Shown here: piece after piece, positions 1-64,000 of the stretch
How the letters are laid out: each line of letters starts with the position of its first letter
Numbering within the stretch: position 1 is the first letter of the stretch
From: Rubrivivax gelatinosus IL144
Lineage (GTDB): Bacteria; Pseudomonadota; Gammaproteobacteria; Burkholderiales; Burkholderiaceae_C
Reading direction: 5' to 3'
DNA: 64,000 nucleotides
Assembly (NCBI RefSeq): GCF_000284255.1
Contig: NC_017075.1
Span: forward strand, 744,001-808,000
Notes under the pieces: generated by a model
Database searches by the model: none
What the model saw: the letters and a program-made list of their open reading frames with translations, nothing else
Told to the model about the DNA's origin: nothing
Translations under genes and position numbers: made by a program

Positions 1-33
1 CAGGAGGGCGGTGTAGCGTGCGTGTCCGGCCAT
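1..33 (-). CDS. PIN-domain toxin, N-terminal fragment cut by window edge
   Basis: Only eleven codons are visible (M-A-G-H-A-R-Y-T-A-L-L). This start matches the usual beginning of PIN-domain (VapC-type) ribonuclease toxins, where the next residues would be D-A with the first catalytic aspartate. It begins 30 bases after the stop of an HTH antitoxin on the same strand, the standard order for this kind of toxin-antitoxin pair. The identification rests on the short start and the neighbour, and the catalytic residues lie outside the window. Confidence 0.55.
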   Translation of the reverse strand, partial: MAGHARYTALL

Positions 34-63
34 GGCCTCTGCCCGGTGCTGCGGCGCTGCTCG

Positions 64-537
64 TCAGTAGTTGAGCCCTTGCTCGCGCAGGTCGTCGGCC
101 ATCGCCTGCAAGGCTTGATGGCGTTGCGCCATCGTCTTCTCGCGGTAGCGCTGCAGGTCCTCGAACGCGATGCGCCGATGCGTGCCCACCATGCGGTGCG
201 GCAGGCGGCCGGCTTCGATCTCCTTGATCAGGAAGGGCCGACTCACGTTCAGCAGGTTGGCGGCTTCGACGGTCGTCAGCTCCTGCCGGGCCGGCATCAG
301 CGCAACCGGCTTGCCTTCGCTCAGGGCGCCGAGCAGGTCGGCGATCAGGCGCAGTGCCGCCGGCGGCACGCTGATCGCAGGTGTCACACCGTCGTCGCTC
401 TCGACGGTGATCGCCGCGGCGCGGGAGTGGTCCAGCGTCGCCATCAGGCAGCGCTGCGCCGCCCGCGCCAACTCGGCCTCGGCGGGCGTCAGCGGGCGAT
501 GCAGCAGGCGCTCCTTGTCGAGGGTGGCGTTGGACAT
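64..537 (-). CDS. HTH (excisionase/MerR-like) antitoxin of a PIN toxin-antitoxin pair
   Basis: 157 residues. The N-terminal half is an alpha-helical region rich in Ala and Leu. Residues about 90-135 form an excisionase-type DNA-binding domain: T-T-V-E-A-A-N-L-L-N-V-S-R-P-F-L, a wing, then H-R-R-I-A-F-E-D-L. Proteins of this size with a C-terminal HTH_17 domain are commonly the antitoxin partners of PIN toxins, and the following gene begins like one. I chose the ATG at 537 because AGGAG lies just upstream; an earlier in-frame start would add 26 basic residues without a ribosome site. The upstream 580-620 stretch is unusually A+T rich for this genome and probably holds the autoregulated promoter. 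Confidence 0.75.
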   Translation of the reverse strand: MSNATLDKERLLHRPLTPAEAELARAAQRCLMATLDHSRAAAITVESDDGVTPAISVPPAALRLIADLLGALSEGKPVALMPARQELTTVEAANLLNVSRPFLIKEIEAGRLPHRMVGTHRRIAFEDLQRYREKTMAQRHQALQAMADDLREQGLNY

Positions 538-660
538 GGCGGCTCTCCTGCGGGAACGATGGTGATGCCGCCGACTGTACCGAATAAATGAAATAAGTGA
601 ATCGAATGCAATCAATGAAGCGACGGATTTGTCGCTCGCCGCGCTGGAACGCGGTCTGCC

Positions 661-1410
661 CTACTGCAGGTTGTGCCCCGCCAGCCGCTTCGGGTCGGGG
701 ATGCGGATCTCGCGCTTGTCGATGACGATCAGCCCGGCGGCTTCCAGCTCGTGCAGCACGCGCGAGAAGTACTCGGGCGTCAGCGACAGCCGCGAGGCGA
801 TCGTCGCCTTGCTGACCGGCAGGCTGACACGCAGGTCGCGGCGCTGGGCCTGGGCGGCCGGGGTGACGCCGGCGTCGGCCAGCGAGAAGGCCGCGGCGTC
901 CTCGGCCTCTTCGGGCAGGGCGCGCAGCAGGTAGCCGATGACACGCTGCATGCCGCTGTGCAGCGAGTAGGCCTGCACGTCGTGCACCAGCCCGTGCAGC
1001 CGGCGCGAGATGCCCGCCAGCATGCGCAGCGCGAAACGCGAGTCGCGGTCGATCTCGGCCAGCACCGCGGCCTTGCCGACGCTCAGCACCAGCGTGTCGG
1101 TCAGCGCCTGGGCGTTGATGATGTAGGGCTTGCCGGTGAACATCAGCGCCTCGGCGAAGGTGTTGCCCGGGCCGACCAGCTCGATGACCTTCTCCTGCCC
1201 GGCCGGCGAGATGGCGAACAGCTTGACCTGTCCCATCACGGTGACGTGCAGCTCCTCGCAGGGTTCGCCGACGCGGAACACCGTGTCGCCGCGCGAGTGG
1301 CGCCGCAGCCGGCAGCCTTCGGCCAGGCGCTGCAGCTCCTCGGGGCTCATCTCCTGGAACAGCGGCAGCACCGCCAGGTAGCGCGGGATGTCGAAGCTCC
1401 TCGTCTCCAT
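661..1410 (-). CDS. dnr: DNR/NnrR-type Crp-Fnr regulator of nitric oxide genes
   Basis: 249 residues: an N-terminal cyclic-nucleotide-binding fold (about 10-130), a long dimer helix and a C-terminal winged HTH (about 195-235). The recognition helix reads T-P-E-Y-F-S-R-V-L, so it keeps the E-x-x-S-R pattern that in FNR reads TTGAT half-sites. Only two cysteines are present (residues 33 and 51), so the four-cysteine FNR oxygen-sensing cluster is absent; that agrees with the NO-sensing DNR class. Between the core and the HTH the linker (165-190) is longer than usual. The ATG at 1410 follows AGGAG; an in-frame start 26 codons upstream lacks one. It is the last gene of the nor block but has its own FNR-like box upstream, suggesting autoregulation. 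Confidence 0.8.
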   Translation of the reverse strand: METRSFDIPRYLAVLPLFQEMSPEELQRLAEGCRLRRHSRGDTVFRVGEPCEELHVTVMGQVKLFAISPAGQEKVIELVGPGNTFAEALMFTGKPYIINAQALTDTLVLSVGKAAVLAEIDRDSRFALRMLAGISRRLHGLVHDVQAYSLHSGMQRVIGYLLRALPEEAEDAAAFSLADAGVTPAAQAQRRDLRVSLPVSKATIASRLSLTPEYFSRVLHELEAAGLIVIDKREIRIPDPKRLAGHNLQ

Positions 1411-1491
1411 TCGTTCTCCTGAGGCCGGCAGGCGCGCCGGCGGCGCGGGGTCGGAACCGAGGATGCGCCCGATTCCGATGCGGGCCAACTA

Positions 1492-1505
1492 TTGATTGAC
1501 GTCAA
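1492..1505 (-). promoter_or_regulatory. FNR/DNR-like box upstream of dnr
   Basis: The sequence TTGATTGACGTCAA matches the FNR-family consensus TTGAT-N4-ATCAA with one mismatch. It is centred about 88 bases upstream of the dnr start and lies in the short space between norD and dnr, so it probably lets dnr be transcribed independently of the nor operon. The regulator itself is the obvious candidate to bind, because its recognition helix has the FNR pattern. Confidence 0.65.
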
Positions 1506-1529
1506 TTCTGGCAGTCGGGGCTCCCGCGC

Positions 1530-3359
1530 TCAACCACGGGTCATGCGTGCGTAGACGGCGGCCAGGCGCTGCACCAGGTCCTGCGGGCGGTGCACCAGCG
1601 CCCAGCCGTGCTGGCCGAAGAGCATCGGCAGGTAGTCGTGCGCGCTCTCGTCGATGGTGACGCAGAAAGGTTGCAGCCCGGCGTCGCGCGCCACCTGCAC
1701 CGCGTGGCGCGTGTCCTCCAGGCCGTAGCGGCCTTCGTAGACGTCCAGGTCGTTGGGTTTGCCGTCGGTCAGGATCAGTAGCAGCCGCTGGCGCTCGGGG
1801 CGGGCGGCCAGGCGCTGCGTCGCCAGGCGCAGCGCGGCGCCCATGCGCGTGTAGTAGCCGGGCTTGATGGCGCCGATGCGCGCGCGTGCCGCGCCGTCCC
1901 AGGGTTCGCCGAAGCCTTTCAGGTGCTGGATGCGCACGTTCTGGCGCCGCACCGACGAGAAGCCCAGCATCTCGAAGGCGTCGCCGCTGGCCGCCAGCGC
2001 CTCGCCGAAGACCCAGAGCGCGTCGCGGATCACGTCGACGATGCGTGCGTCGTGGCCGGCCCAGGCGTCGGTGGACAGCGACAGGTCGGCCAGCAGCAGC
2101 GTCGCCAGGCTGCGCTCGCCGCGCACGCGGCGCTGCCAGACGGCGGGCTGCTCGTCGACGCTGCCGGCGTCGGCCAACACGCGGTGGCGCAGCCAGGCGT
2201 CGAGGTCGAGCTCGTCGCCGTCGGCCTGGGCACGTGCGCGCACCGGCGCGGCGCGCAGCACCTCCATGCGCCGGCGCACGCGGCGCGCCACCGCGCGCAG
2301 CGCCGGCGGCGGCTGCCAGGGCGGCGGCGCGGCGGCGACCAGCACCTGGGCGGCGCAGTGATCCGGGATCAGCAGCTGCTTGCGCCAGTCCCATTCGGGC
2401 AGGCGCACGCCGGGGCCCAGCGGGCGGTCGTCGGCGGCGGCACTGGGCAGGTCGAGGTCGAAGCGCACGCGCGACGCGGCGCGGCTGCCGTCGGGCGCGA
2501 TGGCCAGCGTGTCCATGTCGTCGGCGGCGGCCAGCGCGTTGCCGTCGTCGTCATCGTCGCTGGCACGGTCGACACGCACGAACTCGCCCCAGGACAGGAT
2601 CGACTCGGCGCGGAAGAACATCATCAGCGGCGCCTTGCCGCGTTCGTCCTGCACACGTTCGGCGTGGCGGCGGCGGTCGCTGGTGGTCGGCTTGGCGCGG
2701 GCGGCTTCGTCGTCGCCCGCTGGGGCCGGGTCCTGGCGCGCGGCGGCGACGGCGGCTTCGGCGGCGTCCAGCCACAGCCAGACCGGCGCGGCGTCGGTGG
2801 GTTTCAGCCCGGCGGGCAGGGCGAGCGGCTCGCCGCGCAGCGCGCGCTGCACGCTGGTTTCGGCCACCGCGGCGGCGCCCCGCAAGCTGCCCGGCGCCGG
2901 GCGCAGCGCCAGTTGCGCGGCGACCAGCTCGGCGTGCGTGGCACCCAGCCCGGGGAACTGCGCCAGCGCGGCGGCGGTGGCGTGCAGGTTGTCGGCCAGC
3001 CAGTCGCCGTTCGGCGTGTAGTGCGCGGCGAGCGCTGCCAGCCACAGGTACAGGCGGCGGTTGAGCGCGGCGTCGGCGAACACCGACACCTCGGGCGGCA
3101 ACGACAGCGCCTCGGCGTCCAGGCGTGCGGTGGCGGCGTGCGTGCCGCTGCCGGCCACCCGCTGCAGCCAGCCGCGCGGGCCGCCGGCGCGTGTGGCCGC
3201 AGCCGACGCGAAACGCAGCCCGGGCGCGCCGCCGCCGGCGCGGAACATCAGCGTGATCGTGCGCTGCACCTCGGGCAGCGTGACGGCGGCGTCGGCGTGG
3301 CGGCGCTCGGCCGCGCGGCTGATGAAACGGTGCCAGTGCTGGCCCACCCACTCTTCCAT
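1530..3359 (-). CDS. norD: NorD, von Willebrand A-domain protein for nitric oxide reductase assembly
   Basis: 609 residues, the usual length for NorD of Proteobacteria. The C-terminal 200 residues are a VWA domain with an intact MIDAS metal site, D425-L-S427-L-S429, and the typical L-I-L-T-D-G-K-P-N-D strand further on. The N-terminal 400 residues are Ala/Arg rich and cytoplasmic, with an acidic D-rich loop near 268-273. NorD works with the AAA+ ATPase NorQ in maturing or activating NorCB, probably by metal insertion (family knowledge). Its ATG starts one base after the stop of the preceding iron-sulphur gene, so the two are translationally coupled. Confidence 0.9.
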   Translation of the reverse strand: MEEWVGQHWHRFISRAAERRHADAAVTLPEVQRTITLMFRAGGGAPGLRFASAAATRAGGPRGWLQRVAGSGTHAATARLDAEALSLPPEVSVFADAALNRRLYLWLAALAAHYTPNGDWLADNLHATAAALAQFPGLGATHAELVAAQLALRPAPGSLRGAAAVAETSVQRALRGEPLALPAGLKPTDAAPVWLWLDAAEAAVAAARQDPAPAGDDEAARAKPTTSDRRRHAERVQDERGKAPLMMFFRAESILSWGEFVRVDRASDDDDDGNALAAADDMDTLAIAPDGSRAASRVRFDLDLPSAAADDRPLGPGVRLPEWDWRKQLLIPDHCAAQVLVAAAPPPWQPPPALRAVARRVRRRMEVLRAAPVRARAQADGDELDLDAWLRHRVLADAGSVDEQPAVWQRRVRGERSLATLLLADLSLSTDAWAGHDARIVDVIRDALWVFGEALAASGDAFEMLGFSSVRRQNVRIQHLKGFGEPWDGAARARIGAIKPGYYTRMGAALRLATQRLAARPERQRLLLILTDGKPNDLDVYEGRYGLEDTRHAVQVARDAGLQPFCVTIDESAHDYLPMLFGQHGWALVHRPQDLVQRLAAVYARMTRG

Positions 3360-3360
3360 C

Positions 3361-4326
3361 TCAGACCACCTCTTCGGGTTGGGGCGCGGGGCGCTCGGCG
3401 CGCAGTTCGGCGGCGCGCAGGCGCAGCGTCTCGCGCAGCGCGTCGGCGCCGGTGCGCCATTCGAGCAGCGGCTCGCGCGCCTGGGCGGCTTGCGACTGCT
3501 CGCACTGGTCCAGGCAGCGGCCGCACTGCACGCAGGAGAACATGCGGCGCTTGATGTCGCGCGGCTTCAGCCGCATCGGGCAGACGGTGTCGCAGGCGCT
3601 GCCGCCGGGGGCGGCTGCGGTGCTGCAGCTGCGGCAGTCGCGTGCACGGGCACGGTCGTAGGCGACGACCATCGCGCGCGGGTTGGCCATCCAGGCCAGG
3701 CTCTGGAACAGCCCGACGGCGCAGCCGAAGCGGCAGAACAGGTGGCGCGCGAAGACGAACTCGGCGGTGAACGCCGCCGTCGCGACGGCGAGGAAACGCG
3801 CCTGGTTGGGCGTGGACTCGCCGGCCAGCAGCCGGCCCCAGACCTCGGCCGGCGGCAGCAGGTACGACAGCAGCGTCACCGCCCACAGGAAGCCGAGCCC
3901 GGCGGCGAGCAGCACGAACGGCGGCCACCAGCGCCAGTCGCCGCGTGCGGCGGGCGGGGCGGCGTCCCACAGGCTCGCGCGGCCCAGCGCGCGGTGCATC
4001 AGCCGGTCCAGCGTCTCGACGGCGCTGAAGTGCGGGCACAGCCAGCCGCAGTACAGCCGGCCCCAGCGCCAGGCGACATAGAGGAAACCGACGGCCAGCA
4101 CGATGGCCGGCACGAAGGCGCGCAGCAGGATGGCGAGCGCGACCTCGGTGGCGCCAATGCGCCCGGCCGTGAAGTCGGCGATGCCCAGCGTCCACGGCCG
4201 GCCCAGCAGCCAGAGCTGGGCCTCGTGCAGGTCCCAGCGCAGCAGGTCCAGCGCCGGCGCGCTGACGAACAGCGCCAGGAAAGCGGCCTGGAAGAGCCGG
4301 CGGCGGCGTTGCAGGGCGGCGGACAC
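3361..4326 (-). CDS. membrane polyferredoxin (NapH/CcoG/NosR-like) embedded in the nor operon
   Basis: 321 residues with about four hydrophobic segments (near 10-28, 60-86, 135-158, 180-213). Cysteine motifs occur in order: C93-x3-C97-P and C198-x3-C202 flanking the membrane part, as in NapH, NosR and CcoG; then two 4Fe-4S ferredoxin motifs, C231-x2-C234-x10-C245-x3-C249-P and C265-x2-C268-x2-C271-x3-C275. It therefore looks like a membrane electron-transfer or assembly protein. It lies between norQ and norD, a position where many nor operons have no such gene; a role in electron supply or cofactor maturation for NOR is an inference. The best start is a GTG without a clear ribosome site. Confidence 0.75.
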   Translation of the reverse strand: MSAALQRRRRLFQAAFLALFVSAPALDLLRWDLHEAQLWLLGRPWTLGIADFTAGRIGATEVALAILLRAFVPAIVLAVGFLYVAWRWGRLYCGWLCPHFSAVETLDRLMHRALGRASLWDAAPPAARGDWRWWPPFVLLAAGLGFLWAVTLLSYLLPPAEVWGRLLAGESTPNQARFLAVATAAFTAEFVFARHLFCRFGCAVGLFQSLAWMANPRAMVVAYDRARARDCRSCSTAAAPGGSACDTVCPMRLKPRDIKRRMFSCVQCGRCLDQCEQSQAAQAREPLLEWRTGADALRETLRLRAAELRAERPAPQPEEVV

Positions 4327-4372
4327 GGGGCGGGGCGCAATGGAGGCGGCCGCACCGAGGCGGCCGCGGGTT

Positions 4373-5221
4373 TCAGGTGCCGAGCACCGCGCCGACGACC
4401 TCGTCGAGCGCGGCAGCGGTGTCGGCGTCGTCGGTCAGCGCGTCGACGATCGCGGCGCGGCAGGCCGCGCGCAGCGGCACGCCGCCGGCGGCCAGGCGGG
4501 CGGCCATCACCAGCAGCCGGGTGCTGGCCGTCTCGTCGAGGTCGTGCTCGGTCAGGCGGCGCAGCGCCTGCGCCAGGCGCACCAGGCGCGCGGCCAGGTC
4601 CGGCGCGACGCCGGACTCCATCTCGACGATGCGCGTCTCCAGCACCGGCTCGGGGTAGCCCAGCGTCAGCGCGACGAAACGCTGGCGCGTGCTGGGCTTC
4701 AGGCTCTTCAGCAGGTTCTGGTAGCCCGGGTTGTACGAGACGACGAGCATGAATCCCGGCGGCGCGGCGAGCAGCTCGCCGGTGCGTTCGATCGGCAGCA
4801 CGCGGCGGTCGTCGGCCAGCGGGTGCAGCACGACGGTGGTGTCCTTGCGCGCCTCGACGACCTCGTCGAGGTAGCAGATCGCGCCCTGGCGCACGGCGCG
4901 CGTCAGCGGGCCGTCGGCCCAGACAGTGCCCTGCGCGCCGATCAGGTGGCGGCCCACCAGGTCGGCGGCGGACAGGTCGTCGTGGCAGCTGACGGTGACC
5001 AGCGGGCGGCCCAGGCGGGCCGCCATGTGCTCGACGAAACGGGTCTTGCCGCAGCCGGTGGGGCCCTTCAGCAGCAGCGGCAGCCGCTGCCGCCAGGCCT
5101 GCTCGAACAGCGCCGCCTCGCCCGCCTGCTCGGCGTAGAAGGGCAGCGCAGCCCCGCCGGTGCGGCCGGCGTCGGGCTGGAACAGGTCCAGCCCGAGGGC
5201 GCCGCGTTCGCTCATGTCCAT
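4373..5221 (-). CDS. norQ: NorQ, MoxR-type AAA+ ATPase
   Basis: 282 residues. Walker A is G-P-T-G-C-G-K-T (53-60), Walker B is the I-C-Y-L-D-E-V-V-E-A-R segment, and a V-S-Y-N-P-G-Y sensor region follows, all typical of MoxR/NorQ/CbbQ ATPases. NorQ and NorD form a chaperone pair that activates nitric oxide reductase. It starts 18 bases after norB; AAGGAG sits eight bases before the ATG at 5221, which favours that codon over the one six bases later. Cytoplasmic. Confidence 0.93.
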   Translation of the reverse strand: MDMSERGALGLDLFQPDAGRTGGAALPFYAEQAGEAALFEQAWRQRLPLLLKGPTGCGKTRFVEHMAARLGRPLVTVSCHDDLSAADLVGRHLIGAQGTVWADGPLTRAVRQGAICYLDEVVEARKDTTVVLHPLADDRRVLPIERTGELLAAPPGFMLVVSYNPGYQNLLKSLKPSTRQRFVALTLGYPEPVLETRIVEMESGVAPDLAARLVRLAQALRRLTEHDLDETASTRLLVMAARLAAGGVPLRAACRAAIVDALTDDADTAAALDEVVGAVLGT

Positions 5222-5239
5222 GGCAGCGGCTCCTTCAGC

Positions 5240-7147
<1,908 letters not shown>

Positions 7148-7175
7148 TTATCCTCCTTTTTTGCTCGGGTACTTT

Positions 7176-7193
7176 CCTTGAACCGGTTCAAGG
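7176..7193. promoter_or_regulatory. FNR/DNR-type palindrome between norC and the hemerythrin gene
   Basis: CCTTGAACCGGTTCAAGG is a perfect 18-base palindrome containing TTGAA-N4-TTCAA, close to the FNR/DNR consensus TTGAT-N4-ATCAA. Its centre is 65 bases upstream of norC and 92 bases upstream of the divergent hemerythrin gene, so one site could serve both promoters. The regulator is probably the dnr product. Confidence 0.7.
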
Positions 7194-7276
7194 ATTCGAC
7201 CGGAGGGCCCGGGGGAGCATCCCGACATGGCCCGCGAGCGGCGGGCTGCCCTGTCCCACGCCGAGAGAATCCGACG

Positions 7277-7759
7277 ATGAGCTCTTCCGACAAGGTCCCG
7301 CACGCGGTGGCCGACCTGATCGCCTACATCCTGGTGCGCTTCCACGAGACGCACCGCAGCGAAGTCCCCGAGCTGGTCGCGCAGGCGCGCGTGCTGGCCG
7401 ACGCCGGCGTGCTGCCCGAGCTGGCCGACCATCTGGAGCTGATGGGCGAGGCGCTCGAGGAGCACATGTTCAAGGAGGAGATGCGGCTGTTCCCGATGAT
7501 GGAGCAGGGCGGCGGCACGCTGATCGACCTGCTGCTCGACGACCTGGAACGCGAGCACCGCGCGCACGAGGTCTCGATCGCGCGGCTCGAGGAGCTGCTG
7601 GCCCAGCTGCCGGCCACGCCCGGGGCCGCGCTGCTGGCGGCCGGCTGCCGCAAGTTCGTCGACGACCTGCTGCAGCACGTGGCGGCCGAGGACGGCGACC
7701 TGTTCCTGCGCTTCGGGCCGCGGCGCACGACGGCGGTGGGGCGCGTCGTGCAGCCCTGA
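7277..7759 (+). CDS. hemerythrin-domain protein, RIC/YtfE-like without the N-terminal domain
   Basis: 160 residues forming a four-helix hemerythrin bundle. Likely di-iron ligands appear in order: H in R-F-H-E-T-H, H in L-A-D-H-L-E-L, H and E in E-E-H-M-F-K-E-E, H in E-H-R-A-H-E, and H and E in Q-H-V-A-A-E-D. The spacing matches the C-terminal part of RIC/YtfE/DnrN/NorA proteins, which repair iron-sulphur clusters or bind NO in the cytoplasm. The usual N-terminal ScdA_N (DUF542) domain is missing. Divergent from norC and sharing its FNR-like palindrome, so it is probably induced by NO. Confidence 0.8.
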   Translation: MSSSDKVPHAVADLIAYILVRFHETHRSEVPELVAQARVLADAGVLPELADHLELMGEALEEHMFKEEMRLFPMMEQGGGTLIDLLLDDLEREHRAHEVSIARLEELLAQLPATPGAALLAAGCRKFVDDLLQHVAAEDGDLFLRFGPRRTTAVGRVVQP

Positions 7760-7816
7760 TCGGGGCAGGGTGGCCGCAAGTCCCCTGGCATTCGGCGCGG
7801 CGGCTGCTATTCTTAT

Positions 7817-7833
7817 CTGTACATCTTGTACAG
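7817..7833. promoter_or_regulatory. TGTACA double-palindrome operator of the Phd-like antitoxin unit
   Basis: CTGTACATCTTGTACAG is a perfect inverted repeat with seven-base arms and a three-base spacer; each arm contains the self-complementary hexamer TGTACA. The YefM antitoxin family is known to bind operators with a TGTACA core, and the gene downstream encodes a Phd/YefM-like protein. It ends two to eleven bases before the possible start codons, an ideal place for autorepression. Confidence 0.7.
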
Positions 7834-7843
7834 AATGCCTGTC

Positions 7844-8251
7844 ATGCCCACGCAAGTCCCACACGACACGCTGCCGCCCGACCCGGTGTCGATCGCCGTC
7901 GAGACCGATGTGCAGGTGCTCACGTTCGAGATCGCCGGCGGCGAGATGACGCTGGACGTCGAGCCGGTGGCCGTGGCGTCGGCACGCGCCGACATGCCGG
8001 CGCTGATGCGGCGCTCGGCCGAAACCGGGCGCGGATTCCTGATCCGCAACGCACGCAACCCGGCGGCGGCGTCGGCGCTGCTGATCGATCCCGAGGTGCT
8101 CAAGCGCCGCATCGCCGAGGCGCGGCCGCCGCGCACGCTGGGCCAGCTGGTCGAAGGCCTGCCGTTCCGCGGCCTCGGCGCCAACCCGCTGCTGGACGTG
8201 CCGGCGCTGCCGGATGACGTCCTGCCCGAACTCGAGATCCCGGTGCGATGA
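7844..8251 (+). CDS. Phd/YefM-like antitoxin with N- and C-terminal extensions
   Basis: 135 residues from the ATG at 7844; ATG 7835 and TTG 7826 in the same frame would add three or six residues. The centre (about 43-90) follows the Phd/YefM pattern: V-A-S-A-R-A-D-M-P-A-L-M, a short turn with G-R-G-F-L-I, then A-L-L-I-D-P-E-V-L-K. The acidic, proline-rich ends are longer than in ordinary Phd proteins; the C-terminal tail would be the toxin-binding arm. Its TGA overlaps the ATG of the next gene by four bases. A TGTACA-type operator lies directly upstream. Classification is by pattern only. Confidence 0.65.
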   Translation: MPTQVPHDTLPPDPVSIAVETDVQVLTFEIAGGEMTLDVEPVAVASARADMPALMRRSAETGRGFLIRNARNPAAASALLIDPEVLKRRIAEARPPRTLGQLVEGLPFRGLGANPLLDVPALPDDVLPELEIPVR

Positions 8252-8670
8252 ACTGGCTGCTGCCCGCCCCGACGCTGGCGCAGCTCGTCGCCTCGGTGCC
8301 GACGGCGGCCCAGCGATGGGCGCACGGCGTCGATGCCCGCGCGCTGCGCGTCAGCGTGATCTCCGTGGCCCAGCTGCGCACCCGCATCCAGCTCGAACCG
8401 GCGCCGGCCACGCGGGCCCGGCTGGACGTCGACCTGACGACGCTGCTGGCGCAGATCGAGGCCGACTCGGGCATCGCGCCGCTGGCCTTCAGCGCCGAGC
8501 ACGCGCTGCTCTGGAGCCATCTGTGCCTGGAGCCGACGCTGGCCGGCCTGGCGCAGACCGAGCGCCAGATCTACGCCACGGCGATGTACGAAGGCCTCAC
8601 CGTCGTCGAGCCGGCGCGGCCGCAGCACGCGGCGCTGCAGGCGCTGGGTGTTCGCCTGCATGCACTCTGA
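8248..8670 (+). CDS. FitB/VapC-like PIN-fold protein lacking the catalytic acids
   Basis: 140 residues. The whole chain follows the FitB/VapC PIN layout: a first strand N-W-L-L-P-A-P-T-L where toxins have L-L-D-T-N, then S-V-I-S-V-A-Q-L-R where toxins have S-V-I-T-L-A-E-L-R, and T-E-R-Q-I-Y-A-T-A-M-Y-E-G-L-T-V-V-E where toxins have L-D-A-L-I-A-A-T-A followed by T-R-N-x-x-D-F. So the first Asp is Pro, the Glu is Gln, the third Asp is at best a Glu and the last acid is gone. RNase activity is therefore unlikely. It overlaps the antitoxin by ATGA and the patatin gene downstream. Confidence 0.65.
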   Translation: MNWLLPAPTLAQLVASVPTAAQRWAHGVDARALRVSVISVAQLRTRIQLEPAPATRARLDVDLTTLLAQIEADSGIAPLAFSAEHALLWSHLCLEPTLAGLAQTERQIYATAMYEGLTVVEPARPQHAALQALGVRLHAL

Positions 8671-9679
8671 CCCCGAGACGTCGCAAGGCGAGGGCCTGGA
8701 ACTGCCGGCGCCGCGCAGCAACGCCGCCGACGCCTACGCGCCGCTGCGCGTGCTGTCGCTGACCGGTGGCGGCTTCCGCGGCCTGTTCACGGCGCGCACG
8801 CTGGTCACGCTGTGCCGCCAGGCGCGCCGCGAGGGCCCGCTCGACGGCTGTTTCGACGTCTTCGCCGGCACCTCGATCGGTGGCCTGATGGCCTGTGCGC
8901 TGGCGGTCGGTGTGCCGCCGATGCGGGTGCTCGACGCCATCGACGCCCATGGCCCGCGCGTGTTCCGCAAGCCGGCCGGGGCTTCGATCCGGCGGCTCTT
9001 CTTCGGTGCGCTGTACGACGCCGACAACCTCGCCAAGGCGATCCGCGACTGCCTCGGCGCGCATGCGAACACCCGCCTGTCGGCACTGGAACGCGGCCTG
9101 CTGGTGCCGGCGGTCGACTGGCTTGCGGGCGAACTGCAGGTCTTCCGCAGCGCCTGGTTCGGCCGCGCCCGGACGTCGGACGCGACGCTGCTCGAGGTCT
9201 GCCTGGCGACGTCGGCGGCGCCGACCTACTTCGACGCCGCGCAGATCGACGGCAAGCCGATGCTCGACGGCGGCCTGGCCGCCAACAACCCCGACGCGCT
9301 GGCTCTGCTGGAGATCCTGCGCCGCTTCCCGGCTGCGGCGGCCAGGATCGAGATGCTGAGCCTGGGCACCGCGGGCTTCGCCGCCACGCGCCAGGCCTCG
9401 CAGGCGCGGCGGTCGGCGCTGGGCTGGGCGCCCGACCTGCCGAACTGCATGATCGACCTGCAGGAACGCAGCGCCGCCCGCCAGGCGCAGGCGCTGCTGG
9501 GCACTCGCTACCGCCGCATCAACCACCCGGGTGACGCGAGCGAGGCCTTCACGACGCTGGACACGGCCGACGCCGGCGCCCGCGACCGCCTGCTGCGTGC
9601 CGCCGACGAGGCGGCCGCCGCCGCGTACCGCCAGGACGGTGTCTTCGTCGACCGGATGCTGAGCGCCTCGCGCGCCTGA
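8660..9679 (+). CDS. patatin-like phospholipase (CapV-like)
   Basis: 339 residues from ATG 8660; a GTG at 8648 is an alternative. The catalytic layout of patatins is intact: oxyanion loop G-G-G-F-R-G (36-41), nucleophile elbow G-T-S72-I-G-G, and the dyad aspartate D203 in M-L-D-G-G-L-A-A-N-N-P. It should hydrolyse acyl esters of membrane phospholipids. The size and the F-D-V-F-A-G-T-S region resemble bacterial patatins that serve as anti-phage effectors (CapV), but no cyclic-nucleotide synthase is nearby. The start lies inside the end of the PIN-like gene (11-base overlap), so its translation is coupled to the antitoxin/PIN pair. Confidence 0.85.
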   Translation: MHSDPETSQGEGLELPAPRSNAADAYAPLRVLSLTGGGFRGLFTARTLVTLCRQARREGPLDGCFDVFAGTSIGGLMACALAVGVPPMRVLDAIDAHGPRVFRKPAGASIRRLFFGALYDADNLAKAIRDCLGAHANTRLSALERGLLVPAVDWLAGELQVFRSAWFGRARTSDATLLEVCLATSAAPTYFDAAQIDGKPMLDGGLAANNPDALALLEILRRFPAAAARIEMLSLGTAGFAATRQASQARRSALGWAPDLPNCMIDLQERSAARQAQALLGTRYRRINHPGDASEAFTTLDTADAGARDRLLRAADEAAAAAYRQDGVFVDRMLSASRA

Positions 9680-9691
9680 GGCGCGGCCATG

Positions 9692-9716
9692 AAAAAAGCG
9701 CCCCGCGGGGCGCTTT
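9692..9716. terminator. bidirectional terminator between patatin and CRP-fold gene
   Basis: A perfect 16-base palindrome GCGCCCCGCGGGGCGC is flanked by six A on the left and three T on the right. It sits between convergent genes and can end transcription from both sides, with the better T-run on the minus strand. Confidence 0.85.
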
Positions 9717-9733
9717 CGTCTGAGCGGGCCGCC

Positions 9734-10351
9734 TCAGCGGCGCAGCACGGCCATCGGGTCGCCCGGCAGGCGCGCGTGGCTGCGCAGGTCGGCGAGTTCG
9801 GTCGCCGACAGGCGCTCGGCGCCTTGCGGCACGTCGGGGCGGTGCAGCGCGAGTTCACGCATGCGCGTGGCCAGCGTCAGCGCGAAGGCGCGGGCGAAGA
9901 CCTCGTCGCTGTCGCAGGCCTCGAACAGCGATTCCAGCGGCAGCGCGAGCAGTTCGATCGGCTCGCGGATCACCGCGGCTTCGGCCCAGCCGCCCGGCAG
10001 GTCGAGTGCGCCGGTGACGTCGAACCATTCGCCGGGGCCGATCAGGCGGCGCTCGATGAAGCCGCCGTCGGCGCCCAGGCGGCCCAGGCTGGCGCAGCCG
10101 TGGCGCACCAGCCACCACGACGGCTCCGGCCGGCGCGGCGAGCCGAGCGTGAAGCGCCCGGCCGGGCAACAGATCATGCGCGAGGCGTCGCTCAGGCGCA
10201 CCAGCGTCGAGTCCGGCACCGGCATCGGCGCGAAGGCGATGCGCAGCAGGGCGACGTCGTCTTCGAATGTGCCCGTGACGAAGCTCGCGTGGGTGGGCTG
10301 CGACGCCGAATCCGCGTCCTGACCTGTCGTGTCGGTCGAACACTTCATCAT
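9734..10351 (-). CDS. CRP-fold (cNMP-binding-like) protein without a DNA-binding domain
   Basis: 205 residues. The middle (about 45-170) looks like the cyclic-nucleotide-binding beta-barrel and dimer helix of Crp/Fnr proteins: a P-A-G-R-F turn, W-W-L-V-R-H-G-C-A-S-L, L-I-G-P-G-E-W-F-D, then A-V-I-R-E-P-I-E-L-L-A-L-P. No helix-turn-helix follows; the last 35 residues are a Leu/Arg-rich tail ending L-P-G-D-P-M-A-V-L-R-R. It may be a small-molecule sensor acting through a partner. The ATG at 10351 follows CAGGAG; an earlier in-frame start adds ten residues. Function unknown. Confidence 0.6.
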   Translation of the reverse strand: MMKCSTDTTGQDADSASQPTHASFVTGTFEDDVALLRIAFAPMPVPDSTLVRLSDASRMICCPAGRFTLGSPRRPEPSWWLVRHGCASLGRLGADGGFIERRLIGPGEWFDVTGALDLPGGWAEAAVIREPIELLALPLESLFEACDSDEVFARAFALTLATRMRELALHRPDVPQGAERLSATELADLRSHARLPGDPMAVLRR

Positions 10352-10593
10352 GTTGGTCTCCTGCATCGTGAAACGCTGCACCGGGTGGTGGCGTGTAGGG
10401 ACTCTGGCGACGCCGAGGCGTCAGGGATTTGTCCCAGCACAACCCGCCGCGAACCAGGACCCCGGGGTATCCCTCGATCAGCGTTTTTTGCGGATTCGAA
10501 CAGTTTACCCATGATGCCGTTGCGGGCAAACGGCATGCCGGCGCTTGGTCTTTGCGGATCGTGGGAGCGGCCGCGGCGGGCCGAAGCGGCGCC

Positions 10594-11217
10594 TCAGCGG
10601 GCGCCGAGACCGGTGACGTAGATGCGCGCCGAACGCTCGACCAGGCGGTCGATGTCGAGCGCCACGTCGACCGCGGGATCGGTCTCCAGACGGCCGTCGA
10701 CCAGCAGTTGCGCCAGCCCGTGCGCGAAGCCCCAGGCGGCCATCGCTTCGTCGGTCGCAGGGGCCGGCACGCCGAGCGCGACGAGCGCGCGGCGCAGCGT
10801 GTCGAGCACGCGGTGGCCGGCTTCGGCCAGCACCGGATGGTCGGCCTTGCGCACCTCCGGCCCCAGCATCAGCCGGTACACCGCCGGATGGGCGAGGGCG
10901 AAAGCGACGTAGGCGCGCGCCATCGCGACGAAGCCGGCCGCCGGATCGGCCGGCGCGGGCAGCGCGGCGAAGACCGCGCGCAGGCGGTCGAAGCCGCCGG
11001 CGGCGATGTCGGCCAGCAGCGCCTCGCGGCTGGCGTAGTGGCGGTAGGGCGCGGCGTGCGACACGCCGACGGCGCGCGCCACTTCGCGCAGGCTGACCTC
11101 GGCCGCGCCGCGTTCGACCAGCACGCGTTCGGCCGCCTCGCGCAGCGCTGCGCGCAGGTCGCCGTGGTGGTAGGCGCGGCGCGGCGGCTCGTCGGTCGGG
11201 GTGGCGGAGCGGTCCAT
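10594..11217 (-). CDS. TetR/AcrR-family repressor, divergent from the aldehyde dehydrogenase
   Basis: 207 residues. N-terminal HTH (about 15-62): Y-H-H-G-D-L-R-A-A-L-R-E-A-A and V-S-L-R-E-V-A-R-A-V-G-V-S-H-A-A-P-Y-R-H-Y, the pattern of TetR proteins with a WHG-type C-terminal ligand domain. The gene is divergent from an aldehyde dehydrogenase, and a 19-base pseudo-palindrome lies between them over the -35 box of the dehydrogenase promoter. It probably represses that gene and itself; the inducer is unknown but could be an aldehyde or aromatic compound. Confidence 0.85.
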   Translation of the reverse strand: MDRSATPTDEPPRRAYHHGDLRAALREAAERVLVERGAAEVSLREVARAVGVSHAAPYRHYASREALLADIAAGGFDRLRAVFAALPAPADPAAGFVAMARAYVAFALAHPAVYRLMLGPEVRKADHPVLAEAGHRVLDTLRRALVALGVPAPATDEAMAAWGFAHGLAQLLVDGRLETDPAVDVALDIDRLVERSARIYVTGLGAR

Positions 11218-11233
11218 GCCTCAGTATAAGTCC

Positions 11234-11252
11234 ATGTTGACAGCGTAAACAT
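11234..11252. promoter_or_regulatory. TetR operator overlapping the -35 box
   Basis: ATGTTGAC-AGC-GTAAACAT has eight-base arms with one mismatch. It covers the -35 hexamer TTGACA (11237-11242) of the dehydrogenase promoter and lies 17 bases upstream of the tetR start. Its position is that of a shared repressor site. Confidence 0.65.
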
Positions 11253-11265
11253 CGCTGGATATGGT
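11237..11265 (+). promoter_or_regulatory. sigma-70 promoter of the aldehyde dehydrogenase gene
   Basis: TTGACA (11237-11242), a 17-base spacer and TATGGT (11260-11265). The -35 is perfect and the -10 matches four of six. The coding start is 80 bases downstream. The palindromic operator covers the -35 box. Confidence 0.7.
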
Positions 11266-11345
11266 GAACCCAGGGTGCTCGCCGTCGGGCGCCGCCTTGT
11301 CCAGGATTTGTCCATCCGCCCCCCCCGCTGCACCAGGAGCCGCGC

Positions 11346-12788
11346 ATGAGCGTCATCTCGCCCGTTCCGCCGACCACGCCCGCCGAAGCGCTGCCGGGAC
11401 TGCTCGAACGCCTGCAGCGCGCGCAGCGTGCCGACATGCTGCCTTCGCGCGCCGTGCGGCTGGACCGCCTGCGCCGGCTGGAACAGCTGATCGACCGCCA
11501 CGCCGACGCCTTCGCCGCGGCGATCGGCGACGACTTCGGCAACCGCTCGCCGATCGAGATCCGCATCACCGAGACGATGCTGCTGAAGGCCGGGCTGCGC
11601 CAGGCGCGCCGCCACCTCGCGCGCTGGATGAAGCCGCGCCGCGTCGGCACCTCGCCGGCCTTCTGGCCCGGGCGCTCCTGGCTGCTGCCGCAGCCGCTGG
11701 GCGTGGTCGGCATCGTCAGCCCCTGGAACTACCCGCTGCAGCTGGCGCTGGCGCCGCTGGTCGGCGCGCTGGCCGCCGGCAACCGGGCGATGATCAAGCC
11801 GTCGGAGCTGACGCCGCGCTTCTCGGCGGCGCTGCAGGCCGCGTTGGCCGAGCACTTCGAGCCCGACGAGGTGACGGTGGTCACCGGCGACGCGGCGATC
11901 GGCCGCGCCTTCGTCTCGCTGCCCTTCGACCACCTCGTCTTCACCGGCTCGACGGCCGTCGGCCGCGAGGTCGCGCAGGCCGCGGCGAAGAACCTGACGC
12001 CGGTGACGCTGGAGCTGGGCGGCAAGTCGCCGGCGATCGTCGACGCCTCGGCCAGGATCGCGCGTGCGGCCGAACGCATCGCCTTCGGCAAGCTGGTCAA
12101 CGCCGGCCAGACCTGCATCGCGCCCGACTACGTGCTGGTGCCCAACGCCCAGCGCGAGCGCTTCGTCGCCGCGTTGCGTGCCGCGATGGCCCGGCTGTAC
12201 CCGAGCTTTCGCGCCAACCCCGACTACACCAGCGTCGTCAGCGAGCGCCATTTCCGCCGCCTGCGCGAGCTAGTCGACGAGGCGCGCGAGCGCGGCGCCA
12301 CGGTCATCGAGCTGGAGGCGCCGGGCGAAGGCATCGGCCGCGCCAGCCGCCAGCTGCCGCCGACGCTGCTGCTGGACGTCGACCCGGCGATGCGCGTGAT
12401 GCAGGAGGAGATCTTCGGCCCGGTGCTGCCGATCGTCGGCTACGACACGCTCGACGAGGCCATCGCCTTCGTCAACGAGCGCGACCGGCCGCTGGCGCTG
12501 TACTGGTTCGGCAGCGACGCGGCCGCGCGGCGCAAGGTGCTCTCGCAGACGATCTCCGGCGGCGTGTCGCTCAACGAGACGCTGCTGCACGTCGCCCAGG
12601 AAGGGCTGCCCTTCGGCGGCGTCGGCGCCTCGGGCATGGGTGCGTACCACGGCGAAGCGGGCTTCCGCCAGTTCACCAAGGACAAGCCGGTGTTCGAGCA
12701 GTCGGCGTTGGCGGCCACCGGGCTGATCGCGCCGCCGTACAAGCCCTCGATCGGCCGGCTGCTCGACTGGATCGGCCGCATCGCCTGA
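11346..12788 (+). CDS. aldehyde dehydrogenase, coniferyl-aldehyde dehydrogenase type
   Basis: 480 residues. NAD(P)-dependent oxidation of an aldehyde to its acid. Seen: cofactor-binding S-P-W-N-Y-P (125-130), F-T-G-S-T-A-V-G (199-206), general base E223 in L-E-L-G-G-K-S-P, catalytic C257 in G-Q-T-C-I-A-P-D-Y, and E-I-F-G-P-V-L-P. The I-A-P-D-Y after the cysteine and the short length resemble the class-3-like coniferyl-aldehyde dehydrogenases. Cytosolic or membrane-associated. Control by the divergent TetR protein is inferred from the operator over its promoter. Confidence 0.88.
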   Translation: MSVISPVPPTTPAEALPGLLERLQRAQRADMLPSRAVRLDRLRRLEQLIDRHADAFAAAIGDDFGNRSPIEIRITETMLLKAGLRQARRHLARWMKPRRVGTSPAFWPGRSWLLPQPLGVVGIVSPWNYPLQLALAPLVGALAAGNRAMIKPSELTPRFSAALQAALAEHFEPDEVTVVTGDAAIGRAFVSLPFDHLVFTGSTAVGREVAQAAAKNLTPVTLELGGKSPAIVDASARIARAAERIAFGKLVNAGQTCIAPDYVLVPNAQRERFVAALRAAMARLYPSFRANPDYTSVVSERHFRRLRELVDEARERGATVIELEAPGEGIGRASRQLPPTLLLDVDPAMRVMQEEIFGPVLPIVGYDTLDEAIAFVNERDRPLALYWFGSDAAARRKVLSQTISGGVSLNETLLHVAQEGLPFGGVGASGMGAYHGEAGFRQFTKDKPVFEQSALAATGLIAPPYKPSIGRLLDWIGRIA

Positions 12789-12794
12789 AAGCGC

Positions 12795-12819
12795 CGAGCC
12801 CGGCGCAAGGCCGGGCTCG
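12795..12819 (+). terminator. hairpin after the aldehyde dehydrogenase
   Basis: CGAGCCCGGC and GCCGGGCTCG form a ten-base-pair stem with the five-base loop GCAAG. It begins seven bases after the stop codon and lies between convergent genes. No T-run follows, so efficiency is uncertain. Confidence 0.6.
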
Positions 12820-12840
12820 TGGCGTGGGCTGCGGCGCCGT

Positions 12841-13515
12841 TCAGGCGGCGACCGGGATCATCGGCGTGAACGGGTCCAGCTCATCCAGGGCCAGCTTGCA
12901 GGCGCGGCCGATCAGCACCGCGGCGGCGGCGTAGTAGCCGGTCGCGGCCTTGGCGGCGAGCTGCTCGCAGTGCGCCGGCACCCAGGCCAGCACGTGGCGC
13001 GACAGGAAGCGCAACTGCTGCGCTCGCCAGCGCTGCGCCGCGGCGGCGTCGCCGGCCGCCAGCGCCTCGCCTTCCAGGCGGCACAGATGGGCGACGAAAC
13101 GCAGCTCGTTGCCGAGGTGGTCCGGCGCGCCGAGCGCGGCCATCGCCTCGTAGCCGGCTTCCCGGTACGAGCGCAGCACGTCGAGCACGCGGTCGCCGCC
13201 GGGCGCGGCGCCCAGTGCCGCCGATTCGCAGGGCGGGCTGAGCGTCTCGCCGTGCATCACCATCGACAGCAAGCGCGTGCGGTCGACCGCGAGCACCGTG
13301 GCGCCGCCCGGGTGGCGGCGCGACTTTCGCAGCGCCACCAGCAGGCCGCTCAGTTGCGGCGCCAGGGGGCGCCCGGCTTCGACGGTGGCCAACTCGGTGT
13401 CCAGTTCGTCCAGCCATTGCGGCGTCGGCCGCTCGATCACGACCCGCGCCAGCAGGGCCCACAGGGCCGCCCGCGTCGGGGCCTCGTCTCCGTTATGTAC
13501 TTGCATCTCGCTCAT
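12841..13515 (-). CDS. TorD/DmsD-family chaperone-like protein, orphan
   Basis: 224 residues, all helical. Features of the TorD family: R-A-A-L-W-A-L-L-A-R-V near the N-terminus, and E-L-R-F-V-A-H-L-C-R-L-E-G-E-A in the middle, corresponding to the conserved D-H-L/E-x-E-F-M-A-x-L family signature, then F-L-x-x-H-V-L-A-W-V-P. These proteins help insert the molybdenum cofactor into Tat-exported oxidoreductases. No molybdoenzyme gene is in the window, so the client is unknown. The start at 13515 has only a weak GAAAG site; the ATG nine bases downstream is possible. Confidence 0.7.
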   Translation of the reverse strand: MSEMQVHNGDEAPTRAALWALLARVVIERPTPQWLDELDTELATVEAGRPLAPQLSGLLVALRKSRRHPGGATVLAVDRTRLLSMVMHGETLSPPCESAALGAAPGGDRVLDVLRSYREAGYEAMAALGAPDHLGNELRFVAHLCRLEGEALAAGDAAAAQRWRAQQLRFLSRHVLAWVPAHCEQLAAKAATGYYAAAAVLIGRACKLALDELDPFTPMIPVAA

Positions 13516-13816
13516 GTCGCTTTCACCGTGGCGTGAAGGGAGGGCATCGGGCGTCGAGCAAGGGACGGCCCCGGACTCGCCTCGCGGCTGGAGCGAGGAA
13601 AGAGGGGCCGTGACCTTGATGGAGCGCAGAGTCATTGAATCGCGTTTCCCGGCGGTTGCGGGGGCGTCGACATGAGCCAGATCAAGCGGTGGCGACAGAT
13701 CATCACCCGGGCCGACCGCTGTGCCTTGCGGCACTGCCGAGTCTGTCCCCCTGTCGCCTTGCCGCTGCTGGCCCGTGCCGCCCGCCGGTGCACCACCGGA
13801 GTGAATGATCGTGGCG

Positions 13817-13839
13817 GACAGCCCACCATGTGGGATGTC
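13817..13839. repeat. inverted repeat, second of two tandem hairpins
   Basis: GACA-G-CCCAC-CAT-GTGGG-A-TGTC forms a stem of nine pairs with one mismatch and a three-base loop. It abuts the next hairpin with no gap. On the minus strand it is the second structure after the kinase stop codon. Confidence 0.6.
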
Positions 13840-13860
13840 ACCCCCTAGTAAATAGGGGGT
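13840..13860 (-). terminator. hairpin downstream of the P-loop kinase gene
   Basis: ACCCCCTA and TAGGGGGT form a perfect eight-pair stem with loop GTAAA (plus strand). It starts 17 bases beyond the kinase stop codon and probably terminates that transcript. No T-run follows. Confidence 0.5.
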
Positions 13861-13877
13861 TGCGCCCACGAACACCC

Positions 13878-14504
13878 TCAGGGTTCGCCCCAGGTGAACA
13901 CCGCGTCGGCGCCGTGGCGCGCGGCGGCGATGCGGCGGGCGTTGGGCTCGTCGGTCTGCTCGACCCAGGCGGCGGCGGCTTCGGCGCTGCGGCCGAAGTG
14001 CCGATGGCGTGCCGCCAGGCGTTCGCGGCGCAGGCCGTCGTCGACCTGGACGTACCAGACCTCGTCGAGCAGCGGCCGCACGCCGGCCCAGGCGCCGTCG
14101 AGCAGCAGGTAGTTGCCTTCGGTGATCACCAGCGGCACGTCGGCCGCGACGGCGATCGCACCGGCGACCGGCTCGCCGATCTCGCGGCGGAACTCGGGCG
14201 CCCAGACCGTGGTGTCGGCCTCGCGCAGCCGCGCCAGCAGCGCGACGTAGCCGGCGGCGTCGAAGGTGTCGGGCGCACCTTTGCGGCCGCGGCGGCCCAG
14301 GCGCTCCAGTTCGGCGTTGGCGAGGTGGAAGCCGTCCATCGGCACGACGGCCGCCAGCGGCCCGAGCGCGGCGGCCAGCGCCGCCGCCAGCGTCGACTTG
14401 CCGGCGCCGGGCGGCCCGGTCAGCCCCAGCAGGCGGCGGCCGCCGCGAGCGGCGAGTGCGCGGGCGCGCGCGATCCAGGCTTCGGGCACGGCGGGATGGT
14501 CCAC
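13878..14504 (-). CDS. P-loop nucleoside/sugar kinase (uridine kinase/PanK-like fold)
   Basis: 208 residues. Walker A G-P-P-G-A-G-K-S-T near residue 30, V-P-M-D-G-F-H-L-A-N as the substrate-binding aspartate region, F-D-A-A-G-Y and I-T-E-G-N-Y-L-L-L-D as Walker B region. This set (M-D-G-F-H, E-G-N-Y-L) defines the nucleoside/nucleotide kinase family that includes YggC and fructose kinase FrcK. The substrate cannot be told from sequence. GTG start. It follows a GNAT gene after 28 bases and may be cotranscribed with it. Confidence 0.8.
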   Translation of the reverse strand: MDHPAVPEAWIARARALAARGGRRLLGLTGPPGAGKSTLAAALAAALGPLAAVVPMDGFHLANAELERLGRRGRKGAPDTFDAAGYVALLARLREADTTVWAPEFRREIGEPVAGAIAVAADVPLVITEGNYLLLDGAWAGVRPLLDEVWYVQVDDGLRRERLAARHRHFGRSAEAAAAWVEQTDEPNARRIAAARHGADAVFTWGEP

Positions 14505-14532
14505 CGTGCGAGCTTAACGGCCGTTGCCGCGC

Positions 14533-14952
14533 TCAGACGGCGCGCATGCTGTAGCCGTTCTCGCACTCGGCGGTGATCGTGAAGCCCAGGCGCTCGTAGA
14601 GGCTCAACGCCGGGTTGGTCTTCAGCACCGACAGGCTGACGCGCGCGCCGTCGCGGCGGGCCTCGGCCAGCACCTCGGCGATCAGCCGGCTGCCGATGCC
14701 GGCGCGGCGGTACTGCGGCAGCAGCTGCACCTGCTGGATCGCCCAGTCGCGGCTGCCGCGGTGCACGCGCAGCAGGCCGCCGGGCAGGCCGTCGACCAGC
14801 ACGATGGCGCCACCGTCGAGCAGGACGCGCAGCGCGGCCAGCGCCTCGCCGTCGGGTGGGGCGGCGTCCGGCCCGTGGCGCAGCAGCGCGAGCCAGGGCA
14901 GGTCCTGCTCGGTGGCCGGGCGGGTGGCGAGGAGCGGGGCACGATCGGGCAT
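14533..14952 (-). CDS. GNAT-family N-acetyltransferase
   Basis: 139 residues, a complete small GNAT domain. The acetyl-CoA binding motif A reads Q-V-Q-L-L-P-Q-Y-R-R-A-G-I-G-S-R-L-I, followed by L-S-V-L-K-T-N-P-A-L-S-L-Y-E-R-L-G-F, the usual motif B with the Y-E-R-L-G-F signature. It transfers an acetyl group from acetyl-CoA to an unknown amine. Cytosolic. Confidence 0.85.
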   Translation of the reverse strand: MPDRAPLLATRPATEQDLPWLALLRHGPDAAPPDGEALAALRVLLDGGAIVLVDGLPGGLLRVHRGSRDWAIQQVQLLPQYRRAGIGSRLIAEVLAEARRDGARVSLSVLKTNPALSLYERLGFTITAECENGYSMRAV

Positions 14953-15078
14953 GGCGGAGCCGATTCTGGCGGCTGCGGGTTATCCCTCCGCTTGTGGAGA
15001 CCGCGTAGTCGCCGGCAGCTGTCCGCTGCGTGACATCCTCGCTCTCCGACCCCCGGGCCGCGGGCTTACAGTGGCCGC

Positions 15079-15894
15079 ATGGCCACCCGTCACCCGCACC
15101 GCGGCCGCCCCCGGCTGCTGCATTCGGCGCTGGAGGCGCGTGTGCTCGCCGAACTGGCCGTGCTGCCCTGGACGCTGCCGGCGCTGTCGCTGGCCGCGCC
15201 GCGCGGCGACGGCCACCCGGTGCTGCTGCTGCCGGGCTTCATGGGCAGCGAGTTCTCGCTGATCGGCCTGGAGCGGTTCCTGCGCCACCGCGGCTACGCC
15301 GTCGAGACCTGGGGCCTGGGGCGCAACGTCGGCTTCAACCCGCGGCATGCGACCGCGCTGGAACAGAAGATCCGCCACATGGCGCACCGCGCCGGGCGCC
15401 CGGTCAGCCTGGTCGGCTGGAGCCTGGGCGGCGTGTTCTCGGTCTACGGCGCGCACCAGGCGCCGGAGTGCGTGCGCCAGGTCATCACGCTGGGCAGCCC
15501 GGTCAGCGTCGATGCCGGGGGCAGCGCCTCGCCGCCGCTGGTCAAGGCGATGTACCGCCTGATCGCCCACCCGCACGGGCCCACCGCGCACACGATGCAG
15601 CCGCGGGCCAAGAAGCTGCGCGAGCGCGCGCCGCTGGCGGTGCCGGTGTCCTGCCTGTATTCGCTCAGCGACGGCGTCGTGCCGCCGCAGGAGGCGACGG
15701 TCGAGGGCGACCCGGCGCGGCACGAGAACATCCGCGTGCCGGGCAGCCACCTCGGGCTGGGTTTCAACCCGGTGGTGCTGTGGATCGTCGCGGACCGCCT
15801 CGCGCAGCCGGACGGCCAGTGGCGGCCGTTCGTGCCGCACGGGGCCTGGGGCCAGGCCTACCGGCTGCTGACGCACCGCGTGCTGCCGGTCTGA
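15079..15894 (+). CDS. alpha/beta hydrolase (lipase-like) next to WS/DGAT genes
   Basis: 271 residues. Oxyanion region L-L-P-G-F-M-G-S-E, nucleophile elbow G-W-S-L-G-G (serine about 115), acidic residue in S-L-S-D-G-V-V-P-P, and histidine in P-G-S-H-L-G-L-G-F complete an apparent catalytic triad. The G-F-M-G-S start and S-H-L-G end resemble bacterial triacylglycerol lipases. It faces two wax ester synthase/DGAT genes, which suggests work on neutral lipids. Its 3' end overlaps that of the first WS/DGAT frame by 131 bases on opposite strands; here the hydrolase frame is the one with normal protein character. Confidence 0.8.
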   Translation: MATRHPHRGRPRLLHSALEARVLAELAVLPWTLPALSLAAPRGDGHPVLLLPGFMGSEFSLIGLERFLRHRGYAVETWGLGRNVGFNPRHATALEQKIRHMAHRAGRPVSLVGWSLGGVFSVYGAHQAPECVRQVITLGSPVSVDAGGSASPPLVKAMYRLIAHPHGPTAHTMQPRAKKLRERAPLAVPVSCLYSLSDGVVPPQEATVEGDPARHENIRVPGSHLGLGFNPVVLWIVADRLAQPDGQWRPFVPHGAWGQAYRLLTHRVLPV

Positions 15895-17287
15895 GCGCCA
15901 CCGGCTCGGCCGCGGCCAGCGCCAGGTACTCCTGGAAGCTGTCGCGCACCGCCTGGGTGAAGGTCTCGGGGTCGGGTACGAGCTCGCGGCAGGAGGTCGG
16001 CGAGACGACGATGCGGCCGTCGTACTCGGTGATCGCGAACACCAGCCCCATGCCGTCGGCGATCGGCAGGATGGCCGAGAAGTAGGTCATGCGCGCGCCG
16101 CACAGGTACAGCGGCTGGCGCGGGCTGCCGACCGCGGTGACGGTGCAGCAGGCCGCCGGCCGGCGCAGTTCGTTGGGGCGCAGGCCGAGCCAGCGCGAGG
16201 CGAGCTTCATCGTCGCCGCGGGCACGTGTTCGGCGAGCTCGGTCAAGCCGCGTGCCGCCTGCGAGCGCAGCCCGGCGCGCGCGCTCGCCGTCTGGCGCTG
16301 GATGTGGCGCAGGCGGGCGACCGGGTCCTCGATCGTCGTGCCCAGGTTCACCAGCTGCCATGGCGGCTCCACCCCCGGCTCGGGTGCGGCGCCGGCGATC
16401 GGCGCGATCGCTTCCAGGTCGGCTTCGGGCAGCTCGCCGTTGGCGTCCAGGTAACGCCGCAGGCCGCCGGCGCAGACCGCCAGCACCGCGTCGGTGACGG
16501 TGGCGCGCGGCAGCAGCGTGCGGATGCGCTCGAACTCGGCGACCATGAAGCGGCGCGTGTCGAAGACGCGGTGCGGCGAGACCACCGAGTTGAAGCGTGT
16601 CGCGTGGTGCTGCTCGGGCGCGACGACGTCGGCGGCGAAGGTCCAGGCCACCGGCGCCAGCCGCAGCAGCGGCGCGGCCAGCGACAGCGGCGACAGCGCG
16701 GTGTGCAGCGCGCCGCGCGCCAGCAGCTTCAGCGCGCCGGGCGCACGTTCGGGGAACCAGGGCTCGGGCGGCTCGGCACGCGGCGGTTCGGCGACGAGGT
16801 CGTGCAGCGCCTCGACGATCTCGTGGCGCCCGGCGACGTCGACCGCGGCGTGGTGGATCTTGGTCAGCACCGCGAAGCTGCCGGCCGGCAGGTCGACGAA
16901 GCTGTCCAGGCCCTCGATGACGTAGAGCTCCCACAGCGGCCGGTTCAAGTCCAGCGCGCGGGCGTGGATGCGCGAGGCCTGGATGCAGAACTGGCGCCAG
17001 TCGCCCGGCTTGGGCAGCGCGATGTGGCGCACGTGGTACTCGAGGTCGAAGTGCTCGTCCTCCACCCAGTACGGGTAGTCCAGCTCCAGCGGCACGCGCA
17101 GCAGGCGCTGGCGGAACACCGGCGAGCGCTGCAGCCGCCCGGCGACGTGCGCCAGGATGCTCTTGAAGCGCACCGTGCCGCCCGGCGCGGTGCTCTGGTC
17201 GTAGATCTGGACGAAGGTGACGTTCGCGTTGGCGTGCGTCGTGTCGGCGTAGAGGAAGCTGGCTTCGTGACCGCTCAACTGGCGCAT
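15764..17287 (-). CDS. wax ester synthase/diacylglycerol acyltransferase (WS/DGAT), variant active site
   Basis: 507 residues. The acyl-CoA:alcohol/diacylglycerol acyltransferase fold is evident: N-terminal L-S-G-H-E-A-S-F-L, H145-H146-A-A-V-D150-V151, later P-L-Y-L-C-G-A-R and the G-M-G-L-V-F-A-I-T-E-Y-D-G end. The family motif HHxxxDG appears here as HHAAVDV, with valine in place of the last glycine; the catalytic histidines and aspartate remain. The last 45 residues are an Arg/Ala/Gly/Pro tail read antisense to the hydrolase gene and unlike other family members. The ATG at 17287 follows GGAGGG. Second gene of a two-gene operon, 17 bases after its paralogue. Confidence 0.83.
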   Translation of the reverse strand: MRQLSGHEASFLYADTTHANANVTFVQIYDQSTAPGGTVRFKSILAHVAGRLQRSPVFRQRLLRVPLELDYPYWVEDEHFDLEYHVRHIALPKPGDWRQFCIQASRIHARALDLNRPLWELYVIEGLDSFVDLPAGSFAVLTKIHHAAVDVAGRHEIVEALHDLVAEPPRAEPPEPWFPERAPGALKLLARGALHTALSPLSLAAPLLRLAPVAWTFAADVVAPEQHHATRFNSVVSPHRVFDTRRFMVAEFERIRTLLPRATVTDAVLAVCAGGLRRYLDANGELPEADLEAIAPIAGAAPEPGVEPPWQLVNLGTTIEDPVARLRHIQRQTASARAGLRSQAARGLTELAEHVPAATMKLASRWLGLRPNELRRPAACCTVTAVGSPRQPLYLCGARMTYFSAILPIADGMGLVFAITEYDGRIVVSPTSCRELVPDPETFTQAVRDSFQEYLALAAAEPVALRPAARGASAAGRPGPRPRAARTAATGRPAARGGPRRSTAPPG

Positions 17288-17304
17288 GGACCCTCCGCGA
17301 AAGA

Positions 17305-18768
17305 TCAGGACACCGGCAGGGCGCGTGCCGCCGTGCCGGTCCGTTTGCGCGGCGGCTTCGGGCGGCTGGCGGCGACCAGCTCGTCCAGCGACTCCAGCAG
17401 CGCCGCCCTCAGTTCGCCGGCGTCGGCCACCGCGGCCTGCGCGGCGGTGAAGCCGAAGCCCAGTTCGCCGGCATAGCTCATCACCGTGATGTTCAGGCCG
17501 ATGCCGTGCTCGACGATGGACAGCGGCCAGTAGCTCGTCATGCGCGCGCCGGCCAGGTACAGCGGCTCGCGCGGGCCGGGCACGTTCGAGATGACGACGT
17601 TGGCCAGCGGCGGCAGCGTGCCGGCCAGGCCCGAGGCGCCGTACAGCGAGGCCAGGCCCTGCAGCAGCCAGGGCGCGCCGAGCGAGGGGAAGTCGGTCGG
17701 GATCACGCCTCGTGCGCGTTTGGCGACCGACTTCACCGCCCCGGCGGCGTCGCGGATCGCCAGCAGGCGCTTGAGCGGGTTCGCGATATCGGTGTGCAGG
17801 TTGACGAGCGACAGCGTGGCCTTGGTCGTGAACTCCTGGTCGCCGCTGGCGCGCAGCGAGATCGGCATCGAGGCCAGCAGCGGCTTCTTCGGCACGCCGC
17901 CGTGCGCCGCCAGCCAGCGCCTGAGCATGCCGCTGCACAGCGCGAGCACGATGTCGTTGAGCTTGGCCTCGTGCGCCGCAGCCAGCGCCTTCAGCGTGTC
18001 CATCGGCAGCGACACCGCGGCGAAGCTGCGTTCGGCGCCGATCGGCACGTTGAGCGCCGTCTTCGGGCCGAAGCCCAGGTTCTCGCGCAGATGGCCGTTG
18101 GCCTTGCCGGCGCCGCCCTGCGCCTTGCCCGGGCTGCCGAACAGCGTGCCGATCAGCTGCAGCGCCTGCGGCAGCTGGCGCGCGAGCTTGACGTAGAGCC
18201 CGGCGTCGCGCGCCAGCGCCGTGGCGGCGAGTGCCAGCGTGCCGGGGTTCTCGGCGAGGCGCGCCTTGCCGCGCGGCCGCGGCGGCGGTTCAGGCGACGG
18301 ATCGAACAGCGTCTGCGCCAGCAGCACGCCGGCCTTGCCGTCGAGCAGCGCGTGGTGCACCTGCACGTAGTAGCCGACTTCGCCCGAGGCCAGCCCTTCG
18401 AGCACCCAGATGCGCCACAGCGGCCGCTCGCGGTCCAGGCGCTCGGCGTGCAGCCGGGCGACCGCGGCTTCCAGCTCGGCCTGCGTGCCGGGCGCCGGCA
18501 CGGCGACACGCTGCACGTGCCAGTCCAGGTCGACCGTGCCGTCTTCGACCCACACCGGGTTGGCGAACTGCAGCGGCATCGTCGCCAGCCGGCGCGTCAG
18601 CACCGGCGCCAGGTGCAGGCGCTGCTTCATCAGCCGCCGCACCGCGGTGGCGAAGTCGCCGCGCGCGCCCGGTGGCCGCACGAACAGGTGCAAGGAGCCG
18701 ACGTGCATCGGCGTCTGCGTCGTCTCCAGGTGGAGGAAGGCCCCGTCCACCCCGCTCAAGGCTTGCAT
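17305..18768 (-). CDS. wax ester synthase/diacylglycerol acyltransferase (WS/DGAT), canonical
   Basis: 487 residues. Canonical motif H138-H139-A-L-L-D143-G144 plus L-N-D-I-V-L-A-L-C-S-G and the N-V-V-I-S-N-V-P-G-P-R-E-P-L-Y-L-A-G-A motif typical of bacterial WS/DGAT. It makes triacylglycerols or wax esters from acyl-CoA and diacylglycerol or a fatty alcohol at the cytoplasmic face of the membrane. The C-terminus is basic (K-P-P-R-K-R). First of two paralogous genes. The ATG at 18768 opens a family-typical M-Q-A-L-S-G-V-D-G-A-F-L; further upstream in frame there is only non-family sequence. Confidence 0.9.
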   Translation of the reverse strand: MQALSGVDGAFLHLETTQTPMHVGSLHLFVRPPGARGDFATAVRRLMKQRLHLAPVLTRRLATMPLQFANPVWVEDGTVDLDWHVQRVAVPAPGTQAELEAAVARLHAERLDRERPLWRIWVLEGLASGEVGYYVQVHHALLDGKAGVLLAQTLFDPSPEPPPRPRGKARLAENPGTLALAATALARDAGLYVKLARQLPQALQLIGTLFGSPGKAQGGAGKANGHLRENLGFGPKTALNVPIGAERSFAAVSLPMDTLKALAAAHEAKLNDIVLALCSGMLRRWLAAHGGVPKKPLLASMPISLRASGDQEFTTKATLSLVNLHTDIANPLKRLLAIRDAAGAVKSVAKRARGVIPTDFPSLGAPWLLQGLASLYGASGLAGTLPPLANVVISNVPGPREPLYLAGARMTSYWPLSIVEHGIGLNITVMSYAGELGFGFTAAQAAVADAGELRAALLESLDELVAASRPKPPRKRTGTAARALPVS

Positions 18769-18961
18769 GCCCTTTTCTCGCTTTCGCGCCGTGGGGGCCG
18801 TGGGCGGCCCGGCGTCGCGCCAACGTAAGCGGGCGGGCGCGCACGCGACGCGCATCCAGATCAAGCTTTCGTCAAGTCGGACACGGATTCCGGGTGCGCG
18901 GTGCGGCAGCCCCCGCGATCGCGGGACCCCCGCTGCGCGGCCGGCTTCGGACAATCGCGAA

Positions 18962-19234
18962 ATGTCACGAGATGTACGTCCGGTCGGAGTACGCCGGTTC
19001 CAGGGCGTGACCGTCTTCGACAACGGAGCGGACCGCCCCAGCGAGTTCGGCGACCCGAGCACGCGTCCCAGCCTCTGGGACGAGCCCTCGCGCCTGCCCG
19101 AGTCGGAGCAGGAGCCGCGCCGCCGTTCGCGCGCCAAACGTCGCGCCGGTGGCAGCCTGTGGCCGGTGATGCTTGTGGTCGTCGGCCTCGGCGTCGCCGG
19201 CGTCGCGCTGCTGGCGAAGTTCTTCAACCGCTGA
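18962..19234 (+). CDS. small single-span membrane protein of unknown function
   Basis: 90 residues: a polar, acidic N-terminal 55 residues (R-F-Q-G-V-T-V-F-D-N-G), a basic patch R-R-R-S-R-A-K-R-R and one transmembrane helix (about 66-85) ending K-F-F-N-R. The basic patch on the N-terminal side suggests the N-terminus is cytoplasmic. It overlaps the 3' end of the convergent histidine kinase by 11 bases. Not recognised as any known family. Confidence 0.55.
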   Translation: MSRDVRPVGVRRFQGVTVFDNGADRPSEFGDPSTRPSLWDEPSRLPESEQEPRRRSRAKRRAGGSLWPVMLVVVGLGVAGVALLAKFFNR

Positions 19235-21020
19235 CGGCAGCGGTCTCGGCTTCGGCGGCGGCCGCCGCCGGCAGCACGATCGGCAGCGCGAGCGTGAAAC
19301 GCGCACCGTGGCCGTGTTCCGACTCGACGCGCAGCGAGCCGCGCATCAGCTGCGCCAGCGCTCGCGACAGCGCCAGGCCCAGGCCGGTGCCGCCGTGTTC
19401 GTAGCTCACGCGTGCGCTGCCCTGGCGGAAACGTTCGAAGATCGTCTCGTGCAGCTCGGGCGCGATGCCCGGGCCGGTGTCCTCGACGTGCATCAGCACT
19501 TGGTCGCCGACGCGCTCGACCATCACGTCCACGCGCCCGGCCGGGGTGAACTTGAGGGCGTTGGACAGCAGGTTGTTGAGGATCTGCTTGACGCGCAGCC
19601 CGTCGGCGACGATGACCGGCGGCGCCTCGGGGTCGATCTCGACGGCCAGCGTCAGCCCCTTGCCGGCGGCCGTCAGCGCGTAGAAGTCGGCCGTGCCCTG
19701 GACCAGCGCACGCAGGTTCACCGGCTCCGGCGACAGCGTCATCGAGCCGGCCTCGACCTTGGCCAGGTCGAGGATCTCGCCGAGCAGCTGGTTGAGGTAC
19801 TCGGCGCCCTTACGGATCAGCCCGGCCTGCTCGCGGAACTTCGGATTGTCCAGGCGGTGCTCCATCAGCTCGGCGAAGCCGCGGATGCTGGTCAGCGGCG
19901 TGCGCAGCTCGTGCGAGATCGCCGCCAGGAACTCGCTCTTGGCGTTGTTGGCGGCGTTGGCCTGGGCCTCGCTGGCGCGCAGCGCGGCGTTGTTGGCCTC
20001 CAACCGGCGCAGGCCGGCGACGAAGACCACCGCGCCGGCGGCGACGGCGCCGCTGAGCAGCAGCGTCAGCACGACGGCGATGTCGCGCGTGGTGCGCCAG
20101 CCGGTCAGCGCTTCCTCGCTGGCGGTGGCCACCAGCACGTACAGCGGGTAGTCGGCGATGCGGTGGTAGGCGGTGTAGCGCTCCAGGCCGTCGAGCGTGC
20201 TGACGCCGCTGAACGTGCCTTCGCGCTGCAGCTGCTGCTGGGCGAAGACGCCGTTGCGCTTGAGCGTCTGGCCGATCTGGTTGGCGCTGTCGCCGCCGAT
20301 GACCCGGGCGCGGATGCTCAGGTCCTGGCCGACCAGCGTCACCGTGCCCAGCGACCCGATCGCCGCGCGCTGGTAGACGTCCTCGAAATAGCCCGGGTCC
20401 AGCGAGGCGACGACGACGCCGAGGATGTGGCCGTCGGCGGCGGTGATGCGGCGCGAGATCTGGATCGTCCAGCGCTTGGAGACCTTGCCCAGCACCGGCT
20501 TGCCGATCCACAGTGCGTCGGGGCTGGCCAGGCCGCTGCCGGGCGCCAGCGTCGTCGGCGCCAGGTGCACGCGCACGTGCTCGCGCTCGGACAGGTCGAC
20601 GTGGCCGGTCTTGCTGCCGTCGGGGTCGAGGTTGCTGCCGATGAAGCGCCCGTCGGCGCCGACCAGCGACAGCTGCACGAGGATGTTGGGCACCAGCCCG
20701 GTCTCGTTGGCGTAGCGGCCCAGGTCCAGCGAGGCGCCGCCGCGGCGCGCGTAGTCGTCGCGCGCACGCACCGTCGCCTGGTCGACCGCGGCCAGCACAC
20801 GCAGCGTCTGCTCCTCGAAGGCGCGGGCCAGGTTGGTGTTCTGGCGCAGTTCGCCGACGACGGCGTCGTTCCAGCGAATCCACAGCACCAGCACCACCGT
20901 GGCCCAGGCCAGCAGGATCAGCACCGCAGCGGCGCTGATCGCCAGCTTGCGCAGGCGCTGCTCGGCGCCGGGAGCCGCGGAGGCGGCGAAACGCTGCAGA
21001 GCGGTGGAGAGGGGCGACAT
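19224..21020 (-). CDS. sensor histidine kinase with periplasmic double-PAS (Cache) domain, orphan
   Basis: 598 residues. Transmembrane helix 26-48, a periplasmic ligand-binding Cache region (about 50-305; note L-D-P-D-G-S-K-T-G-H-V-D-L and V-V-A-S-L-D-P-G-Y-F), a second helix 313-335, then a cytoplasmic kinase core: H370 in A-I-S-H-E-L-R-T-P-L, N box I-L-N-N-L-L-S-N-A-L-K-F-T, D-T-G-P-G-I and H-G-G-T-G-L-G-L-A-L. No response regulator lies next to it, so the partner is elsewhere. The Cache layout resembles kinases sensing small organic molecules. Confidence 0.88.
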   Translation of the reverse strand: MSPLSTALQRFAASAAPGAEQRLRKLAISAAAVLILLAWATVVLVLWIRWNDAVVGELRQNTNLARAFEEQTLRVLAAVDQATVRARDDYARRGGASLDLGRYANETGLVPNILVQLSLVGADGRFIGSNLDPDGSKTGHVDLSEREHVRVHLAPTTLAPGSGLASPDALWIGKPVLGKVSKRWTIQISRRITAADGHILGVVVASLDPGYFEDVYQRAAIGSLGTVTLVGQDLSIRARVIGGDSANQIGQTLKRNGVFAQQQLQREGTFSGVSTLDGLERYTAYHRIADYPLYVLVATASEEALTGWRTTRDIAVVLTLLLSGAVAAGAVVFVAGLRRLEANNAALRASEAQANAANNAKSEFLAAISHELRTPLTSIRGFAELMEHRLDNPKFREQAGLIRKGAEYLNQLLGEILDLAKVEAGSMTLSPEPVNLRALVQGTADFYALTAAGKGLTLAVEIDPEAPPVIVADGLRVKQILNNLLSNALKFTPAGRVDVMVERVGDQVLMHVEDTGPGIAPELHETIFERFRQGSARVSYEHGGTGLGLALSRALAQLMRGSLRVESEHGHGARFTLALPIVLPAAAAAEAETAAVSG

Positions 21021-21104
21021 GGGGGGTGGCTTGTCGAGTCGAGCAAATCTAGCATTTCTATCGCTATTCGCCCCGCCAATACGTCACGCCTGCGGCCGGA
21101 AACG

Positions 21105-21133
21105 ACGACGGCCGCCCCGCGGGCGGCCGTCGT
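21105..21133 (-). terminator. hairpin terminator after degP
   Basis: ACGACGGCCGCCC and GGGCGGCCGTCGT form a perfect 13-pair stem with the loop CGC. It lies 14 bases beyond the degP stop on the minus strand, followed by a short T-rich run (TTT). Confidence 0.75.
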
Positions 21134-21147
21134 GACGCGAGCCAGCT

Positions 21148-22662
21148 TCAGCCGATGCGGATCGGCACGAAGATCGTCTCGCCGTCACGCTGCACCAGCA
21201 GCGCGACGTGGCGGGGCTTGCTCTTGAGCACCGCCTGCACCTGCTCGATCGACTGTACCGGCTGGCCGTTGATCGCCAGCAGCACGTCGCCGCGTTCGAC
21301 GCCGGCACGAGCCGCCGGGCCGTCGACGTCCTGCACCAGCAGGCCGCCGTCGACGTGCACCTGCCGCTGCTCGTCGCGCGTCAGCGGACGCAGCGCCAGG
21401 CCGAGCTGCATGCCTTCGGGGCGCGACGGGTCGTCGGCGCTGGCCGTCGTCGCTTCGGCGCTGCCGAGCTTGACCTCCAGCTCGCGCCAGCTCTTATCGC
21501 GCCAGACCTTGAGCTTCACGCGTTCGCCCGGCGCCGACATGCCGATCAGCGTCGACAGGCTGCCGCTGCGTTCGACCGCCTGGCCGTTGACCTCGGTGAT
21601 CACGTCGCCAGGCTTCAGCCCGCCCTTGGCCGCGGCGCTGCCGGGCTGGACCGCGGCGACCAGCGCGCCGTCGGGCCGCTCCAGGCCGAAGGACTCGGCC
21701 AGGCCCTGGTTCAGGTCCTGGATCGAGACCCCCAGCCGGGCGTGCTGGGCGCGGCCGGTGGCGACGATCTGGTCCTTGACCTTCAGCGCGACGTCGATCG
21801 GGATCGAGAACGACAGGCCCTGGAAGCCGCCGCTCTGCGAATAGATCTGCGCGTTGATGCCGACGACGGCGCCGCCGCCGTCGAGCAGCGGGCCGCCCGA
21901 GTTGCCGGGGTTGACCGCGGCGTCGGTCTGGATGAACGGCACGACGGCGTCGCCGGGCAGCGAGCGGCCCTTGGCGCTGACGATGCCGGTGGTCGCCGTC
22001 TGCTCGAAGCCGTAGGGCGCGCCGATGGCCATCACCGGGTCGCCGACTTCCAGCCGGCGCGGGTCGCCCAGACGCACCGTCGGCAGGCCCTTGGCATCGA
22101 TGCGCAGCACGGCGATGTCGGTCACCGGGTCGCTGCCCAGCACCTTGGCCGAGAACTCGCGCCGGTCGCCGAGCTTGACGGTCACTTCCTTGGCTTCGCG
22201 CACGACGTGGGCGTTGGTCAGGATCAGGCCGTCGGCGGCGACGATGAAACCCGATCCCTGGCCGCGGAACGGCACCGAGGGGTTGGCGCCGCGGCCGCGC
22301 TGGCCGAAGCCCGGCATGCCGCGGAAGAACTGGAAGAACGGGTCGTTCTCCAGCCCTTCGGGCAGGCCCTGCTCCTCGGCGCTGGCCTTGTGCATGCCCT
22401 CGACGGTGATGCCGACGACGGCCGGGCCGGCCTGCTTGAAGATCGCCCGGTAGTCGGGCACCGTGCCCTGGGCCGGGATCGGGGCGACCGGCGCGGCCGT
22501 GGCGGCGGTGGTGGCCGCCGCGGCACCGGCCGTCGCGGCGGCGGTGCTGGAGCGGTCCAGACGCAGCCACGGGGGCAGGTCGAAAGCGCTGGCCGCACTC
22601 GCGCCGAGCACGCCACCGGCCAGCAGGGCGGCGGCCAAAGGCTTCATCTTCATCGTGTCCAT
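21148..22662 (-). CDS. degP: DegP/HtrA-type periplasmic serine protease (Do)
   Basis: 504 residues: signal peptide ending A-S-A-A-S-A-F, an Ala-rich linker (40-65), a trypsin-like domain with catalytic H152 (T-N-A-H-V-V), D182 (T-D-I-A-V-L) and S255 (G-N-S-G-G-P-L), and two C-terminal PDZ domains (about 285-375 and 405-500). It degrades or refolds damaged envelope proteins. The upstream genes on the same strand are a histidine kinase and its response regulator, an arrangement seen for mucD/htrA-like genes controlled by envelope-stress systems. Starts at 22662, 22653 or 22647 are all possible; AAAAGGA precedes the first. Confidence 0.93.
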   Translation of the reverse strand: MDTMKMKPLAAALLAGGVLGASAASAFDLPPWLRLDRSSTAAATAGAAAATTAATAAPVAPIPAQGTVPDYRAIFKQAGPAVVGITVEGMHKASAEEQGLPEGLENDPFFQFFRGMPGFGQRGRGANPSVPFRGQGSGFIVAADGLILTNAHVVREAKEVTVKLGDRREFSAKVLGSDPVTDIAVLRIDAKGLPTVRLGDPRRLEVGDPVMAIGAPYGFEQTATTGIVSAKGRSLPGDAVVPFIQTDAAVNPGNSGGPLLDGGGAVVGINAQIYSQSGGFQGLSFSIPIDVALKVKDQIVATGRAQHARLGVSIQDLNQGLAESFGLERPDGALVAAVQPGSAAAKGGLKPGDVITEVNGQAVERSGSLSTLIGMSAPGERVKLKVWRDKSWRELEVKLGSAEATTASADDPSRPEGMQLGLALRPLTRDEQRQVHVDGGLLVQDVDGPAARAGVERGDVLLAINGQPVQSIEQVQAVLKSKPRHVALLVQRDGETIFVPIRIG

Positions 22663-22758
22663 GTCCTTTTCGCGGAGAACGGGCCCTGGTCGAAGCCCGA
22701 TGGACGCCAGCTTGGGACCGGACGATGAGTGCAGCGTTAGCGCTGCGTGAAGCGAGGA

Positions 22759-24063
22759 TTAAGCGGCCGCCGGGAAACGCACGCTGGCGCGCAGCCCGCC
22801 CTGCGGCGAGTCGCCCAGCGTGACCGTGGCGCCGTGGCGTGCGGCGATCGTGCGCACGATCGCCAGCCCCAGGCCGCTGCCTTCGCCGGCGCCGGGGTCG
22901 CGGCGGTAGAAGCGGTCGAAGACGCGCTCGCGTTCGGCCTCCGGGATGCCCGGGCCGGCGTCGTCGACGACGAGCAGCGGCGCGCCGGCGTCCAGCACCG
23001 CGCGCACCTCGACCCGTGCGCCGGGCGGCGAGTGGCGCACCGCGTTGTCGACGAGGTTGCGCACCAGCACCGCCAGCGAGCCGGCGTCGCCCTGCAGCGG
23101 CACCGGTTCGTCGGCCTGCAGCGCCAGTTCGCTGCCGCGCGACACGGCCAGCGGCACGGTCGCGGCCAGCGCGCTGCGCGCGGCTTCGGCGAGGTCGACA
23201 CGCGCCGTCGGCAGCGGCGGCGCGCCGGGTTCGTTGCGCGCCAGCACGAGCAGCTGCTCGACCAGCCAGGCGCTGCGCTCGACACCTTCGGCCAGCGCAC
23301 GCACGGCCTCGGCGCGCGTGGCCTCGTCCTCGGCGCGTTCGAGCAGGCGGATCTGCAGCTTCAGCGCCTGCAGCGGCGAGCGCAGCTCGTGCGCGGCGTC
23401 GGCGACAAAGGCGCGCTGGGTGTCCATCGCCTGCGCGAGCTGGCCGAGCAGGCCGTTGAGCGCGGCGACCAGCGGCGACAGCTCGTCGGGCAGCTTGGCG
23501 GTCGGCAGCGGCGAGAGCGACTGCGGCTCGCGTTCGCGCACCGCGCGCGCGACGCTGCGCAGCGGCCGCAGCACGCGCGTCGCCGCGGCCCAGGTCAAGA
23601 GCGCGATCAGCGGCGCGATGCCGACCAGCGGCGCGACGCTGCGCAGCGCCGCGCCGGCAGCCAGGCGCTGGCGGATCTGGCGCGGCTGGGCGACCTGGAT
23701 CACGCGCTGGCCGCGCAGCACGGTGAAGGTGCGCCAGGTCTGCTTGCCGGCCGAGACGTCGGCGAAACCGAGCAGCGCCCGCGCCGGCAGCTCGTCGTGC
23801 GGGCGCGAGGCGTAGATCGTCTGGCCGTCGGCGCTCCAGATCTGGATCACGAAGTCCAGCTCGCGGTCGGCCAGCGCGCCGGCCTGGTCGGGCGCGATCT
23901 CGCCCTGGTCGCGCAGCGACAGCGCCATCTGGCGCAGCTGGTAGTCGAACAGCGCCTCTGTCTCGGCGAGCACGTTGTGATAGGTCACCGTGCCCATCAC
24001 TCCCGCGGCGAAGGCGAGCATCGCCAGCAGCAGCGCGAGCACGCGCGCGCGGATCGAGTTCAC
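22759..24063 (-). CDS. QseC/PmrB-like sensor histidine kinase
   Basis: 434 residues. Transmembrane helices at about 7-28 and 145-163 bracket a short periplasmic sensor of about 115 residues; a HAMP linker follows; H225 lies in A-D-A-A-H-E-L-R-S-P-L-Q-A-L-K, then N box L-V-D-N-A-V-R-H-S-P, D-D-A-G-P-G-I-P and G-S-G-L-G-L-A-I-V. Its start overlaps the response regulator stop by four bases (ATGA), so the two form a pair. degP follows after 96 bases, suggesting an envelope-stress role. Confidence 0.9.
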   Translation of the reverse strand: MNSIRARVLALLLAMLAFAAGVMGTVTYHNVLAETEALFDYQLRQMALSLRDQGEIAPDQAGALADRELDFVIQIWSADGQTIYASRPHDELPARALLGFADVSAGKQTWRTFTVLRGQRVIQVAQPRQIRQRLAAGAALRSVAPLVGIAPLIALLTWAAATRVLRPLRSVARAVREREPQSLSPLPTAKLPDELSPLVAALNGLLGQLAQAMDTQRAFVADAAHELRSPLQALKLQIRLLERAEDEATRAEAVRALAEGVERSAWLVEQLLVLARNEPGAPPLPTARVDLAEAARSALAATVPLAVSRGSELALQADEPVPLQGDAGSLAVLVRNLVDNAVRHSPPGARVEVRAVLDAGAPLLVVDDAGPGIPEAERERVFDRFYRRDPGAGEGSGLGLAIVRTIAARHGATVTLGDSPQGGLRASVRFPAAA

Positions 24064-24734
24064 AGGAAGTAGCCGACGCCGCGCATGTTGCGGATGAAGT
24101 CGGCGCCCAGCTTGCGCCGCAGCTGGTGGATGTAGACCGAGACGGCGTTGCTCTCGACCGCGTCGCCCCAGCCGTAGAGCCGGTCCTCGAGCTGGGCGCG
24201 CGAGAGCACCGCGCCGGGGCGCTGCATCAGCGCTTCCAGCACCGCGAACTCGCGCGCCGACAGCAGCACCGGCTCGCCGTTGAGCGTCACCTGGCGCGTC
24301 GCCGGGTCCAGCGTGACGCCGCCGTGCGTCAGCAGCGGGCCGGCACGGCCGCCGTGGCGGCGCGTGACGGCGCGGATGCGCGCCGTCAGCTCGTCGAACT
24401 CGAAGGGCTTGACGAGGTAGTCGTCGGCGCCGCCGTCCAGGCCGCGCACGCGGTCGCCGCTGGCGTCGCGTGCGGTCAGCACGATGACCGGCGTGGTGTC
24501 GGCGCGGCCGCGCAGTTCGCGCAGCACGTCCAGGCCGTCGGCCGGCGGTGCGCCGGGCGGGCCGCCGGGCGGCAGGCCCAGGTCCAGCAGCACGCAGTCG
24601 AAACGTTCGCTGGCCAGCGAGGCGCGCGCGGCGGCGACGTCGCGCACCCAGTCCACGGCATGGCCTTCGAGCCTGAGCGCGGCGCGCAGGCTCTCGCCGA
24701 TCATCCGGTCATCTTCGACGAGCAGCAGTCGCAT
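24060..24734 (-). CDS. OmpR/PhoB-family response regulator (QseB/PmrA-like)
   Basis: 224 residues. Receiver domain with acidic pocket E7-D8-D9, phosphoacceptor D51 in V-L-L-D-L-G-L-P, T87 and K109, then a winged-helix DNA-binding domain ending L-R-R-K-L-G-A-D-F-I-R-N-M-R-G-V-G-Y-F-L. Between L-G-L-P and G-L-D-V-L there is a Pro/Gly-rich insertion of about nine residues (56-65) not usual in this loop. ATG at 24734 is the family start. Pairs with the overlapping kinase gene. Confidence 0.9.
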   Translation of the reverse strand: MRLLLVEDDRMIGESLRAALRLEGHAVDWVRDVAAARASLASERFDCVLLDLGLPPGGPPGAPPADGLDVLRELRGRADTTPVIVLTARDASGDRVRGLDGGADDYLVKPFEFDELTARIRAVTRRHGGRAGPLLTHGGVTLDPATRQVTLNGEPVLLSAREFAVLEALMQRPGAVLSRAQLEDRLYGWGDAVESNAVSVYIHQLRRKLGADFIRNMRGVGYFL

Positions 24735-24769
24735 GCGCCGAGCATACGGCGCCGCGCGCGGCCCGCCGC

Positions 24770-24904
24770 TCAGCGCACGGTGACCGGCGCCGCCGCGGGC
24801 TCGGTGTCGGGGTCGGCCCAGATCCAGGCGCTGACGACCGCCAGCACGATCGTGGCGACGGTCAGCCAGCCGTCCCAGTGCGGACGAGATCCTTTGCGGT
24901 TCAT
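24770..24904 (-). CDS. 44-residue single-span membrane protein leading the two-component operon
   Basis: The frame begins M-N-R-K-G-S-R-P-H-W-D-G-W and continues with a transmembrane helix (about 13-30, L-T-V-A-T-I-V-L-A-V-V-S-A-W-I-W) and a short tail rich in Asp, Pro and Ala. A strong ribosome site AAGGAGG lies seven bases before the ATG. It stops 35 bases before the response regulator on the same strand, so it is probably the first gene of the operon. The basic N-terminus points to a cytoplasmic N-end. Function unknown; it might modulate the sensor kinase, by analogy with small membrane proteins of other two-component systems. Confidence 0.65.
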   Translation of the reverse strand: MNRKGSRPHWDGWLTVATIVLAVVSAWIWADPDTEPAAAPVTVR

Positions 24905-25125
24905 CGGCGGCCTCCTTTCGGTGGCATGACTCGATGCGGGCGGGGGCCGCGGACCCGTTCGCGGCCACGGGCCCGACGACGACGATCTTGCATGCCTTGG
25001 CGATCAGGTGGGGACGATCCCCCCAGAGCAAAGCTCGTGCCGCCAGCGCCGTGCCGTGAACAAGGCCGCGGCGACCGTCTTCTTCGGCGCTTTCGGCGGC
25101 CGCCCGGCCGGGAGAATCGGCCACG

Positions 25126-26280
25126 ATGGAGCCCGAACGCCGCGACGAATGGGCCGCCCGCGTGGTGGCCTGGCATCACCGCGACCCGCTGGCGCTGCGC
25201 GTGACGCCGCAGCAGGTGGGCGAGTTCGGCTGGGTGGACCTGCCGTTCGCCGGCGGTGCACGCCGTGCGCGCTGGCGCCCGGTGTTCACCGAGAAGGTGC
25301 TGGAGGCCGTCTCGGCGCGCCGCCTGGCCGCCTGGGCCCGCCGCCACGGCCAGGAATCCCGCCCGGAGGCCGACGGCCTGCCGCTGCACCAGGTGGCGAT
25401 CGACCGCGCCCTGGTGCCCGAAGACGGCGTCGCCGTCGTGCTCTGGCTCGGCCAGGCGACGCTGCAGACGCCGGCCGGGCCGGTGCAGGTGCTGCTGGAC
25501 AGCCGTCCCGGCGGCGCGGTGCTGGGACGCCGCCGTCGCAGCCGGCGCCGCGTCGCGGTGGCCGTGATCGCCCTGGCCGCCGTCGCCGCGCTGGCCGGCG
25601 CCTTCGCCTGGGTGGTGCAGCGTGGGCGTGGCGACGAGTTCGCGGCGCCGCCGGTGGCCGCCGCGTCGGCACCGGTGGCGGCGTCTGCTGCTTCGGGGGC
25701 GGCGTCGTCGGCTTCGGCGCCGGCGGCCGCTTCGGCCCCTGCGTCGGCCGCCGCTTCGGCAGCGTCCGCGCCGACCACGGCCTCGTCGGCCGCGGCTGCC
25801 TCTGCGGCGTCTTCCGCCTCCCCGGCCTCGGCCGCTGCGGCGGCTTCGTCGCCGCTCCCCAAGCTCTCGGTGGCTCCGCCGACGCCGATCATCACGCCGC
25901 GTGCGCTCGACGCCGACGGCCACCGGCTGCGCGAGCCGCCGGCCTTCCTGCTCGGCGACGACGAACGCCGCGCGGCGCGCCGCGCCGGCGAGGCCGCACG
26001 GGCCGCGTCGGCGGCGCGCCGCGCCGACCGCCACGAGATCGTCTACGCGCTCGTCACGCGTGCGTCGCGCACGCCGGCCGAGTCGCGCCTGCTCGGCCGA
26101 GACCTGGAGGCCGCGCTCGGTGCGCTCAAGGGCACGCCGCGCTGCCCGCGTGTCGAGGTCCTGCCGGCGGGCGACGACTGGCGCGCGGTGTGCTGGCCGC
26201 TGCTCAAGCGCGACGAGGCCCAGCGCCTGCGCGATCTGCTCGTCGAGCGCGGCCAGCGCGTCGAGATGATCGAGTTCTGA
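25126..26280 (+). CDS. membrane protein with Ala/Ser linker and SPOR-like C-terminus
   Basis: 384 residues: a cytoplasmic N-domain (1-135) with W-V-D-L-P-F and R-W-R-P-V-F-T-E-K-V-L, one transmembrane helix (about 143-164) after the basic stretch G-R-R-R-R-S-R-R-R, a low-complexity Ala/Ser/Pro linker (about 171-245) and a periplasmic C-terminal part. The last 45 residues (C-P-R-V-E-V-L-P-A-G-D-D-W-R-A-V, then E-A-Q-R-L-R-D-L-L-V-E-R-G) resemble an SPOR-type fold with a disulphide-capable cysteine pair. Divergent from the small membrane protein gene. I do not recognise a specific family. Confidence 0.6.
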   Translation: MEPERRDEWAARVVAWHHRDPLALRVTPQQVGEFGWVDLPFAGGARRARWRPVFTEKVLEAVSARRLAAWARRHGQESRPEADGLPLHQVAIDRALVPEDGVAVVLWLGQATLQTPAGPVQVLLDSRPGGAVLGRRRRSRRRVAVAVIALAAVAALAGAFAWVVQRGRGDEFAAPPVAAASAPVAASAASGAASSASAPAAASAPASAAASAASAPTTASSAAAASAASSASPASAAAAASSPLPKLSVAPPTPIITPRALDADGHRLREPPAFLLGDDERRAARRAGEAARAASAARRADRHEIVYALVTRASRTPAESRLLGRDLEAALGALKGTPRCPRVEVLPAGDDWRAVCWPLLKRDEAQRLRDLLVERGQRVEMIEF

Positions 26281-26354
26281 GCGCCTCCGCCGCAGCCTTC
26301 GCGCACGCGTACACGGATCCGCGCCCGGAATCCGTTACGCTACGGGGTGCCGAT

Positions 26355-26368
26355 CTGACTGAAGTCAA
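26355..26368 (-). promoter_or_regulatory. FNR/DNR-like box upstream of nitronate monooxygenase operon
   Basis: On the minus strand the sequence reads TTGACTTCAGTCAG, i.e. TTGAC-N4-GTCAG; one base from a symmetric TTGAC-N4-GTCAA site. It lies 77-90 bases upstream of the gene start, similar in placement to the boxes at norC and dnr. Confidence 0.45.
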
Positions 26369-26444
26369 GGCCGCCCGCTGCCGGGCGCGATGCAATGCCG
26401 CACGCCGGACGCCCGTCCCGCGTGCCTGACCGCGAGAACCCACG

Positions 26445-27692
26445 ATGTTGATGCCCACCTCGGTCGACCAGACCGTCGAAATCCTGCGCGACAAGCTCGA
26501 GCGCAGCGTGCTGCGCCCGCTGAAGCTGGCCGGCCGCGAACTGCTGCCGATCGTGCAAGGCGGCATGGGCGTCGGCATCTCGGCGCACCGCCTGGCCGGC
26601 AGCGTGGCCTCGCTCGGCGCCGTCGGCACGCTCTCCTCGGTCGACCTGCGCCGCCATCACCCCGACCTGATGGAGCGCACCCAGCACTGCCACAAGGGGC
26701 TGAACGGCGAGGCCGACAAGAAGGCGATCAACGACGCCAACCTCGAGGCCATCGACCGCGAGATCCGTGCCGCGCGCGAGATCTCCCAGGGCCGCGGCCT
26801 GCTGGCGATCAACGTCATGCGCGCCGTCGGCGAATACGCGCCGTCGGTGGTGCGCGCGCTGCGCTCGGGCATCGACGCGGTCGTCGTCGGCGCCGGCCTG
26901 CCGCTGGACCTGCCGGACCTGGCCAAGGAACACCCGAAGACCGCGCTGATCCCGATCCTGTCGGACGCGCGCGGCGTGCAGCTGATCGTCAAGAAGTGGG
27001 AGCGCAAGCAGCGCCGCCCCGACGCCATCGTCATCGAGCACCCGCGGCTGGCCGCCGGCCACCTGGGCGCGGCGCGTGTCGAGGACCTGAACGACCCGCG
27101 CTTCGAGTTCGAGAACGTGATCCCGGCGACGCGCGAGTTCCTGCGCACCGCCGGCATGGAAGACGTGCCGGTGATCGCCGCCGGCGGCATCCGCACGCAC
27201 GAGGACATCGCCCGCCTGCAGAACCTGGGCGCCGCCGCGGTGCAGCTGGGCACGCCCTTCGTCGCCACCGAGGAATGCGACGCCCACCCGGCGTTCAAGA
27301 AGGTGCTGGCCGAAGCGCGCGACGAAGACCTGGTCGAGTTCACCAGCGTCGCCGGCCTGCCGGCGCGTGCGGTCAAGACGCACTGGCTGAAGAACTACCT
27401 CAACGCCGAGCCCAAGCTGCAGGAGATCGCGCACAAGAAGCCGCGCTGCGTCGTGACCTTCGACTGCCTGGCCCAGTGCGGGCTGCGCGACGGCTTCAAG
27501 GGCTGGGGCCAGTTCTGCATCGACACCCAGCTCGCCGCCGCGGTGCGTGGCGACGTCATGAAGGGCCTGTTCTTCCGCGGCGTCGGCCAGATGCCGTTCG
27601 GCAACCGCATCGTCCAGGTGCGCGAGCTGCTGGAGAAGCTGCTGACGCCGGTGCAGATGCCGGTGCACGTCGGCGCCCACGCCGCCGCCTGA
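26445..27692 (+). CDS. nitronate monooxygenase-family flavoprotein
   Basis: 415 residues. A TIM-barrel FMN enzyme of the 2-nitropropane dioxygenase/nitronate monooxygenase family: P-I-V-Q-G-G-M-G-V-G-I-S near the start, V-V-V-G-A-G-L-P-L-D, V-I-A-A-G-G-I-R-T-H-E-D (phosphate binding) and G-A-A-A-V-Q-L-G-T-P-F. The C-terminal cysteines (F-D-C-L-A-Q-C-G-L) are shared by a subgroup that often lies near NO-detoxification genes. It would oxidise alkyl nitronates or a related toxic compound. Followed by a SirB2-like and a hemerythrin gene in the same direction. Confidence 0.85.
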   Translation: MLMPTSVDQTVEILRDKLERSVLRPLKLAGRELLPIVQGGMGVGISAHRLAGSVASLGAVGTLSSVDLRRHHPDLMERTQHCHKGLNGEADKKAINDANLEAIDREIRAAREISQGRGLLAINVMRAVGEYAPSVVRALRSGIDAVVVGAGLPLDLPDLAKEHPKTALIPILSDARGVQLIVKKWERKQRRPDAIVIEHPRLAAGHLGAARVEDLNDPRFEFENVIPATREFLRTAGMEDVPVIAAGGIRTHEDIARLQNLGAAAVQLGTPFVATEECDAHPAFKKVLAEARDEDLVEFTSVAGLPARAVKTHWLKNYLNAEPKLQEIAHKKPRCVVTFDCLAQCGLRDGFKGWGQFCIDTQLAAAVRGDVMKGLFFRGVGQMPFGNRIVQVRELLEKLLTPVQMPVHVGAHAAA

Positions 27693-27735
27693 GGCTGCGT
27701 CGCCGGCGGGCGCGGGCCTTGCCGGCACCGACCCG

Positions 27736-28143
27736 ATGTCCCTGGCCGCCGCCTACGCCGAGATCAAGCTGGCGCACCTCGCGCTCGTCGCGGCCAGCGG
27801 TTTGCTGTTCGCCGTGCGCGGCGCGGCGGTGCTCGCCGGCCAGCGCTGGGCGATGGTCAAGCCGCTGCGCGTGGCCAGCTATGTCATCGACACGCTGCTG
27901 CTGGCCGCCGGCGCCACCTTGTGGACGCTTCTTGCGCTGCAGCCGTTGCGCGACGCCTGGCTCGGGACCAAGCTCGTGCTGCTCGTCGTCTACGTCGTGC
28001 TCGGCTCGATCGCGCTCAAGCGGGGCCGCACGCCGGCGGCGCGGGCCGCCGCCTATGCCGCCGCGCTGACGGTGTTCCTCTACATGGTGTCGGTGGCGCG
28101 GGCGCACCATCCGCTGGGCGTGTTCGCCGCCTGGTGGAGCTGA
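27736..28143 (+). CDS. SirB2-family membrane protein
   Basis: 135 residues with four hydrophobic helices (about 8-28, 47-68, 77-93, 104-124) and the SirB2 signature: K-L-A-H-L near the N-terminus, then R-V-A-S-Y-V-I-D-T-L-L-L-A-A-G. The family was named for a Salmonella regulator but its biochemical role is unclear. It sits 43 bases after the nitronate monooxygenase gene and 13 bases before a hemerythrin gene, so the three form an operon. Confidence 0.85.
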   Translation: MSLAAAYAEIKLAHLALVAASGLLFAVRGAAVLAGQRWAMVKPLRVASYVIDTLLLAAGATLWTLLALQPLRDAWLGTKLVLLVVYVVLGSIALKRGRTPAARAAAYAAALTVFLYMVSVARAHHPLGVFAAWWS

Positions 28144-28156
28144 TCCGGGAGGCGCG

Positions 28157-28681
28157 ATGGCCACGTTCCCGCTGCACGACGGCCCGAGTGCCGGTTTCGA
28201 CGCTCCGTTCGAGATGCTCGAAGCCTGCCACGACCGCGTCGAACGCATGCTGTCGCTGCTGGAGCGCCTGCGTGCGCACCTCGAGCAGCGCGGCGGCGCC
28301 GTCGACGACCAGGCGCGCCACGCCGCACGCGACGTGATGCGCTACTTCGACCTCGCCGCGCCCAACCACCACGAGGACGAGGAACGCCACGTCTTCCCGG
28401 CGCTGCGCGAGCAGGGCGAGGCCGCGCTGGCCGACCGCCTGCAGGCCGAGCACGCCCAGATGGCGACCGCCTGGTACGCGCTAAAGCCGACGCTGGCCGC
28501 GGTCGCCGACGGCCACTGGGACGCGGCCGTCGTGCCGCAGTGGGAGGCCTTCGTCGCGATGTACCGGCGCCACGTCGCCGACGAAGACGAGCGCGCCTAC
28601 CCGGCCGCCGCCGCGGCGATCGACGACCGCTGCCTGGTGCGCATGGCCGAGGAGATGGCGCACCGCCGCGGCCTGCGCTGA
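28157..28681 (+). CDS. hemerythrin HHE-domain protein
   Basis: 174 residues, an all-helical HHE domain. Putative iron ligands: H in E-A-C-H-D-R-V, H-H-E-D-E-E-R-H-V-F (two histidines and a glutamate), E-H-A-Q-M and R-R-H-V-A-D-E-D-E-R. Such cytoplasmic di-iron proteins bind O2 or NO or protect against nitrosative stress. Last gene of the nitronate monooxygenase operon and the second hemerythrin of the window; the first is divergent from norC. Confidence 0.87.
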   Translation: MATFPLHDGPSAGFDAPFEMLEACHDRVERMLSLLERLRAHLEQRGGAVDDQARHAARDVMRYFDLAAPNHHEDEERHVFPALREQGEAALADRLQAEHAQMATAWYALKPTLAAVADGHWDAAVVPQWEAFVAMYRRHVADEDERAYPAAAAAIDDRCLVRMAEEMAHRRGLR

Positions 28682-28777
28682 CCCCCCAACGCAACGTGGC
28701 GTCACAACCCGTTTCCTGACCTGGGCCGGATGCGCGGCCCGGGGCCGGGCGCACAATGCCCGCAGGAGGTCGACGGC

Positions 28778-29995
28778 ATGTCGTCAGGCAAGATTCTCGT
28801 GGCCCAGGGTGGGGGGCCGACCGCAGTCATCAACCAGTCGCTCGTCGGCGTCGTGCTCGAGGCGCGGCGCTTTCGCGACGTGCGCCTGGTCTACGGCGCG
28901 CGCCACGGCGTGCGCGGCATCGTCGACGAGGACTTCGTCGACCTGACGCAGGAAACCAGCCACAACCTCGAGCAGGTCGCCAACACGCCGTCGTCGGCGC
29001 TGGGCTCGACGCGCGACAAGCCCGACCTGAAGTACTGCCAGGAGATCTTCAAGGTCCTGCAGGCGCACGAGATCGAGCACTTCTTCTACATCGGCGGCAA
29101 CGACTCGTCGGACACGGTGCGCATCGTCAGCGAGCAGGCGATCAAGGCCGGCTACCCGCTGCGCGCGATCCACATCCCGAAGACGATCGACAACGACCTC
29201 GTCGGCAGCGACCACACGCCCGGCTTCCCGAGCGCGGCGCGTTTCGTCGCCCAGGCCTTCGCCGGCGCCAACCTCGACAACGCGGCGCTGCCGGGCGTCT
29301 ACGTCGGCGTCGTGATGGGCCGCCACGCCGGCTTCCTGACCGCCGCCAGCGCGCTGGGCAAGAAGTTCCCCGACGACGGCCCGCACCTGATCTACCTGCC
29401 CGAGCGTGTCTTCGACATCGGCCAGTTCCTGCGCGACGTGAAGACGATGTACGAGCGCCACGGCCGCTGCGTCATCGCCGTCAGCGAAGGCATCCACGAC
29501 GCCTCGGGCACGCCGATCGTCGTGCAGCTGGCCAAGGCCGTCGAGCACGACGCGCACGGCAACGTGCAGCTCTCGGGCAACGGCGCGCTGGCCGACCTGC
29601 TGTGCGAGGAGATCAAGTCCAAGCTGAAGATCAAGCGCGTGCGCGGCGACACCTTCGGCTACCTGCAGAGGAGCTTCATCGGCTGCGTCAGCGACGTCGA
29701 CCAGCGCGAGGCGCGCGAAGTCGGCGAGAAGGCCGTGCAGTTCGCGATGTGGGGCAAGAGCGACGGCTCGGTGGCGATCAAGCGCACCGGCTTCTACTCG
29801 GTCGACTACGAGCTGCTGCCGCTGGCCGCGGTGGCCGGCAAGACGCGCACGATGGACGACGAGTTCATCACCGCCGAAGGCACCGACGTCACCGACGCCT
29901 TCCGCATGTATCTGCGGCCGCTGCTGGGCTCGCGCATGCCCGATGCCTACCGGCTGCGGCCGGCTCCCGTTCCCAAGGTGCTGAGGACCCCATGA
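28778..29995 (+). CDS. pfp: 6-phosphofructokinase, probably PPi-dependent
   Basis: 405 residues, longer than bacterial ATP-type Pfk (about 320). Catalytic P-K-T-I-D-N-D (134-140) has the lysine found in PPi-using enzymes where ATP enzymes have glycine. The phosphate-donor loop reads G-G-N-D (106-109), with no glycine in the place that allows ATP. M-G-R-H-A-G-F-L is the sugar-phosphate site. It phosphorylates fructose 6-phosphate, reversibly if PPi is the donor. GGAGG precedes the ATG at 28778. It overlaps the next gene by ATGA. Confidence 0.88.
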   Translation: MSSGKILVAQGGGPTAVINQSLVGVVLEARRFRDVRLVYGARHGVRGIVDEDFVDLTQETSHNLEQVANTPSSALGSTRDKPDLKYCQEIFKVLQAHEIEHFFYIGGNDSSDTVRIVSEQAIKAGYPLRAIHIPKTIDNDLVGSDHTPGFPSAARFVAQAFAGANLDNAALPGVYVGVVMGRHAGFLTAASALGKKFPDDGPHLIYLPERVFDIGQFLRDVKTMYERHGRCVIAVSEGIHDASGTPIVVQLAKAVEHDAHGNVQLSGNGALADLLCEEIKSKLKIKRVRGDTFGYLQRSFIGCVSDVDQREAREVGEKAVQFAMWGKSDGSVAIKRTGFYSVDYELLPLAAVAGKTRTMDDEFITAEGTDVTDAFRMYLRPLLGSRMPDAYRLRPAPVPKVLRTP

Positions 29996-30897
29996 ACGCG
30001 GCACTCGACCCGGTGCTGGCCCGGCAGAGCCAGCCTCTCGGTCCGGCGCTGCCGGGCGATCGTCTGGCTTTTCCCGGCGGCCTGGTCTGCTACACGATGG
30101 GCAGCGGCGCGCCGCTGCTGCTCGTGCACAGCGTCAACGCCGCGGCCTCGGCCGCCGAGCTGCGGCCGGTCTACGAGCACTACGCCACCTGGCGCACGGT
30201 GTTCGCGCTCGACCTGCCGGGTTTCGGCCTGTCCGAGCGCAGCGACCGCGAGTACACGCCGCGGCTGATGACCGACGCGCTGCACGAGGCGGCGGCGCAG
30301 ATCCGCCAGCGCTGCGGCCCCGGGCCGCTGGACGCGGTCGGGCTGTCGCTGGGCTGCGAGTTCCTGGCGCGTGCGGCCTGCGAGCGGCCGCGCAACTGGG
30401 GCCGGCTGGCCCTGGTCAGCCCGACGGGCTTCCGCGGCAGCAAGCCGCTGCGCGGCGCGCCGGGCTCGACGCGTGCGATCCCCGGCCTGCACGCCGTGCT
30501 GTCGGTGCCGCTGTGGGCGCCGTTCCTGTTCGACAACCTGACGCGGCCCAAGGTCGTGCGCTACTTCCTCGAGAAGACCTGGGGCGGCCGTCAGATCGAC
30601 GAGCAGGCCTGGGCCTACGCGGTGGAGACCGCGCGCGCGCCCGGTGCGCGGCACGCACCGCTGGCCTTCCTGTCGGGCGGGCTGTTCAGCGCCGACATCC
30701 TCGACGTCTACGACAAGCTGCGCCAGCCGGTGTGGATGTGCCACGGCGTGCGCGGCGACTTCACCGACTACCGCGCGAAGAAGGAAGTCGAGAAGAAGCC
30801 CAACTGGCGCTTCAACGTCTTCCAGACCGGCGCGCTGCCGTACTTCGAGCGGCCGCAGGAGTTCTTCGCCGTCTGCGACCGCTTCCTCACGCGCTGA
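29992..30897 (+). CDS. alpha/beta hydrolase, coupled to pfp
   Basis: 301 residues. Core motifs: L-L-L-V-H-S-V-N-A-A oxyanion region, D-L-P-G-F-G-L-S-E-R, nucleophile elbow V-G-L-S-L-G-C (serine about 117) and a late G-V-R-G-D-F. The expected catalytic histidine near the C-terminus is not obvious in F-Q-T-G-A-L-P-Y-F, where many homologues have G-x-x-P-x-x-E. Its ATG overlaps the pfp stop codon. Substrate unknown; the coupling to pfp may be organisational rather than metabolic. Confidence 0.8.
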   Translation: MNAALDPVLARQSQPLGPALPGDRLAFPGGLVCYTMGSGAPLLLVHSVNAAASAAELRPVYEHYATWRTVFALDLPGFGLSERSDREYTPRLMTDALHEAAAQIRQRCGPGPLDAVGLSLGCEFLARAACERPRNWGRLALVSPTGFRGSKPLRGAPGSTRAIPGLHAVLSVPLWAPFLFDNLTRPKVVRYFLEKTWGGRQIDEQAWAYAVETARAPGARHAPLAFLSGGLFSADILDVYDKLRQPVWMCHGVRGDFTDYRAKKEVEKKPNWRFNVFQTGALPYFERPQEFFAVCDRFLTR

Positions 30898-30900
30898 GCC

Positions 30901-30924
30901 CCGGCGGCGGCCACGCGCCGCCGG
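30901..30924. terminator. hairpin between convergent hydrolase and acetyltransferase genes
   Basis: CCGGCGGCG and CGCCGCCGG form nine base pairs with a six-base loop. It fills the 42-base gap between convergent genes; no T-run is present on either side. Confidence 0.6.
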
Positions 30925-30939
30925 CCGGGCGTCACCGCG

Positions 30940-33564
30940 TCACAGGGTCTTGGCCGCCATCTTGAAGTCGGGGTCCTCGGGGAAGGGCGAGATCGTGAAG
31001 CCGAGGCTTCGCATCAGCCTGAGCATGTTGGCGTTGTTGGCCAGGATCAGGCCCTCGATCTCGGCCAGCCCCTTGGCGCGCGCGAAGTCGACGATCGACA
31101 GCATCAGCCGCGAACCCAGCCCCTGGCCCTTGAACTCGTCGGCCACCGCCAGCGAGAACTCGCAGGTCGTCTGGTCGGGGTTGGTGATGTAGCGCGAGAC
31201 GCCGATGATGCGTTCGCTCTCGTGGAAGCTGCCGTCCTCGGCGACGTGGCGCTCGTGCAGCACGGCGACCAGCGCCATCTCGCGGTCGTAGTCGATCAGC
31301 GTGTAGCGCGCCAGCATGCGCGCCGGCAGCTCGGGCATCGTGCTGGCGAAGCGGAAGTAGCGGCTCTCCTCGGACAGCCCGCGCACGAAGGACTGCAGCA
31401 TGTCGGCGTCGTCCGGGCGGATCGGGCGGATCGTGTACAGCCCGCCGCCCTTCATCGGCCACTCGCGTTCCTGGCTCGACGGGTAGGGCAGGATCGCCAG
31501 GTGGTTGTAGCTGTGCGGCGCCGCCGCCGAGTGGTCGATGACGATGCGCGCGTCGACCGCGACCGCGCCGTTCTCGTCGACGATGATCGGGTTGATGTCC
31601 ATCTCGCGCAGCTGCGGCAGCTCGCAGACCATCTCCGAGACGCGCAGCAGCACCTGCTCGAGCGCCTGGATGTCCGCCGGCAGCGCGCCGCGCCATTCGC
31701 CGAGCGACTCGGCGACGCGCGCCCGTTCGATCAGCCGGTGGGCCAGGAACTGGTTCAGCGGCGGCAGCTCCATCGTGCGGTCGGCGATCAGCTCGATCAT
31801 CGTGCCGCCGGCGCCGAAGGTGATGACCGGGCCGAACGGGTCGTCGGTGGTCAGGCCGACGTAGACCTCGCGCGTCTTGCCGCGCGAGTTGCGCCCGGCC
31901 ATCGGCTGCACCGTGATGCCGTTGATGCGCGCGCTGGGCATCGCCCGGCGCACCGCGTCCATCATGTCGTTGAAGCGGTCGCGCACCTGGGCGGCGCTGT
32001 GCACGTCCAGCGCCACGCCCTTGACGTCGCTCTTGTGCGAGATGTCGGGCGAGTCGATCTTCAGCGCCACCGGGTAGCCCAGCTGGCTGGCGATCAGCAT
32101 CGCCTCGTTGGGCGTGCGCGCGAGCATCGTGCGCGTCACCGGGATGTGGAAGGCCGCCAGCAGCGCCTTGCTCTCCATCTCGGTCAGCACGCGGCGGCGC
32201 TCGGTCAGCACGCCTTCGATCAGCAGCCGCGCGCCTTCGGTGTCGGGGTCGGCCAGGTGCGACAGCGAGGCCGGTGTCTGCTGCAGCAGCTGCTGGTTGC
32301 GGTAGAAGCTCGCGATGCTGTGGAAGGCGTCGACCGCGGCTTCCGGCGTGCGGAAGGTCGGGATCAGCCGTCCGGCCAGGTACTCGCGCGCCGGGCGCAC
32401 GACGGTGTCGCCCATCCAGCACGACAGCACCGGCTTGCCGCTGGGCGAGTAGGCCTCGCCGACGCCGTGGGCGATGGCCAGCGGGTCCTCGCCGGCCTTG
32501 GGCGAGTAGATCAGCAGGATGCCGTCGGCGCCGCGATCGGCCAGCGCCTGCTGCAGCGCTTCGCGGTAGCGCGCGCCGTCGGCGTCTTCACCCAGGTCGG
32601 CGACGCCGGTGACGTCCAGGCCGATCTCGTCGGCCCAGTCGGCGGCCAGCACGCCCGGGCCGCCGCCGTTGGTGATGATCGCCAGCCGCTTGCCCACCGG
32701 GCGGAAGCGCGAGGCCAGGCACTTGGCGGCCGAGAACAGCTGCACGAAGGTGCGCACGCGCACGACGCCGGCGCGGCGCAGCGCGGCGTCGAAGACGTCG
32801 TCGGCGCCGACGATCGAGGCCGAGTGCGTCAGCGCGGCGTGCGAGCCGGCCGGCTTGCGCCCGGCCTTCATCACGACCACCGGCTTGGCGTAGGCCGCCG
32901 CGCGCAGCGCGCTCATGAAGCGGCGTGCGTGGCGGATGCCTTCCATGTAGACCAGGATGCTCTGCGTCTGGCCGTCGTTGGCCAGGAAGTCCAGCGCCTG
33001 CGGCAGGTCGACGGCGGTGTTCGGGCCCAGCGAGATGACGTTGGAAAAGCCGATGCCGTTGTGCTGCGCCCAGTCGAGGATCGAGGCCGTCAGCGCGCCC
33101 GACTGCGAAATCAGCCCCAGCGGGCCGGGCGCGGCCAGCGGCCCCAGCGCGCTGGCGTTGAGCTTGAGCGCCGGGCGCTGGAAGCCCAGGCTGTTGGGGC
33201 CCAGCAGGTGCACGCCGTAGCGCCGCGCGACCTGGTGCAGCTCGGCGCAGGTTTCCAGCGGCAGGCCGCTGGAGACGATCAGCGCGGCGCGGCAGCGGAT
33301 GCGGCCGACGATCTCCATCGCCGCCGGGATCTGCTCGGGCGGCAGCGCGATCAGCGCCAAGTCGGCGCGAGAGGCCGCCAGGTCGGCCAGCGTGCCGGTC
33401 ATCGAGATGTCCAGCCAGGTGATCGGGCCGGCGTAGCCGCCGTCGATCAGCGAACGGCGCAGCGTGCGCGCCAGCGGCGTCGGGGCCTCGTCGCTGTCCG
33501 GGTCGCCGGCGAAGACGACGATCGATTTCGGCGCGAAGAGCGAGCTGAGGATGTGACGGTCCAC
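30940..33564 (-). CDS. Pat-type protein acetyltransferase (acyl-CoA synthetase-like fused to GNAT)
   Basis: 874 residues. Order: CoA-binding domain (about 10-140), succinyl-CoA ligase-like domains (about 145-460), ATP-grasp region (about 470-700, with V-A-L-K-I-D-S-P-D-I-S-H-K-S-D) and a C-terminal GNAT domain (about 715-870, with G-Q-G-L-G-S-R-L-M). This architecture is that of Pat/YfiQ/Pka, which acetylates lysines of metabolic enzymes such as acetyl-CoA synthetase. Start is a GTG at 33564 with a weak ribosome site; no better in-frame start exists. Cytosolic. Confidence 0.88.
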   Translation of the reverse strand: MDRHILSSLFAPKSIVVFAGDPDSDEAPTPLARTLRRSLIDGGYAGPITWLDISMTGTLADLAASRADLALIALPPEQIPAAMEIVGRIRCRAALIVSSGLPLETCAELHQVARRYGVHLLGPNSLGFQRPALKLNASALGPLAAPGPLGLISQSGALTASILDWAQHNGIGFSNVISLGPNTAVDLPQALDFLANDGQTQSILVYMEGIRHARRFMSALRAAAYAKPVVVMKAGRKPAGSHAALTHSASIVGADDVFDAALRRAGVVRVRTFVQLFSAAKCLASRFRPVGKRLAIITNGGGPGVLAADWADEIGLDVTGVADLGEDADGARYREALQQALADRGADGILLIYSPKAGEDPLAIAHGVGEAYSPSGKPVLSCWMGDTVVRPAREYLAGRLIPTFRTPEAAVDAFHSIASFYRNQQLLQQTPASLSHLADPDTEGARLLIEGVLTERRRVLTEMESKALLAAFHIPVTRTMLARTPNEAMLIASQLGYPVALKIDSPDISHKSDVKGVALDVHSAAQVRDRFNDMMDAVRRAMPSARINGITVQPMAGRNSRGKTREVYVGLTTDDPFGPVITFGAGGTMIELIADRTMELPPLNQFLAHRLIERARVAESLGEWRGALPADIQALEQVLLRVSEMVCELPQLREMDINPIIVDENGAVAVDARIVIDHSAAAPHSYNHLAILPYPSSQEREWPMKGGGLYTIRPIRPDDADMLQSFVRGLSEESRYFRFASTMPELPARMLARYTLIDYDREMALVAVLHERHVAEDGSFHESERIIGVSRYITNPDQTTCEFSLAVADEFKGQGLGSRLMLSIVDFARAKGLAEIEGLILANNANMLRLMRSLGFTISPFPEDPDFKMAAKTL

Positions 33565-33688
33565 GATGGAGCTTTCGTCGTCTTGGGTTAACCGCGGAGG
33601 ATAGGCGAGGGGCTCGTTTCGCGGTCGTGCGCTCTACACGGTCGCGGTGGGCGTGTTGATCTTGCGCAAGCGCCGCGTGGCGCCGGCG

Positions 33689-34582
33689 TCAGGGCTCCAG
33701 CGTGCCGCGTGCGGCCTCGACGACGCAGTCGGTCAGGCGCTGCAGCGCCGGCAGTGCGATGCGCGTGTGCTGCCAGGCCAGCGGCACGTCGAGCGCGCTG
33801 CCGGGCACCAGTTCGACCAGGGTGCCGGCGGCCAGCAGCGCGCGCACCAGCGGCTCCGGATTCATGCCCCAGCCCAGGCCGGCGAGCGTCGCGTCGACGA
33901 AACCCTGGCTCGACGGCAGCCAGTGGCGCGGCATCTCGACGGCCTGACCGGCGGCGCGCTGCGCCCAGCGCTGCTGCAGCCGGTCCTTGCGGTCGAAGAC
34001 CAGCGCCGGCGCGCGCGCCAGCGTCGCGGCGTCGACGCCGTCGGCGAAATGGCGCGCGACGTAGGCCGGGCTGGCCGTGGCGACGTAGCGCAGCCGGCCC
34101 AGCGGCACGCGCCGGCAGCCGGGCGCCGGCTGCTCGTCGGCGCTGACGGCGGCCAGCACCTCGCCGGCGTGCAGGCGCTCTGCGGTGTGGTCCTGGTCGT
34201 CGACGCCCAGGTCCAGCAGCACGCGCGGTTCGGCCTGCGCGAAAGCCGCCGCGGCGCCGACGAACCAGGTCGCCAGGCTGTCGGCGTTGACGGCCACCGG
34301 CAGCGTCGCCCAGCCGGCGTCGCTCTGCAGCGCCGGCAGCTCGGCGCGCAGCGCGCCTTCGAGCAGCGCCACCTGCTCGGCGTGGCGGCACAGCAGCCGG
34401 CCGGCCGCGGTGGCGCTGCAGGGCTGGCCGCGCACGACCAGCACCTGGCCCAGGCGCTCCTCGAGCAGGCGCACGCGCTGCGAGACCGCCGAGGCAGTGA
34501 CGTGCAGCGTTCGCGCAGCGCGTTCGAAGCTGCCTTCGCGCACGACGGCGGCCAGGGCTTCGAGCAGGGCGTAATCGAGCAT
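33689..34582 (-). CDS. argP: ArgP/IciA-type LysR regulator
   Basis: 297 residues. N-terminal winged HTH: L-L-E-A-L-A-A-V-V-R-E-G-S-F-E-R-A-A-R-T-L-H-V-T-A-S-A-V-S-Q-R is written here in parts, being the ArgP form (S-F-E-R-A-A, V-T-x-S-A-V-S-Q-R-V). The C-terminal effector domain spans about 90-297. ArgP activates the divergent exporter gene in response to arginine or lysine. I place the start at 34582 from the family pattern; no clear ribosome site precedes it. The 71-base gap to the exporter contains GGTGC...GCACC arms that may be its operator. Confidence 0.85.
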   Translation of the reverse strand: MLDYALLEALAAVVREGSFERAARTLHVTASAVSQRVRLLEERLGQVLVVRGQPCSATAAGRLLCRHAEQVALLEGALRAELPALQSDAGWATLPVAVNADSLATWFVGAAAAFAQAEPRVLLDLGVDDQDHTAERLHAGEVLAAVSADEQPAPGCRRVPLGRLRYVATASPAYVARHFADGVDAATLARAPALVFDRKDRLQQRWAQRAAGQAVEMPRHWLPSSQGFVDATLAGLGWGMNPEPLVRALLAAGTLVELVPGSALDVPLAWQHTRIALPALQRLTDCVVEAARGTLEP

Positions 34583-34653
34583 GAATGAAGCAACGCTAAT
34601 GACGGTGCAGGACGTTTTAGCACCGCTTCGGCCCGGACGCGGCATGCTGGCGC

Positions 34654-35253
34654 ATGTCTTCCGCCTGGATCACCGGTTTCTCCCTCAGCATGGCGCTGAT
34701 CGTCGCGATCGGCGCGCAGAACGCCTTCGTGCTGCGCCAGGGCCTGCGCCGCGAGCACGTCGGGCCGGTCGTGCTGTTCTGCGCCGCGATGGACGCGCTG
34801 CTGATCGCCGCCGGCGTCGCCGGGCTGGGCGGCGTCGTCGGCGCCGCACCGACGCTGACGACGCTGCTCTCCTGGGGCGGCGCGGCTTTCCTCACGGTCT
34901 ACGGGCTGCGCGCCTTGTGGCGGGCCCGCCGGCCGGGCGCGCTGGCCGCGGCCGCCGGCGAGGGCTTGAGCCGGCGCCAGGCGCTGGCCCAGGTGGCGGC
35001 CTTCACGCTGCTCAACCCGCACGTCTATCTGGACACGGTGCTGCTGGTCGGCTCGGTCGGCGCGCAGCAGGCGGCGGCCCTGCGCCCGGCTTTCGTCGTC
35101 GGTGCGGCGTCGGCCAGCGCGCTGTGGTTCTCGGGCCTGGGCTACGGCGCGCGGCTGCTGGCGCCGGTGTTCGCGCGGCCGGGCGCCTGGCAGGTGCTGG
35201 ACCTCGTGATCGGCGTCACGATGCTGGCGCTGGCGGCGGCCCTGCTGCGCTGA
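34654..35253 (+). CDS. argO: LysE/ArgO-family basic amino acid exporter
   Basis: 199 residues and six predicted transmembrane helices. The LysE/ArgO start S-M-A-L-I-V-A-I-G-A-Q-N-A-F-V-L-R-Q-G and the motif L-L-N-P-H-V-Y-L-D-T-V-L-L are present. It exports lysine or arginine across the inner membrane. The divergent ArgP-type regulator is the usual neighbour and activator, which supports the assignment; which amino acid is exported cannot be decided. Confidence 0.9.
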   Translation: MSSAWITGFSLSMALIVAIGAQNAFVLRQGLRREHVGPVVLFCAAMDALLIAAGVAGLGGVVGAAPTLTTLLSWGGAAFLTVYGLRALWRARRPGALAAAAGEGLSRRQALAQVAAFTLLNPHVYLDTVLLVGSVGAQQAAALRPAFVVGAASASALWFSGLGYGARLLAPVFARPGAWQVLDLVIGVTMLALAAALLR

Positions 35254-35310
35254 GCAGGAAATCGTCTGCCGCCGCACAATGCGCCGACCCAACCGCAAGG
35301 AGGAGCGGCC

Positions 35311-35787
35311 ATGAAAGGCGACGCCGTCGTACTCGAGCACCTGAACCGCCAGCTCAAGAACGAGCTCACCGCGATCAACCAGTACTTCCTGCACTACCGC
35401 ATGCTGAAGAACTGGGGCTTCGTGCGCATGGCCAAACACGAGTACGAAGAGTCGATCGAGGAGATGAAGCACGCCGACAAGATCGTCGACCGCATCCTCG
35501 TGCTCGAAGGCCTGCCCAATCTGCAGGACCTGGGCAAGCTGCTGATCGGCGAGACCGTCGTCGAGATCGTCGAATGCGACCTGAAGCTCGAACTGGGCTC
35601 GCAGGCGCAGCTGAAGGAGGCGATCGCGCACTGCGAGTCGGTGCGCGACTACGTCAGCCGCGAGCTGCTCGAAGAACTGCTGGAAGACACCGAGGAGCAC
35701 ATCGACCACCTCGAGACCCAGCTCGAACTGGTCGGCAAGGTCGGCGAGCCGAACTACCTGCAGTCGCAGATGGGCGAAGCCTCCTGA
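35311..35787 (+). CDS. bfr: bacterioferritin
   Basis: 158 residues, normal length. Ferroxidase ligands: E in [10 protein letters not shown] and H in [14 protein letters not shown] in V-E-C-D-L and E-D-T-E-E-H-I-D-H. The methionine of E-E-M-K-H is in the place of the haem ligand M52. It stores iron as a 24-mer in the cytosol. AAGGAGG precedes the ATG. A bacterioferritin-associated ferredoxin gene follows, the usual partner for iron release. Confidence 0.95.
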
Positions 35788-35830
35788 GGGCGGCGACGCC
35801 GGCCGCTACACCCTGTTGCTCGCCCAAGTA

Positions 35831-35859
35831 TTGAGATGGATTCGCATTTAGCTTACGAT
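35831..35859 (+). promoter_or_regulatory. promoter of bfd with Fur-box-like sequence
   Basis: TTGAGA (35831-35836), 17-base spacer, TACGAT (35854-35859). The segment TTGAGATGGATTCGCATTT over the -35 box and spacer resembles a Fur box (TGAGATG-G-ATTCGCA as a 7-1-7 imperfect repeat). bfd genes are classically induced by iron shortage, so Fur repression is plausible here. Confidence 0.5.
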
Positions 35860-35886
35860 CCGGCGCATTCCGACTGGAGCGCGCCC

Positions 35887-36093
35887 ATGATCGTCTGCCT
35901 CTGCCACCGCGTCTCGGACCGCGACATCGCCGCGGCCGTCGAGTCGGGCACGCGCTGCTTCGACGTGCTGCAGGACGATTTGCGCGTCGCCTCCTCCTGC
36001 GGCTGCTGCCACGACTGCGCCCGCGAGGTCTTCGACACCGCGCTCGCGCGCCACGCCGGCGCGACGTCGTCCGGGGCCGCCCAGGCTGCCTGA
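35887..36093 (+). CDS. bfd: bacterioferritin-associated ferredoxin
   Basis: 68 residues with the Bfd [2Fe-2S] pattern: C-L-C-H-R-V-S-D near the N-terminus and C-G-C-C-H-D-C about 35 residues later. Bfd reduces and mobilises iron from bacterioferritin. I chose the ATG at 35887 because the protein then begins M-I-V-C-L-C, as Bfd does; an in-frame start 17 codons upstream would translate the promoter. Confidence 0.92.
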   Translation: MIVCLCHRVSDRDIAAAVESGTRCFDVLQDDLRVASSCGCCHDCAREVFDTALARHAGATSSGAAQAA

Positions 36094-36162
36094 CGCGGCG
36101 GCGGGTACGCCGCTTGCCCTCGCGCTCCGCCACGGCCGTCCGTGCCGTACTCAGGAGCGACG

Positions 36163-37146
36163 ATGCAAACGAAGAACACGTCCCGGTTCACGATGACGGC
36201 CGCGAGCTTCGCGGCCGTCTGCTTTTTGGCGGCCTGCGGCGGCAGCGGCGGCGGTGATGATGACTCGCCGAGCAGCGCCGGCATCTCCAACGAAGTCGCC
36301 GAAGGCTATGCCGCCGACTCCGCTTCGATGCCGGTCGTCGCCGCCGACGGTGTCGACCTGGCGGTCGAGACCGTCGAAGCCGGGCTGAGTGGCGCGGCCG
36401 GTGTTGGCCAGGTGACGGCGCAGTCGGTCGACGGCAGCCGGGCCTGCGCCGGCGGCGGCACCGTGAGCTGGACCGTGACCTCGGCCAACCCTTCGGACGA
36501 AGGCAACGGCCAGCTCGACGCCGGCGAGGTGGTCGACGTCGACTATGCCGGGTGCATCGCCGCCGACGGCACGACGACGCTGGACGGCTCGCTGAAGCTG
36601 ACCGTCGTCGCGCGCGACGCCACCTCCAGCGACCTGACGCTGCTGGTCAGCGGCCTGAAGCTGACCAAGCCGGCCGGCAGCTTCACCGTCGGCGGCGGCC
36701 TGCGCCTGCAGCGCGAGACGGTGGCCGTGGACGGCGGCGGCAGCGAGCGCCACCGCACGCTCAGCGCCGAGTCGATCGCGATGGTCACGATGATCGGCCA
36801 GCGCGAGTCGAACTACCGGCTGCGCGACGTCGACTGGACCATCGTCAAGACCTACGACGCCGGCGGCGCCTTCGTCTCGCGCACCCACGACGGCGAGCTG
36901 ACGCTGGAAGCCGACAACCCGCGCCGGCCCGACGCCCAGCTCGCGATCGCCACCGACGGCGCGCTGACCGTCGGCAGCGACGGTTACGTCGCCGCCGGCC
37001 GTCTCGTCGCCACCAGCCTCGACAACCAGCTCACCGCGACTTGGGCCGACGCCAGCGTGACGATCACGCTGGACCTGGGCCGCGACGGCAGCATCGACCG
37101 GACCTGGACGATCACGCGCGATACCTGGCTCGGCCGCGTCGGCTGA
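36163..37146 (+). CDS. putative lipoprotein of unknown function
   Basis: 327 residues. Signal peptide with lipobox C-F-L-A-A-C-G-G (cysteine about 25) followed by a Gly/Ser/Asp-rich spacer. The rest is beta-rich with many Thr/Asp and three further cysteines. AGGAG stands before the ATG at 36163. Located after bfd in the same direction but 69 bases away. I do not recognise the family; general build resembles another lipoprotein at 40120-41151. Confidence 0.7.
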   Translation: MQTKNTSRFTMTAASFAAVCFLAACGGSGGGDDDSPSSAGISNEVAEGYAADSASMPVVAADGVDLAVETVEAGLSGAAGVGQVTAQSVDGSRACAGGGTVSWTVTSANPSDEGNGQLDAGEVVDVDYAGCIAADGTTTLDGSLKLTVVARDATSSDLTLLVSGLKLTKPAGSFTVGGGLRLQRETVAVDGGGSERHRTLSAESIAMVTMIGQRESNYRLRDVDWTIVKTYDAGGAFVSRTHDGELTLEADNPRRPDAQLAIATDGALTVGSDGYVAAGRLVATSLDNQLTATWADASVTITLDLGRDGSIDRTWTITRDTWLGRVG

Positions 37147-37229
37147 AGCCCGCAGACCGCAGGTGGCGCAAAGCGCGCCGCCGGCCCGCGCGCCAGAATG
37201 GTGGCAGTGCGTCGACGGAGGAGACCCGG

Positions 37230-37934
37230 ATGAAGACGTCCCTGCTGCTGCTGCCCGGCCTGCTGTGCGATGCCGAGCTCTGGCAGCCCCAGGTCGCTGC
37301 CTTGCCGGCGGCCTGCAGCGTCGCCGAGTACGGCGACGCGCGTTCGATCGCCGCGATGGCCGAAGCCGCGCTCGCCGCCGCGCCGCCCGGGCCGCTGGCC
37401 GTCGCCGGCCACTCGATGGGCGGGCGCGTCGCGCTGGAGATCTGCCGCCGCGCGCCGGAGCGCGTGCAGCGCCTGGCGCTGCTCAACACCGGCTGCCTGC
37501 CGCTGCCCGAAGGCGAGGCGGGAGCCGCCGAACGCGCCGGCCGCCTGCGTTTCCTCGAACTGGCGCGCCGCGACGGCATGCGCGCGATGGCGCTGGACTG
37601 GGTGCAGGGCACGGTGCACGAGAGCCGCCGCCCCGGCCCGGTGGTCGACACCGTCGTCGAGATGTTCGCGCGGCGCACGCCGGCGGTCTTCGAGGCCCAG
37701 ATCGAGGCCCTGCTGACGCGCCCCGACTACTCGCCGCTGCTGCCGCAGCTGCGCTGCACGACGCTGCTGCTGACCGGCAGCGACGACCGCCTGACGCCGC
37801 CGGAGACGCACGCCGAGATGCGCAAGCGCATCCCGGGCGCCTCGCACGTCGTCATCGGCCGCTGCGGCCACATGGCGCCGCTGGAGTCGCCGGCGGCCGT
37901 CAACGCCGCGCTGGGCGCCTGGCTGGCGGCCTGA
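37230..37934 (+). CDS. alpha/beta hydrolase
   Basis: 234 residues, a compact alpha/beta hydrolase: [10 protein letters not shown] at the oxyanion site, nucleophile elbow A-G-H-S-M-G-G (serine about 69), acidic residue in [12 protein letters not shown] and H in [12 protein letters not shown]. The full triad is visible. Likely an esterase or C-C bond hydrolase; the substrate is unknown. GGAGGAG precedes the ATG. Confidence 0.85.
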
Positions 37935-37982
37935 TCCCCCGCAGGGCGCCCCCGCGAGCGCACGGGCGACAATCCCGCCCCT

Positions 37983-38010
37983 CTTGAAGGGCGCCGCGGC
38001 GCCCCCACTG
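37983..38010 (+). promoter_or_regulatory. heat-shock (sigma-32) promoter of htpG
   Basis: CTTGAA (37983-37988), a 14-base spacer and CCCCACT (38003-38009) match the RpoH consensus CTTGAA-N(12-15)-CCCCATNT. It lies 55-82 bases upstream of the htpG start, as expected for a heat-shock gene. Confidence 0.65.
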
Positions 38011-38064
38011 TGCATCGCCGTGCCCGGCCTCGCCGGGCGGAGCCACTCTTTCGCCGCCAACACC

Positions 38065-39933
<1,869 letters not shown>

Positions 39934-40119
39934 GCCTCCTGCCGCGCCCCGCACGGCCCGGTCAAGGCCAGGGCCTTGCCGTTGGCGCGGCTGCAACGTC
40001 CTCTCTGACCGAGTGTGACGGGCCGGCCCGGCCGGCCTAGCATCGTCGGCGGCCGGAACGGTGCACAGGCACGAATCCGGCGCCAATGGTCCGGGCCCAG
40101 CCCGGCAGGAGGAACAGAG

Positions 40120-41151
40120 ATGACGACGAAGACGGTCGGGCGCGACGCCCGGGCCGCGGGGTTCGCCTGGCGTTTCGCGGGCGCGGCCCTGGTCACGGGT
40201 TCGCTGGCGGCCTGCGGCGGCGGCGGTGGTGGCGGTTCGCCCTACGGTGACGACGTGAAGGCGCCGCCGACGGCGGCCGCGACGTTCACCGCCACGTCCG
40301 GCAGCGCCATCGGCGGCGTGCAGTCGGCCGTGGCTGCGTCCGACCGTGCGATCGACTCCCAGGCGTCCCTGGTGGGGCTGGACGTGCTGCTCGGCGACGC
40401 CGGTGCCTCCGGCAAGGTCAGTGCGAAAAGCGCGGGCACGGTGCACGCGCAGGCTTCGGACACGGCCTCCTGCTACGAACTGTTCCAGGTCACGCCTTGC
40501 GCCGGCCAGGTGGTGGTCAGCACCAATGCCGACGCGAACAGCAACGTCATCGCCGCTGGCAAGTACATCGCGTTCGACTTCCAGCAGATCGCGTTCGGCA
40601 GCGGCAACGCAGCCGTGGCGATCGACGGCGGTCTGCGTGTCGACTTCGAGACGGCCGTGAACTTCGACGTCGGCTTGCGCCCCGGCGACTCGCTGCGCAT
40701 CGCCTTCGACGGGCTTCGCGGCAACTCCGGCGGCGTCGCCTTCGGCCCGGTCGACTTCAGTGCCCGTCTGCAGTATTCGACGGCCGGTTTCCAGCTGACG
40801 GCCGACGGCGTGCGCTACACCGCCCTGGACATCGGCAGTTCCGGTGGCGCGTCGGTCATCAGCAGCGGCGCAGCGCGCCTCGAGCATCCGGCCCAGCCCG
40901 GCACCTACGTCGACGTCGACTTCGCCAACTGGCAGCGCCTGAACGGCCGGCCGGTGAGCGGCAGCAGTGCGACGGTGTCCGCCGGCGTCTGGACGGTTCA
41001 GGTCACGGTCACCGCCACGACGACGACGACGGTCACCTACCGTGCCGTCGTCAGCGAATCGGGCGCGACGCGTGGCACCTACCTGATTCGCGCCACCTAC
41101 CAGTCGACGACGGGCGGCACGCCGAGCTACGCCGAACTGCCTCCGACCTGA
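40120..41151 (+). CDS. putative lipoprotein of unknown function
   Basis: 343 residues. Signal sequence ending in lipobox S-L-A-A-C-G-G, a run of eight glycines and then a beta-rich domain with repeated F-D and V-D strands; the last 60 residues are Thr-rich. Two cysteines (C-Y-E-L-F and T-P-C-A-G) might form a disulphide. AGGAGG precedes the ATG at 40120. Convergent with srkA. Family not recognised. Confidence 0.7.
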   Translation: MTTKTVGRDARAAGFAWRFAGAALVTGSLAACGGGGGGGSPYGDDVKAPPTAAATFTATSGSAIGGVQSAVAASDRAIDSQASLVGLDVLLGDAGASGKVSAKSAGTVHAQASDTASCYELFQVTPCAGQVVVSTNADANSNVIAAGKYIAFDFQQIAFGSGNAAVAIDGGLRVDFETAVNFDVGLRPGDSLRIAFDGLRGNSGGVAFGPVDFSARLQYSTAGFQLTADGVRYTALDIGSSGGASVISSGAARLEHPAQPGTYVDVDFANWQRLNGRPVSGSSATVSAGVWTVQVTVTATTTTTVTYRAVVSESGATRGTYLIRATYQSTTGGTPSYAELPPT

Positions 41152-41205
41152 GCGGCCGCGGCCGAGCCAGCGGCCACGCGCCGCGGGTTGGGCCGGCGAG
41201 CCGGC

Positions 41206-42201
41206 TCAGCCCATCGCCTCGAGCTGCTCGCGCAACTGCGTCGTCTGCTGCGACCAGTAGGCCGAGCTGCCGAAGTAGGGGAAGTTGATCGGGAAGCTGG
41301 GGTCGCTCCAGCGCTCGGCCAGCCAGGCCGCGTGGCGCACCATGCGCAGCGTGCGCAGCGGCTCGATCAGCACCCGTTCGCGGTCGTCGAACTCGCTGAA
41401 CTCCTCGTAACCTGCGATCAGCGTGTCGAGCTGGCGGGCGATCGTCGAGCGGTCGCCCGAGACCAGCATCCACAAGTCCTGCACCGCCGGGCCCTGCATC
41501 GCGTCGTCGAGGTCGACGACGTGCGGGCTGCCGTCGCGCCAGAGCACGTTGCCCGGGTGGCAGTCGCCGTGCAGGCGCAGCGTGGCCAGCGGCTGCGCAG
41601 CGTCGAAGGCGGCCTCGACGGCCGCGAGCGCCTGCTCGCAGCTGGCCTGCCAGGCGGGCAACTGGTCGGCGGGCACGAAGCCGCCCTCGACCAGCAGCGC
41701 CAGCGCCCGCCGGCCGTCGGCGCGTGCGTCCAGCCGGTGGCGGTGTTCGAACGGGCAGCGGCGGCCGACGGCATGCAGCCGGCCGATGAACCGCCCGATG
41801 CGGCGCAGCGTCTCGGGGTCGTCGAGCTCGGGCTCGCGCCCGGCGCAGCGCGCCGACACCGACCAGCGGTGCGCGCCCTGCAGCGCCAGCGTCGGCGGCG
41901 TGCCGGCCAGCGCCACGCCGTCCTCGGCGCCGGTCAGCACCAGCGGCGGCACGACCGGCACTTCGGCGGCCGCGAGTTCGAGCGCGAAGGCGTGTTCCTC
42001 GAGTATCTGCGCGTCGCTCCAGCGCCCCGGGCGGTAGAACTTGGCGACGACCGCGCTGCCGTCTTCCAGGAAGAGCTGGTAGACGCGGTTCTCGTAGGAG
42101 TTGAGCTGCAGGATGCGGCCGTCGCCGCGCAGGCCGACGGCGTCCAGCGCGTCGAGGACCTGCTGCGGCGTCAGGTCGGCATATCCGGGGCGTGGGTTCA
42201 T
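41206..42201 (-). CDS. srkA: SrkA (YihE-type) stress-response serine/threonine kinase
   Basis: 331 residues. The SrkA start (Y-A-D-L-T-P-Q-Q-V-L-D-A-L), R-I-L-Q-L-N-S-Y-E-N-R-V-Y-Q, catalytic loop L-H-G-D-C-H-P-G-N-V-L-W and metal-binding D-L-D-D-A show the choline-kinase-like fold. SrkA protects cells under envelope stress; its targets are unknown. Its ATG shares one base with the stop codon of the preceding gene, so they are coupled. Confidence 0.92.
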   Translation of the reverse strand: MNPRPGYADLTPQQVLDALDAVGLRGDGRILQLNSYENRVYQLFLEDGSAVVAKFYRPGRWSDAQILEEHAFALELAAAEVPVVPPLVLTGAEDGVALAGTPPTLALQGAHRWSVSARCAGREPELDDPETLRRIGRFIGRLHAVGRRCPFEHRHRLDARADGRRALALLVEGGFVPADQLPAWQASCEQALAAVEAAFDAAQPLATLRLHGDCHPGNVLWRDGSPHVVDLDDAMQGPAVQDLWMLVSGDRSTIARQLDTLIAGYEEFSEFDDRERVLIEPLRTLRMVRHAAWLAERWSDPSFPINFPYFGSSAYWSQQTTQLREQLEAMG

Positions 42202-42923
42202 CAGTGGCGCCGCGGTGGCGTGCCGCGGCCGCGCAGGTCGGACGCACGGCGCGTCGGCGTCACCCAGGGCGGCACCGGCGGTGACGGGGCGACCGCGGCC
42301 GGCTCGGGTTCGGTCGGCAGCTCGCCGACCCAGGAGTTCTCGACCAGCGGCGCCGGTGCGGTCTCGACCCAGACGTGACGCTCGCGCCGGCGCGACGGCG
42401 GTGGCGGGAGCTCCGCGGCGCGTTCGCGTGCCGCCGGCGTGGCGTCGAGCAGGCGCATCAGTTCCTCGGCATCGGGCATCGCGTCGGGGCTGCAGCGCAG
42501 GTAGCGCACGCGGCAGCCGGCCAGCACCTCGGCCTTGAAGCGGCGCTGCTCGGCGACGGCCGGGTCTTCGCTGCGTTCGAGGTCGATCGCACCGAGCACG
42601 CGGCCGCTCGGGCTGCAGACGAGGAAGGCGACGTCCAAGGTCGCCAGGCGTGACAGGAAAGGCCGGGCGCGCTCGTTGTCCAGGGCGCGGCAGAAACGCC
42701 GCAGCGGCACGCGTGCCAGCACCAGCAGTTCGGGCAGCGCGGCACGCAGCTCGCGGTGCACGCGCCGTTCGACGGCGTCGAACACCGGGCGGGCGGCGAA
42801 CACCCCTTCGGGCGTCGGCGCGGGTTCGGGCCGCGTGCGCCTGTGAACGAACCACAGCGCCGCCGCGCCACCGAGCAGGGCGAAGGCGATGGAGCTGAGG
42901 ATCCAGGGCAGGGCGGGCGGCAT
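42201..42923 (-). CDS. DUF2726-domain membrane protein
   Basis: 240 residues from ATG 42923; a GTG at 42935 is possible. One N-terminal transmembrane helix (about 5-25) and a DUF2726-like domain (about 35-155): L-L-V-L-A-R-V-P-L, then L-D-V-A-F-L-V-C-S-P-S-G-R-V-L-G-A-I-D-L-E. The domain resembles restriction-endonuclease/topoisomerase-primase folds. The C-terminal third is Pro/Arg rich. Coupled to srkA (TGATG). Function unknown. Confidence 0.7.
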   Translation of the reverse strand: MPPALPWILSSIAFALLGGAAALWFVHRRTRPEPAPTPEGVFAARPVFDAVERRVHRELRAALPELLVLARVPLRRFCRALDNERARPFLSRLATLDVAFLVCSPSGRVLGAIDLERSEDPAVAEQRRFKAEVLAGCRVRYLRCSPDAMPDAEELMRLLDATPAARERAAELPPPPSRRRERHVWVETAPAPLVENSWVGELPTEPEPAAVAPSPPVPPWVTPTRRASDLRGRGTPPRRH

Positions 42924-42965
42924 CTCGGAGGGCACCGCCGGACCGCGGCCGATGCGCCGGCGATC

Positions 42966-43700
42966 TTAAACCGGGGGCATGGTCCCGCGGTCGCGTGCAC
43001 CCGCGGCGCGCGAGGCATGCGACACGGCCGCGTCGCCCAGGTCGGGCAGCGTGCCGACGCCGCCCCACAGGTTGAGCCAGCGGTCGAAGCGGCGGGCGTG
43101 GCGCTTGAGGCCGTAGTCGAAGTCGGCGACCTGCTGCTCGACCACCGCCTCGACCTGCGAAGCGAGGTCCTGCGGCGGCAGGTAGACGCGGGCCACCGCG
43201 TCCGGGCCGTCGAAGCCGACCTCGGCGCAGGCGTTGCGCGCGATGCGCAGCATCGCGGTGTTCTCGGCCAGCGCGTGGATCAGCAGCGTGTAGACGCCGC
43301 GGTTGCGCGCGTGGACCATGCAGAGCCCGAACAGGCGCGAGCCCCAGCCGCGGCCGCGCGCGCGGGCCGACACCGAGACGCCGAACTCGGCCTCGGCACC
43401 GGGCAGGCCGTCTTCGCACAGGTAGGCGAGGTGGGCCATCGCGACCAGTTCGAGGCGGCGGTTGAAGATGCCGAAGATCTCGTCGCGATCGAAGTCGAGG
43501 TGGGCGACGTACTGCTCGATCTGGTGGTTGCCGGCGGCATAGCCGAAACGCAGGTAGCGGTCACGCGGCTCCAGCCCCAGCAGGTGCTGCAGCACGCGCG
43601 GGCGGTGGCGCTCGGCGAGCTTGCGGATCGGGACCCACTGCTGCGCCGCCGCGGCTGCGGCGGCGGGTTCGTGCCCTGGAACTTCGGACTCGGACGTCAT
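42966..43700 (-). CDS. GNAT-family acetyltransferase
   Basis: 244 residues. A GNAT domain lies at about 20-165: L-A-E-R-H-R-P-R-V-L-Q-H-L-L-G-L, then acetyl-CoA site V-S-V-S-A-R-A-R-G-R-G-W-G-S-R-L-F and L-I-H-A-L-A-E-N-T-A-M-L-R-I-A-R. The C-terminal 70 residues are extra and basic. The ATG at 43700 follows AGGGA; an in-frame start 11 codons upstream lacks one. Substrate unknown. Confidence 0.75.
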   Translation of the reverse strand: MTSESEVPGHEPAAAAAAAQQWVPIRKLAERHRPRVLQHLLGLEPRDRYLRFGYAAGNHQIEQYVAHLDFDRDEIFGIFNRRLELVAMAHLAYLCEDGLPGAEAEFGVSVSARARGRGWGSRLFGLCMVHARNRGVYTLLIHALAENTAMLRIARNACAEVGFDGPDAVARVYLPPQDLASQVEAVVEQQVADFDYGLKRHARRFDRWLNLWGGVGTLPDLGDAAVSHASRAAGARDRGTMPPV

Positions 43701-43999
43701 GGTGATCCCTAGCGACTGCTGTTGTGGGCGCATCCTATCCGAAGCCCTAGGGTTAACCCTTGACCCGTCTCCCCAGTTTGCCGTTCTAAACGGCGATAGT
43801 TGGCACGGCAGAACTGTGTATACTCGCGGGCTTTCCCGATTTCGGCTGGGAAAAGCACGTCCAGGTCGGGCGCCTTCGCGGGCGCTGCGGCCAGCCCCGA
43901 GAGGCCGCCCCAGACAAGCGGTGCCGAGGGGATGGCGGGAAGTTCAAGCCGATCCCACGCGTGCCGCGTTCGCGGTGCGCTCATTGTGAAGACCCCCTC
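43701..43999. other. rplM upstream region
   Basis: 299 bases without a gene between divergent GNAT and rplM genes. It holds a perfect 12-base palindrome AGGGTTAACCCT (43749-43760), an inverted repeat GCCGTT-CTA-AACGGC (43780-43794) and a very good -10 box TATACT (43819-43824). No matching -35 stands 17 bases before it. The transcript would have a leader of about 170 bases, which could take part in ribosomal protein feedback, though I see no named motif. Confidence 0.5.
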
Positions 44000-44428
44000 A
44001 TGAAGACCTTCAGCGCCAAGCCGGCCGAGGTGAAGCACGAGTGGTACGTGATTGACGCCACCGATAAGGTGCTCGGACGTGTCGCCAGCGAAGTGGCACT
44101 CCGTTTGCGCGGCAAGCACAAGGCCATCTACACGCCTCACGTCGACACCGGTGATTTCATCATCGTCGTCAACGCCGACAAGATCCGCGTCACCGGCACC
44201 AAGGCCACCGACAAGATCTATTACCGTCACTCGGGCTTCCCGGGCGGCATCTATGCCACCGCCTTCAAGGACATGCAGGCCAAGCACCCCGGCCGCGCGC
44301 TGGAGAAGGCCGTCAAGGGCATGCTGCCGAAGGGCCCGCTGGGCTACGCGATGATCAAGAAGCTGAAGGTGTACGCTGGTGACACGCACCCGCACACCGC
44401 CCAGCAACCCAAGCCGCTGGCGATCTGA
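44000..44428 (+). CDS. rplM: ribosomal protein L13
   Basis: 142 residues, full length. Begins M-K-T-F-S-A-K-P and has the L13 signature: [13 protein letters not shown], then [10 protein letters not shown], and M-L-P-K-G-P-L-G-Y. 50S subunit component. First gene of the standard rplM-rpsI operon, eight bases before rpsI. Confidence 0.98.
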
Positions 44429-44436
44429 GGACTGCG

Positions 44437-44829
44437 ATGATCGGACAATGGAACTACGGCACCGGCCGCCGCAAGAGCTCGGTGGCCCGCGTCTTCATCA
44501 AGAAGGGCACCGGCCAGATCGTCATCAACGGCAAGCCGATCGAAGCCTACTTCGGTCGTCAGACGTCGATCATGATCGTCAAGCAGCCGCTGCTGCTGAC
44601 GGCCAATGACGCGGCCTTCGACATCCAGGTCAACGTGCACGGCGGCGGTGAATCCGGCCAGGCCGGCGCGGTGCGCCACGGCATCACCCGTGCGCTGATC
44701 GACTACGACGCGGCGCTCAAGCCCGACCTGAGCCGTGCCGGCTTCGTGACGCGTGACGCGCGCGAAGTCGAGCGCAAGAAGGTCGGCCTGCACGGCGCTC
44801 GCCGTCGCAAGCAGTTCAGCAAGCGCTGA
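44437..44829 (+). CDS. rpsI: ribosomal protein S9
   Basis: 130 residues, full length, with the S9 motifs [28 protein letters not shown] and the conserved C-terminus R-R-K-Q-F-S-K-R that reaches the ribosomal P site. GAGG precedes the ATG. Cotranscribed with rplM and followed by two hairpins. Confidence 0.98.
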
Positions 44830-44836
44830 TCGGGCG

Positions 44837-44853
44837 GGCCGGCTCCGCCGGCC
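44837..44853 (+). terminator. first hairpin after rpsI
   Basis: GGCCGGC-TCC-GCCGGCC: seven base pairs, three-base loop, eight bases after the rpsI stop, followed by TTCC. A weaker structure in front of the main terminator. Confidence 0.5.
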
Positions 44854-44866
44854 TTCCTGCTGTACG

Positions 44867-44901
44867 ACGCCGCGCGGCCTTTCCGGCCGGCGCGGCGTTT
44901 T
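44867..44901 (+). terminator. main terminator of the rplM-rpsI operon
   Basis: ACGCCGCGC plus GGCC pair with GGCC plus GCGCGGCGT (13 pairs, one bulged G) around the loop TTTCC, and four T follow. A strong intrinsic terminator. Confidence 0.85.
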
Positions 44902-45042
44902 GCCGTCCGTGCCGGGCGGTGCAAAGACCGCGTCGCCGTCGCGGTCGTCTTCCTGGTGTCCCGGGCTGCGAGGCCGTGGCGCCACAATTCCATCACCGGC
45001 GTTCCGCCGGCGGCGTGCCGTCACGCCCGAACTGGAGAACTC

Positions 45043-45417
45043 ATGAACGCGATCGCCGATCTGGCCCCCACCGCCACCGAGGAAATGCCCGCGCCGCTGA
45101 TCTTCACCGACAGCGCCGCCGCCAAGGTGAAGGAACTCGTCGACGAGGAAGGCAATCCGGACCTGAAGCTGCGCGTCTTCGTGCAGGGCGGCGGCTGCTC
45201 GGGCTTCCAGTACGGCTTCACCTTCGACGAAGAGATCAACGAGGACGACACGCAGATGACGAAGAACGGCGTCACGCTGCTGATCGACGCGATGAGCCTG
45301 CAGTACCTCGTCGGCGCCGAGATCGACTACAAGGACGATCTCCAGGGCGCGCAGTTCGTGATCCGCAATCCGAACGCCACGACGACCTGCGGCTGCGGGT
45401 CCTCGTTCTCGGTCTGA
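45043..45417 (+). CDS. erpA: ErpA, A-type iron-sulphur cluster carrier
   Basis: 124 residues. The three cluster ligands are seen: one in G-G-G-C-S-G-F-Q-Y and two in T-C-G-C-G-S-S-F at the C-terminus. ErpA delivers Fe-S clusters to apo-enzymes, among them IspG and IspH. GGAGAA precedes the ATG at 45043. Its place after rplM-rpsI is common in Betaproteobacteria. Confidence 0.93.
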
Positions 45418-45426
45418 GTCCTGCGG

Positions 45427-45442
45427 GGCGGCTTCGGCCGCC
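45427..45442. terminator. UUCG-loop hairpin between erpA and anmK
   Basis: GGCGGC-TTCG-GCCGCC, six pairs with a stable UUCG-type tetraloop, nine bases after the erpA stop and between convergent genes. No T-run. Confidence 0.55.
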
Positions 45443-45487
45443 TCGTTGCCACGGCACGCCGGCGTCCGCCCGCGTGCCGTTGTCGTT

Positions 45488-46588
45488 TCAGGCGGGGTAG
45501 AGCGCGCCGAGCACACGCTCGCCGCGTGCGCCGGTGACGGCGACACGGTTGCCGGCCTGACGCTCACGATGGGCGCGCGCCAGCCAGGCGAAGGCGATGG
45601 CCTCGACCTGGTCGGGCGGTACGCCGAGCGCGGCGCTGGAGATCACCCGCGCCCGCGGCAGCAGCGCCGCCAGCCGCGCCATCAGGTGGCCGTTGAACGC
45701 GCCGCCGCCGCAGACCACGAGCCGTGCCGTCGCCGGCGCATGGCGGGCCAGCGCGTCGGCGGCGCCGCGTGCCGTCAGCTCGGCCAGCGTGGCCATCACG
45801 TCCTGCGGCGCGACGCCGGCGATCGGCATCGCCGCCAGCCAGGCTTCGTTGAACAGGTCGCGCCCGGTGCTCTTGGGCGGTGTGCGCGCGAAGAAGGGTT
45901 CGGCCAGCAGTGCGGCCAGCAGCGCCGCATCGACGCGGCCGCCGGCGGCCCAGGCGCCGTCGGCGTCGTAGGCGCGGCCCAGGTGGCGCCGGGCCCAGTG
46001 GTCGAGCAGCGCGTTCGCCGGCCCGCAGTCGAAGCCGGCGACGCCGCCGGCTGCCGGCAGCAGGGTCAGGTTGGCGATGCCGCCGAGGTTCAGCACGGCG
46101 ACGTCCTTGCCCGGCGCGCCGAAGATCTCGGCATGGAAGGCCGGCACCAGCGGTGCGCCTTCGCCGCCGGCGGCGACGTCGCGGCTGCGGAAGTCGCAGA
46201 CGACGTCGATGCCGCTCAGTTCGGCGAGCAGCGCGCCGTTGAGCAGCTGCACGGTGTAGCCGGTGCCATCGAACTCGCGCGGCCGGTGGCGCACGGTCTG
46301 GCCGTGGGCGCCGATCGTGCGCACCGCCTGCACCGTGAGGCCTGCGGCCGCCAGCAGGGCCGCCGCGGTGGCGGCATAGGCGCGCGCGACGCCGTTGGCG
46401 GCGAGCGCGGCGCGGTGCAGTTCGTCGGGGCCGGAGCGGTTCAGTGCCAGCAGTTCGGCCTGCAGCGCGGCATCGAACGGGCGGTGCGCGTGCGCCAGCA
46501 CACGCGGGGAGGGGGCGTCGAACTCGACCGCGACGGCGTCGATGCCGTCGAGCGAGGTGCCCGACATCAGCCCCAGCTCGATCGCCAC
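45488..46588 (-). CDS. anmK: anhydro-N-acetylmuramic acid kinase
   Basis: 366 residues. The start [13 protein letters not shown] carries the AnmK ATP site; later [27 protein letters not shown] and V-C-G-G-G-A-F-N are typical. It opens the anhydro ring and phosphorylates 1,6-anhydro-MurNAc during cell-wall recycling. GTG start after AGGAG. Nineteen bases downstream of a murein peptidase gene on the same strand, which fits the pathway. Confidence 0.95.
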
Positions 46589-46607
46589 GGCGGGCGCTCC
46601 TGGCGGT

Positions 46608-47978
46608 CTATTCGAAGCTCGGGCGTGCGGCGCGTGCCTCGGCGAGCGCCAGCTGCGAGCGCAGCCCCTGGGCGACCTGTGCCAGCCGCGCGCGGGCGGC
46701 GGCGTCCAGCGTCACCTGCTCGGCGCTGCGCGCCACGCGCAGCGGATCCTGCTGCGCGCCGTTGAGCTTGAACTCGAAATGCAGGTGCGGCCCGGTGGCC
46801 CAGCCGGTGGAGCCGACCGCGCCGATGCGCTGGCCCTGCTCGACGCGCTGGCCCTTCTTGACGTCGATGCGGCTCAGGTGCGCGTAAAGCGTCGCGCGGC
46901 CGTTGCCGTGCTGGATCTGGATGACGTTGCCGTAGCCGTTCTGGCGCCCGGCGAGGTCGACGATGCCTTCGGCGACGGTGCGCACCGGCGTGCCGGTCGG
47001 CGCGCCGTAGTCCACGCCCTTGTGCTGGCGCCAGGTGTTCAGGATCGGATGCAGGCGCATCGCGAAGCCCGAGGTCACGCGCGAGAACTCCATCGGGCTG
47101 GCCAGGAAGCTGCGCCGCAGGCTGCGGCCCTGCATGTCGTAATAGCCGCCCTTGCTGCCCGGGTTGAACCACACGGCCTGGTAGGCGCGGCCGCGGTTGA
47201 CGAACTCGGCGGCGAGCACGCGGCCGACGCCTTCGTTCCAGGGCACGACCTCGCCGTCGGCGGTCAGCGCCTCGTAGACGACACTGAAGGTGTCGCCCTT
47301 GCGCAGTTCGCGGTGGAAGTCGATCTCGGCGCCGAACACGTCGGCGATCTGGATCGCCACCGCGTCGGGCAGCAGTGCGGCGTCGGTGGCGGCGAACAGC
47401 GAGCTCTGGATCGTGCCGCTGCCCAGGCGGGTCTGCACGGCCAGCGGCGCGGTCTCGAGGTGGCTGGTGAAGCCCGTGCCCTTGCGCTCGATCGTCAGGC
47501 GGGTGAAGTGCGTGCGCGCCTGGTCCGCGTTCTCGGCCGGGTAGCGCACGACGAGGCGGTCGAGTTCGCCGGAGTCGGTGGCGCGTGCCTGCACCATCTT
47601 GCCGCCGCGGCCGCCGACGACCTTGCGTGCGAGCGTGTCGTTGCGCAGGAATCGTGCGGCGGCTTCATCGGTGACGCCCAGTCGCGCCAGCAGGCTTTGC
47701 GGCGTGTCGGTGCCGCGCGTGATCTCGGTGCGGTCGAGCTTGAGCGAGTGGTCGGCCAAGGCGTCGGCCTGGGCCTGCACGTCTTCGGGCGTGACGGCTT
47801 CGGTGATCAGGCGTTGCGGCAGCAGCGCGGCATCGGGGGCCAGCGGTGCGATACCGAAGGCGGTGACGCCGAAGCCGCCGAGTGCGACGACGACCGACGC
47901 GATGACGCCGCGGCGATGGCGCTCCGTGAACGCCTGCGCCTGCTTGATCAGGCGCTCCGGGGAGATGCTCGGTCCCAA
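46608..47978 (-). CDS. M23-family murein endopeptidase (MepM-like)
   Basis: 456 residues. One N-terminal membrane anchor (about 24-46), a long OapA/LysM-like periplasmic region and a C-terminal LytM zinc peptidase domain (about 315-425) with metal ligands in [16 protein letters not shown] and G-P-H-L-H-F-E-F. It cuts peptide cross-links in peptidoglycan. No ATG is available near the start; TTG 47978 is used with low certainty. Upstream it is divergent from tyrS, downstream it leads into anmK. Confidence 0.88.
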
Positions 47979-48124
47979 CGTGTGATCCGGTCTCGTTGTA
48001 GGCCGTCTGGACGGTGTCGGCCTCGTGTCGTCCTCTAGAATCTTTCGCCCAGTCCTACAACGGGCCGCGCGAGTATAGCCAAGCCCCCCGCGAGCAAGGG
48101 GCCCGCCCGCATCAAAAAACTGCC

Positions 48125-49363
48125 ATGTCCGAATCCTCTGCTGCCCCGTTGACGCCGATCACAGACCGCGTCAAGGAGGCGATGCGCGTTTCCCTTCGCG
48201 GCTGCGACGAACTGCTCCCCGAAGCCGACTGGCTGAAGAAGCTGGCCCGTGCCGAGGCCACCGGCACGCCGCTGCGCATCAAGCTGGGGCTGGATCCGAC
48301 GGCGCCCGACATCCACATCGGCCACACCGTCGTGCTCAACAAGATGCGCCAGCTCCAGGATCTGGGGCATACGGTGATCTTCCTGATCGGCGACTTCACG
48401 TCGACGATCGGCGACCCCTCCGGCCGCAACACGACGCGCCCGCCGCTCACGCGCGAGCAGATCGAGACCAACGCCCAGACCTACTACAAGCAGGCCAGCC
48501 TGGTGCTGGACCCGGCGCGCACCGAGATCCGCTACAACAGCGAGTGGTGCGACGCGCTCGGCGCACGCGGCATGATCCAGCTGGCGGCGCGCTACACGGT
48601 GGCGCGCATGATGGAGCGCGACGACTTCAAGAAGCGCTTCGAGTCGAACACGCCGATCAGCGTGCACGAGTTCCTCTACCCGCTGATGCAGGGCTACGAC
48701 TCGGTGGCGCTGAAGAGCGACCTCGAGCTCGGCGGCACCGACCAGAAGTTCAACCTGCTCGTCGGCCGCGCGCTGCAGGCCGAGTACGGCCAGGAGCCGC
48801 AGTGCATCCTGACGATGCCGCTGCTCGAAGGCCTGGACGGCGTCGAGAAGATGTCCAAGAGCAAGGGCAACTACGTCGGCATCACCGAGCCGGCGAACGA
48901 CATGTTCGCCAAGATCCTGTCGATCAGCGACACGCTGATGTGGCGCTGGTTCACGCTGCTGTCCTTCCGCAGCGAGGACGAGATCGCCGCGCTCAAGCGC
49001 GAGGTCGAAGCCGGGCGCAACCCGAAGGACGCGAAGGTGATGCTCGCCAAGGAGATCACGACGCGCTTTCACAGCGCCGCGGCGGCCGAGGCCGCGCACG
49101 AGGACTTCCAGCGCCGCGCTGCGGGCGGTGTCCCGGACGAGATCCCCGAGTGCACGCTGTCCGGCGCGCCGCTGGGCATCGCCGCGCTGCTCAAGCAGGC
49201 CGGCCTGGTGCCCTCGACCAGCGAGGCGATGCGCCTCGTCGAGCAGAGCGGCGTGCGTGTCGACGGCGGCGTCGTCTCGGACAAGGGGCTCAAGCTCGCG
49301 GCCGGCACCTACGTCGTGCAGGTCGGCAAGCGCAAGTTCGCACGCGTGACGCTGGGCGCCTGA
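48125..49363 (+). CDS. tyrS: tyrosyl-tRNA synthetase (TyrZ-like/TyrRS)
   Basis: 412 residues. Class I signature H-I-G-H in [10 protein letters not shown], tyrosine site [18 protein letters not shown] loop in V-E-K-M-S-K-S-K-G, and a C-terminal S4 RNA-binding domain (about 345-410). Charges tRNA-Tyr. The ATG at 48125 starts a normal-length protein. The third gene downstream is dtd, which removes D-tyrosine wrongly loaded by this enzyme. Confidence 0.97.
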
Positions 49364-49391
49364 GCGCCCCGCCCGCCGCGTCCGCCCCGCG

Positions 49392-50288
49392 ATGCAGGTC
49401 AGCAGCTACCTGAAGATCTCGATCGCGGTCGCCATCGCGACGATCGCGCTGAAGACCGGCGCCTGGTGGGTCAGCGGCAGCGTCAGCCTGCTGTCCGACG
49501 CGATGGAGTCGCTGGTCAACCTGGCCGGCGCCACCTTCGCGCTGGCGATGGTGACGATCGCCGCGCGCCCGGCCGACGAGGAGCACCCTTACGGCCACCA
49601 CAAGGCCGAGTACTTCTCCAGCGGCTTCGAAGGCGTGCTGATCTTCGTCGCCGCGCTGGGCATCATCTGGGCGGCCGTCGAGCGTTTCCTGCACCCGCAG
49701 CCGCTGGAACAGCTGGGCCTGGGCCTGGCGCTGTCGATCGCCAGCTCGGTGCTCAACGGCGTGCTCGCGTGGTCGATGCTGAGCAAGGCGCGTGCGGTCG
49801 GCTCGATGGCGCTGGAAGGCGACGCTCGCCACCTGTTCACCGACGTCTGGACCTCGGCCGGCGTCGTCATCGGGCTGGCGCTGGTGCACTTCACGCACTG
49901 GCTCTGGCTGGACCCGGTGCTGGCGATCATCGTCGCGCTGAACATCCTGCGCGAAGGCGCGTCGCTGATCTGGCGTTCGGCCAGCGGCCTGATGGACGAG
50001 GCGCTGGAGCCCGCGGTCATCGCCAAGGTCGACGCCGCGCTGGCCGGTTTCGCCGCGCAGCCGATCCGCTTCGACCACGTCGTCACGCGCCGCGCCGGGC
50101 AGCGCCGCTTCGTCGACCTGCACCTGCACGTGCCGGGCGCCTGGACGCTGTCCCATGCCGCGCAGGTGCGCACCGAGGTCGAGGCGGCGCTGATGGCCGC
50201 GGTGCCCGGGCTGCGCGCCAGCATCCAGTTGCTGCCGGCCGACGCCGAGGCGATCGCGCTGCCGGGCGCGGAGGATCCCCACCCATGA
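49392..50288 (+). CDS. cation diffusion facilitator (FieF-like metal efflux)
   Basis: 298 residues with about six transmembrane helices. Metal site motifs: S-L-L-S-D-A-M-E-S in helix 2, [10 protein letters not shown] between helices, and [12 protein letters not shown] in helix 5. The C-terminal cytosolic domain (about 205-285) has the usual H-x-H near L-H-L-H-V-P. Exports Zn2+, Fe2+ or Co2+ in exchange for protons. Overlaps dtd by four bases. Confidence 0.9.
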
Positions 50289-50725
50289 TCGCGCTGATCC
50301 AGCGCGCCGCCGGCGCGCGTGTCGAAGTCGCCGGCCGCGTCGTCGGCGAGATCGCGCAGGGCCTGCTGGTGCTGGTCTGCGCCGAGCCGGCGGACACGCC
50401 GGCGCAGGCCGCCAAGCTGGTCGACAAGCTGTTGAAGCTGCGCATCTTCAGCGACGAGGCCGGGCGCATGAACCGCAGCGTGCAGGACGTCGGCGGCGGG
50501 CTGCTGATCGTCTCGCAGTTCACGCTAGCCGCCGACACCGCCAGCGGCAACCGCCCGAGCTTCACCGGCGCCGCGCCGGCCGAACTGGGGCGTGCGCTCT
50601 ACGAGGAGCTGCTGCGTCTGGCGCGCGAGCGCCACCCGGTCGTTGCCGCCGGCGAGTTCGGCGCCCACATGCAGGTGCACCTGGTCAACGACGGGCCGGT
50701 GACGATCCCGATGCGCGTCGCATAG
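50285..50725 (+). CDS. dtd: D-aminoacyl-tRNA deacylase
   Basis: 146 residues. DTD signature: start M-I-A-L-I-Q-R, catalytic S-Q-F-T-L-A-A-D, and the C-terminal G-x-P motif region N-D-G-P-V-T-I-P (Gly-cisPro). It hydrolyses D-aminoacyl-tRNAs. Overlaps the CDF gene by four bases (ATGA) and lies close to tyrS. Confidence 0.95.
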
Positions 50726-50732
50726 AAACGAA

Positions 50733-50755
50733 AACGCCGCGCGGGGCGCGGCGTT
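50733..50755 (+). terminator. terminator of the tyrS-CDF-dtd operon
   Basis: AACGCCGCGC-GGG-GCGCGGCGTT: ten pairs, three-base loop, seven bases after the dtd stop, ending in TT with A-rich sequence on the other side. Confidence 0.75.
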
Positions 50756-50830
50756 GCGGTGGCGGACAGCCGCCTCAATCAGTCCGCCTTGCAGGCCGCG
50801 TCCTCGCAGAGCTCGGACCCTGACTGCAGC

Positions 50831-50858
50831 GTGTGACCGTGCGCAGGCACGGTCACAC
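50831..50858 (-). terminator. perfect 12-pair hairpin at the 3' end of the Bug gene
   Basis: GTGTGACCGTGC and GCACGGTCACAC pair perfectly around the loop GCAG. CTGACTG on the left and CAGTCAG on the right can extend the structure, the latter overlapping the stop codon of the minus-strand gene. No T-run follows. It probably stabilises the mRNA end or terminates transcription. Confidence 0.6.
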
Positions 50859-50862
50859 GTCC

Positions 50863-51834
50863 TCAGTCAGCGTACTGCCCGGCGGCCTTGATGATCGGGC
50901 CCCACTTGTTGATCTCGGCCTCGACGAACTTCTTGTGGTCGGCCGGGTTGTTGCGCGCGTCGTGCACGACGACGGCACCCAGCGCTTCTTCGCGCTTGAT
51001 GAAGTCCGGGTCCTTCAGCGCCTTGCGCAGCGCGGCGTTCAGCGTCTCCAGCACCGGCTTGGGCGTGCCGCGCGGCGCGTAGACGCCGTGCCAGATCGTC
51101 ACGTTGAAGCCCTTGACGCCCGACTCGTCCAGCGTCGGCAGCTTGGCCAGCGCCGGCGCCGTCAGGCGCTTGGTCGTCGTCACGGCGTAGGCCTTGACCT
51201 TGCCGCTCTCGATCTGGCCGGTGGTGTTGGTCGTCTGGTCGCACATGATGTCGACCTGACCGCCGAGCAGGTCGGTCATCGCCGGCGCGGTGCCCTTGTA
51301 CGGCACGGTCGTCATGTCGATGCCCAGGCTCTGCTGGAACAGCACGCCGCACAGGTGCGAGGCGGCGCCCAGGCCGGCGTTGGCCAGGTTGATGCGGCCC
51401 TTGTTGGCCTCCAGCCACTTGCGCAGTTCGGCGAAGTTGTTGGCCGGCAGGTCGGGGCGGCCGATCAGCGTCATCGGCACCTCGTTGACCAGGCCGACGT
51501 ACTCGAAGTCGTCCAGGGTCTTGTACGGCAGGTTGCGGTACAGCGCAGGCGAGGTCGCCATGCCGATGTGGTGCACCAGCAGCGTGTAGCCGTCCGGCGC
51601 CGCCTTGGCGACCTTGGCCGCGCCCAGCGTGCCACCGGCGCCGCCGACGTTCTCGATGACGATGGTCGTGTTGTTGAGCTGCTTGCGCAGGGCTTCTGCG
51701 AGGTCGCGCGCCACCTTGTCGGTCGGCCCGCCGGCGGCGAAGGGCACTACGACCGTGATCGGCTTGTCGGGGTAGGCGGCCGACGCGGCGGCGGCGATCG
51801 TGGCGGCGGCCACGGCGAACAGCATCTTCTTCAT
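50863..51834 (-). CDS. Bug/TctC-family periplasmic binding protein
   Basis: 323 residues. Signal peptide M-K-K-M-L-F-A-V-A-A-A-T-I-A-A-A-A-S-A then mature Y-P-D-K-P-I-T-V-V-V-P-F-A-A-G-G-P-T-D, the Bug signature loop, and P-Y-K-G-T-A-P-A-M-T-D-L-L-G-G-Q-V-D further on. These proteins bind carboxylates for tripartite TctABC transporters or act as sensors. No TctA/TctB genes are present, as is common for the many orphan Bug proteins of Burkholderiales. Divergent from a second Bug gene. Confidence 0.9.
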   Translation of the reverse strand: MKKMLFAVAAATIAAAASAAYPDKPITVVVPFAAGGPTDKVARDLAEALRKQLNNTTIVIENVGGAGGTLGAAKVAKAAPDGYTLLVHHIGMATSPALYRNLPYKTLDDFEYVGLVNEVPMTLIGRPDLPANNFAELRKWLEANKGRINLANAGLGAASHLCGVLFQQSLGIDMTTVPYKGTAPAMTDLLGGQVDIMCDQTTNTTGQIESGKVKAYAVTTTKRLTAPALAKLPTLDESGVKGFNVTIWHGVYAPRGTPKPVLETLNAALRKALKDPDFIKREEALGAVVVHDARNNPADHKKFVEAEINKWGPIIKAAGQYAD

Positions 51835-52079
51835 GAGAGCCTTGTCTCCTTCTGTGGTGGGCGGGTGCCTGAACCCGCGCATCCTAGGGCGCGCGCCTCG
51901 GCGCTGGCGTCGGGAAATACGTACTCTGGGGCATCGCCGTGACGGGTTTGACGCCGGTCAGGCGACGCAGGGCCGCGCGCCGTGACGGATGGCCGCTCGC
52001 CGCGAGCGCGTGGTGCGGCGTAGCGCAGGGGGCACCGGAGAATCCCTCGGGTCTGCACGCCATTGCCTTGCATCGACCG

Positions 52080-53033
52080 ATGAAGCTTCCGATCCCGCGC
52101 CGTACCCTGCTGGCCGCCGCCGCGACCTTCGCGCTGCCGCCGGTATTCGCCCAGGGCCGTGCCCTGCGTTTCGTCATCGGCTTTCCGGCCGGCGGCTCCA
52201 GCGACGCGATGGGCCGGGCGCTGGCCGAGCGCCTGGCGCCGGCGCTGAAGCAGCCGCTGGTCGTCGAGAACCGCGACGGCGGCGGCGGCACGACGGCTGC
52301 GGCGATGGTCGCCAAGGCCCCGGCCGACGGCTCGACGCTGATGCTGGCGTCCTCGCACCACCTCGTCGCGCAGCAGGTGCAGCGTGGCCTGCCCTACGAC
52401 TTCGCCACCGCCTTCGAGCCGGTCGCGGCGATGGCCGCGGTGCCTTCGGTGCTCGTCGTCTCGGCGCGTTCGAAGCTCGCCAGCGTCAAGGACCTGATCG
52501 CCGCCGCCGGCGCCACGCGCCTGCGCTACGGCTCGGTCGGCGCCGGCTCGACGCAGCAGGCGACGGCCGAACTGTTCCGCATCCGCGCCGGCATCAAGCT
52601 CGACGGCGTCGCCTTCGCCGGCGGCAACGCGATGATGAACGGGCTGGCCAACGGCGAGATCGATCTCGCCTTCGAGACCATCCCCTCGGCGCTGGCCCAG
52701 CTGCGCGCCGGGCGCGTCAAGGCGCTGGCGGTGTCGACGGCCAAACGCTCGTTCGCGCTGCCCGAGCTGCCGACGCTGGCCGAGGCCGGCCTGTCCAACT
52801 TCGACGCCCCGGTCTGGTACGGCGTCGTCGCCCCGGCCGGCACGCCGCGCGCGACGGTCGAGCGCCTGAACGAGACGATCAACCGGCTGCTCGACAGCGG
52901 CGAGTTCAAGGCCCAGCTGCTGCAGCTGGGCGCGACGCCGGTGACGATGTCGCCGCTGGAATGGGCCGGCGCCATCCGCCTGGACCTCAAACGCTGGGAG
53001 CGCCTGGCGCGCCAGGCCAACCTGGTGGCCTGA
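52080..53033 (+). CDS. Bug/TctC-family periplasmic binding protein
   Basis: 317 residues. Signal peptide M-K-L-P-I-P-R-R-T-L-L-A-A-A-A-T-F-A-L with two arginines, cleaved after V-F-A; mature part has the Bug pattern R-F-V-I-G-F-P-A-G-G-S-S-D-A-M-G-R and later F-A-G-G-N-A-M-M-N-G-L-A-N-G-E-I-D. Ligand unknown. The ATG at 52080 gives a normal signal peptide. Orphan, no transporter genes nearby. Confidence 0.9.
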   Translation: MKLPIPRRTLLAAAATFALPPVFAQGRALRFVIGFPAGGSSDAMGRALAERLAPALKQPLVVENRDGGGGTTAAAMVAKAPADGSTLMLASSHHLVAQQVQRGLPYDFATAFEPVAAMAAVPSVLVVSARSKLASVKDLIAAAGATRLRYGSVGAGSTQQATAELFRIRAGIKLDGVAFAGGNAMMNGLANGEIDLAFETIPSALAQLRAGRVKALAVSTAKRSFALPELPTLAEAGLSNFDAPVWYGVVAPAGTPRATVERLNETINRLLDSGEFKAQLLQLGATPVTMSPLEWAGAIRLDLKRWERLARQANLVA

Positions 53034-53039
53034 GCGCCT

Positions 53040-54308
53040 TCAGCCGACGCGGCGCAGGTCCTCGATGACCTTGCCGTCGTTGGGCAGCTGGCCCGGGTCG
53101 CAGAGCTCGACCTCGGCGCGCAGCTTGGTCACGTCGCGTACCGTCTGCACGATCGCCGCTGCCAGGCCCTCGGGCCGGCGCGCGCATTCGACCATCAGCG
53201 TCATGCGGTCGTCGGCCATCTCGCCTTCGACGACCAGGCGCGCGCGGCCCAGCTCCGGGTGCCGGCGCAGCACCTCGGCGACCTGCGCCGGGTGCACGAA
53301 CATGCCGCGCACCTTGGCGGTCTGGTCGGCGCGGCCCAGCCAGCCGCGGATGCGTGCGTTGCTGCGGCCGGTAGGGCAGGCGCCGGGCAGGATGGCCGAC
53401 AGGTCGCCGGTGCCGAAACGGATCAGCGGGTAGTCCGGGTTCAAAACCGTGACGACGACCTCGCCGACCTCGCCATCGGGCAGCGGCTCGCCGGTGCCCG
53501 GGCGCACGATCTCGACGATCACCGCCTCGTCGAGCACCAGCCCTTCGCGGGCTTCGGTCTCGTAGGCGACGAGGCCCAGGTCGGCGGTGGCGTAGCTCTG
53601 GAAGGCCTCGATGCCGCGCGCGCGAAAGGCGTCGCGCAGCGCCGGCGGGAAGGCCTCGCCGCTGACCGCGGCCTTGCGCAACGAGGGCAGGCGCAGCCCG
53701 GCGATGTCGGCCTTCTCCAGCAGGATGCGCAGGAAGCTCGGCGTGCCGGCGTAGGCGTCGGAGCGCAGCTCGGCCAGGGCCTGCAGCTGCAGCTCGGTGT
53801 TGCCGACGCCGCCGGGGAAGACCGCGCAGCCCAGCGCCAGCGCGCCGCCTTCCATCATCGAGCCGGCCGGCGTCAGGTGGTAGCTGAAGCTGTTGTGCAC
53901 CAGGTCGCCGGCGCGGAAGCCGGCCGCGCGCAGCGCGCGGCCGAAGCGCCAGTAGTCGGCGGCCGCGCCCTCGGGTTCGTAGATCGGCCCCGGCGACTGG
54001 AAGACGCGCCGCGCGATGCGCACCGCGCCGACGCCGCGCCAGCCGATCGCCGCGAAACCGCCGAAGGGGTCGCCGCCGGCGGCCCGTTCGGCGGCCTGGC
54101 GTTCGAGCAGCTCGTGCTTGCGCGTCACCGGCAGCGCGGCGAGCGCGGCGCGGCTCGTCACCGCGGCCGGCTCGACGCCTTGCAGGCGTTCAGCGAATGC
54201 CGGCGTGCACAGCGCCGCGGCCACCTGGGCCGGCAGCGCCGCCATCAGCGCCGCCTCGCGTGCGGCGGGGTCGCGGGTCTCCAGCGGGTCCAGGGCGGTG
54301 TCGCTCAT
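53040..54308 (-). CDS. PaaK-like phenylacetate-CoA ligase family protein
   Basis: 422 residues, ANL superfamily. Adenylation features: L-P-V-T-R-K-H-E-L-L near the N-terminus, Y-A-G-T-P-S-F-L-R, E-A-F-P-P-A-L, S-Y-A-T-A-D-L-G-L, R-F-G-T-G-D-L-S-A and a C-terminal lid (about 325-422) with K-V-R-G-M-F-V-H. It activates a carboxylic acid with ATP and CoA. GGAG precedes the ATG. Last gene of the Liv/acyl-CoA synthetase block, so an aromatic or branched acid imported by that ABC system is a reasonable but unproven substrate. Confidence 0.82.
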   Translation of the reverse strand: MSDTALDPLETRDPAAREAALMAALPAQVAAALCTPAFAERLQGVEPAAVTSRAALAALPVTRKHELLERQAAERAAGGDPFGGFAAIGWRGVGAVRIARRVFQSPGPIYEPEGAAADYWRFGRALRAAGFRAGDLVHNSFSYHLTPAGSMMEGGALALGCAVFPGGVGNTELQLQALAELRSDAYAGTPSFLRILLEKADIAGLRLPSLRKAAVSGEAFPPALRDAFRARGIEAFQSYATADLGLVAYETEAREGLVLDEAVIVEIVRPGTGEPLPDGEVGEVVVTVLNPDYPLIRFGTGDLSAILPGACPTGRSNARIRGWLGRADQTAKVRGMFVHPAQVAEVLRRHPELGRARLVVEGEMADDRMTLMVECARRPEGLAAAIVQTVRDVTKLRAEVELCDPGQLPNDGKVIEDLRRVG

Positions 54309-54320
54309 CGTCGAGGGCTC

Positions 54321-54626
54321 CTAGTCATCGCGGTCGCTCCAGGCGGCGAGCCGCTTCTTCAGGTCGGCGACGAAGTCGCGCGCGTCGGCGCTCGAGCGCA
54401 GCGTCTTCGATTGCCATTCCGGGCTGCTGCGCGACGGCCGCTTCACCGTCTGCGCCTTCAGCACCGTGTCGTCCAGATCCACCCGCGCGATCGCGCAGCC
54501 GCGGCGTTCGAACACCCCGGCGCGCTCCGCGAGCCCCAGCTCGCGCAAGTCGCGCCGCAGCCTCTGCAGCGCCTCGGCCGGGTTGAATGCCGGCGGGGCG
54601 AACCCCAGGAAGTCGTCGTCGTTCAT
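54321..54626 (-). CDS. conserved hypothetical small protein
   Basis: 101 residues, soluble, charged: M-N-D-D-D-F-L-G-F-A-P-P-A-F-N-P-A-E-A-L-Q-R-L-R-R is the type of N-terminus, with L-R-D-L and L-K-K-R-L helices later and one cysteine. Between livF and the PaaK-like ligase, 12 bases before the latter, so probably cotranscribed. Family and function not recognised. Confidence 0.6.
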   Translation of the reverse strand: MNDDDFLGFAPPAFNPAEALQRLRRDLRELGLAERAGVFERRGCAIARVDLDDTVLKAQTVKRPSRSSPEWQSKTLRSSADARDFVADLKKRLAAWSDRDD

Positions 54627-54716
54627 GGCGGTGTCGTAGAGATCGAGGATCTGCGAATTTTCGGGCCGCGGTCAGCGAGCCCGCGACACCAGCACGGCGC
54701 TCGCCATCAAGCCATA

Positions 54717-54795
54717 GCCGCGGATCCGGCTCCGCCGGTCCGCCGGCGAGCGGCCCCCCTGGGGGGTAGCGAGCGATAGCGAGCTCGGGGGCTCA
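54717..54795 (-). repeat. dispersed 3'-end repeat, copy A (after livF)
   Basis: About 80 bases from GCCGCGGATCCGGC to the livF stop codon. The core is CCCCCC-T-GGGGGG (54754-54766), flanked on one side by a GATCCGGCTCCGCCGG block and on the other by AGCGAGC-type repeats. The same layout occurs at 55655-55734 and 59176-59260. On the minus strand it starts at or within a few bases of a stop codon. Confidence 0.75.
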
Positions 54796-55599
54796 ACTTA
54801 ACCAGCGCTTGCGCCGCTTGTAGCTCTTCACGTCCCGAAAACTCTTGCGATCCCCGCCGCCCATGCCGAGGTAGAACTCCTTGACGTCCTCGTTCTCGCG
54901 CAGCGCCTCGGCGCTGCCGTCCATCACGACGCGGCCGTTCTCCAGGATGTAGCCGTAGTCGGCGTACTTCAGCGCGATGCTGGTGTTCTGTTCGGCGAGC
55001 AGGAAGGTCACGCCTTCGCGCGTGTTCAGGTCCTTCACGATCTCGAAGACTTCCTCGACGATCTGCGGCGCCAGGCCCATCGAGGGTTCGTCGAGCAGCA
55101 CCATCTTCGGATTGGCCATCAGCGCGCGGCCGATGGCGCACATCTGCTGCTCGCCGCCCGAGGTGTAGGCCGCCTGGCTGGTGCGCCGCGTCTTCAGGCG
55201 GGGGAAGTAGGTGTAGACCTTGTCCAGCGTCTCGGCGACCGCGGCGCGCCCGTCGCGGCGCGTGTAGGCGCCGGTCATCAGGTTCTCCTCGATCGTCAGG
55301 TGGGCGAAGCAGTGCCGGCCTTCCATCACCTGCACGACCCCACGTTCGACCATCTGCGCCGTCGACAGCTTCTCGATGCGCTCGCCGCGCAGCTCGATCG
55401 CACCCTTGGTCACCTCGCCGCGTTCGCCCGCCAGCAGGTTGCTCACCGCACGCAGCGTGGTCGTCTTGCCCGCCCCGTTGCCGCCCAGCAGTGCCACCAC
55501 GCCGCCCTCCGGCACGCGCAGCGACACCCCCTTCAGCACCAGGATCACGTGGTTGTAGATGACCTCGATGCCGTTGACGTTCAGCAGCACATCGCCCAT
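54793..55599 (-). CDS. livF: LivF-type ABC transporter ATPase
   Basis: 268 residues. Walker A G-G-N-G-A-G-K-T, signature T-S-G-G-E-Q-Q-M (a variant of LSGGQ), Walker B M-V-L-L-D-E-P-S-M-G-L-A-P, H-loop replaced by L-A-E-Q-N. One of two ATPases energising the Liv-type importer. The C-terminus is extended and basic (K-S-Y-K-R-R-K-R-W). ATG at 55599 follows GGAGG. Confidence 0.92.
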   Translation of the reverse strand: MGDVLLNVNGIEVIYNHVILVLKGVSLRVPEGGVVALLGGNGAGKTTTLRAVSNLLAGERGEVTKGAIELRGERIEKLSTAQMVERGVVQVMEGRHCFAHLTIEENLMTGAYTRRDGRAAVAETLDKVYTYFPRLKTRRTSQAAYTSGGEQQMCAIGRALMANPKMVLLDEPSMGLAPQIVEEVFEIVKDLNTREGVTFLLAEQNTSIALKYADYGYILENGRVVMDGSAEALRENEDVKEFYLGMGGGDRKSFRDVKSYKRRKRWLS

Positions 55600-55654
55600 G
55601 CCGTCCTCCAACTAGAGATAGGGGCCGCGCGCAGCGCGCCCCGCCCCTCAAGCG

Positions 55655-55734
55655 GCCGCCGCGGATCCGGCTTTGCCGGGCCGCCGGCGGCGCCCCCCTG
55701 GGGGGGAGCGGCGAAGCCGCTACGGGGGGGATCA
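55655..55734 (-). repeat. dispersed 3'-end repeat, copy B (after the binding-protein gene)
   Basis: Runs from GCCGCCGCGGATCCGG to the stop codon of the binding-protein gene. Core CCCCCC-T-GGGGGGG (55693-55706); the GATCCGGCTTTGCCGG block matches copy A except for two bases. Confidence 0.75.
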
Positions 55735-57042
55735 ACTCTGACAATCGGCAGGCGAGCGCCGCGTCAGCTTCTTCTCACCCGCATACCGGTCGGCCGCGCT
55801 CTTGATCAGCGGCTTCAGGATCTGCTCGTCGGCCTGGTACCAGTCGGAGCTGAAGCTCCACTTCGCGCCGTCCCAGGTCTGCACGCGTGCCCAGGTCGAG
55901 CCCTGGTGGTCCATGCACGAGGTGCTGATCGGACGGATCACGCCGGTCAGGCCCAGCTGCGCGAGCTTCTTGTCGTCCAGCGCCAGGTTCTCCAGGCCCC
56001 AGCGCACCTGCTCGCCGGTCATCACCTTGCCCTTGCCGAAACGCTCCTGCGCGCGGCGCACGGCCTCGACGCCCAGCGCCTGGATGATCACGCCGCGCGT
56101 GTACAGCACCGAGCCGACCTCGTCCTTCGGCCCCGTGCCCTGGCCCTTGTCGTGCACGTACTTCAGGATGTCCTGGATGACCTTGGGGCTGGTGCCCGAG
56201 GTGTTCAGCGCCAGCGCGTTGTAGCCCTTGGCACCCATGCCGACGTCCTTGACGTCGGGTTCGGCACCGGCCCACCAGACGCCGTACATCTTCTCGCGCG
56301 GGAAGCCGGTGGCCTGGGCCTCCTTCAGCGCGGTCGAGTTCATCACGCCCCAGCCCCAGAGCAGCACGTAGTCGGGGCGCTGCTGGCGAACCTGCAGCCA
56401 GGCCGACTTCTGCTCGACGCCCGGTGCCGTCACCGGGATCTTCACCAGCTCGAAGCCGTGCATCTTCTGGCGCTCGTCGAGCAGCGGGATCGGCTCCTTG
56501 CCGAAGGGGCTGTCGTGATAGACGAGCGCGATCTTCTTGCCCTTGAGCTTGTCGAAGCCGCCTTCCTTCTTCGCCAGGTGCTGGATCAGGATGTCGGCGG
56601 CAGTCCAGTAGCTGCCCATCAGCGGGAAGTTCCACTTGAAGACGCCGCCGTCGGCCGAGGACGACAGGCCGTAGCCCAGCGTCATCAGCGGCACCTTGTC
56701 GGCCGGCGCCTTGTCGGTCAGCGCGAAGGTGATGCCGGTGGCCTGCGGGTCGAAGAGCGACGCGCCCTTGCCCTTCAGGCGCTCGTAGCACTCGACGCCC
56801 TTGTCGGTGGCGTAGCCGGTCTCGCACTCCTCGAAGCTCAGCTTGACGCCGTTCACGCCGCCGTCGCGCGCGTTGATCATCTTCAGGTAGTCCTGCTTGC
56901 CGTTCGCCCACGGCGTGCCGTTGGGCGCGTACGGGCCGGTGCGGTAGACCAGCAGCGGGAAGAACTGCTCCTTGGCCTGGGCGAAGGCGCCCGTGGCGGC
57001 GAGCAGCGCCGCGGCGGCCAGGGTGTACGAGGCAAGCTTCAT
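55732..57042 (-). CDS. Liv-type ABC transporter periplasmic binding protein
   Basis: 436 residues. Signal peptide about 1-21 (ends T-G-A-F-A), then a type I periplasmic binding fold: F-P-L-L-V-Y-R-T-G-P-Y-A-P-N-G-T-P, a long central part with V-Y-H-D-S-P-F-G-K-E and A-L-A-L-N-T-S-G-T. It is longer than LivK (about 370) and closer to binding proteins of Liv systems coupled to acyl-CoA synthetases. Ligand unknown. Confidence 0.88.
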   Translation of the reverse strand: MKLASYTLAAAALLAATGAFAQAKEQFFPLLVYRTGPYAPNGTPWANGKQDYLKMINARDGGVNGVKLSFEECETGYATDKGVECYERLKGKGASLFDPQATGITFALTDKAPADKVPLMTLGYGLSSSADGGVFKWNFPLMGSYWTAADILIQHLAKKEGGFDKLKGKKIALVYHDSPFGKEPIPLLDERQKMHGFELVKIPVTAPGVEQKSAWLQVRQQRPDYVLLWGWGVMNSTALKEAQATGFPREKMYGVWWAGAEPDVKDVGMGAKGYNALALNTSGTSPKVIQDILKYVHDKGQGTGPKDEVGSVLYTRGVIIQALGVEAVRRAQERFGKGKVMTGEQVRWGLENLALDDKKLAQLGLTGVIRPISTSCMDHQGSTWARVQTWDGAKWSFSSDWYQADEQILKPLIKSAADRYAGEKKLTRRSPADCQS

Positions 57043-57084
57043 CGTGTCTCCGTGTGTGCTGTTGTCGTGAGGGCTGCGGGGGGG

Positions 57085-58149
57085 CTAGTGCGGGAAGGGC
57101 CAGAGGCGCAGCTTTTCCTTGGCCGTGGACCAAAGCCGCGCGATCCCATGCGGCTCGACGATCAGGAAGAAGACGATCAGCGCGCCGAAGATCATGAAGG
57201 TCAGGTGCGAGGCCAGCGCGGTGTCGATGGGGATGCCGAACCAGTACGGCAGGCTGTCGAGCACGATCGGCAGCACGACGATGAACGCAGCGCCGAAGAA
57301 GCTGCCCATGATCGACCCCAGGCCGCCGATGATCACCATGAACAGCAGGTCGAACGAGCGGTTGACGCCGAAGGCCGCCGGCTCCCAGGAGCCCAGGTGC
57401 ACGAAGCCCCACAGCGCGCCGGCGACGCCGACGATGAACGAGCTGACCGCGAACGCGCTCAGCTTGGCGTAGACCGGGCGGATGCCGATCACCGCCGCGG
57501 CGACGTCCATGTCGCGGATCGCCATCCACTCGCGGCCGATGTGGCCGCGCACCAGGTTCTTGGCCAGCGTCGCGAACACGAGCACGAAGGCCAGGCAGAA
57601 CAGGTACTTCTGCACCGGCGAGTCGATCGGAATGCCCAGGATCTGCAGCCCGGCGACGCTGACCGAGCCCGAGGACGAGCCGTTGGTCACGAACTTCAGC
57701 CGCAGCGCCGCCCAGTCGACGAAGAACTGCGCCGCCAGCGTCGCCACCGCCAGGTACAGGCCCTTGATGCGCAGCGAGGGCAGGCCGAAGAGCACGCCGA
57801 CCGCGGTCGAGCACAGCCCGCCGAGCAGGATGGAGGCGACGACCGGCATGCCGTCGAAACGCACCTGGAAGTTGTAGGCCGCGTACGCACCGACCGCCAT
57901 GAAGGCCCCGGTGCCCAGCGAGATCTGGCCGCAGTAGCCGACGAGGATGTTCAGCCCCAGCGCCGCCAGCGACAGGATCAGGAAGGGGATCAGGATCGCG
58001 CGGAACAGGTACTCCGGCGCCACCAGCGGCACGACGACGATCGCCAGCGCCAGCAGCAGCGCGATCGCGACGCGGTCCTGGCGGATCGGGAAGACCTGCA
58101 GGTCGGCGCGGTAGGACGTCTTGAACTGGCCGTTTTCTCTGTAGAGCAT
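57085..58149 (-). CDS. livM: LivM-type ABC transporter permease
   Basis: 354 residues, about ten hydrophobic segments. LivM signature: L-G-L-N-I-L-V-G-Y-C-G-Q-I-S-L-G-T-G-A-F and I-R-D-M-D-V-A-A-A-V-I-G-I, then I-I-G-G-L-G-S-I-M-G-S-F-F-G. Inner-membrane partner of LivH, 13 bases downstream of it. Confidence 0.93.
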   Translation of the reverse strand: MLYRENGQFKTSYRADLQVFPIRQDRVAIALLLALAIVVVPLVAPEYLFRAILIPFLILSLAALGLNILVGYCGQISLGTGAFMAVGAYAAYNFQVRFDGMPVVASILLGGLCSTAVGVLFGLPSLRIKGLYLAVATLAAQFFVDWAALRLKFVTNGSSSGSVSVAGLQILGIPIDSPVQKYLFCLAFVLVFATLAKNLVRGHIGREWMAIRDMDVAAAVIGIRPVYAKLSAFAVSSFIVGVAGALWGFVHLGSWEPAAFGVNRSFDLLFMVIIGGLGSIMGSFFGAAFIVVLPIVLDSLPYWFGIPIDTALASHLTFMIFGALIVFFLIVEPHGIARLWSTAKEKLRLWPFPH

Positions 58150-58162
58150 GCTGCGGCTCCGA

Positions 58163-59092
58163 TCAGACGCGGTCGATGATCTTTTCCCCGAACAGCCCCT
58201 GCGGCCGCACGAAGAGGAAGACCAGCGCCAGCACGTAGGCGAACCAGATCTCGATGCCGCCGCCGAGCATCGGCCCGACGTAGACCTCGGACAGCTTTTC
58301 GCCGACGCCGATCAGCAGGCCGCCGACGATCGCGCCGGGCACCGAGGTCAGCCCGCCGAGGATGACCACCGGCAGCGCCTTCAGCGCCACCAGCGACAGC
58401 GAGAACTGCACGCCGAGCTTGCTGCCCCAGATGATCCCGGCGACCAGCGCGACGAAGCCGGCGACGCTCCAGACGATGACCCAGATGCGGTTCAGCGGGA
58501 TGCCGATCGACTGCGCCGCCTGGTGGTCGTCGGCCACCGCGCGCAGCGCGCGGCCGGTGGCGGTCTTCTGGAAGAACAGGCTCAGCGCCGCGACTAGCGC
58601 GGCGGCGATCAGCGCGGCGTACAGGTCCTCCTTGTTGACCAGGATGCCGCCCTCGAAGGTGTTCTCCAGCAGGAACACCGGGTCCTTGGGCAGGCCGACG
58701 TCGATCGGATAGATGTCGTTGCCGAAGATCGTCTGGCCCAGGCCTTCGAGGAAGTAGGCGATGCCCAGCGTGGCCATCAACAGCGTCACGCCTTCCTGGT
58801 TGACCAGCTTGCCCAGCACCCAGCGTTCGATGCACCAGGCGACGGCGATCATCACCGCCATCGCCGCGACGATGGCCAGCAGGTTGGCCAGCAGCTGGCT
58901 CTCGAAGCCGAACCAGGCCGGAAACCAGGCCGAGAAGCGCGCCATCGCCAGCGCCGCGAACAGCACCATCGCGCCCTGGGCGAAGTTGAAGACGCCGCTC
59001 GCCTTGAAGATCAGCACGAAGCCGAGCGCGACCAGCGCGTACAGCATGCCGGTCATCAGGCCGCCGATCAGGGTTTCGAGGAAGAAAGCCAT
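58163..59092 (-). CDS. livH: LivH-type ABC transporter permease
   Basis: 309 residues with about eight hydrophobic segments. LivH features: G-L-M-T-G-M-L-Y-A-L-V-A-L-G-F-V-L-I-F-K, F-N-F-A-Q-G-A-M-V, R-A-V-A-D-D-H-Q-A-A-Q-S-I-G-I and V-I-L-G-G-L-T-S-V-P-G-A-I-V-G-G. Inner-membrane translocation subunit. Confidence 0.93.
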   Translation of the reverse strand: MAFFLETLIGGLMTGMLYALVALGFVLIFKASGVFNFAQGAMVLFAALAMARFSAWFPAWFGFESQLLANLLAIVAAMAVMIAVAWCIERWVLGKLVNQEGVTLLMATLGIAYFLEGLGQTIFGNDIYPIDVGLPKDPVFLLENTFEGGILVNKEDLYAALIAAALVAALSLFFQKTATGRALRAVADDHQAAQSIGIPLNRIWVIVWSVAGFVALVAGIIWGSKLGVQFSLSLVALKALPVVILGGLTSVPGAIVGGLLIGVGEKLSEVYVGPMLGGGIEIWFAYVLALVFLFVRPQGLFGEKIIDRV

Positions 59093-59175
59093 GCGATGCC
59101 GCTTTCGTTTCAGTTGTCGATGGCGCTGGCTGCCACCCGCGGATCACGAAGACACGAGGCCCGATCAAGCTTCCC

Positions 59176-59260
59176 GCCGCGGAACCGGCTCTGCCGGGCC
59201 GCTGGCGGACGGCCCCCTTGGGGGGTACCGAGCGAAGGCGAGGTCGGGGGCTTCACGTCA
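59176..59260 (-). repeat. dispersed 3'-end repeat, copy C (after livG)
   Basis: Runs from GCCGCGGAACCGGC to the livG stop codon. Core CCCCC-TT-GGGGGG (59213-59225), with CCGGCTCTGCCGGGCCGC on the left and ACCGAGCGAAGGCGAG on the right. Same plan as copies A and B. Confidence 0.75.
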
Positions 59261-60100
59261 GTGGCCGGCGCCGAGGTAGGCGCGGATGACGTCGGGATTG
59301 CTGCGCACCTCGTCGGGCGTGCCGTCGCCGATCTTCTTGCCGTAGTCGAGCACGACGACGCGGTCGCTGATGTCCATCACCACGCCCATGTCGTGCTCGA
59401 TCAGCACGATGGTCGTGCCGTACTCGTCGTTGACGTCGAGGATGAAGCGGCTCATGTCCTGCTTCTCCTCGACGTTCATGCCGGCCATCGGCTCGTCGAG
59501 CAGCAGCACCTGCGGCTCCATCGCCAGCGCGCGGCCGAGGTCGACACGCTTCTGCAGGCCGTAGGGCAGGCGCCCGACCGGCGTCTTGCGCCAGGCCTGG
59601 ATCTCGAGGAAGTCGATGATCTTCTCGACCGCCTCGCGGTGCCGGCTCTCCTCGCGCTCGGCCGCGCCCCAGCGGATGGCCTGCTGGAAGATGTTGGTCT
59701 TCATCTTCAGGTTGCGGCCCGACATGATGTTGTCGAGCACGCTCATGCCCTTGAACAGCGCCAGGTTCTGGAAGGTGCGCGCGATGCCCATCTCGGCGAC
59801 CTGGCGGCTGTTCATGTGCGCGAAGGTCTTGCCGCGGAAGCTGATCGAGCCCTCCTGCGGCGAGTAGACGCCGTTGATGCAGTTGAGCATCGAGCTCTTG
59901 CCCGCGCCGTTGGGGCCGATGATCGAGCGCACCTCGTGCTCGCGCACGTCGAAGCTGATGTCGGTCAGCGCCTTGACGCCGCCGAAACGCAGCGAGATGT
60001 TGCGCACGTCGAGGATCACCTCGCCGCTGCGGCGGCCGGTGGCCGCGGGCGGCGCCTCGGCGGCGTCCGCGTTCTGGGGTCGTTCGAGCACTGCTGCCAC
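59258..60100 (-). CDS. livG: LivG-type ABC transporter ATPase
   Basis: 280 residues. Walker A G-P-N-G-A-G-K-S, Q-loop region I-A-R-T-F-Q-N, signature L-P-Y-G-L-Q-K-R (in place of LSGGQ, as in LivG), Walker B V-L-L-L-D-E-P-M-A-G-M-N and H-loop I-E-H-D-M-G-V-V-M. An extra 25 residues stand before the domain. The start is a GTG at 60100 one base after the synthetase stop codon, or a GTG at 60091 that has AGGTGG upstream. Confidence 0.92.
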   Translation of the reverse strand: MAAVLERPQNADAAEAPPAATGRRSGEVILDVRNISLRFGGVKALTDISFDVREHEVRSIIGPNGAGKSSMLNCINGVYSPQEGSISFRGKTFAHMNSRQVAEMGIARTFQNLALFKGMSVLDNIMSGRNLKMKTNIFQQAIRWGAAEREESRHREAVEKIIDFLEIQAWRKTPVGRLPYGLQKRVDLGRALAMEPQVLLLDEPMAGMNVEEKQDMSRFILDVNDEYGTTIVLIEHDMGVVMDISDRVVVLDYGKKIGDGTPDEVRSNPDVIRAYLGAGH

Positions 60101-60101
60101 C

Positions 60102-62048
60102 TCAAGCCGCCTTTCGGGTCGCCGGGAAGACCTTGCTGTCGAGGATCGCCAGCGTCGCCGAGACGCTGCCGCTGCGCCCGTCCTCGAACTTCACCGCGGT
60201 CTCGATGTACTGCTCGCTGCGGCCCCCGTAGAGCGCGTCGACCAGCACCGCGTACTTCTCGGCGATGAAGCCGCGCCGCACCTTGCGCGTGCGCGTCAGC
60301 TCGCCGTCGTCGGCGTCGAGCTCCTTGTGCAGCACGAGGAAACGGTGGATCTGGCTGCCCGCCAGCAGCGCGTCGGCGGCGAGGTCGGCGTTGACCTGCT
60401 CGACGCACTCGCGCACCAGCTCCAGCACCTGCGGCTTGGCCGCCAGGTCGGTGTAGCCGGCATAGGGCAGGTTGCGGCGTTCGGCCCAGTTGCCCACCGC
60501 CTCGAAGTCGATGTTGACGAAGGCGCAGACCTTCTCGCGCCCGTCGCCGAAGGCCACCGCCTCCTTGACGAAGGGGAAGAACTTCAGCTTGTTCTCGACG
60601 TACTTGGGCGCGAACATCGCGCCGTCGTTGGCGCCGCCGGCCAGCCGGCCGACGTCCTTGGCGCGGTCGATGATCTTCAGATGGCCGTGGGCGTCGAGGA
60701 AGCCGGCGTCGCCGGTGCGGTACCAGCCTTCGGCGTCCAGCACCTCGGCGGTGGCCGCCGGGTTCTTGTAGTACTCCTTCAGCAGCCCGGGGCTCTTCAC
60801 CAGGATCTCGCCGTTGCCGGCGACGCGGATCTCGACGCCGGCGATCGGCACGCCCACGGTGTCGGCGCGCACCTCGTGGTCGGGCTGCAGGCAGACGAAG
60901 ACCGCGGTCTCGGTCGAGCCGTAGAGCTGCTTCAGGTTGATGCCGATCGAGCGGTAGAAGCTGAACAGGTCCGGCCCGATCGCCTCGCCGGCGGTGTAGG
61001 CCACTCGCACGCGCGAGAAGCCCAGCGTGTTGCGCAGCGGGCCGTAGACGAAGAGATTGCCCAGCGCGTAGGCGATGCGGTCGCCCAGGCCGATCGCCTT
61101 GCCGTCCATCCGCTGCGGGCCGACACGGCGTGCCACCGCCATCGCGCGCCGGTACATCCAGCGCTTGGGCGCCGAGGCGTCTTCCATCCGGATCGTCACG
61201 CTGGTCAGCAGCGCCTCGAAGACACGCGGCGGCGCGAAGTAGTAGGTCGGGCCGATCTCCTTCAGGTCGATCGTCACCGTGGCCTGCGACTCCGGGCAGT
61301 TGACCACGTAGCCGCAGGCCAGCCACTGGGCGTAGCTGAAGATGTTCTGGCCGATCCAGGCCGGCGGCAGGTAGGCCAGCACTTCCTCGTGTTCGCTCAG
61401 GCGGTCGAAGTCGCGGCCGGCGCCGGCGCGGTCGAGCAGCGAGAAGTGGGTGTGCACCACGCCCTTCGGGTTGCCGGTCGTGCCCGAGGTGAAGAACATC
61501 GCCGCGACGTCTTCCGGCGTGCCGGCTTCGACCGCGGCATCGAAGGCGCCGGGGTTCGCGGCGTCGTGCGCGCGGCCGGCTTCGATCAGCGTGTCCAGCG
61601 ACTCCAGGCCGCGTTCGGCGTACTTGCGCAGGCCGCGCGGGTCGTCGTACCAGAGGCGCTCCAGCCGCGGGCAGGTCTCGCGCAGCTCGAGCAGCTTGTC
61701 GACCTGCTCCTGGTCCTCGACGACGGCGCAGCGCACGTCGGCGTTGGTGATCGGGAAGGCGTATTCGGGCGAGGCCGCGTCCTGGTACAGCGGCACCGGC
61801 ACCGCGCCGATGGACTGCAGCGCGAGCATCGAGGCATACAGCCGCGGCCGGTTCTCGCCGACGACGACGACGTGCTCGCCGCGTGCGATGCCCGCCGCCG
61901 CGAAACCGCCGGCCAGCGCCCGCACCAGCGCCAGCAGCTCGCTCCAGGTGAGCGTCTGCCAGATGCCGTAGACCTTCTCGCGCAGCGCCGGGGCCTGCGG
62001 GCGGCGCTTCGCATGCTCCAGCAACAGACGCGGAAAAGTCGTCGGCAT
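60102..62048 (-). CDS. AMP-dependent acyl-CoA synthetase (long-chain type) of the Liv operon
   Basis: 648 residues, ANL superfamily. P-loop F-F-T-S-G-T-T-G-N-P-K-G, L-Y-G-S-T-E-T, Y-R-T-G-D-A-G-F and the C-terminal lysine region R-T-R-K-V-R-R-G-F-I-A-E-K-Y, typical of FadD15/AcsL-like long-chain acyl-CoA synthetases. It forms acyl-CoA from a fatty or aromatic acid, ATP and CoA. AGGAG precedes the ATG at 62048. First gene of the Liv block and one base from livG, so import and activation are linked. The divergent CRP-type regulator may control it. Confidence 0.9.
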   Translation of the reverse strand: MPTTFPRLLLEHAKRRPQAPALREKVYGIWQTLTWSELLALVRALAGGFAAAGIARGEHVVVVGENRPRLYASMLALQSIGAVPVPLYQDAASPEYAFPITNADVRCAVVEDQEQVDKLLELRETCPRLERLWYDDPRGLRKYAERGLESLDTLIEAGRAHDAANPGAFDAAVEAGTPEDVAAMFFTSGTTGNPKGVVHTHFSLLDRAGAGRDFDRLSEHEEVLAYLPPAWIGQNIFSYAQWLACGYVVNCPESQATVTIDLKEIGPTYYFAPPRVFEALLTSVTIRMEDASAPKRWMYRRAMAVARRVGPQRMDGKAIGLGDRIAYALGNLFVYGPLRNTLGFSRVRVAYTAGEAIGPDLFSFYRSIGINLKQLYGSTETAVFVCLQPDHEVRADTVGVPIAGVEIRVAGNGEILVKSPGLLKEYYKNPAATAEVLDAEGWYRTGDAGFLDAHGHLKIIDRAKDVGRLAGGANDGAMFAPKYVENKLKFFPFVKEAVAFGDGREKVCAFVNIDFEAVGNWAERRNLPYAGYTDLAAKPQVLELVRECVEQVNADLAADALLAGSQIHRFLVLHKELDADDGELTRTRKVRRGFIAEKYAVLVDALYGGRSEQYIETAVKFEDGRSGSVSATLAILDSKVFPATRKAA

Positions 62049-62101
62049 GGCGGGCTCCTGGCAGGGGTTGAAACCATTGTGCGAAGTGCTTTGACGTCCA
62101 G

Positions 62102-62119
62102 TTGTCGTTCTGACGACAA
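62102..62119. promoter_or_regulatory. operator TTGTCGT-N4-ACGACAA between the Liv operon and its CRP-type regulator
   Basis: TTGTCGTTCTGACGACAA has perfect seven-base arms and a four-base spacer. It lies 36 bases upstream of the crp-type gene and 53 bases upstream of the acyl-CoA synthetase gene. It stands inside a likely promoter of the regulator (TTGACG at 62091, GACAAT at 62115), so autorepression is plausible. Confidence 0.65.
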
Positions 62120-62155
62120 TCTTCGGGAACGTCCCACCGGGTCTTTCCCGCACGC

Positions 62156-62887
62156 ATGACGCCCACACCGCCGTCGCCGGGCTCCGCCGCACTCGCTTCG
62201 CGCTCGCGCGCGGCGACCTCCGAAGAACTCGCCGGCATTCCCTGGCTGGGCTGCCTGGACGATGTCGAACGCGAGCGTGTGCTCGCCGACCTGCGGGTGG
62301 TGCAGGTCGAGGCCGGCGAGTACGTCTGCCGCATCGGACGACCGGTGAGCTACTGGTTCGGGCTCATCGACGGCCTGCTGAAGATGAGCAACGACTCGGC
62401 GCTGGGCATGCCGATCACCTTCACCGGCGTGCCGCCCGGCGGCTGGTTCGGCGAAGGCACGGTGCTCAAGCGCGAGCCCTACCGCTACAACATCGAGGCG
62501 CTGCGGCGCAGCCACGTCGCCGGCATCGGCGCCGACAGCTTCCACTGGCTGCTGGGCCGCAGCATCGGCTTCAACCGCTTCGTGATGCTGCAGTTGAACG
62601 AGCGCCTCGGGCAGTTCATCGGCGCACGCGAGATCGACCGCCTGATCGACCCCGACGAACGGGTCGCGCGCAGCCTGGCCTCGCTGTTCCACCCGACGCT
62701 GTACCCCGGCGTCGGCGAGGTGCTGCACATCACGCAGCAGGAGCTGGGCTACCTCGTCGGCCTGTCGCGCCAGCGCGTGAACGAGGCGCTGCGCGCGCTG
62801 CAGGCGCGCGGGCTGATCCGCGTCGAGTACGGCGGCGTGCGCGTGCTGGCGCTGGAGGCGCTGCGCGGTTTTCGCGCCGGGAGCTGA
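62156..62887 (+). CDS. Crp/Fnr-family regulator divergent from the Liv/acyl-CoA synthetase operon
   Basis: 243 residues. cNMP-binding fold (about 30-140, with G-G-W-F-G-E-G-T-V-L) and winged HTH (about 165-235). The recognition helix reads G-L-S-R-Q-R-V-N-E-A-L-R-A-L, which differs from the FNR E-x-x-S-R pattern, so it should bind other sequences; the TTGTCG palindrome upstream is the candidate. No cysteine cluster. Probably controls the divergent operon, with a metabolite signal that cannot be read from sequence. Confidence 0.82.
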   Translation: MTPTPPSPGSAALASRSRAATSEELAGIPWLGCLDDVERERVLADLRVVQVEAGEYVCRIGRPVSYWFGLIDGLLKMSNDSALGMPITFTGVPPGGWFGEGTVLKREPYRYNIEALRRSHVAGIGADSFHWLLGRSIGFNRFVMLQLNERLGQFIGAREIDRLIDPDERVARSLASLFHPTLYPGVGEVLHITQQELGYLVGLSRQRVNEALRALQARGLIRVEYGGVRVLALEALRGFRAGS

Positions 62888-62910
62888 GGCCCGGCCCCTG
62901 CAGCGCCAGT

Positions 62911-62928
62911 GGCCTGCGGGCGCAGGCC
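62911..62928 (+). terminator. hairpin after the CRP-type regulator gene
   Basis: GGCCTGC-GGGC-GCAGGCC: seven pairs, four-base loop, 24 bases after the stop codon. Weak terminator at best, as no T-run follows. Confidence 0.4.
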
Positions 62929-62967
62929 TACACTCGCCCGCTTCGTCCTAGCCTGTCCTTGCTGAAG

Positions 62968-64000
62968 ATGATCAGAGCCTGGTTGAGTGCCGCGGCCTTC
63001 GCGCTGTCGGCGTCCTTCGTTCACGCCGCGCCGCCGCCCAAGGCCGCGCTTCCCGCCGGCGTCGCCGCCGTCACCAACGTCGAGGGCATCGCCGAGTACC
63101 GGCTGCCCAACGGCCTGCAGATCCTGCTGGTGCCCGACGAGTCCAAGCCGACGACGACGGTCAACGTCACCTACCGCGTCGGTTCGCGCCACGAGAGCTA
63201 CGGCGAGACCGGCATGGCGCACCTGCTGGAGCACCTGCTGTTCAAGGGCACGCCGACGACGCGCAACGTGATGGCCGAGTTCAGCCGCCGCGGCCTGCGC
63301 GCCAACGGCACGACCTGGTTCGACCGCACCAACTACTTCGCCAGCTTCGCCGCCAACGAGGACAACCTGCGCTGGTACCTGTCCTGGCAGGCCGACGCGA
63401 TGGTCAACAGCCTGATCGCCCGCCGCGACCTGGACAGCGAGATGACCGTCGTGCGCAACGAGATGGAGATGGGCGAGAACAGCCCCAGCGGCATCCTGCT
63501 GCAGAAGACGATGGCCGTCATGTACGACTGGCACGCCTACGGCAAGGACACGATCGGCGCGCGCGCCGACGTCGAGAACGTCGACATCCCGCGCCTGCAG
63601 GCCTTCTACCGCCGCTACTACCAGCCCGACAACGCGACGCTGATCGTCAGCGGCCGCTTCGACGTCGCCAAGACGCTGGGCTGGATCGCCCAGAGCTTCG
63701 GCAAGATCCCGCGTCCCAAGCGTGTGCTCGAGCCGACCTACACGCTGGACCCGGCGCAGGACGGTGAACGCACCGTCACGCTGCGCCGCAGCGGCGGCGC
63801 GCCGATGGTCTTCGCCGGCTACCACGTGTCCGCCGGCGCCAGCGCCGACTTCGCCGCCGCCTCGCTGCTGACCGGCATCCTCGGCGACTCGCCGGCCGGC
63901 CGGCTGCACAAGCGCCTGGTCGAAGGCAAGCTCGTCGCCTCCAGCTTCGGCGCCGCCTTCGGCCTCGCCGAGCCGGGCGTGATCTTCCTCGGCGTCGAAC
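62968..64000 (+). CDS. M16-family zinc peptidase, C-terminus beyond window
   Basis: 344 codons are visible and the frame is open to the edge. Signal peptide of about 20 residues (ends S-F-V-H-A), then the M16 catalytic domain: inverted zinc motif H85-L-L-E88-H89 in G-M-A-H-L-L-E-H-L-L-F-K-G-T and the distal ligand E165 in V-V-R-N-E-M-E-M-G-E-N, exactly 76 residues after H89 as in the family. Further N-S-P-S-G-I-L-L and P-D-N-A-T-L-I-V-S-G follow. Periplasmic metallopeptidase of the PqqL/YmxG type; an inactive second M16 gene often follows. Confidence 0.9.
   Translation, partial: MIRAWLSAAAFALSASFVHAAPPPKAALPAGVAAVTNVEGIAEYRLPNGLQILLVPDESKPTTTVNVTYRVGSRHESYGETGMAHLLEHLLFKGTPTTRNVMAEFSRRGLRANGTTWFDRTNYFASFAANEDNLRWYLSWQADAMVNSLIARRDLDSEMTVVRNEMEMGENSPSGILLQKTMAVMYDWHAYGKDTIGARADVENVDIPRLQAFYRRYYQPDNATLIVSGRFDVAKTLGWIAQSFGKIPRPKRVLEPTYTLDPAQDGERTVTLRRSGGAPMVFAGYHVSAGASADFAAASLLTGILGDSPAGRLHKRLVEGKLVASSFGAAFGLAEPGVIFLGVE

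Follow-up and report, generated by a model that had tools for sequence, protein, structure and literature searches.

The unit at positions 7818–9679 of the window (the whole 64-kb stretch of DNA analysed) begins with a palindromic operator, followed by three genes that encode an antitoxin-like protein, a PIN-fold protein without catalytic acids and an intact patatin. Such units occur in several lineages of proteobacteria, and the patatin belongs to a type of membrane lipid-cleaving enzyme that is deployed against viruses. Sequence comparison supports this trio well as a real, conserved module in which known families take a new arrangement. No account of an antitoxin/pseudo-PIN/patatin trio was found in the literature searched, a body of text that excludes most subscription papers and bioRxiv.

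Gene Organization and Predicted Operator

The first gene (7844–8251, plus strand) encodes a putative Phd/YefM-like antitoxin of 135 residues. Its start may be ATG 7835 or ATG 7844, while TTG 7826 falls inside the operator; upstream starts would give 138 or 141 residues. The second gene (8248–8670, plus strand) encodes a non-catalytic PIN-fold protein of 140 residues, which we call the pseudo-PIN. The third (8660–9679, plus strand, with GTG 8648 as an alternative start) encodes a 339-residue patatin-like phospholipase of the CapV/CBASS_lipase family. The preliminary description had given an ATGA overlap between the antitoxin-like and PIN-like genes and an 11-base overlap between the PIN-like gene and the patatin gene, and the ORF coordinates confirm both.

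The antitoxin and PIN family assignments come from relatives, because the window's own proteins lack such matches. The window's antitoxin matched no Pfam family, and the profile of its family, compared with solved structures, matched no antitoxin. Among 17 antitoxin relatives, six matched PF02604 at E ≤ 0.1, the best at 1.4e-4 (22 bits against a gathering score of 29.8). The position of the gene is constant, since a Phd-like gene lies 5' of the PIN gene in every trio.

The predicted operator, TGTACA-N3-TGTACA (TGTACATCTTGTACA), lies at 7818–7832, a palindrome whose TGTACA-containing arms had already been recognised. The assignment draws on motif counts and on the same site in relatives: the 64-kb window contains this 15-mer a single time in exact form, and allowing for one or two mismatches yields two matches versus 0.12 expected. 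As in type II toxin–antitoxin loci, a palindromic operator is thus predicted from sequence at a candidate promoter. A possible −10 element, TATTCT (7808–7813, plus strand), was picked by eye directly 5' of the operator, and this assignment is weak because a sigma-70 consensus scan at the unit found no promoter. By eye, the same place is occupied by TATTAT in genome G769 and by TATAGT in G716.

Apart from the computed counts, operator motifs of the relatives were read by eye. Units of clade I of the patatin tree (window, G716, G769 and G576/JALHMQ) carry TGTAC-N5-GTACA just 5' of the start, and in G716 a 15-mer identical to that of the window precedes the same gene. In clade II, G186 has two TGTACA sites that are further apart, and the other five units (G127, G004, G613, G330 and G676) are without TGTACA there and have TGGTCA/TGACCA elements instead; the arrangement TGGTCA-N3-TGACCA in G127, G330 and G676 keeps the 6-3-6 layout of the window. 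The plasmid units of Sphingobium and Qipengyuania have GTGGCCAC flanking TTGACA on both sides. For YefM operators, a pair of TGTACA cores with a spacing of 12 bp has been described (PMC7730913). Both the yefM–yoeB operator and that of the window are TGTACA palindromes at a promoter, a candidate one in the window, but the centre-to-centre spacing is 12 bp in yefM–yoeB (PMC7730913) and 9 bp in the window, and five related units have TGGTCA/TGACCA elements in place of TGTACA.

The Pseudo-PIN Family

Alone, the window's PIN-like protein gave no useful match, and Pfam returned only CedA at E = 0.11. The search for its relatives recovered 30 proteins, including the query's own copy; 26 were aligned with the window protein to give 27 sequences. 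PF01850 was matched by 10 of 23 PIN-like relatives at E ≤ 0.1 (best 3.5e-6), the family profile matched solved FitB (2h1c, 2h1o and 2bsq; best 1.4e-5), and hhalign comparison with an active-PIN profile gave a probability of 98.5 (E = 1.6e-15). These sequence profiles point to a PIN fold, the lack of which the preliminary description had named as grounds for dropping its reading.

The conserved acids of FitB are given as Asp5, Glu42, Asp104 and Asp122 (PMC5086665). The window protein fails this four-acid pattern of PIN toxins, with Pro6, Gln42, Glu105 and no fourth acid. This agrees with the earlier reading of Pro for the first Asp, Gln for the Glu and a missing final Asp, which was silent on the third acid, Asp in 22 of the 27 aligned sequences. 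The first Asp is absent from all 27 (LLPAQT or similar versus the LLDTN of active PINs) and is replaced by P, G or S in all ten members with gene context. Glu is kept at the second position in 9 of 27 members, and the final Asp is lost in the family. For two pairs of related genomes, dN/dS of the pseudo-PIN was 0.28 and 0.11 (NG86) or 0.08 and 0.04 (YN00). These values indicate purifying selection on the pseudo-PIN in both genome pairs; the family is conserved, and the gene does not have the look of a decaying one.

Separately, a PIN relative in G328 (locus L012) has His for the first catalytic Asp (LVHTNVL) and no adjoining patatin.

Association with the Patatin and Distribution

Pseudo-PIN searches of partly overlapping family, order and class samples (200, 399, 399 and 369 genomes) recovered ten members lacking the first Asp (D-less) in ten genomes: that of the window, G576 (MAG JALHMQ, locus L006), G769, G186, G127, G716, G004, G613, G330 and G676. 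Each has a patatin gene directly downstream, compared with none of the 60 other PIN hits with gene context (Fisher p = 2.8e-11, with relatedness ignored and the truncated L059 counted as D-less in the test). Among these 60, 58 keep the Asp, one has His (L012) and one is cut short (L059); the absence of a patatin holds within the stored flank, mostly ~1.4 kb. The preliminary description would have been abandoned had the PIN-like protein never occurred with a patatin, and the opposite was found for all ten D-less PINs. It had also proposed a search for the three-gene neighbourhood in other genomes, and the neighbourhood proved to be conserved in the ten genomes and in plasmid loci.

An eleventh genome, G1502, carries a near-copy of the trio. 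The same gene order was read at four loci on alphaproteobacterial plasmids, located through a patatin query, in Sphingobium, Qipengyuania, Rhizobium leguminosarum and Rhizobium sp. L51/94. The middle gene of L51/94 is very divergent (hmmsearch E = 0.048), so its assignment as a pseudo-PIN rests on position. Plasmid searches with the pseudo-PINs of the window, G004 and G186 found none, and all eight plasmid records matched by the Sphingobium pseudo-PIN have an adjoining patatin, judged from coordinates. As indirect evidence, 11 of 29 pseudo-PIN homologues apparently share a genome with a patatin relative, among the matches listed.

Within genera the trio is patchy: it was present in 2/7 genomes of one genus, as two different subtypes, and in 3/7 and 1/8 genomes in samples of two others. 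A phylum sample of 398 genomes contained 25 patatins at E ≤ 1e-30, two of which (window and G330) belong to trios. Upstream sequence at 22 non-trio loci contained no pseudo-PIN or antitoxin match, and the 23rd locus (L129) came without upstream sequence. This patchy presence is consistent with a mobile module that is gained and lost. In viral contigs, the search with the pseudo-PIN alignment yielded 41 stretches and no relative. Phage records contained no pseudo-PIN; six had distant patatins, five of them from Wolbachia phages. No natural PIN–patatin fusion was present among the best 120 of 296 patatins, and the one long patatin among these (476 aa) carries only the patatin label in Pfam.

Two kinds of patatin locus were set aside. 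The Klebsiella/Enterobacter plasmid patatins L101 and L136 do not belong to this unit, given their TIR neighbours and 230-residue N-terminal part, and Rhodanobacter L105 has a patatin without the trio. In L101 and L136, several TIR-domain genes lie alongside a 538-residue patatin, the 230-residue N-terminal part of which is unrelated; both bear the label CBASS phospholipase, the sequence read around them contains no annotated cyclase, and they possibly represent another mislabelled system.

Catalytic Motifs and Phylogeny of the Patatin

Alignment placed the nucleophile motif of the window patatin, G-T-S-I-G with Ser72, at 8867–8881 (plus strand) and its D-G-G motif with Asp203 at 9266–9274 (plus strand). 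The earlier statement that G-x-S-x-G and D-G-G are kept (G-T-S72-I-G74 and D203-G-G) thus holds, and it extends to 14 of the 14 PIN-linked patatins aligned. The protein matches PF01734 at 5.8e-23 and scores 209.2 bits against the CBASS_lipase model NF041079 (cut-off 200). It also matches the PADLOC ‘Effector, Phospholipase’ models, which we take to belong to CBASS, at 1.8e-67. The solved structures that it matches best go by the names patatin, ‘CBASS cGAMP-activated phospholipase’ (one entry) and CapV; the second of these names is also the annotation at three of the four plasmid trio loci read. NF041079 exceeded its cut-off in all ten proteins scored, comprising eight PIN-linked patatins, one taken as CBASS-linked and one stand-alone; the stand-alone L031 reached 298.7 bits and the PIN-linked L006 200.3. 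Since stand-alone and PIN-linked patatins both score above the cut-off, the name of the model says little about the presence of a cyclase.

Of the 47 patatins placed in a tree, the 14 that are PIN-linked form one clade (support 99/98). Four sequences taken as CBASS-linked, a status assigned by eye from the upstream ORFs, form another, and 11 patatins without a pseudo-PIN adjoin the PIN clade under midpoint rooting. The tree excludes L030 and L033, which are near-copies of L028 with stops flagged in their matches, L110, which coincides in place with L032, the other patatins of the window genome and the plasmid loci L132–L135.

Similar patatins without the trio occur at L028, L030, L033 and L111, each preceded by an ORF of 74–99 residues, which we presume may be of DUF2188 type.

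Resemblance between Antitoxin and Patatin Tails

The C-terminal tail of the window antitoxin contains ELEIPVR (8228–8248, plus strand), and the N-terminal tail of the patatin contains GLELPAPR (8693–8716, plus strand). The window pair alone is at chance level (shuffle p = 0.75), and the resemblance is significant over the set of loci. The 14 PIN-linked patatins have 13–45 residues before the core, depending on the start chosen, compared with 5, 5, 16 and 16 in four patatins adjoining a DncV-like cyclase gene. A hydrophobic-x-hydrophobic-Pro motif was present in this N-terminal tail in 63 of the 101 close patatin homologues that have such a tail, versus a mean of 21.9 and a maximum of 31 in 200 shuffles, with LRVPxPR as the typical form. 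By eye, the antitoxin end often bears a similar motif that varies with that of the patatin. The antitoxin/patatin pairs are FTLP/FTLP (G004, G613), FKLP/FQLP (G127), IDVP/FDVP (G330), LRVP/LRIP (G576), LRLP/LRVP (G716), YALG/YRLG (G186) and LEIP/LELP (window); Rhizobium L51/94 has no such motif.

We then scored the best 7-residue match between the last 45 residues of the antitoxin and the pre-core segment of the patatin, comparing true with exchanged partners; the test was designed after the pattern had been noticed and was run on the same loci. True partners scored higher over 14 loci (p = 6e-5), over 12 non-redundant loci (p = 1.3e-4 with free exchange, 8.7e-4 exchanging within clades) and over the eight non-plasmid loci (p = 2e-4 and 2e-3, respectively). 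Nine control segment pairings gave p values of 0.02–0.96, the lowest (0.023/0.039) for the antitoxin tail against patatin residues 201–231. Individually, 6 of 14 loci fell below 0.05 against 500 shuffles. The best seven residues were not, or only partly, the hydrophobic-x-hydrophobic-Pro motif in G576, G769, Qipengyuania, R. leguminosarum and Sphingobium. A comparison of 6-mers gave p = 2.5e-5, a value that is illustrative because the 6-mers were picked by eye and two of the ten pairs were joined indirectly; the test on their middle positions within single clades gave p = 0.10 and 0.08. Over the set as a whole, the C-terminal tail of an antitoxin is thus similar in sequence to the N-terminal tail of the patatin from its own locus.

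Discussion

With our confidence evenly divided for and against, we propose that the trio is a three-component, toxin–antitoxin-like module whose toxic activity no longer resides in the PIN protein but has passed to the CapV-family patatin, and that the pseudo-PIN serves as an adaptor for both tails. Somewhat more tentatively, the dead nuclease toxin may work as a peptide-competition switch, its groove reading one short linear motif of both the antitoxin and the phospholipase that mimics it; the phospholipase would then be a defence-like membrane effector with no need of a second messenger. The Phd-like protein would repress its own promoter, and its C-terminal tail would sit in the pseudo-PIN groove, in the manner of antitoxin tails bound to active PIN toxins. 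FitAB/VapBC antitoxins are described as having a C-terminal toxin-binding region or tail (PMC5086665). The N-terminal tail of the patatin would imitate that of the antitoxin, and the adaptor would accommodate the tail of one partner or the other, or in a PIN dimer both at once. Loss of the labile antitoxin through phage shut-off of host synthesis, proteolysis or stress would change the occupancy of the pseudo-PIN, and the phospholipase would then be released or assembled and damage the membrane. We infer both the switch and an anti-phage role of the trio from sequence. The preliminary description had suggested that an old toxin–antitoxin pair controls the phospholipase; the conserved dead PIN, its patatin neighbour in ten of ten cases and the single patatin clade lend this suggestion strong comparative support, with the mode of control being presumptive.

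An alternative to which we give a distinctly lower probability is that the antitoxin and the pseudo-PIN together form a two-part antitoxin of the patatin, where the pseudo-PIN would block the lipase and the shared tail motif would act as a docking signal for assembly. It draws on the same conservation data, namely the trio, the patatin clade and the association with D-less PINs, and the overlapping genes of the window would suit coupled translation. By itself, however, it does not explain why the antitoxin and patatin tails are alike locus by locus.

It is improbable, in our estimate, that the patatin still responds to cGAMP or a related nucleotide, whether the phage or a source elsewhere supplies it, with the first two genes only setting expression. 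The NF041079 scores, in the window patatin as in all ten proteins scored, and the structure matches to CapV and the ‘CBASS cGAMP-activated phospholipase’ would agree with such an effector. The unit itself, read by its ORFs, has no cyclase gene, and a search of the window genome for SMODS CD-NTases, the one cyclase family covered, found none. Among the nine other triad genomes, SMODS proteins were found in G576 alone, where two are encoded on the contig of the unit at distances of ~87 and ~89 kb; this also suits a nucleotide signal. Against it, 9 of the 10 triad genomes are without a SMODS protein, some of them being drafts ~90% complete, and the PIN-linked patatins form their own clade. Within the limits of the SMODS family, the missing cyclase supports the earlier view that the module works without a nucleotide signal.

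The possibility of a stress lipase, which would remodel membranes in the context of nitric oxide or low-oxygen physiology and not of phage, appears slightly more doubtful still. In the window, the unit lies among norQ-, norB- and norC-like genes in the 4373–7759 region (minus strand; Pfam AAA_5/CbbQ_C, COX1 and cytochrome c, the nor names being our assumption). A hemerythrin-domain gene (7277–7759, plus strand) directly precedes it, a nitrate reductase delta-type gene lies at 12841–13875, and no defence gene was recognised alongside. In G004, genes for a norB-type reductase and an anaerobic ribonucleotide reductase precede the unit, and by eye G613 has the same order. Other units lie elsewhere, however, near an integrase (G576), Polbeta/HepT-like genes (G186) or a TacA-type antitoxin (G716), with the remaining units near other genes as judged by eye, and the plasmid trios adjoin AbiEii, a PIN_12 protein, Piwi and HEPN/Toprim genes; the patchy presence inside genera also argues against a role of this kind. 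Defence or toxin–antitoxin genes adjoin some relatives only, and an anti-phage role, which the preliminary description had likened to abortive infection, may be conjectured from some of these neighbourhoods together with the effector family. A chance neighbourhood or a decaying vapBC remnant is very improbable: the lost catalytic residues are all that favours it, and the conserved trio, purifying selection and single patatin clade oppose it.

Among known systems, the trio resembles VapBC/FitAB, and VapB5–VapC5 in particular, in its antitoxin–PIN order, overlapping genes, palindromic operator and FitB profile match; VapB5 has been classed under Phd_YefM and its toxin under PIN (PMC5086665). It differs in its PIN protein, which has lost the first and final Asp and keeps Glu in a minority of members, and in the patatin that follows as a third gene in the trio loci examined. 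With CBASS loci that use a CapV-type phospholipase it shares the effector family, as judged by NF041079 and the PADLOC models. Unlike the CBASS plasmid loci L132–L135, annotated with DncV-like and ThiF proteins, the trio has no adjoining CD-NTase or ThiF gene, and its patatins form a separate clade with a longer N-terminal tail than the four patatins next to a DncV-like cyclase gene.

Three-component toxin–antitoxin systems include toxin–antitoxin pairs with a chaperone. The omega–epsilon–zeta system is likewise named tripartite (PMC4803016). The trio is similar in adding a third component to a toxin–antitoxin pair, but in the trio the likely effector is the component that was added, and the inert part is what used to be the toxin. 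Among the systems found by DefensePredictor, DS-2 has a phospholipase and DS-3 and DS-5 have PIN domains (PMC13092281). According to the parts of that source available to us, DS-2 is a CBASS with cyclases, the PIN domains of DS-3 and DS-5 need their catalytic residues, unlike the pseudo-PIN, and none of the three is described as joining a PIN protein and a phospholipase as the trio does (PMC13092281).

For annotation, the trio exposes a trap, as the curated CBASS_lipase model exceeds its cut-off on trio patatins and on a stand-alone patatin alike. The proposed tail mimicry offers a direct and inexpensive test of the mechanism. If the proposed switch is correct, a toxin–antitoxin pair would have been rewired so that the toxin became the regulator of an unrelated effector, and a phospholipase of the CBASS family would be controlled without a cyclic nucleotide. 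Some of the patatins that now carry a CBASS effector annotation would then belong to a class of their own, switched by protein.
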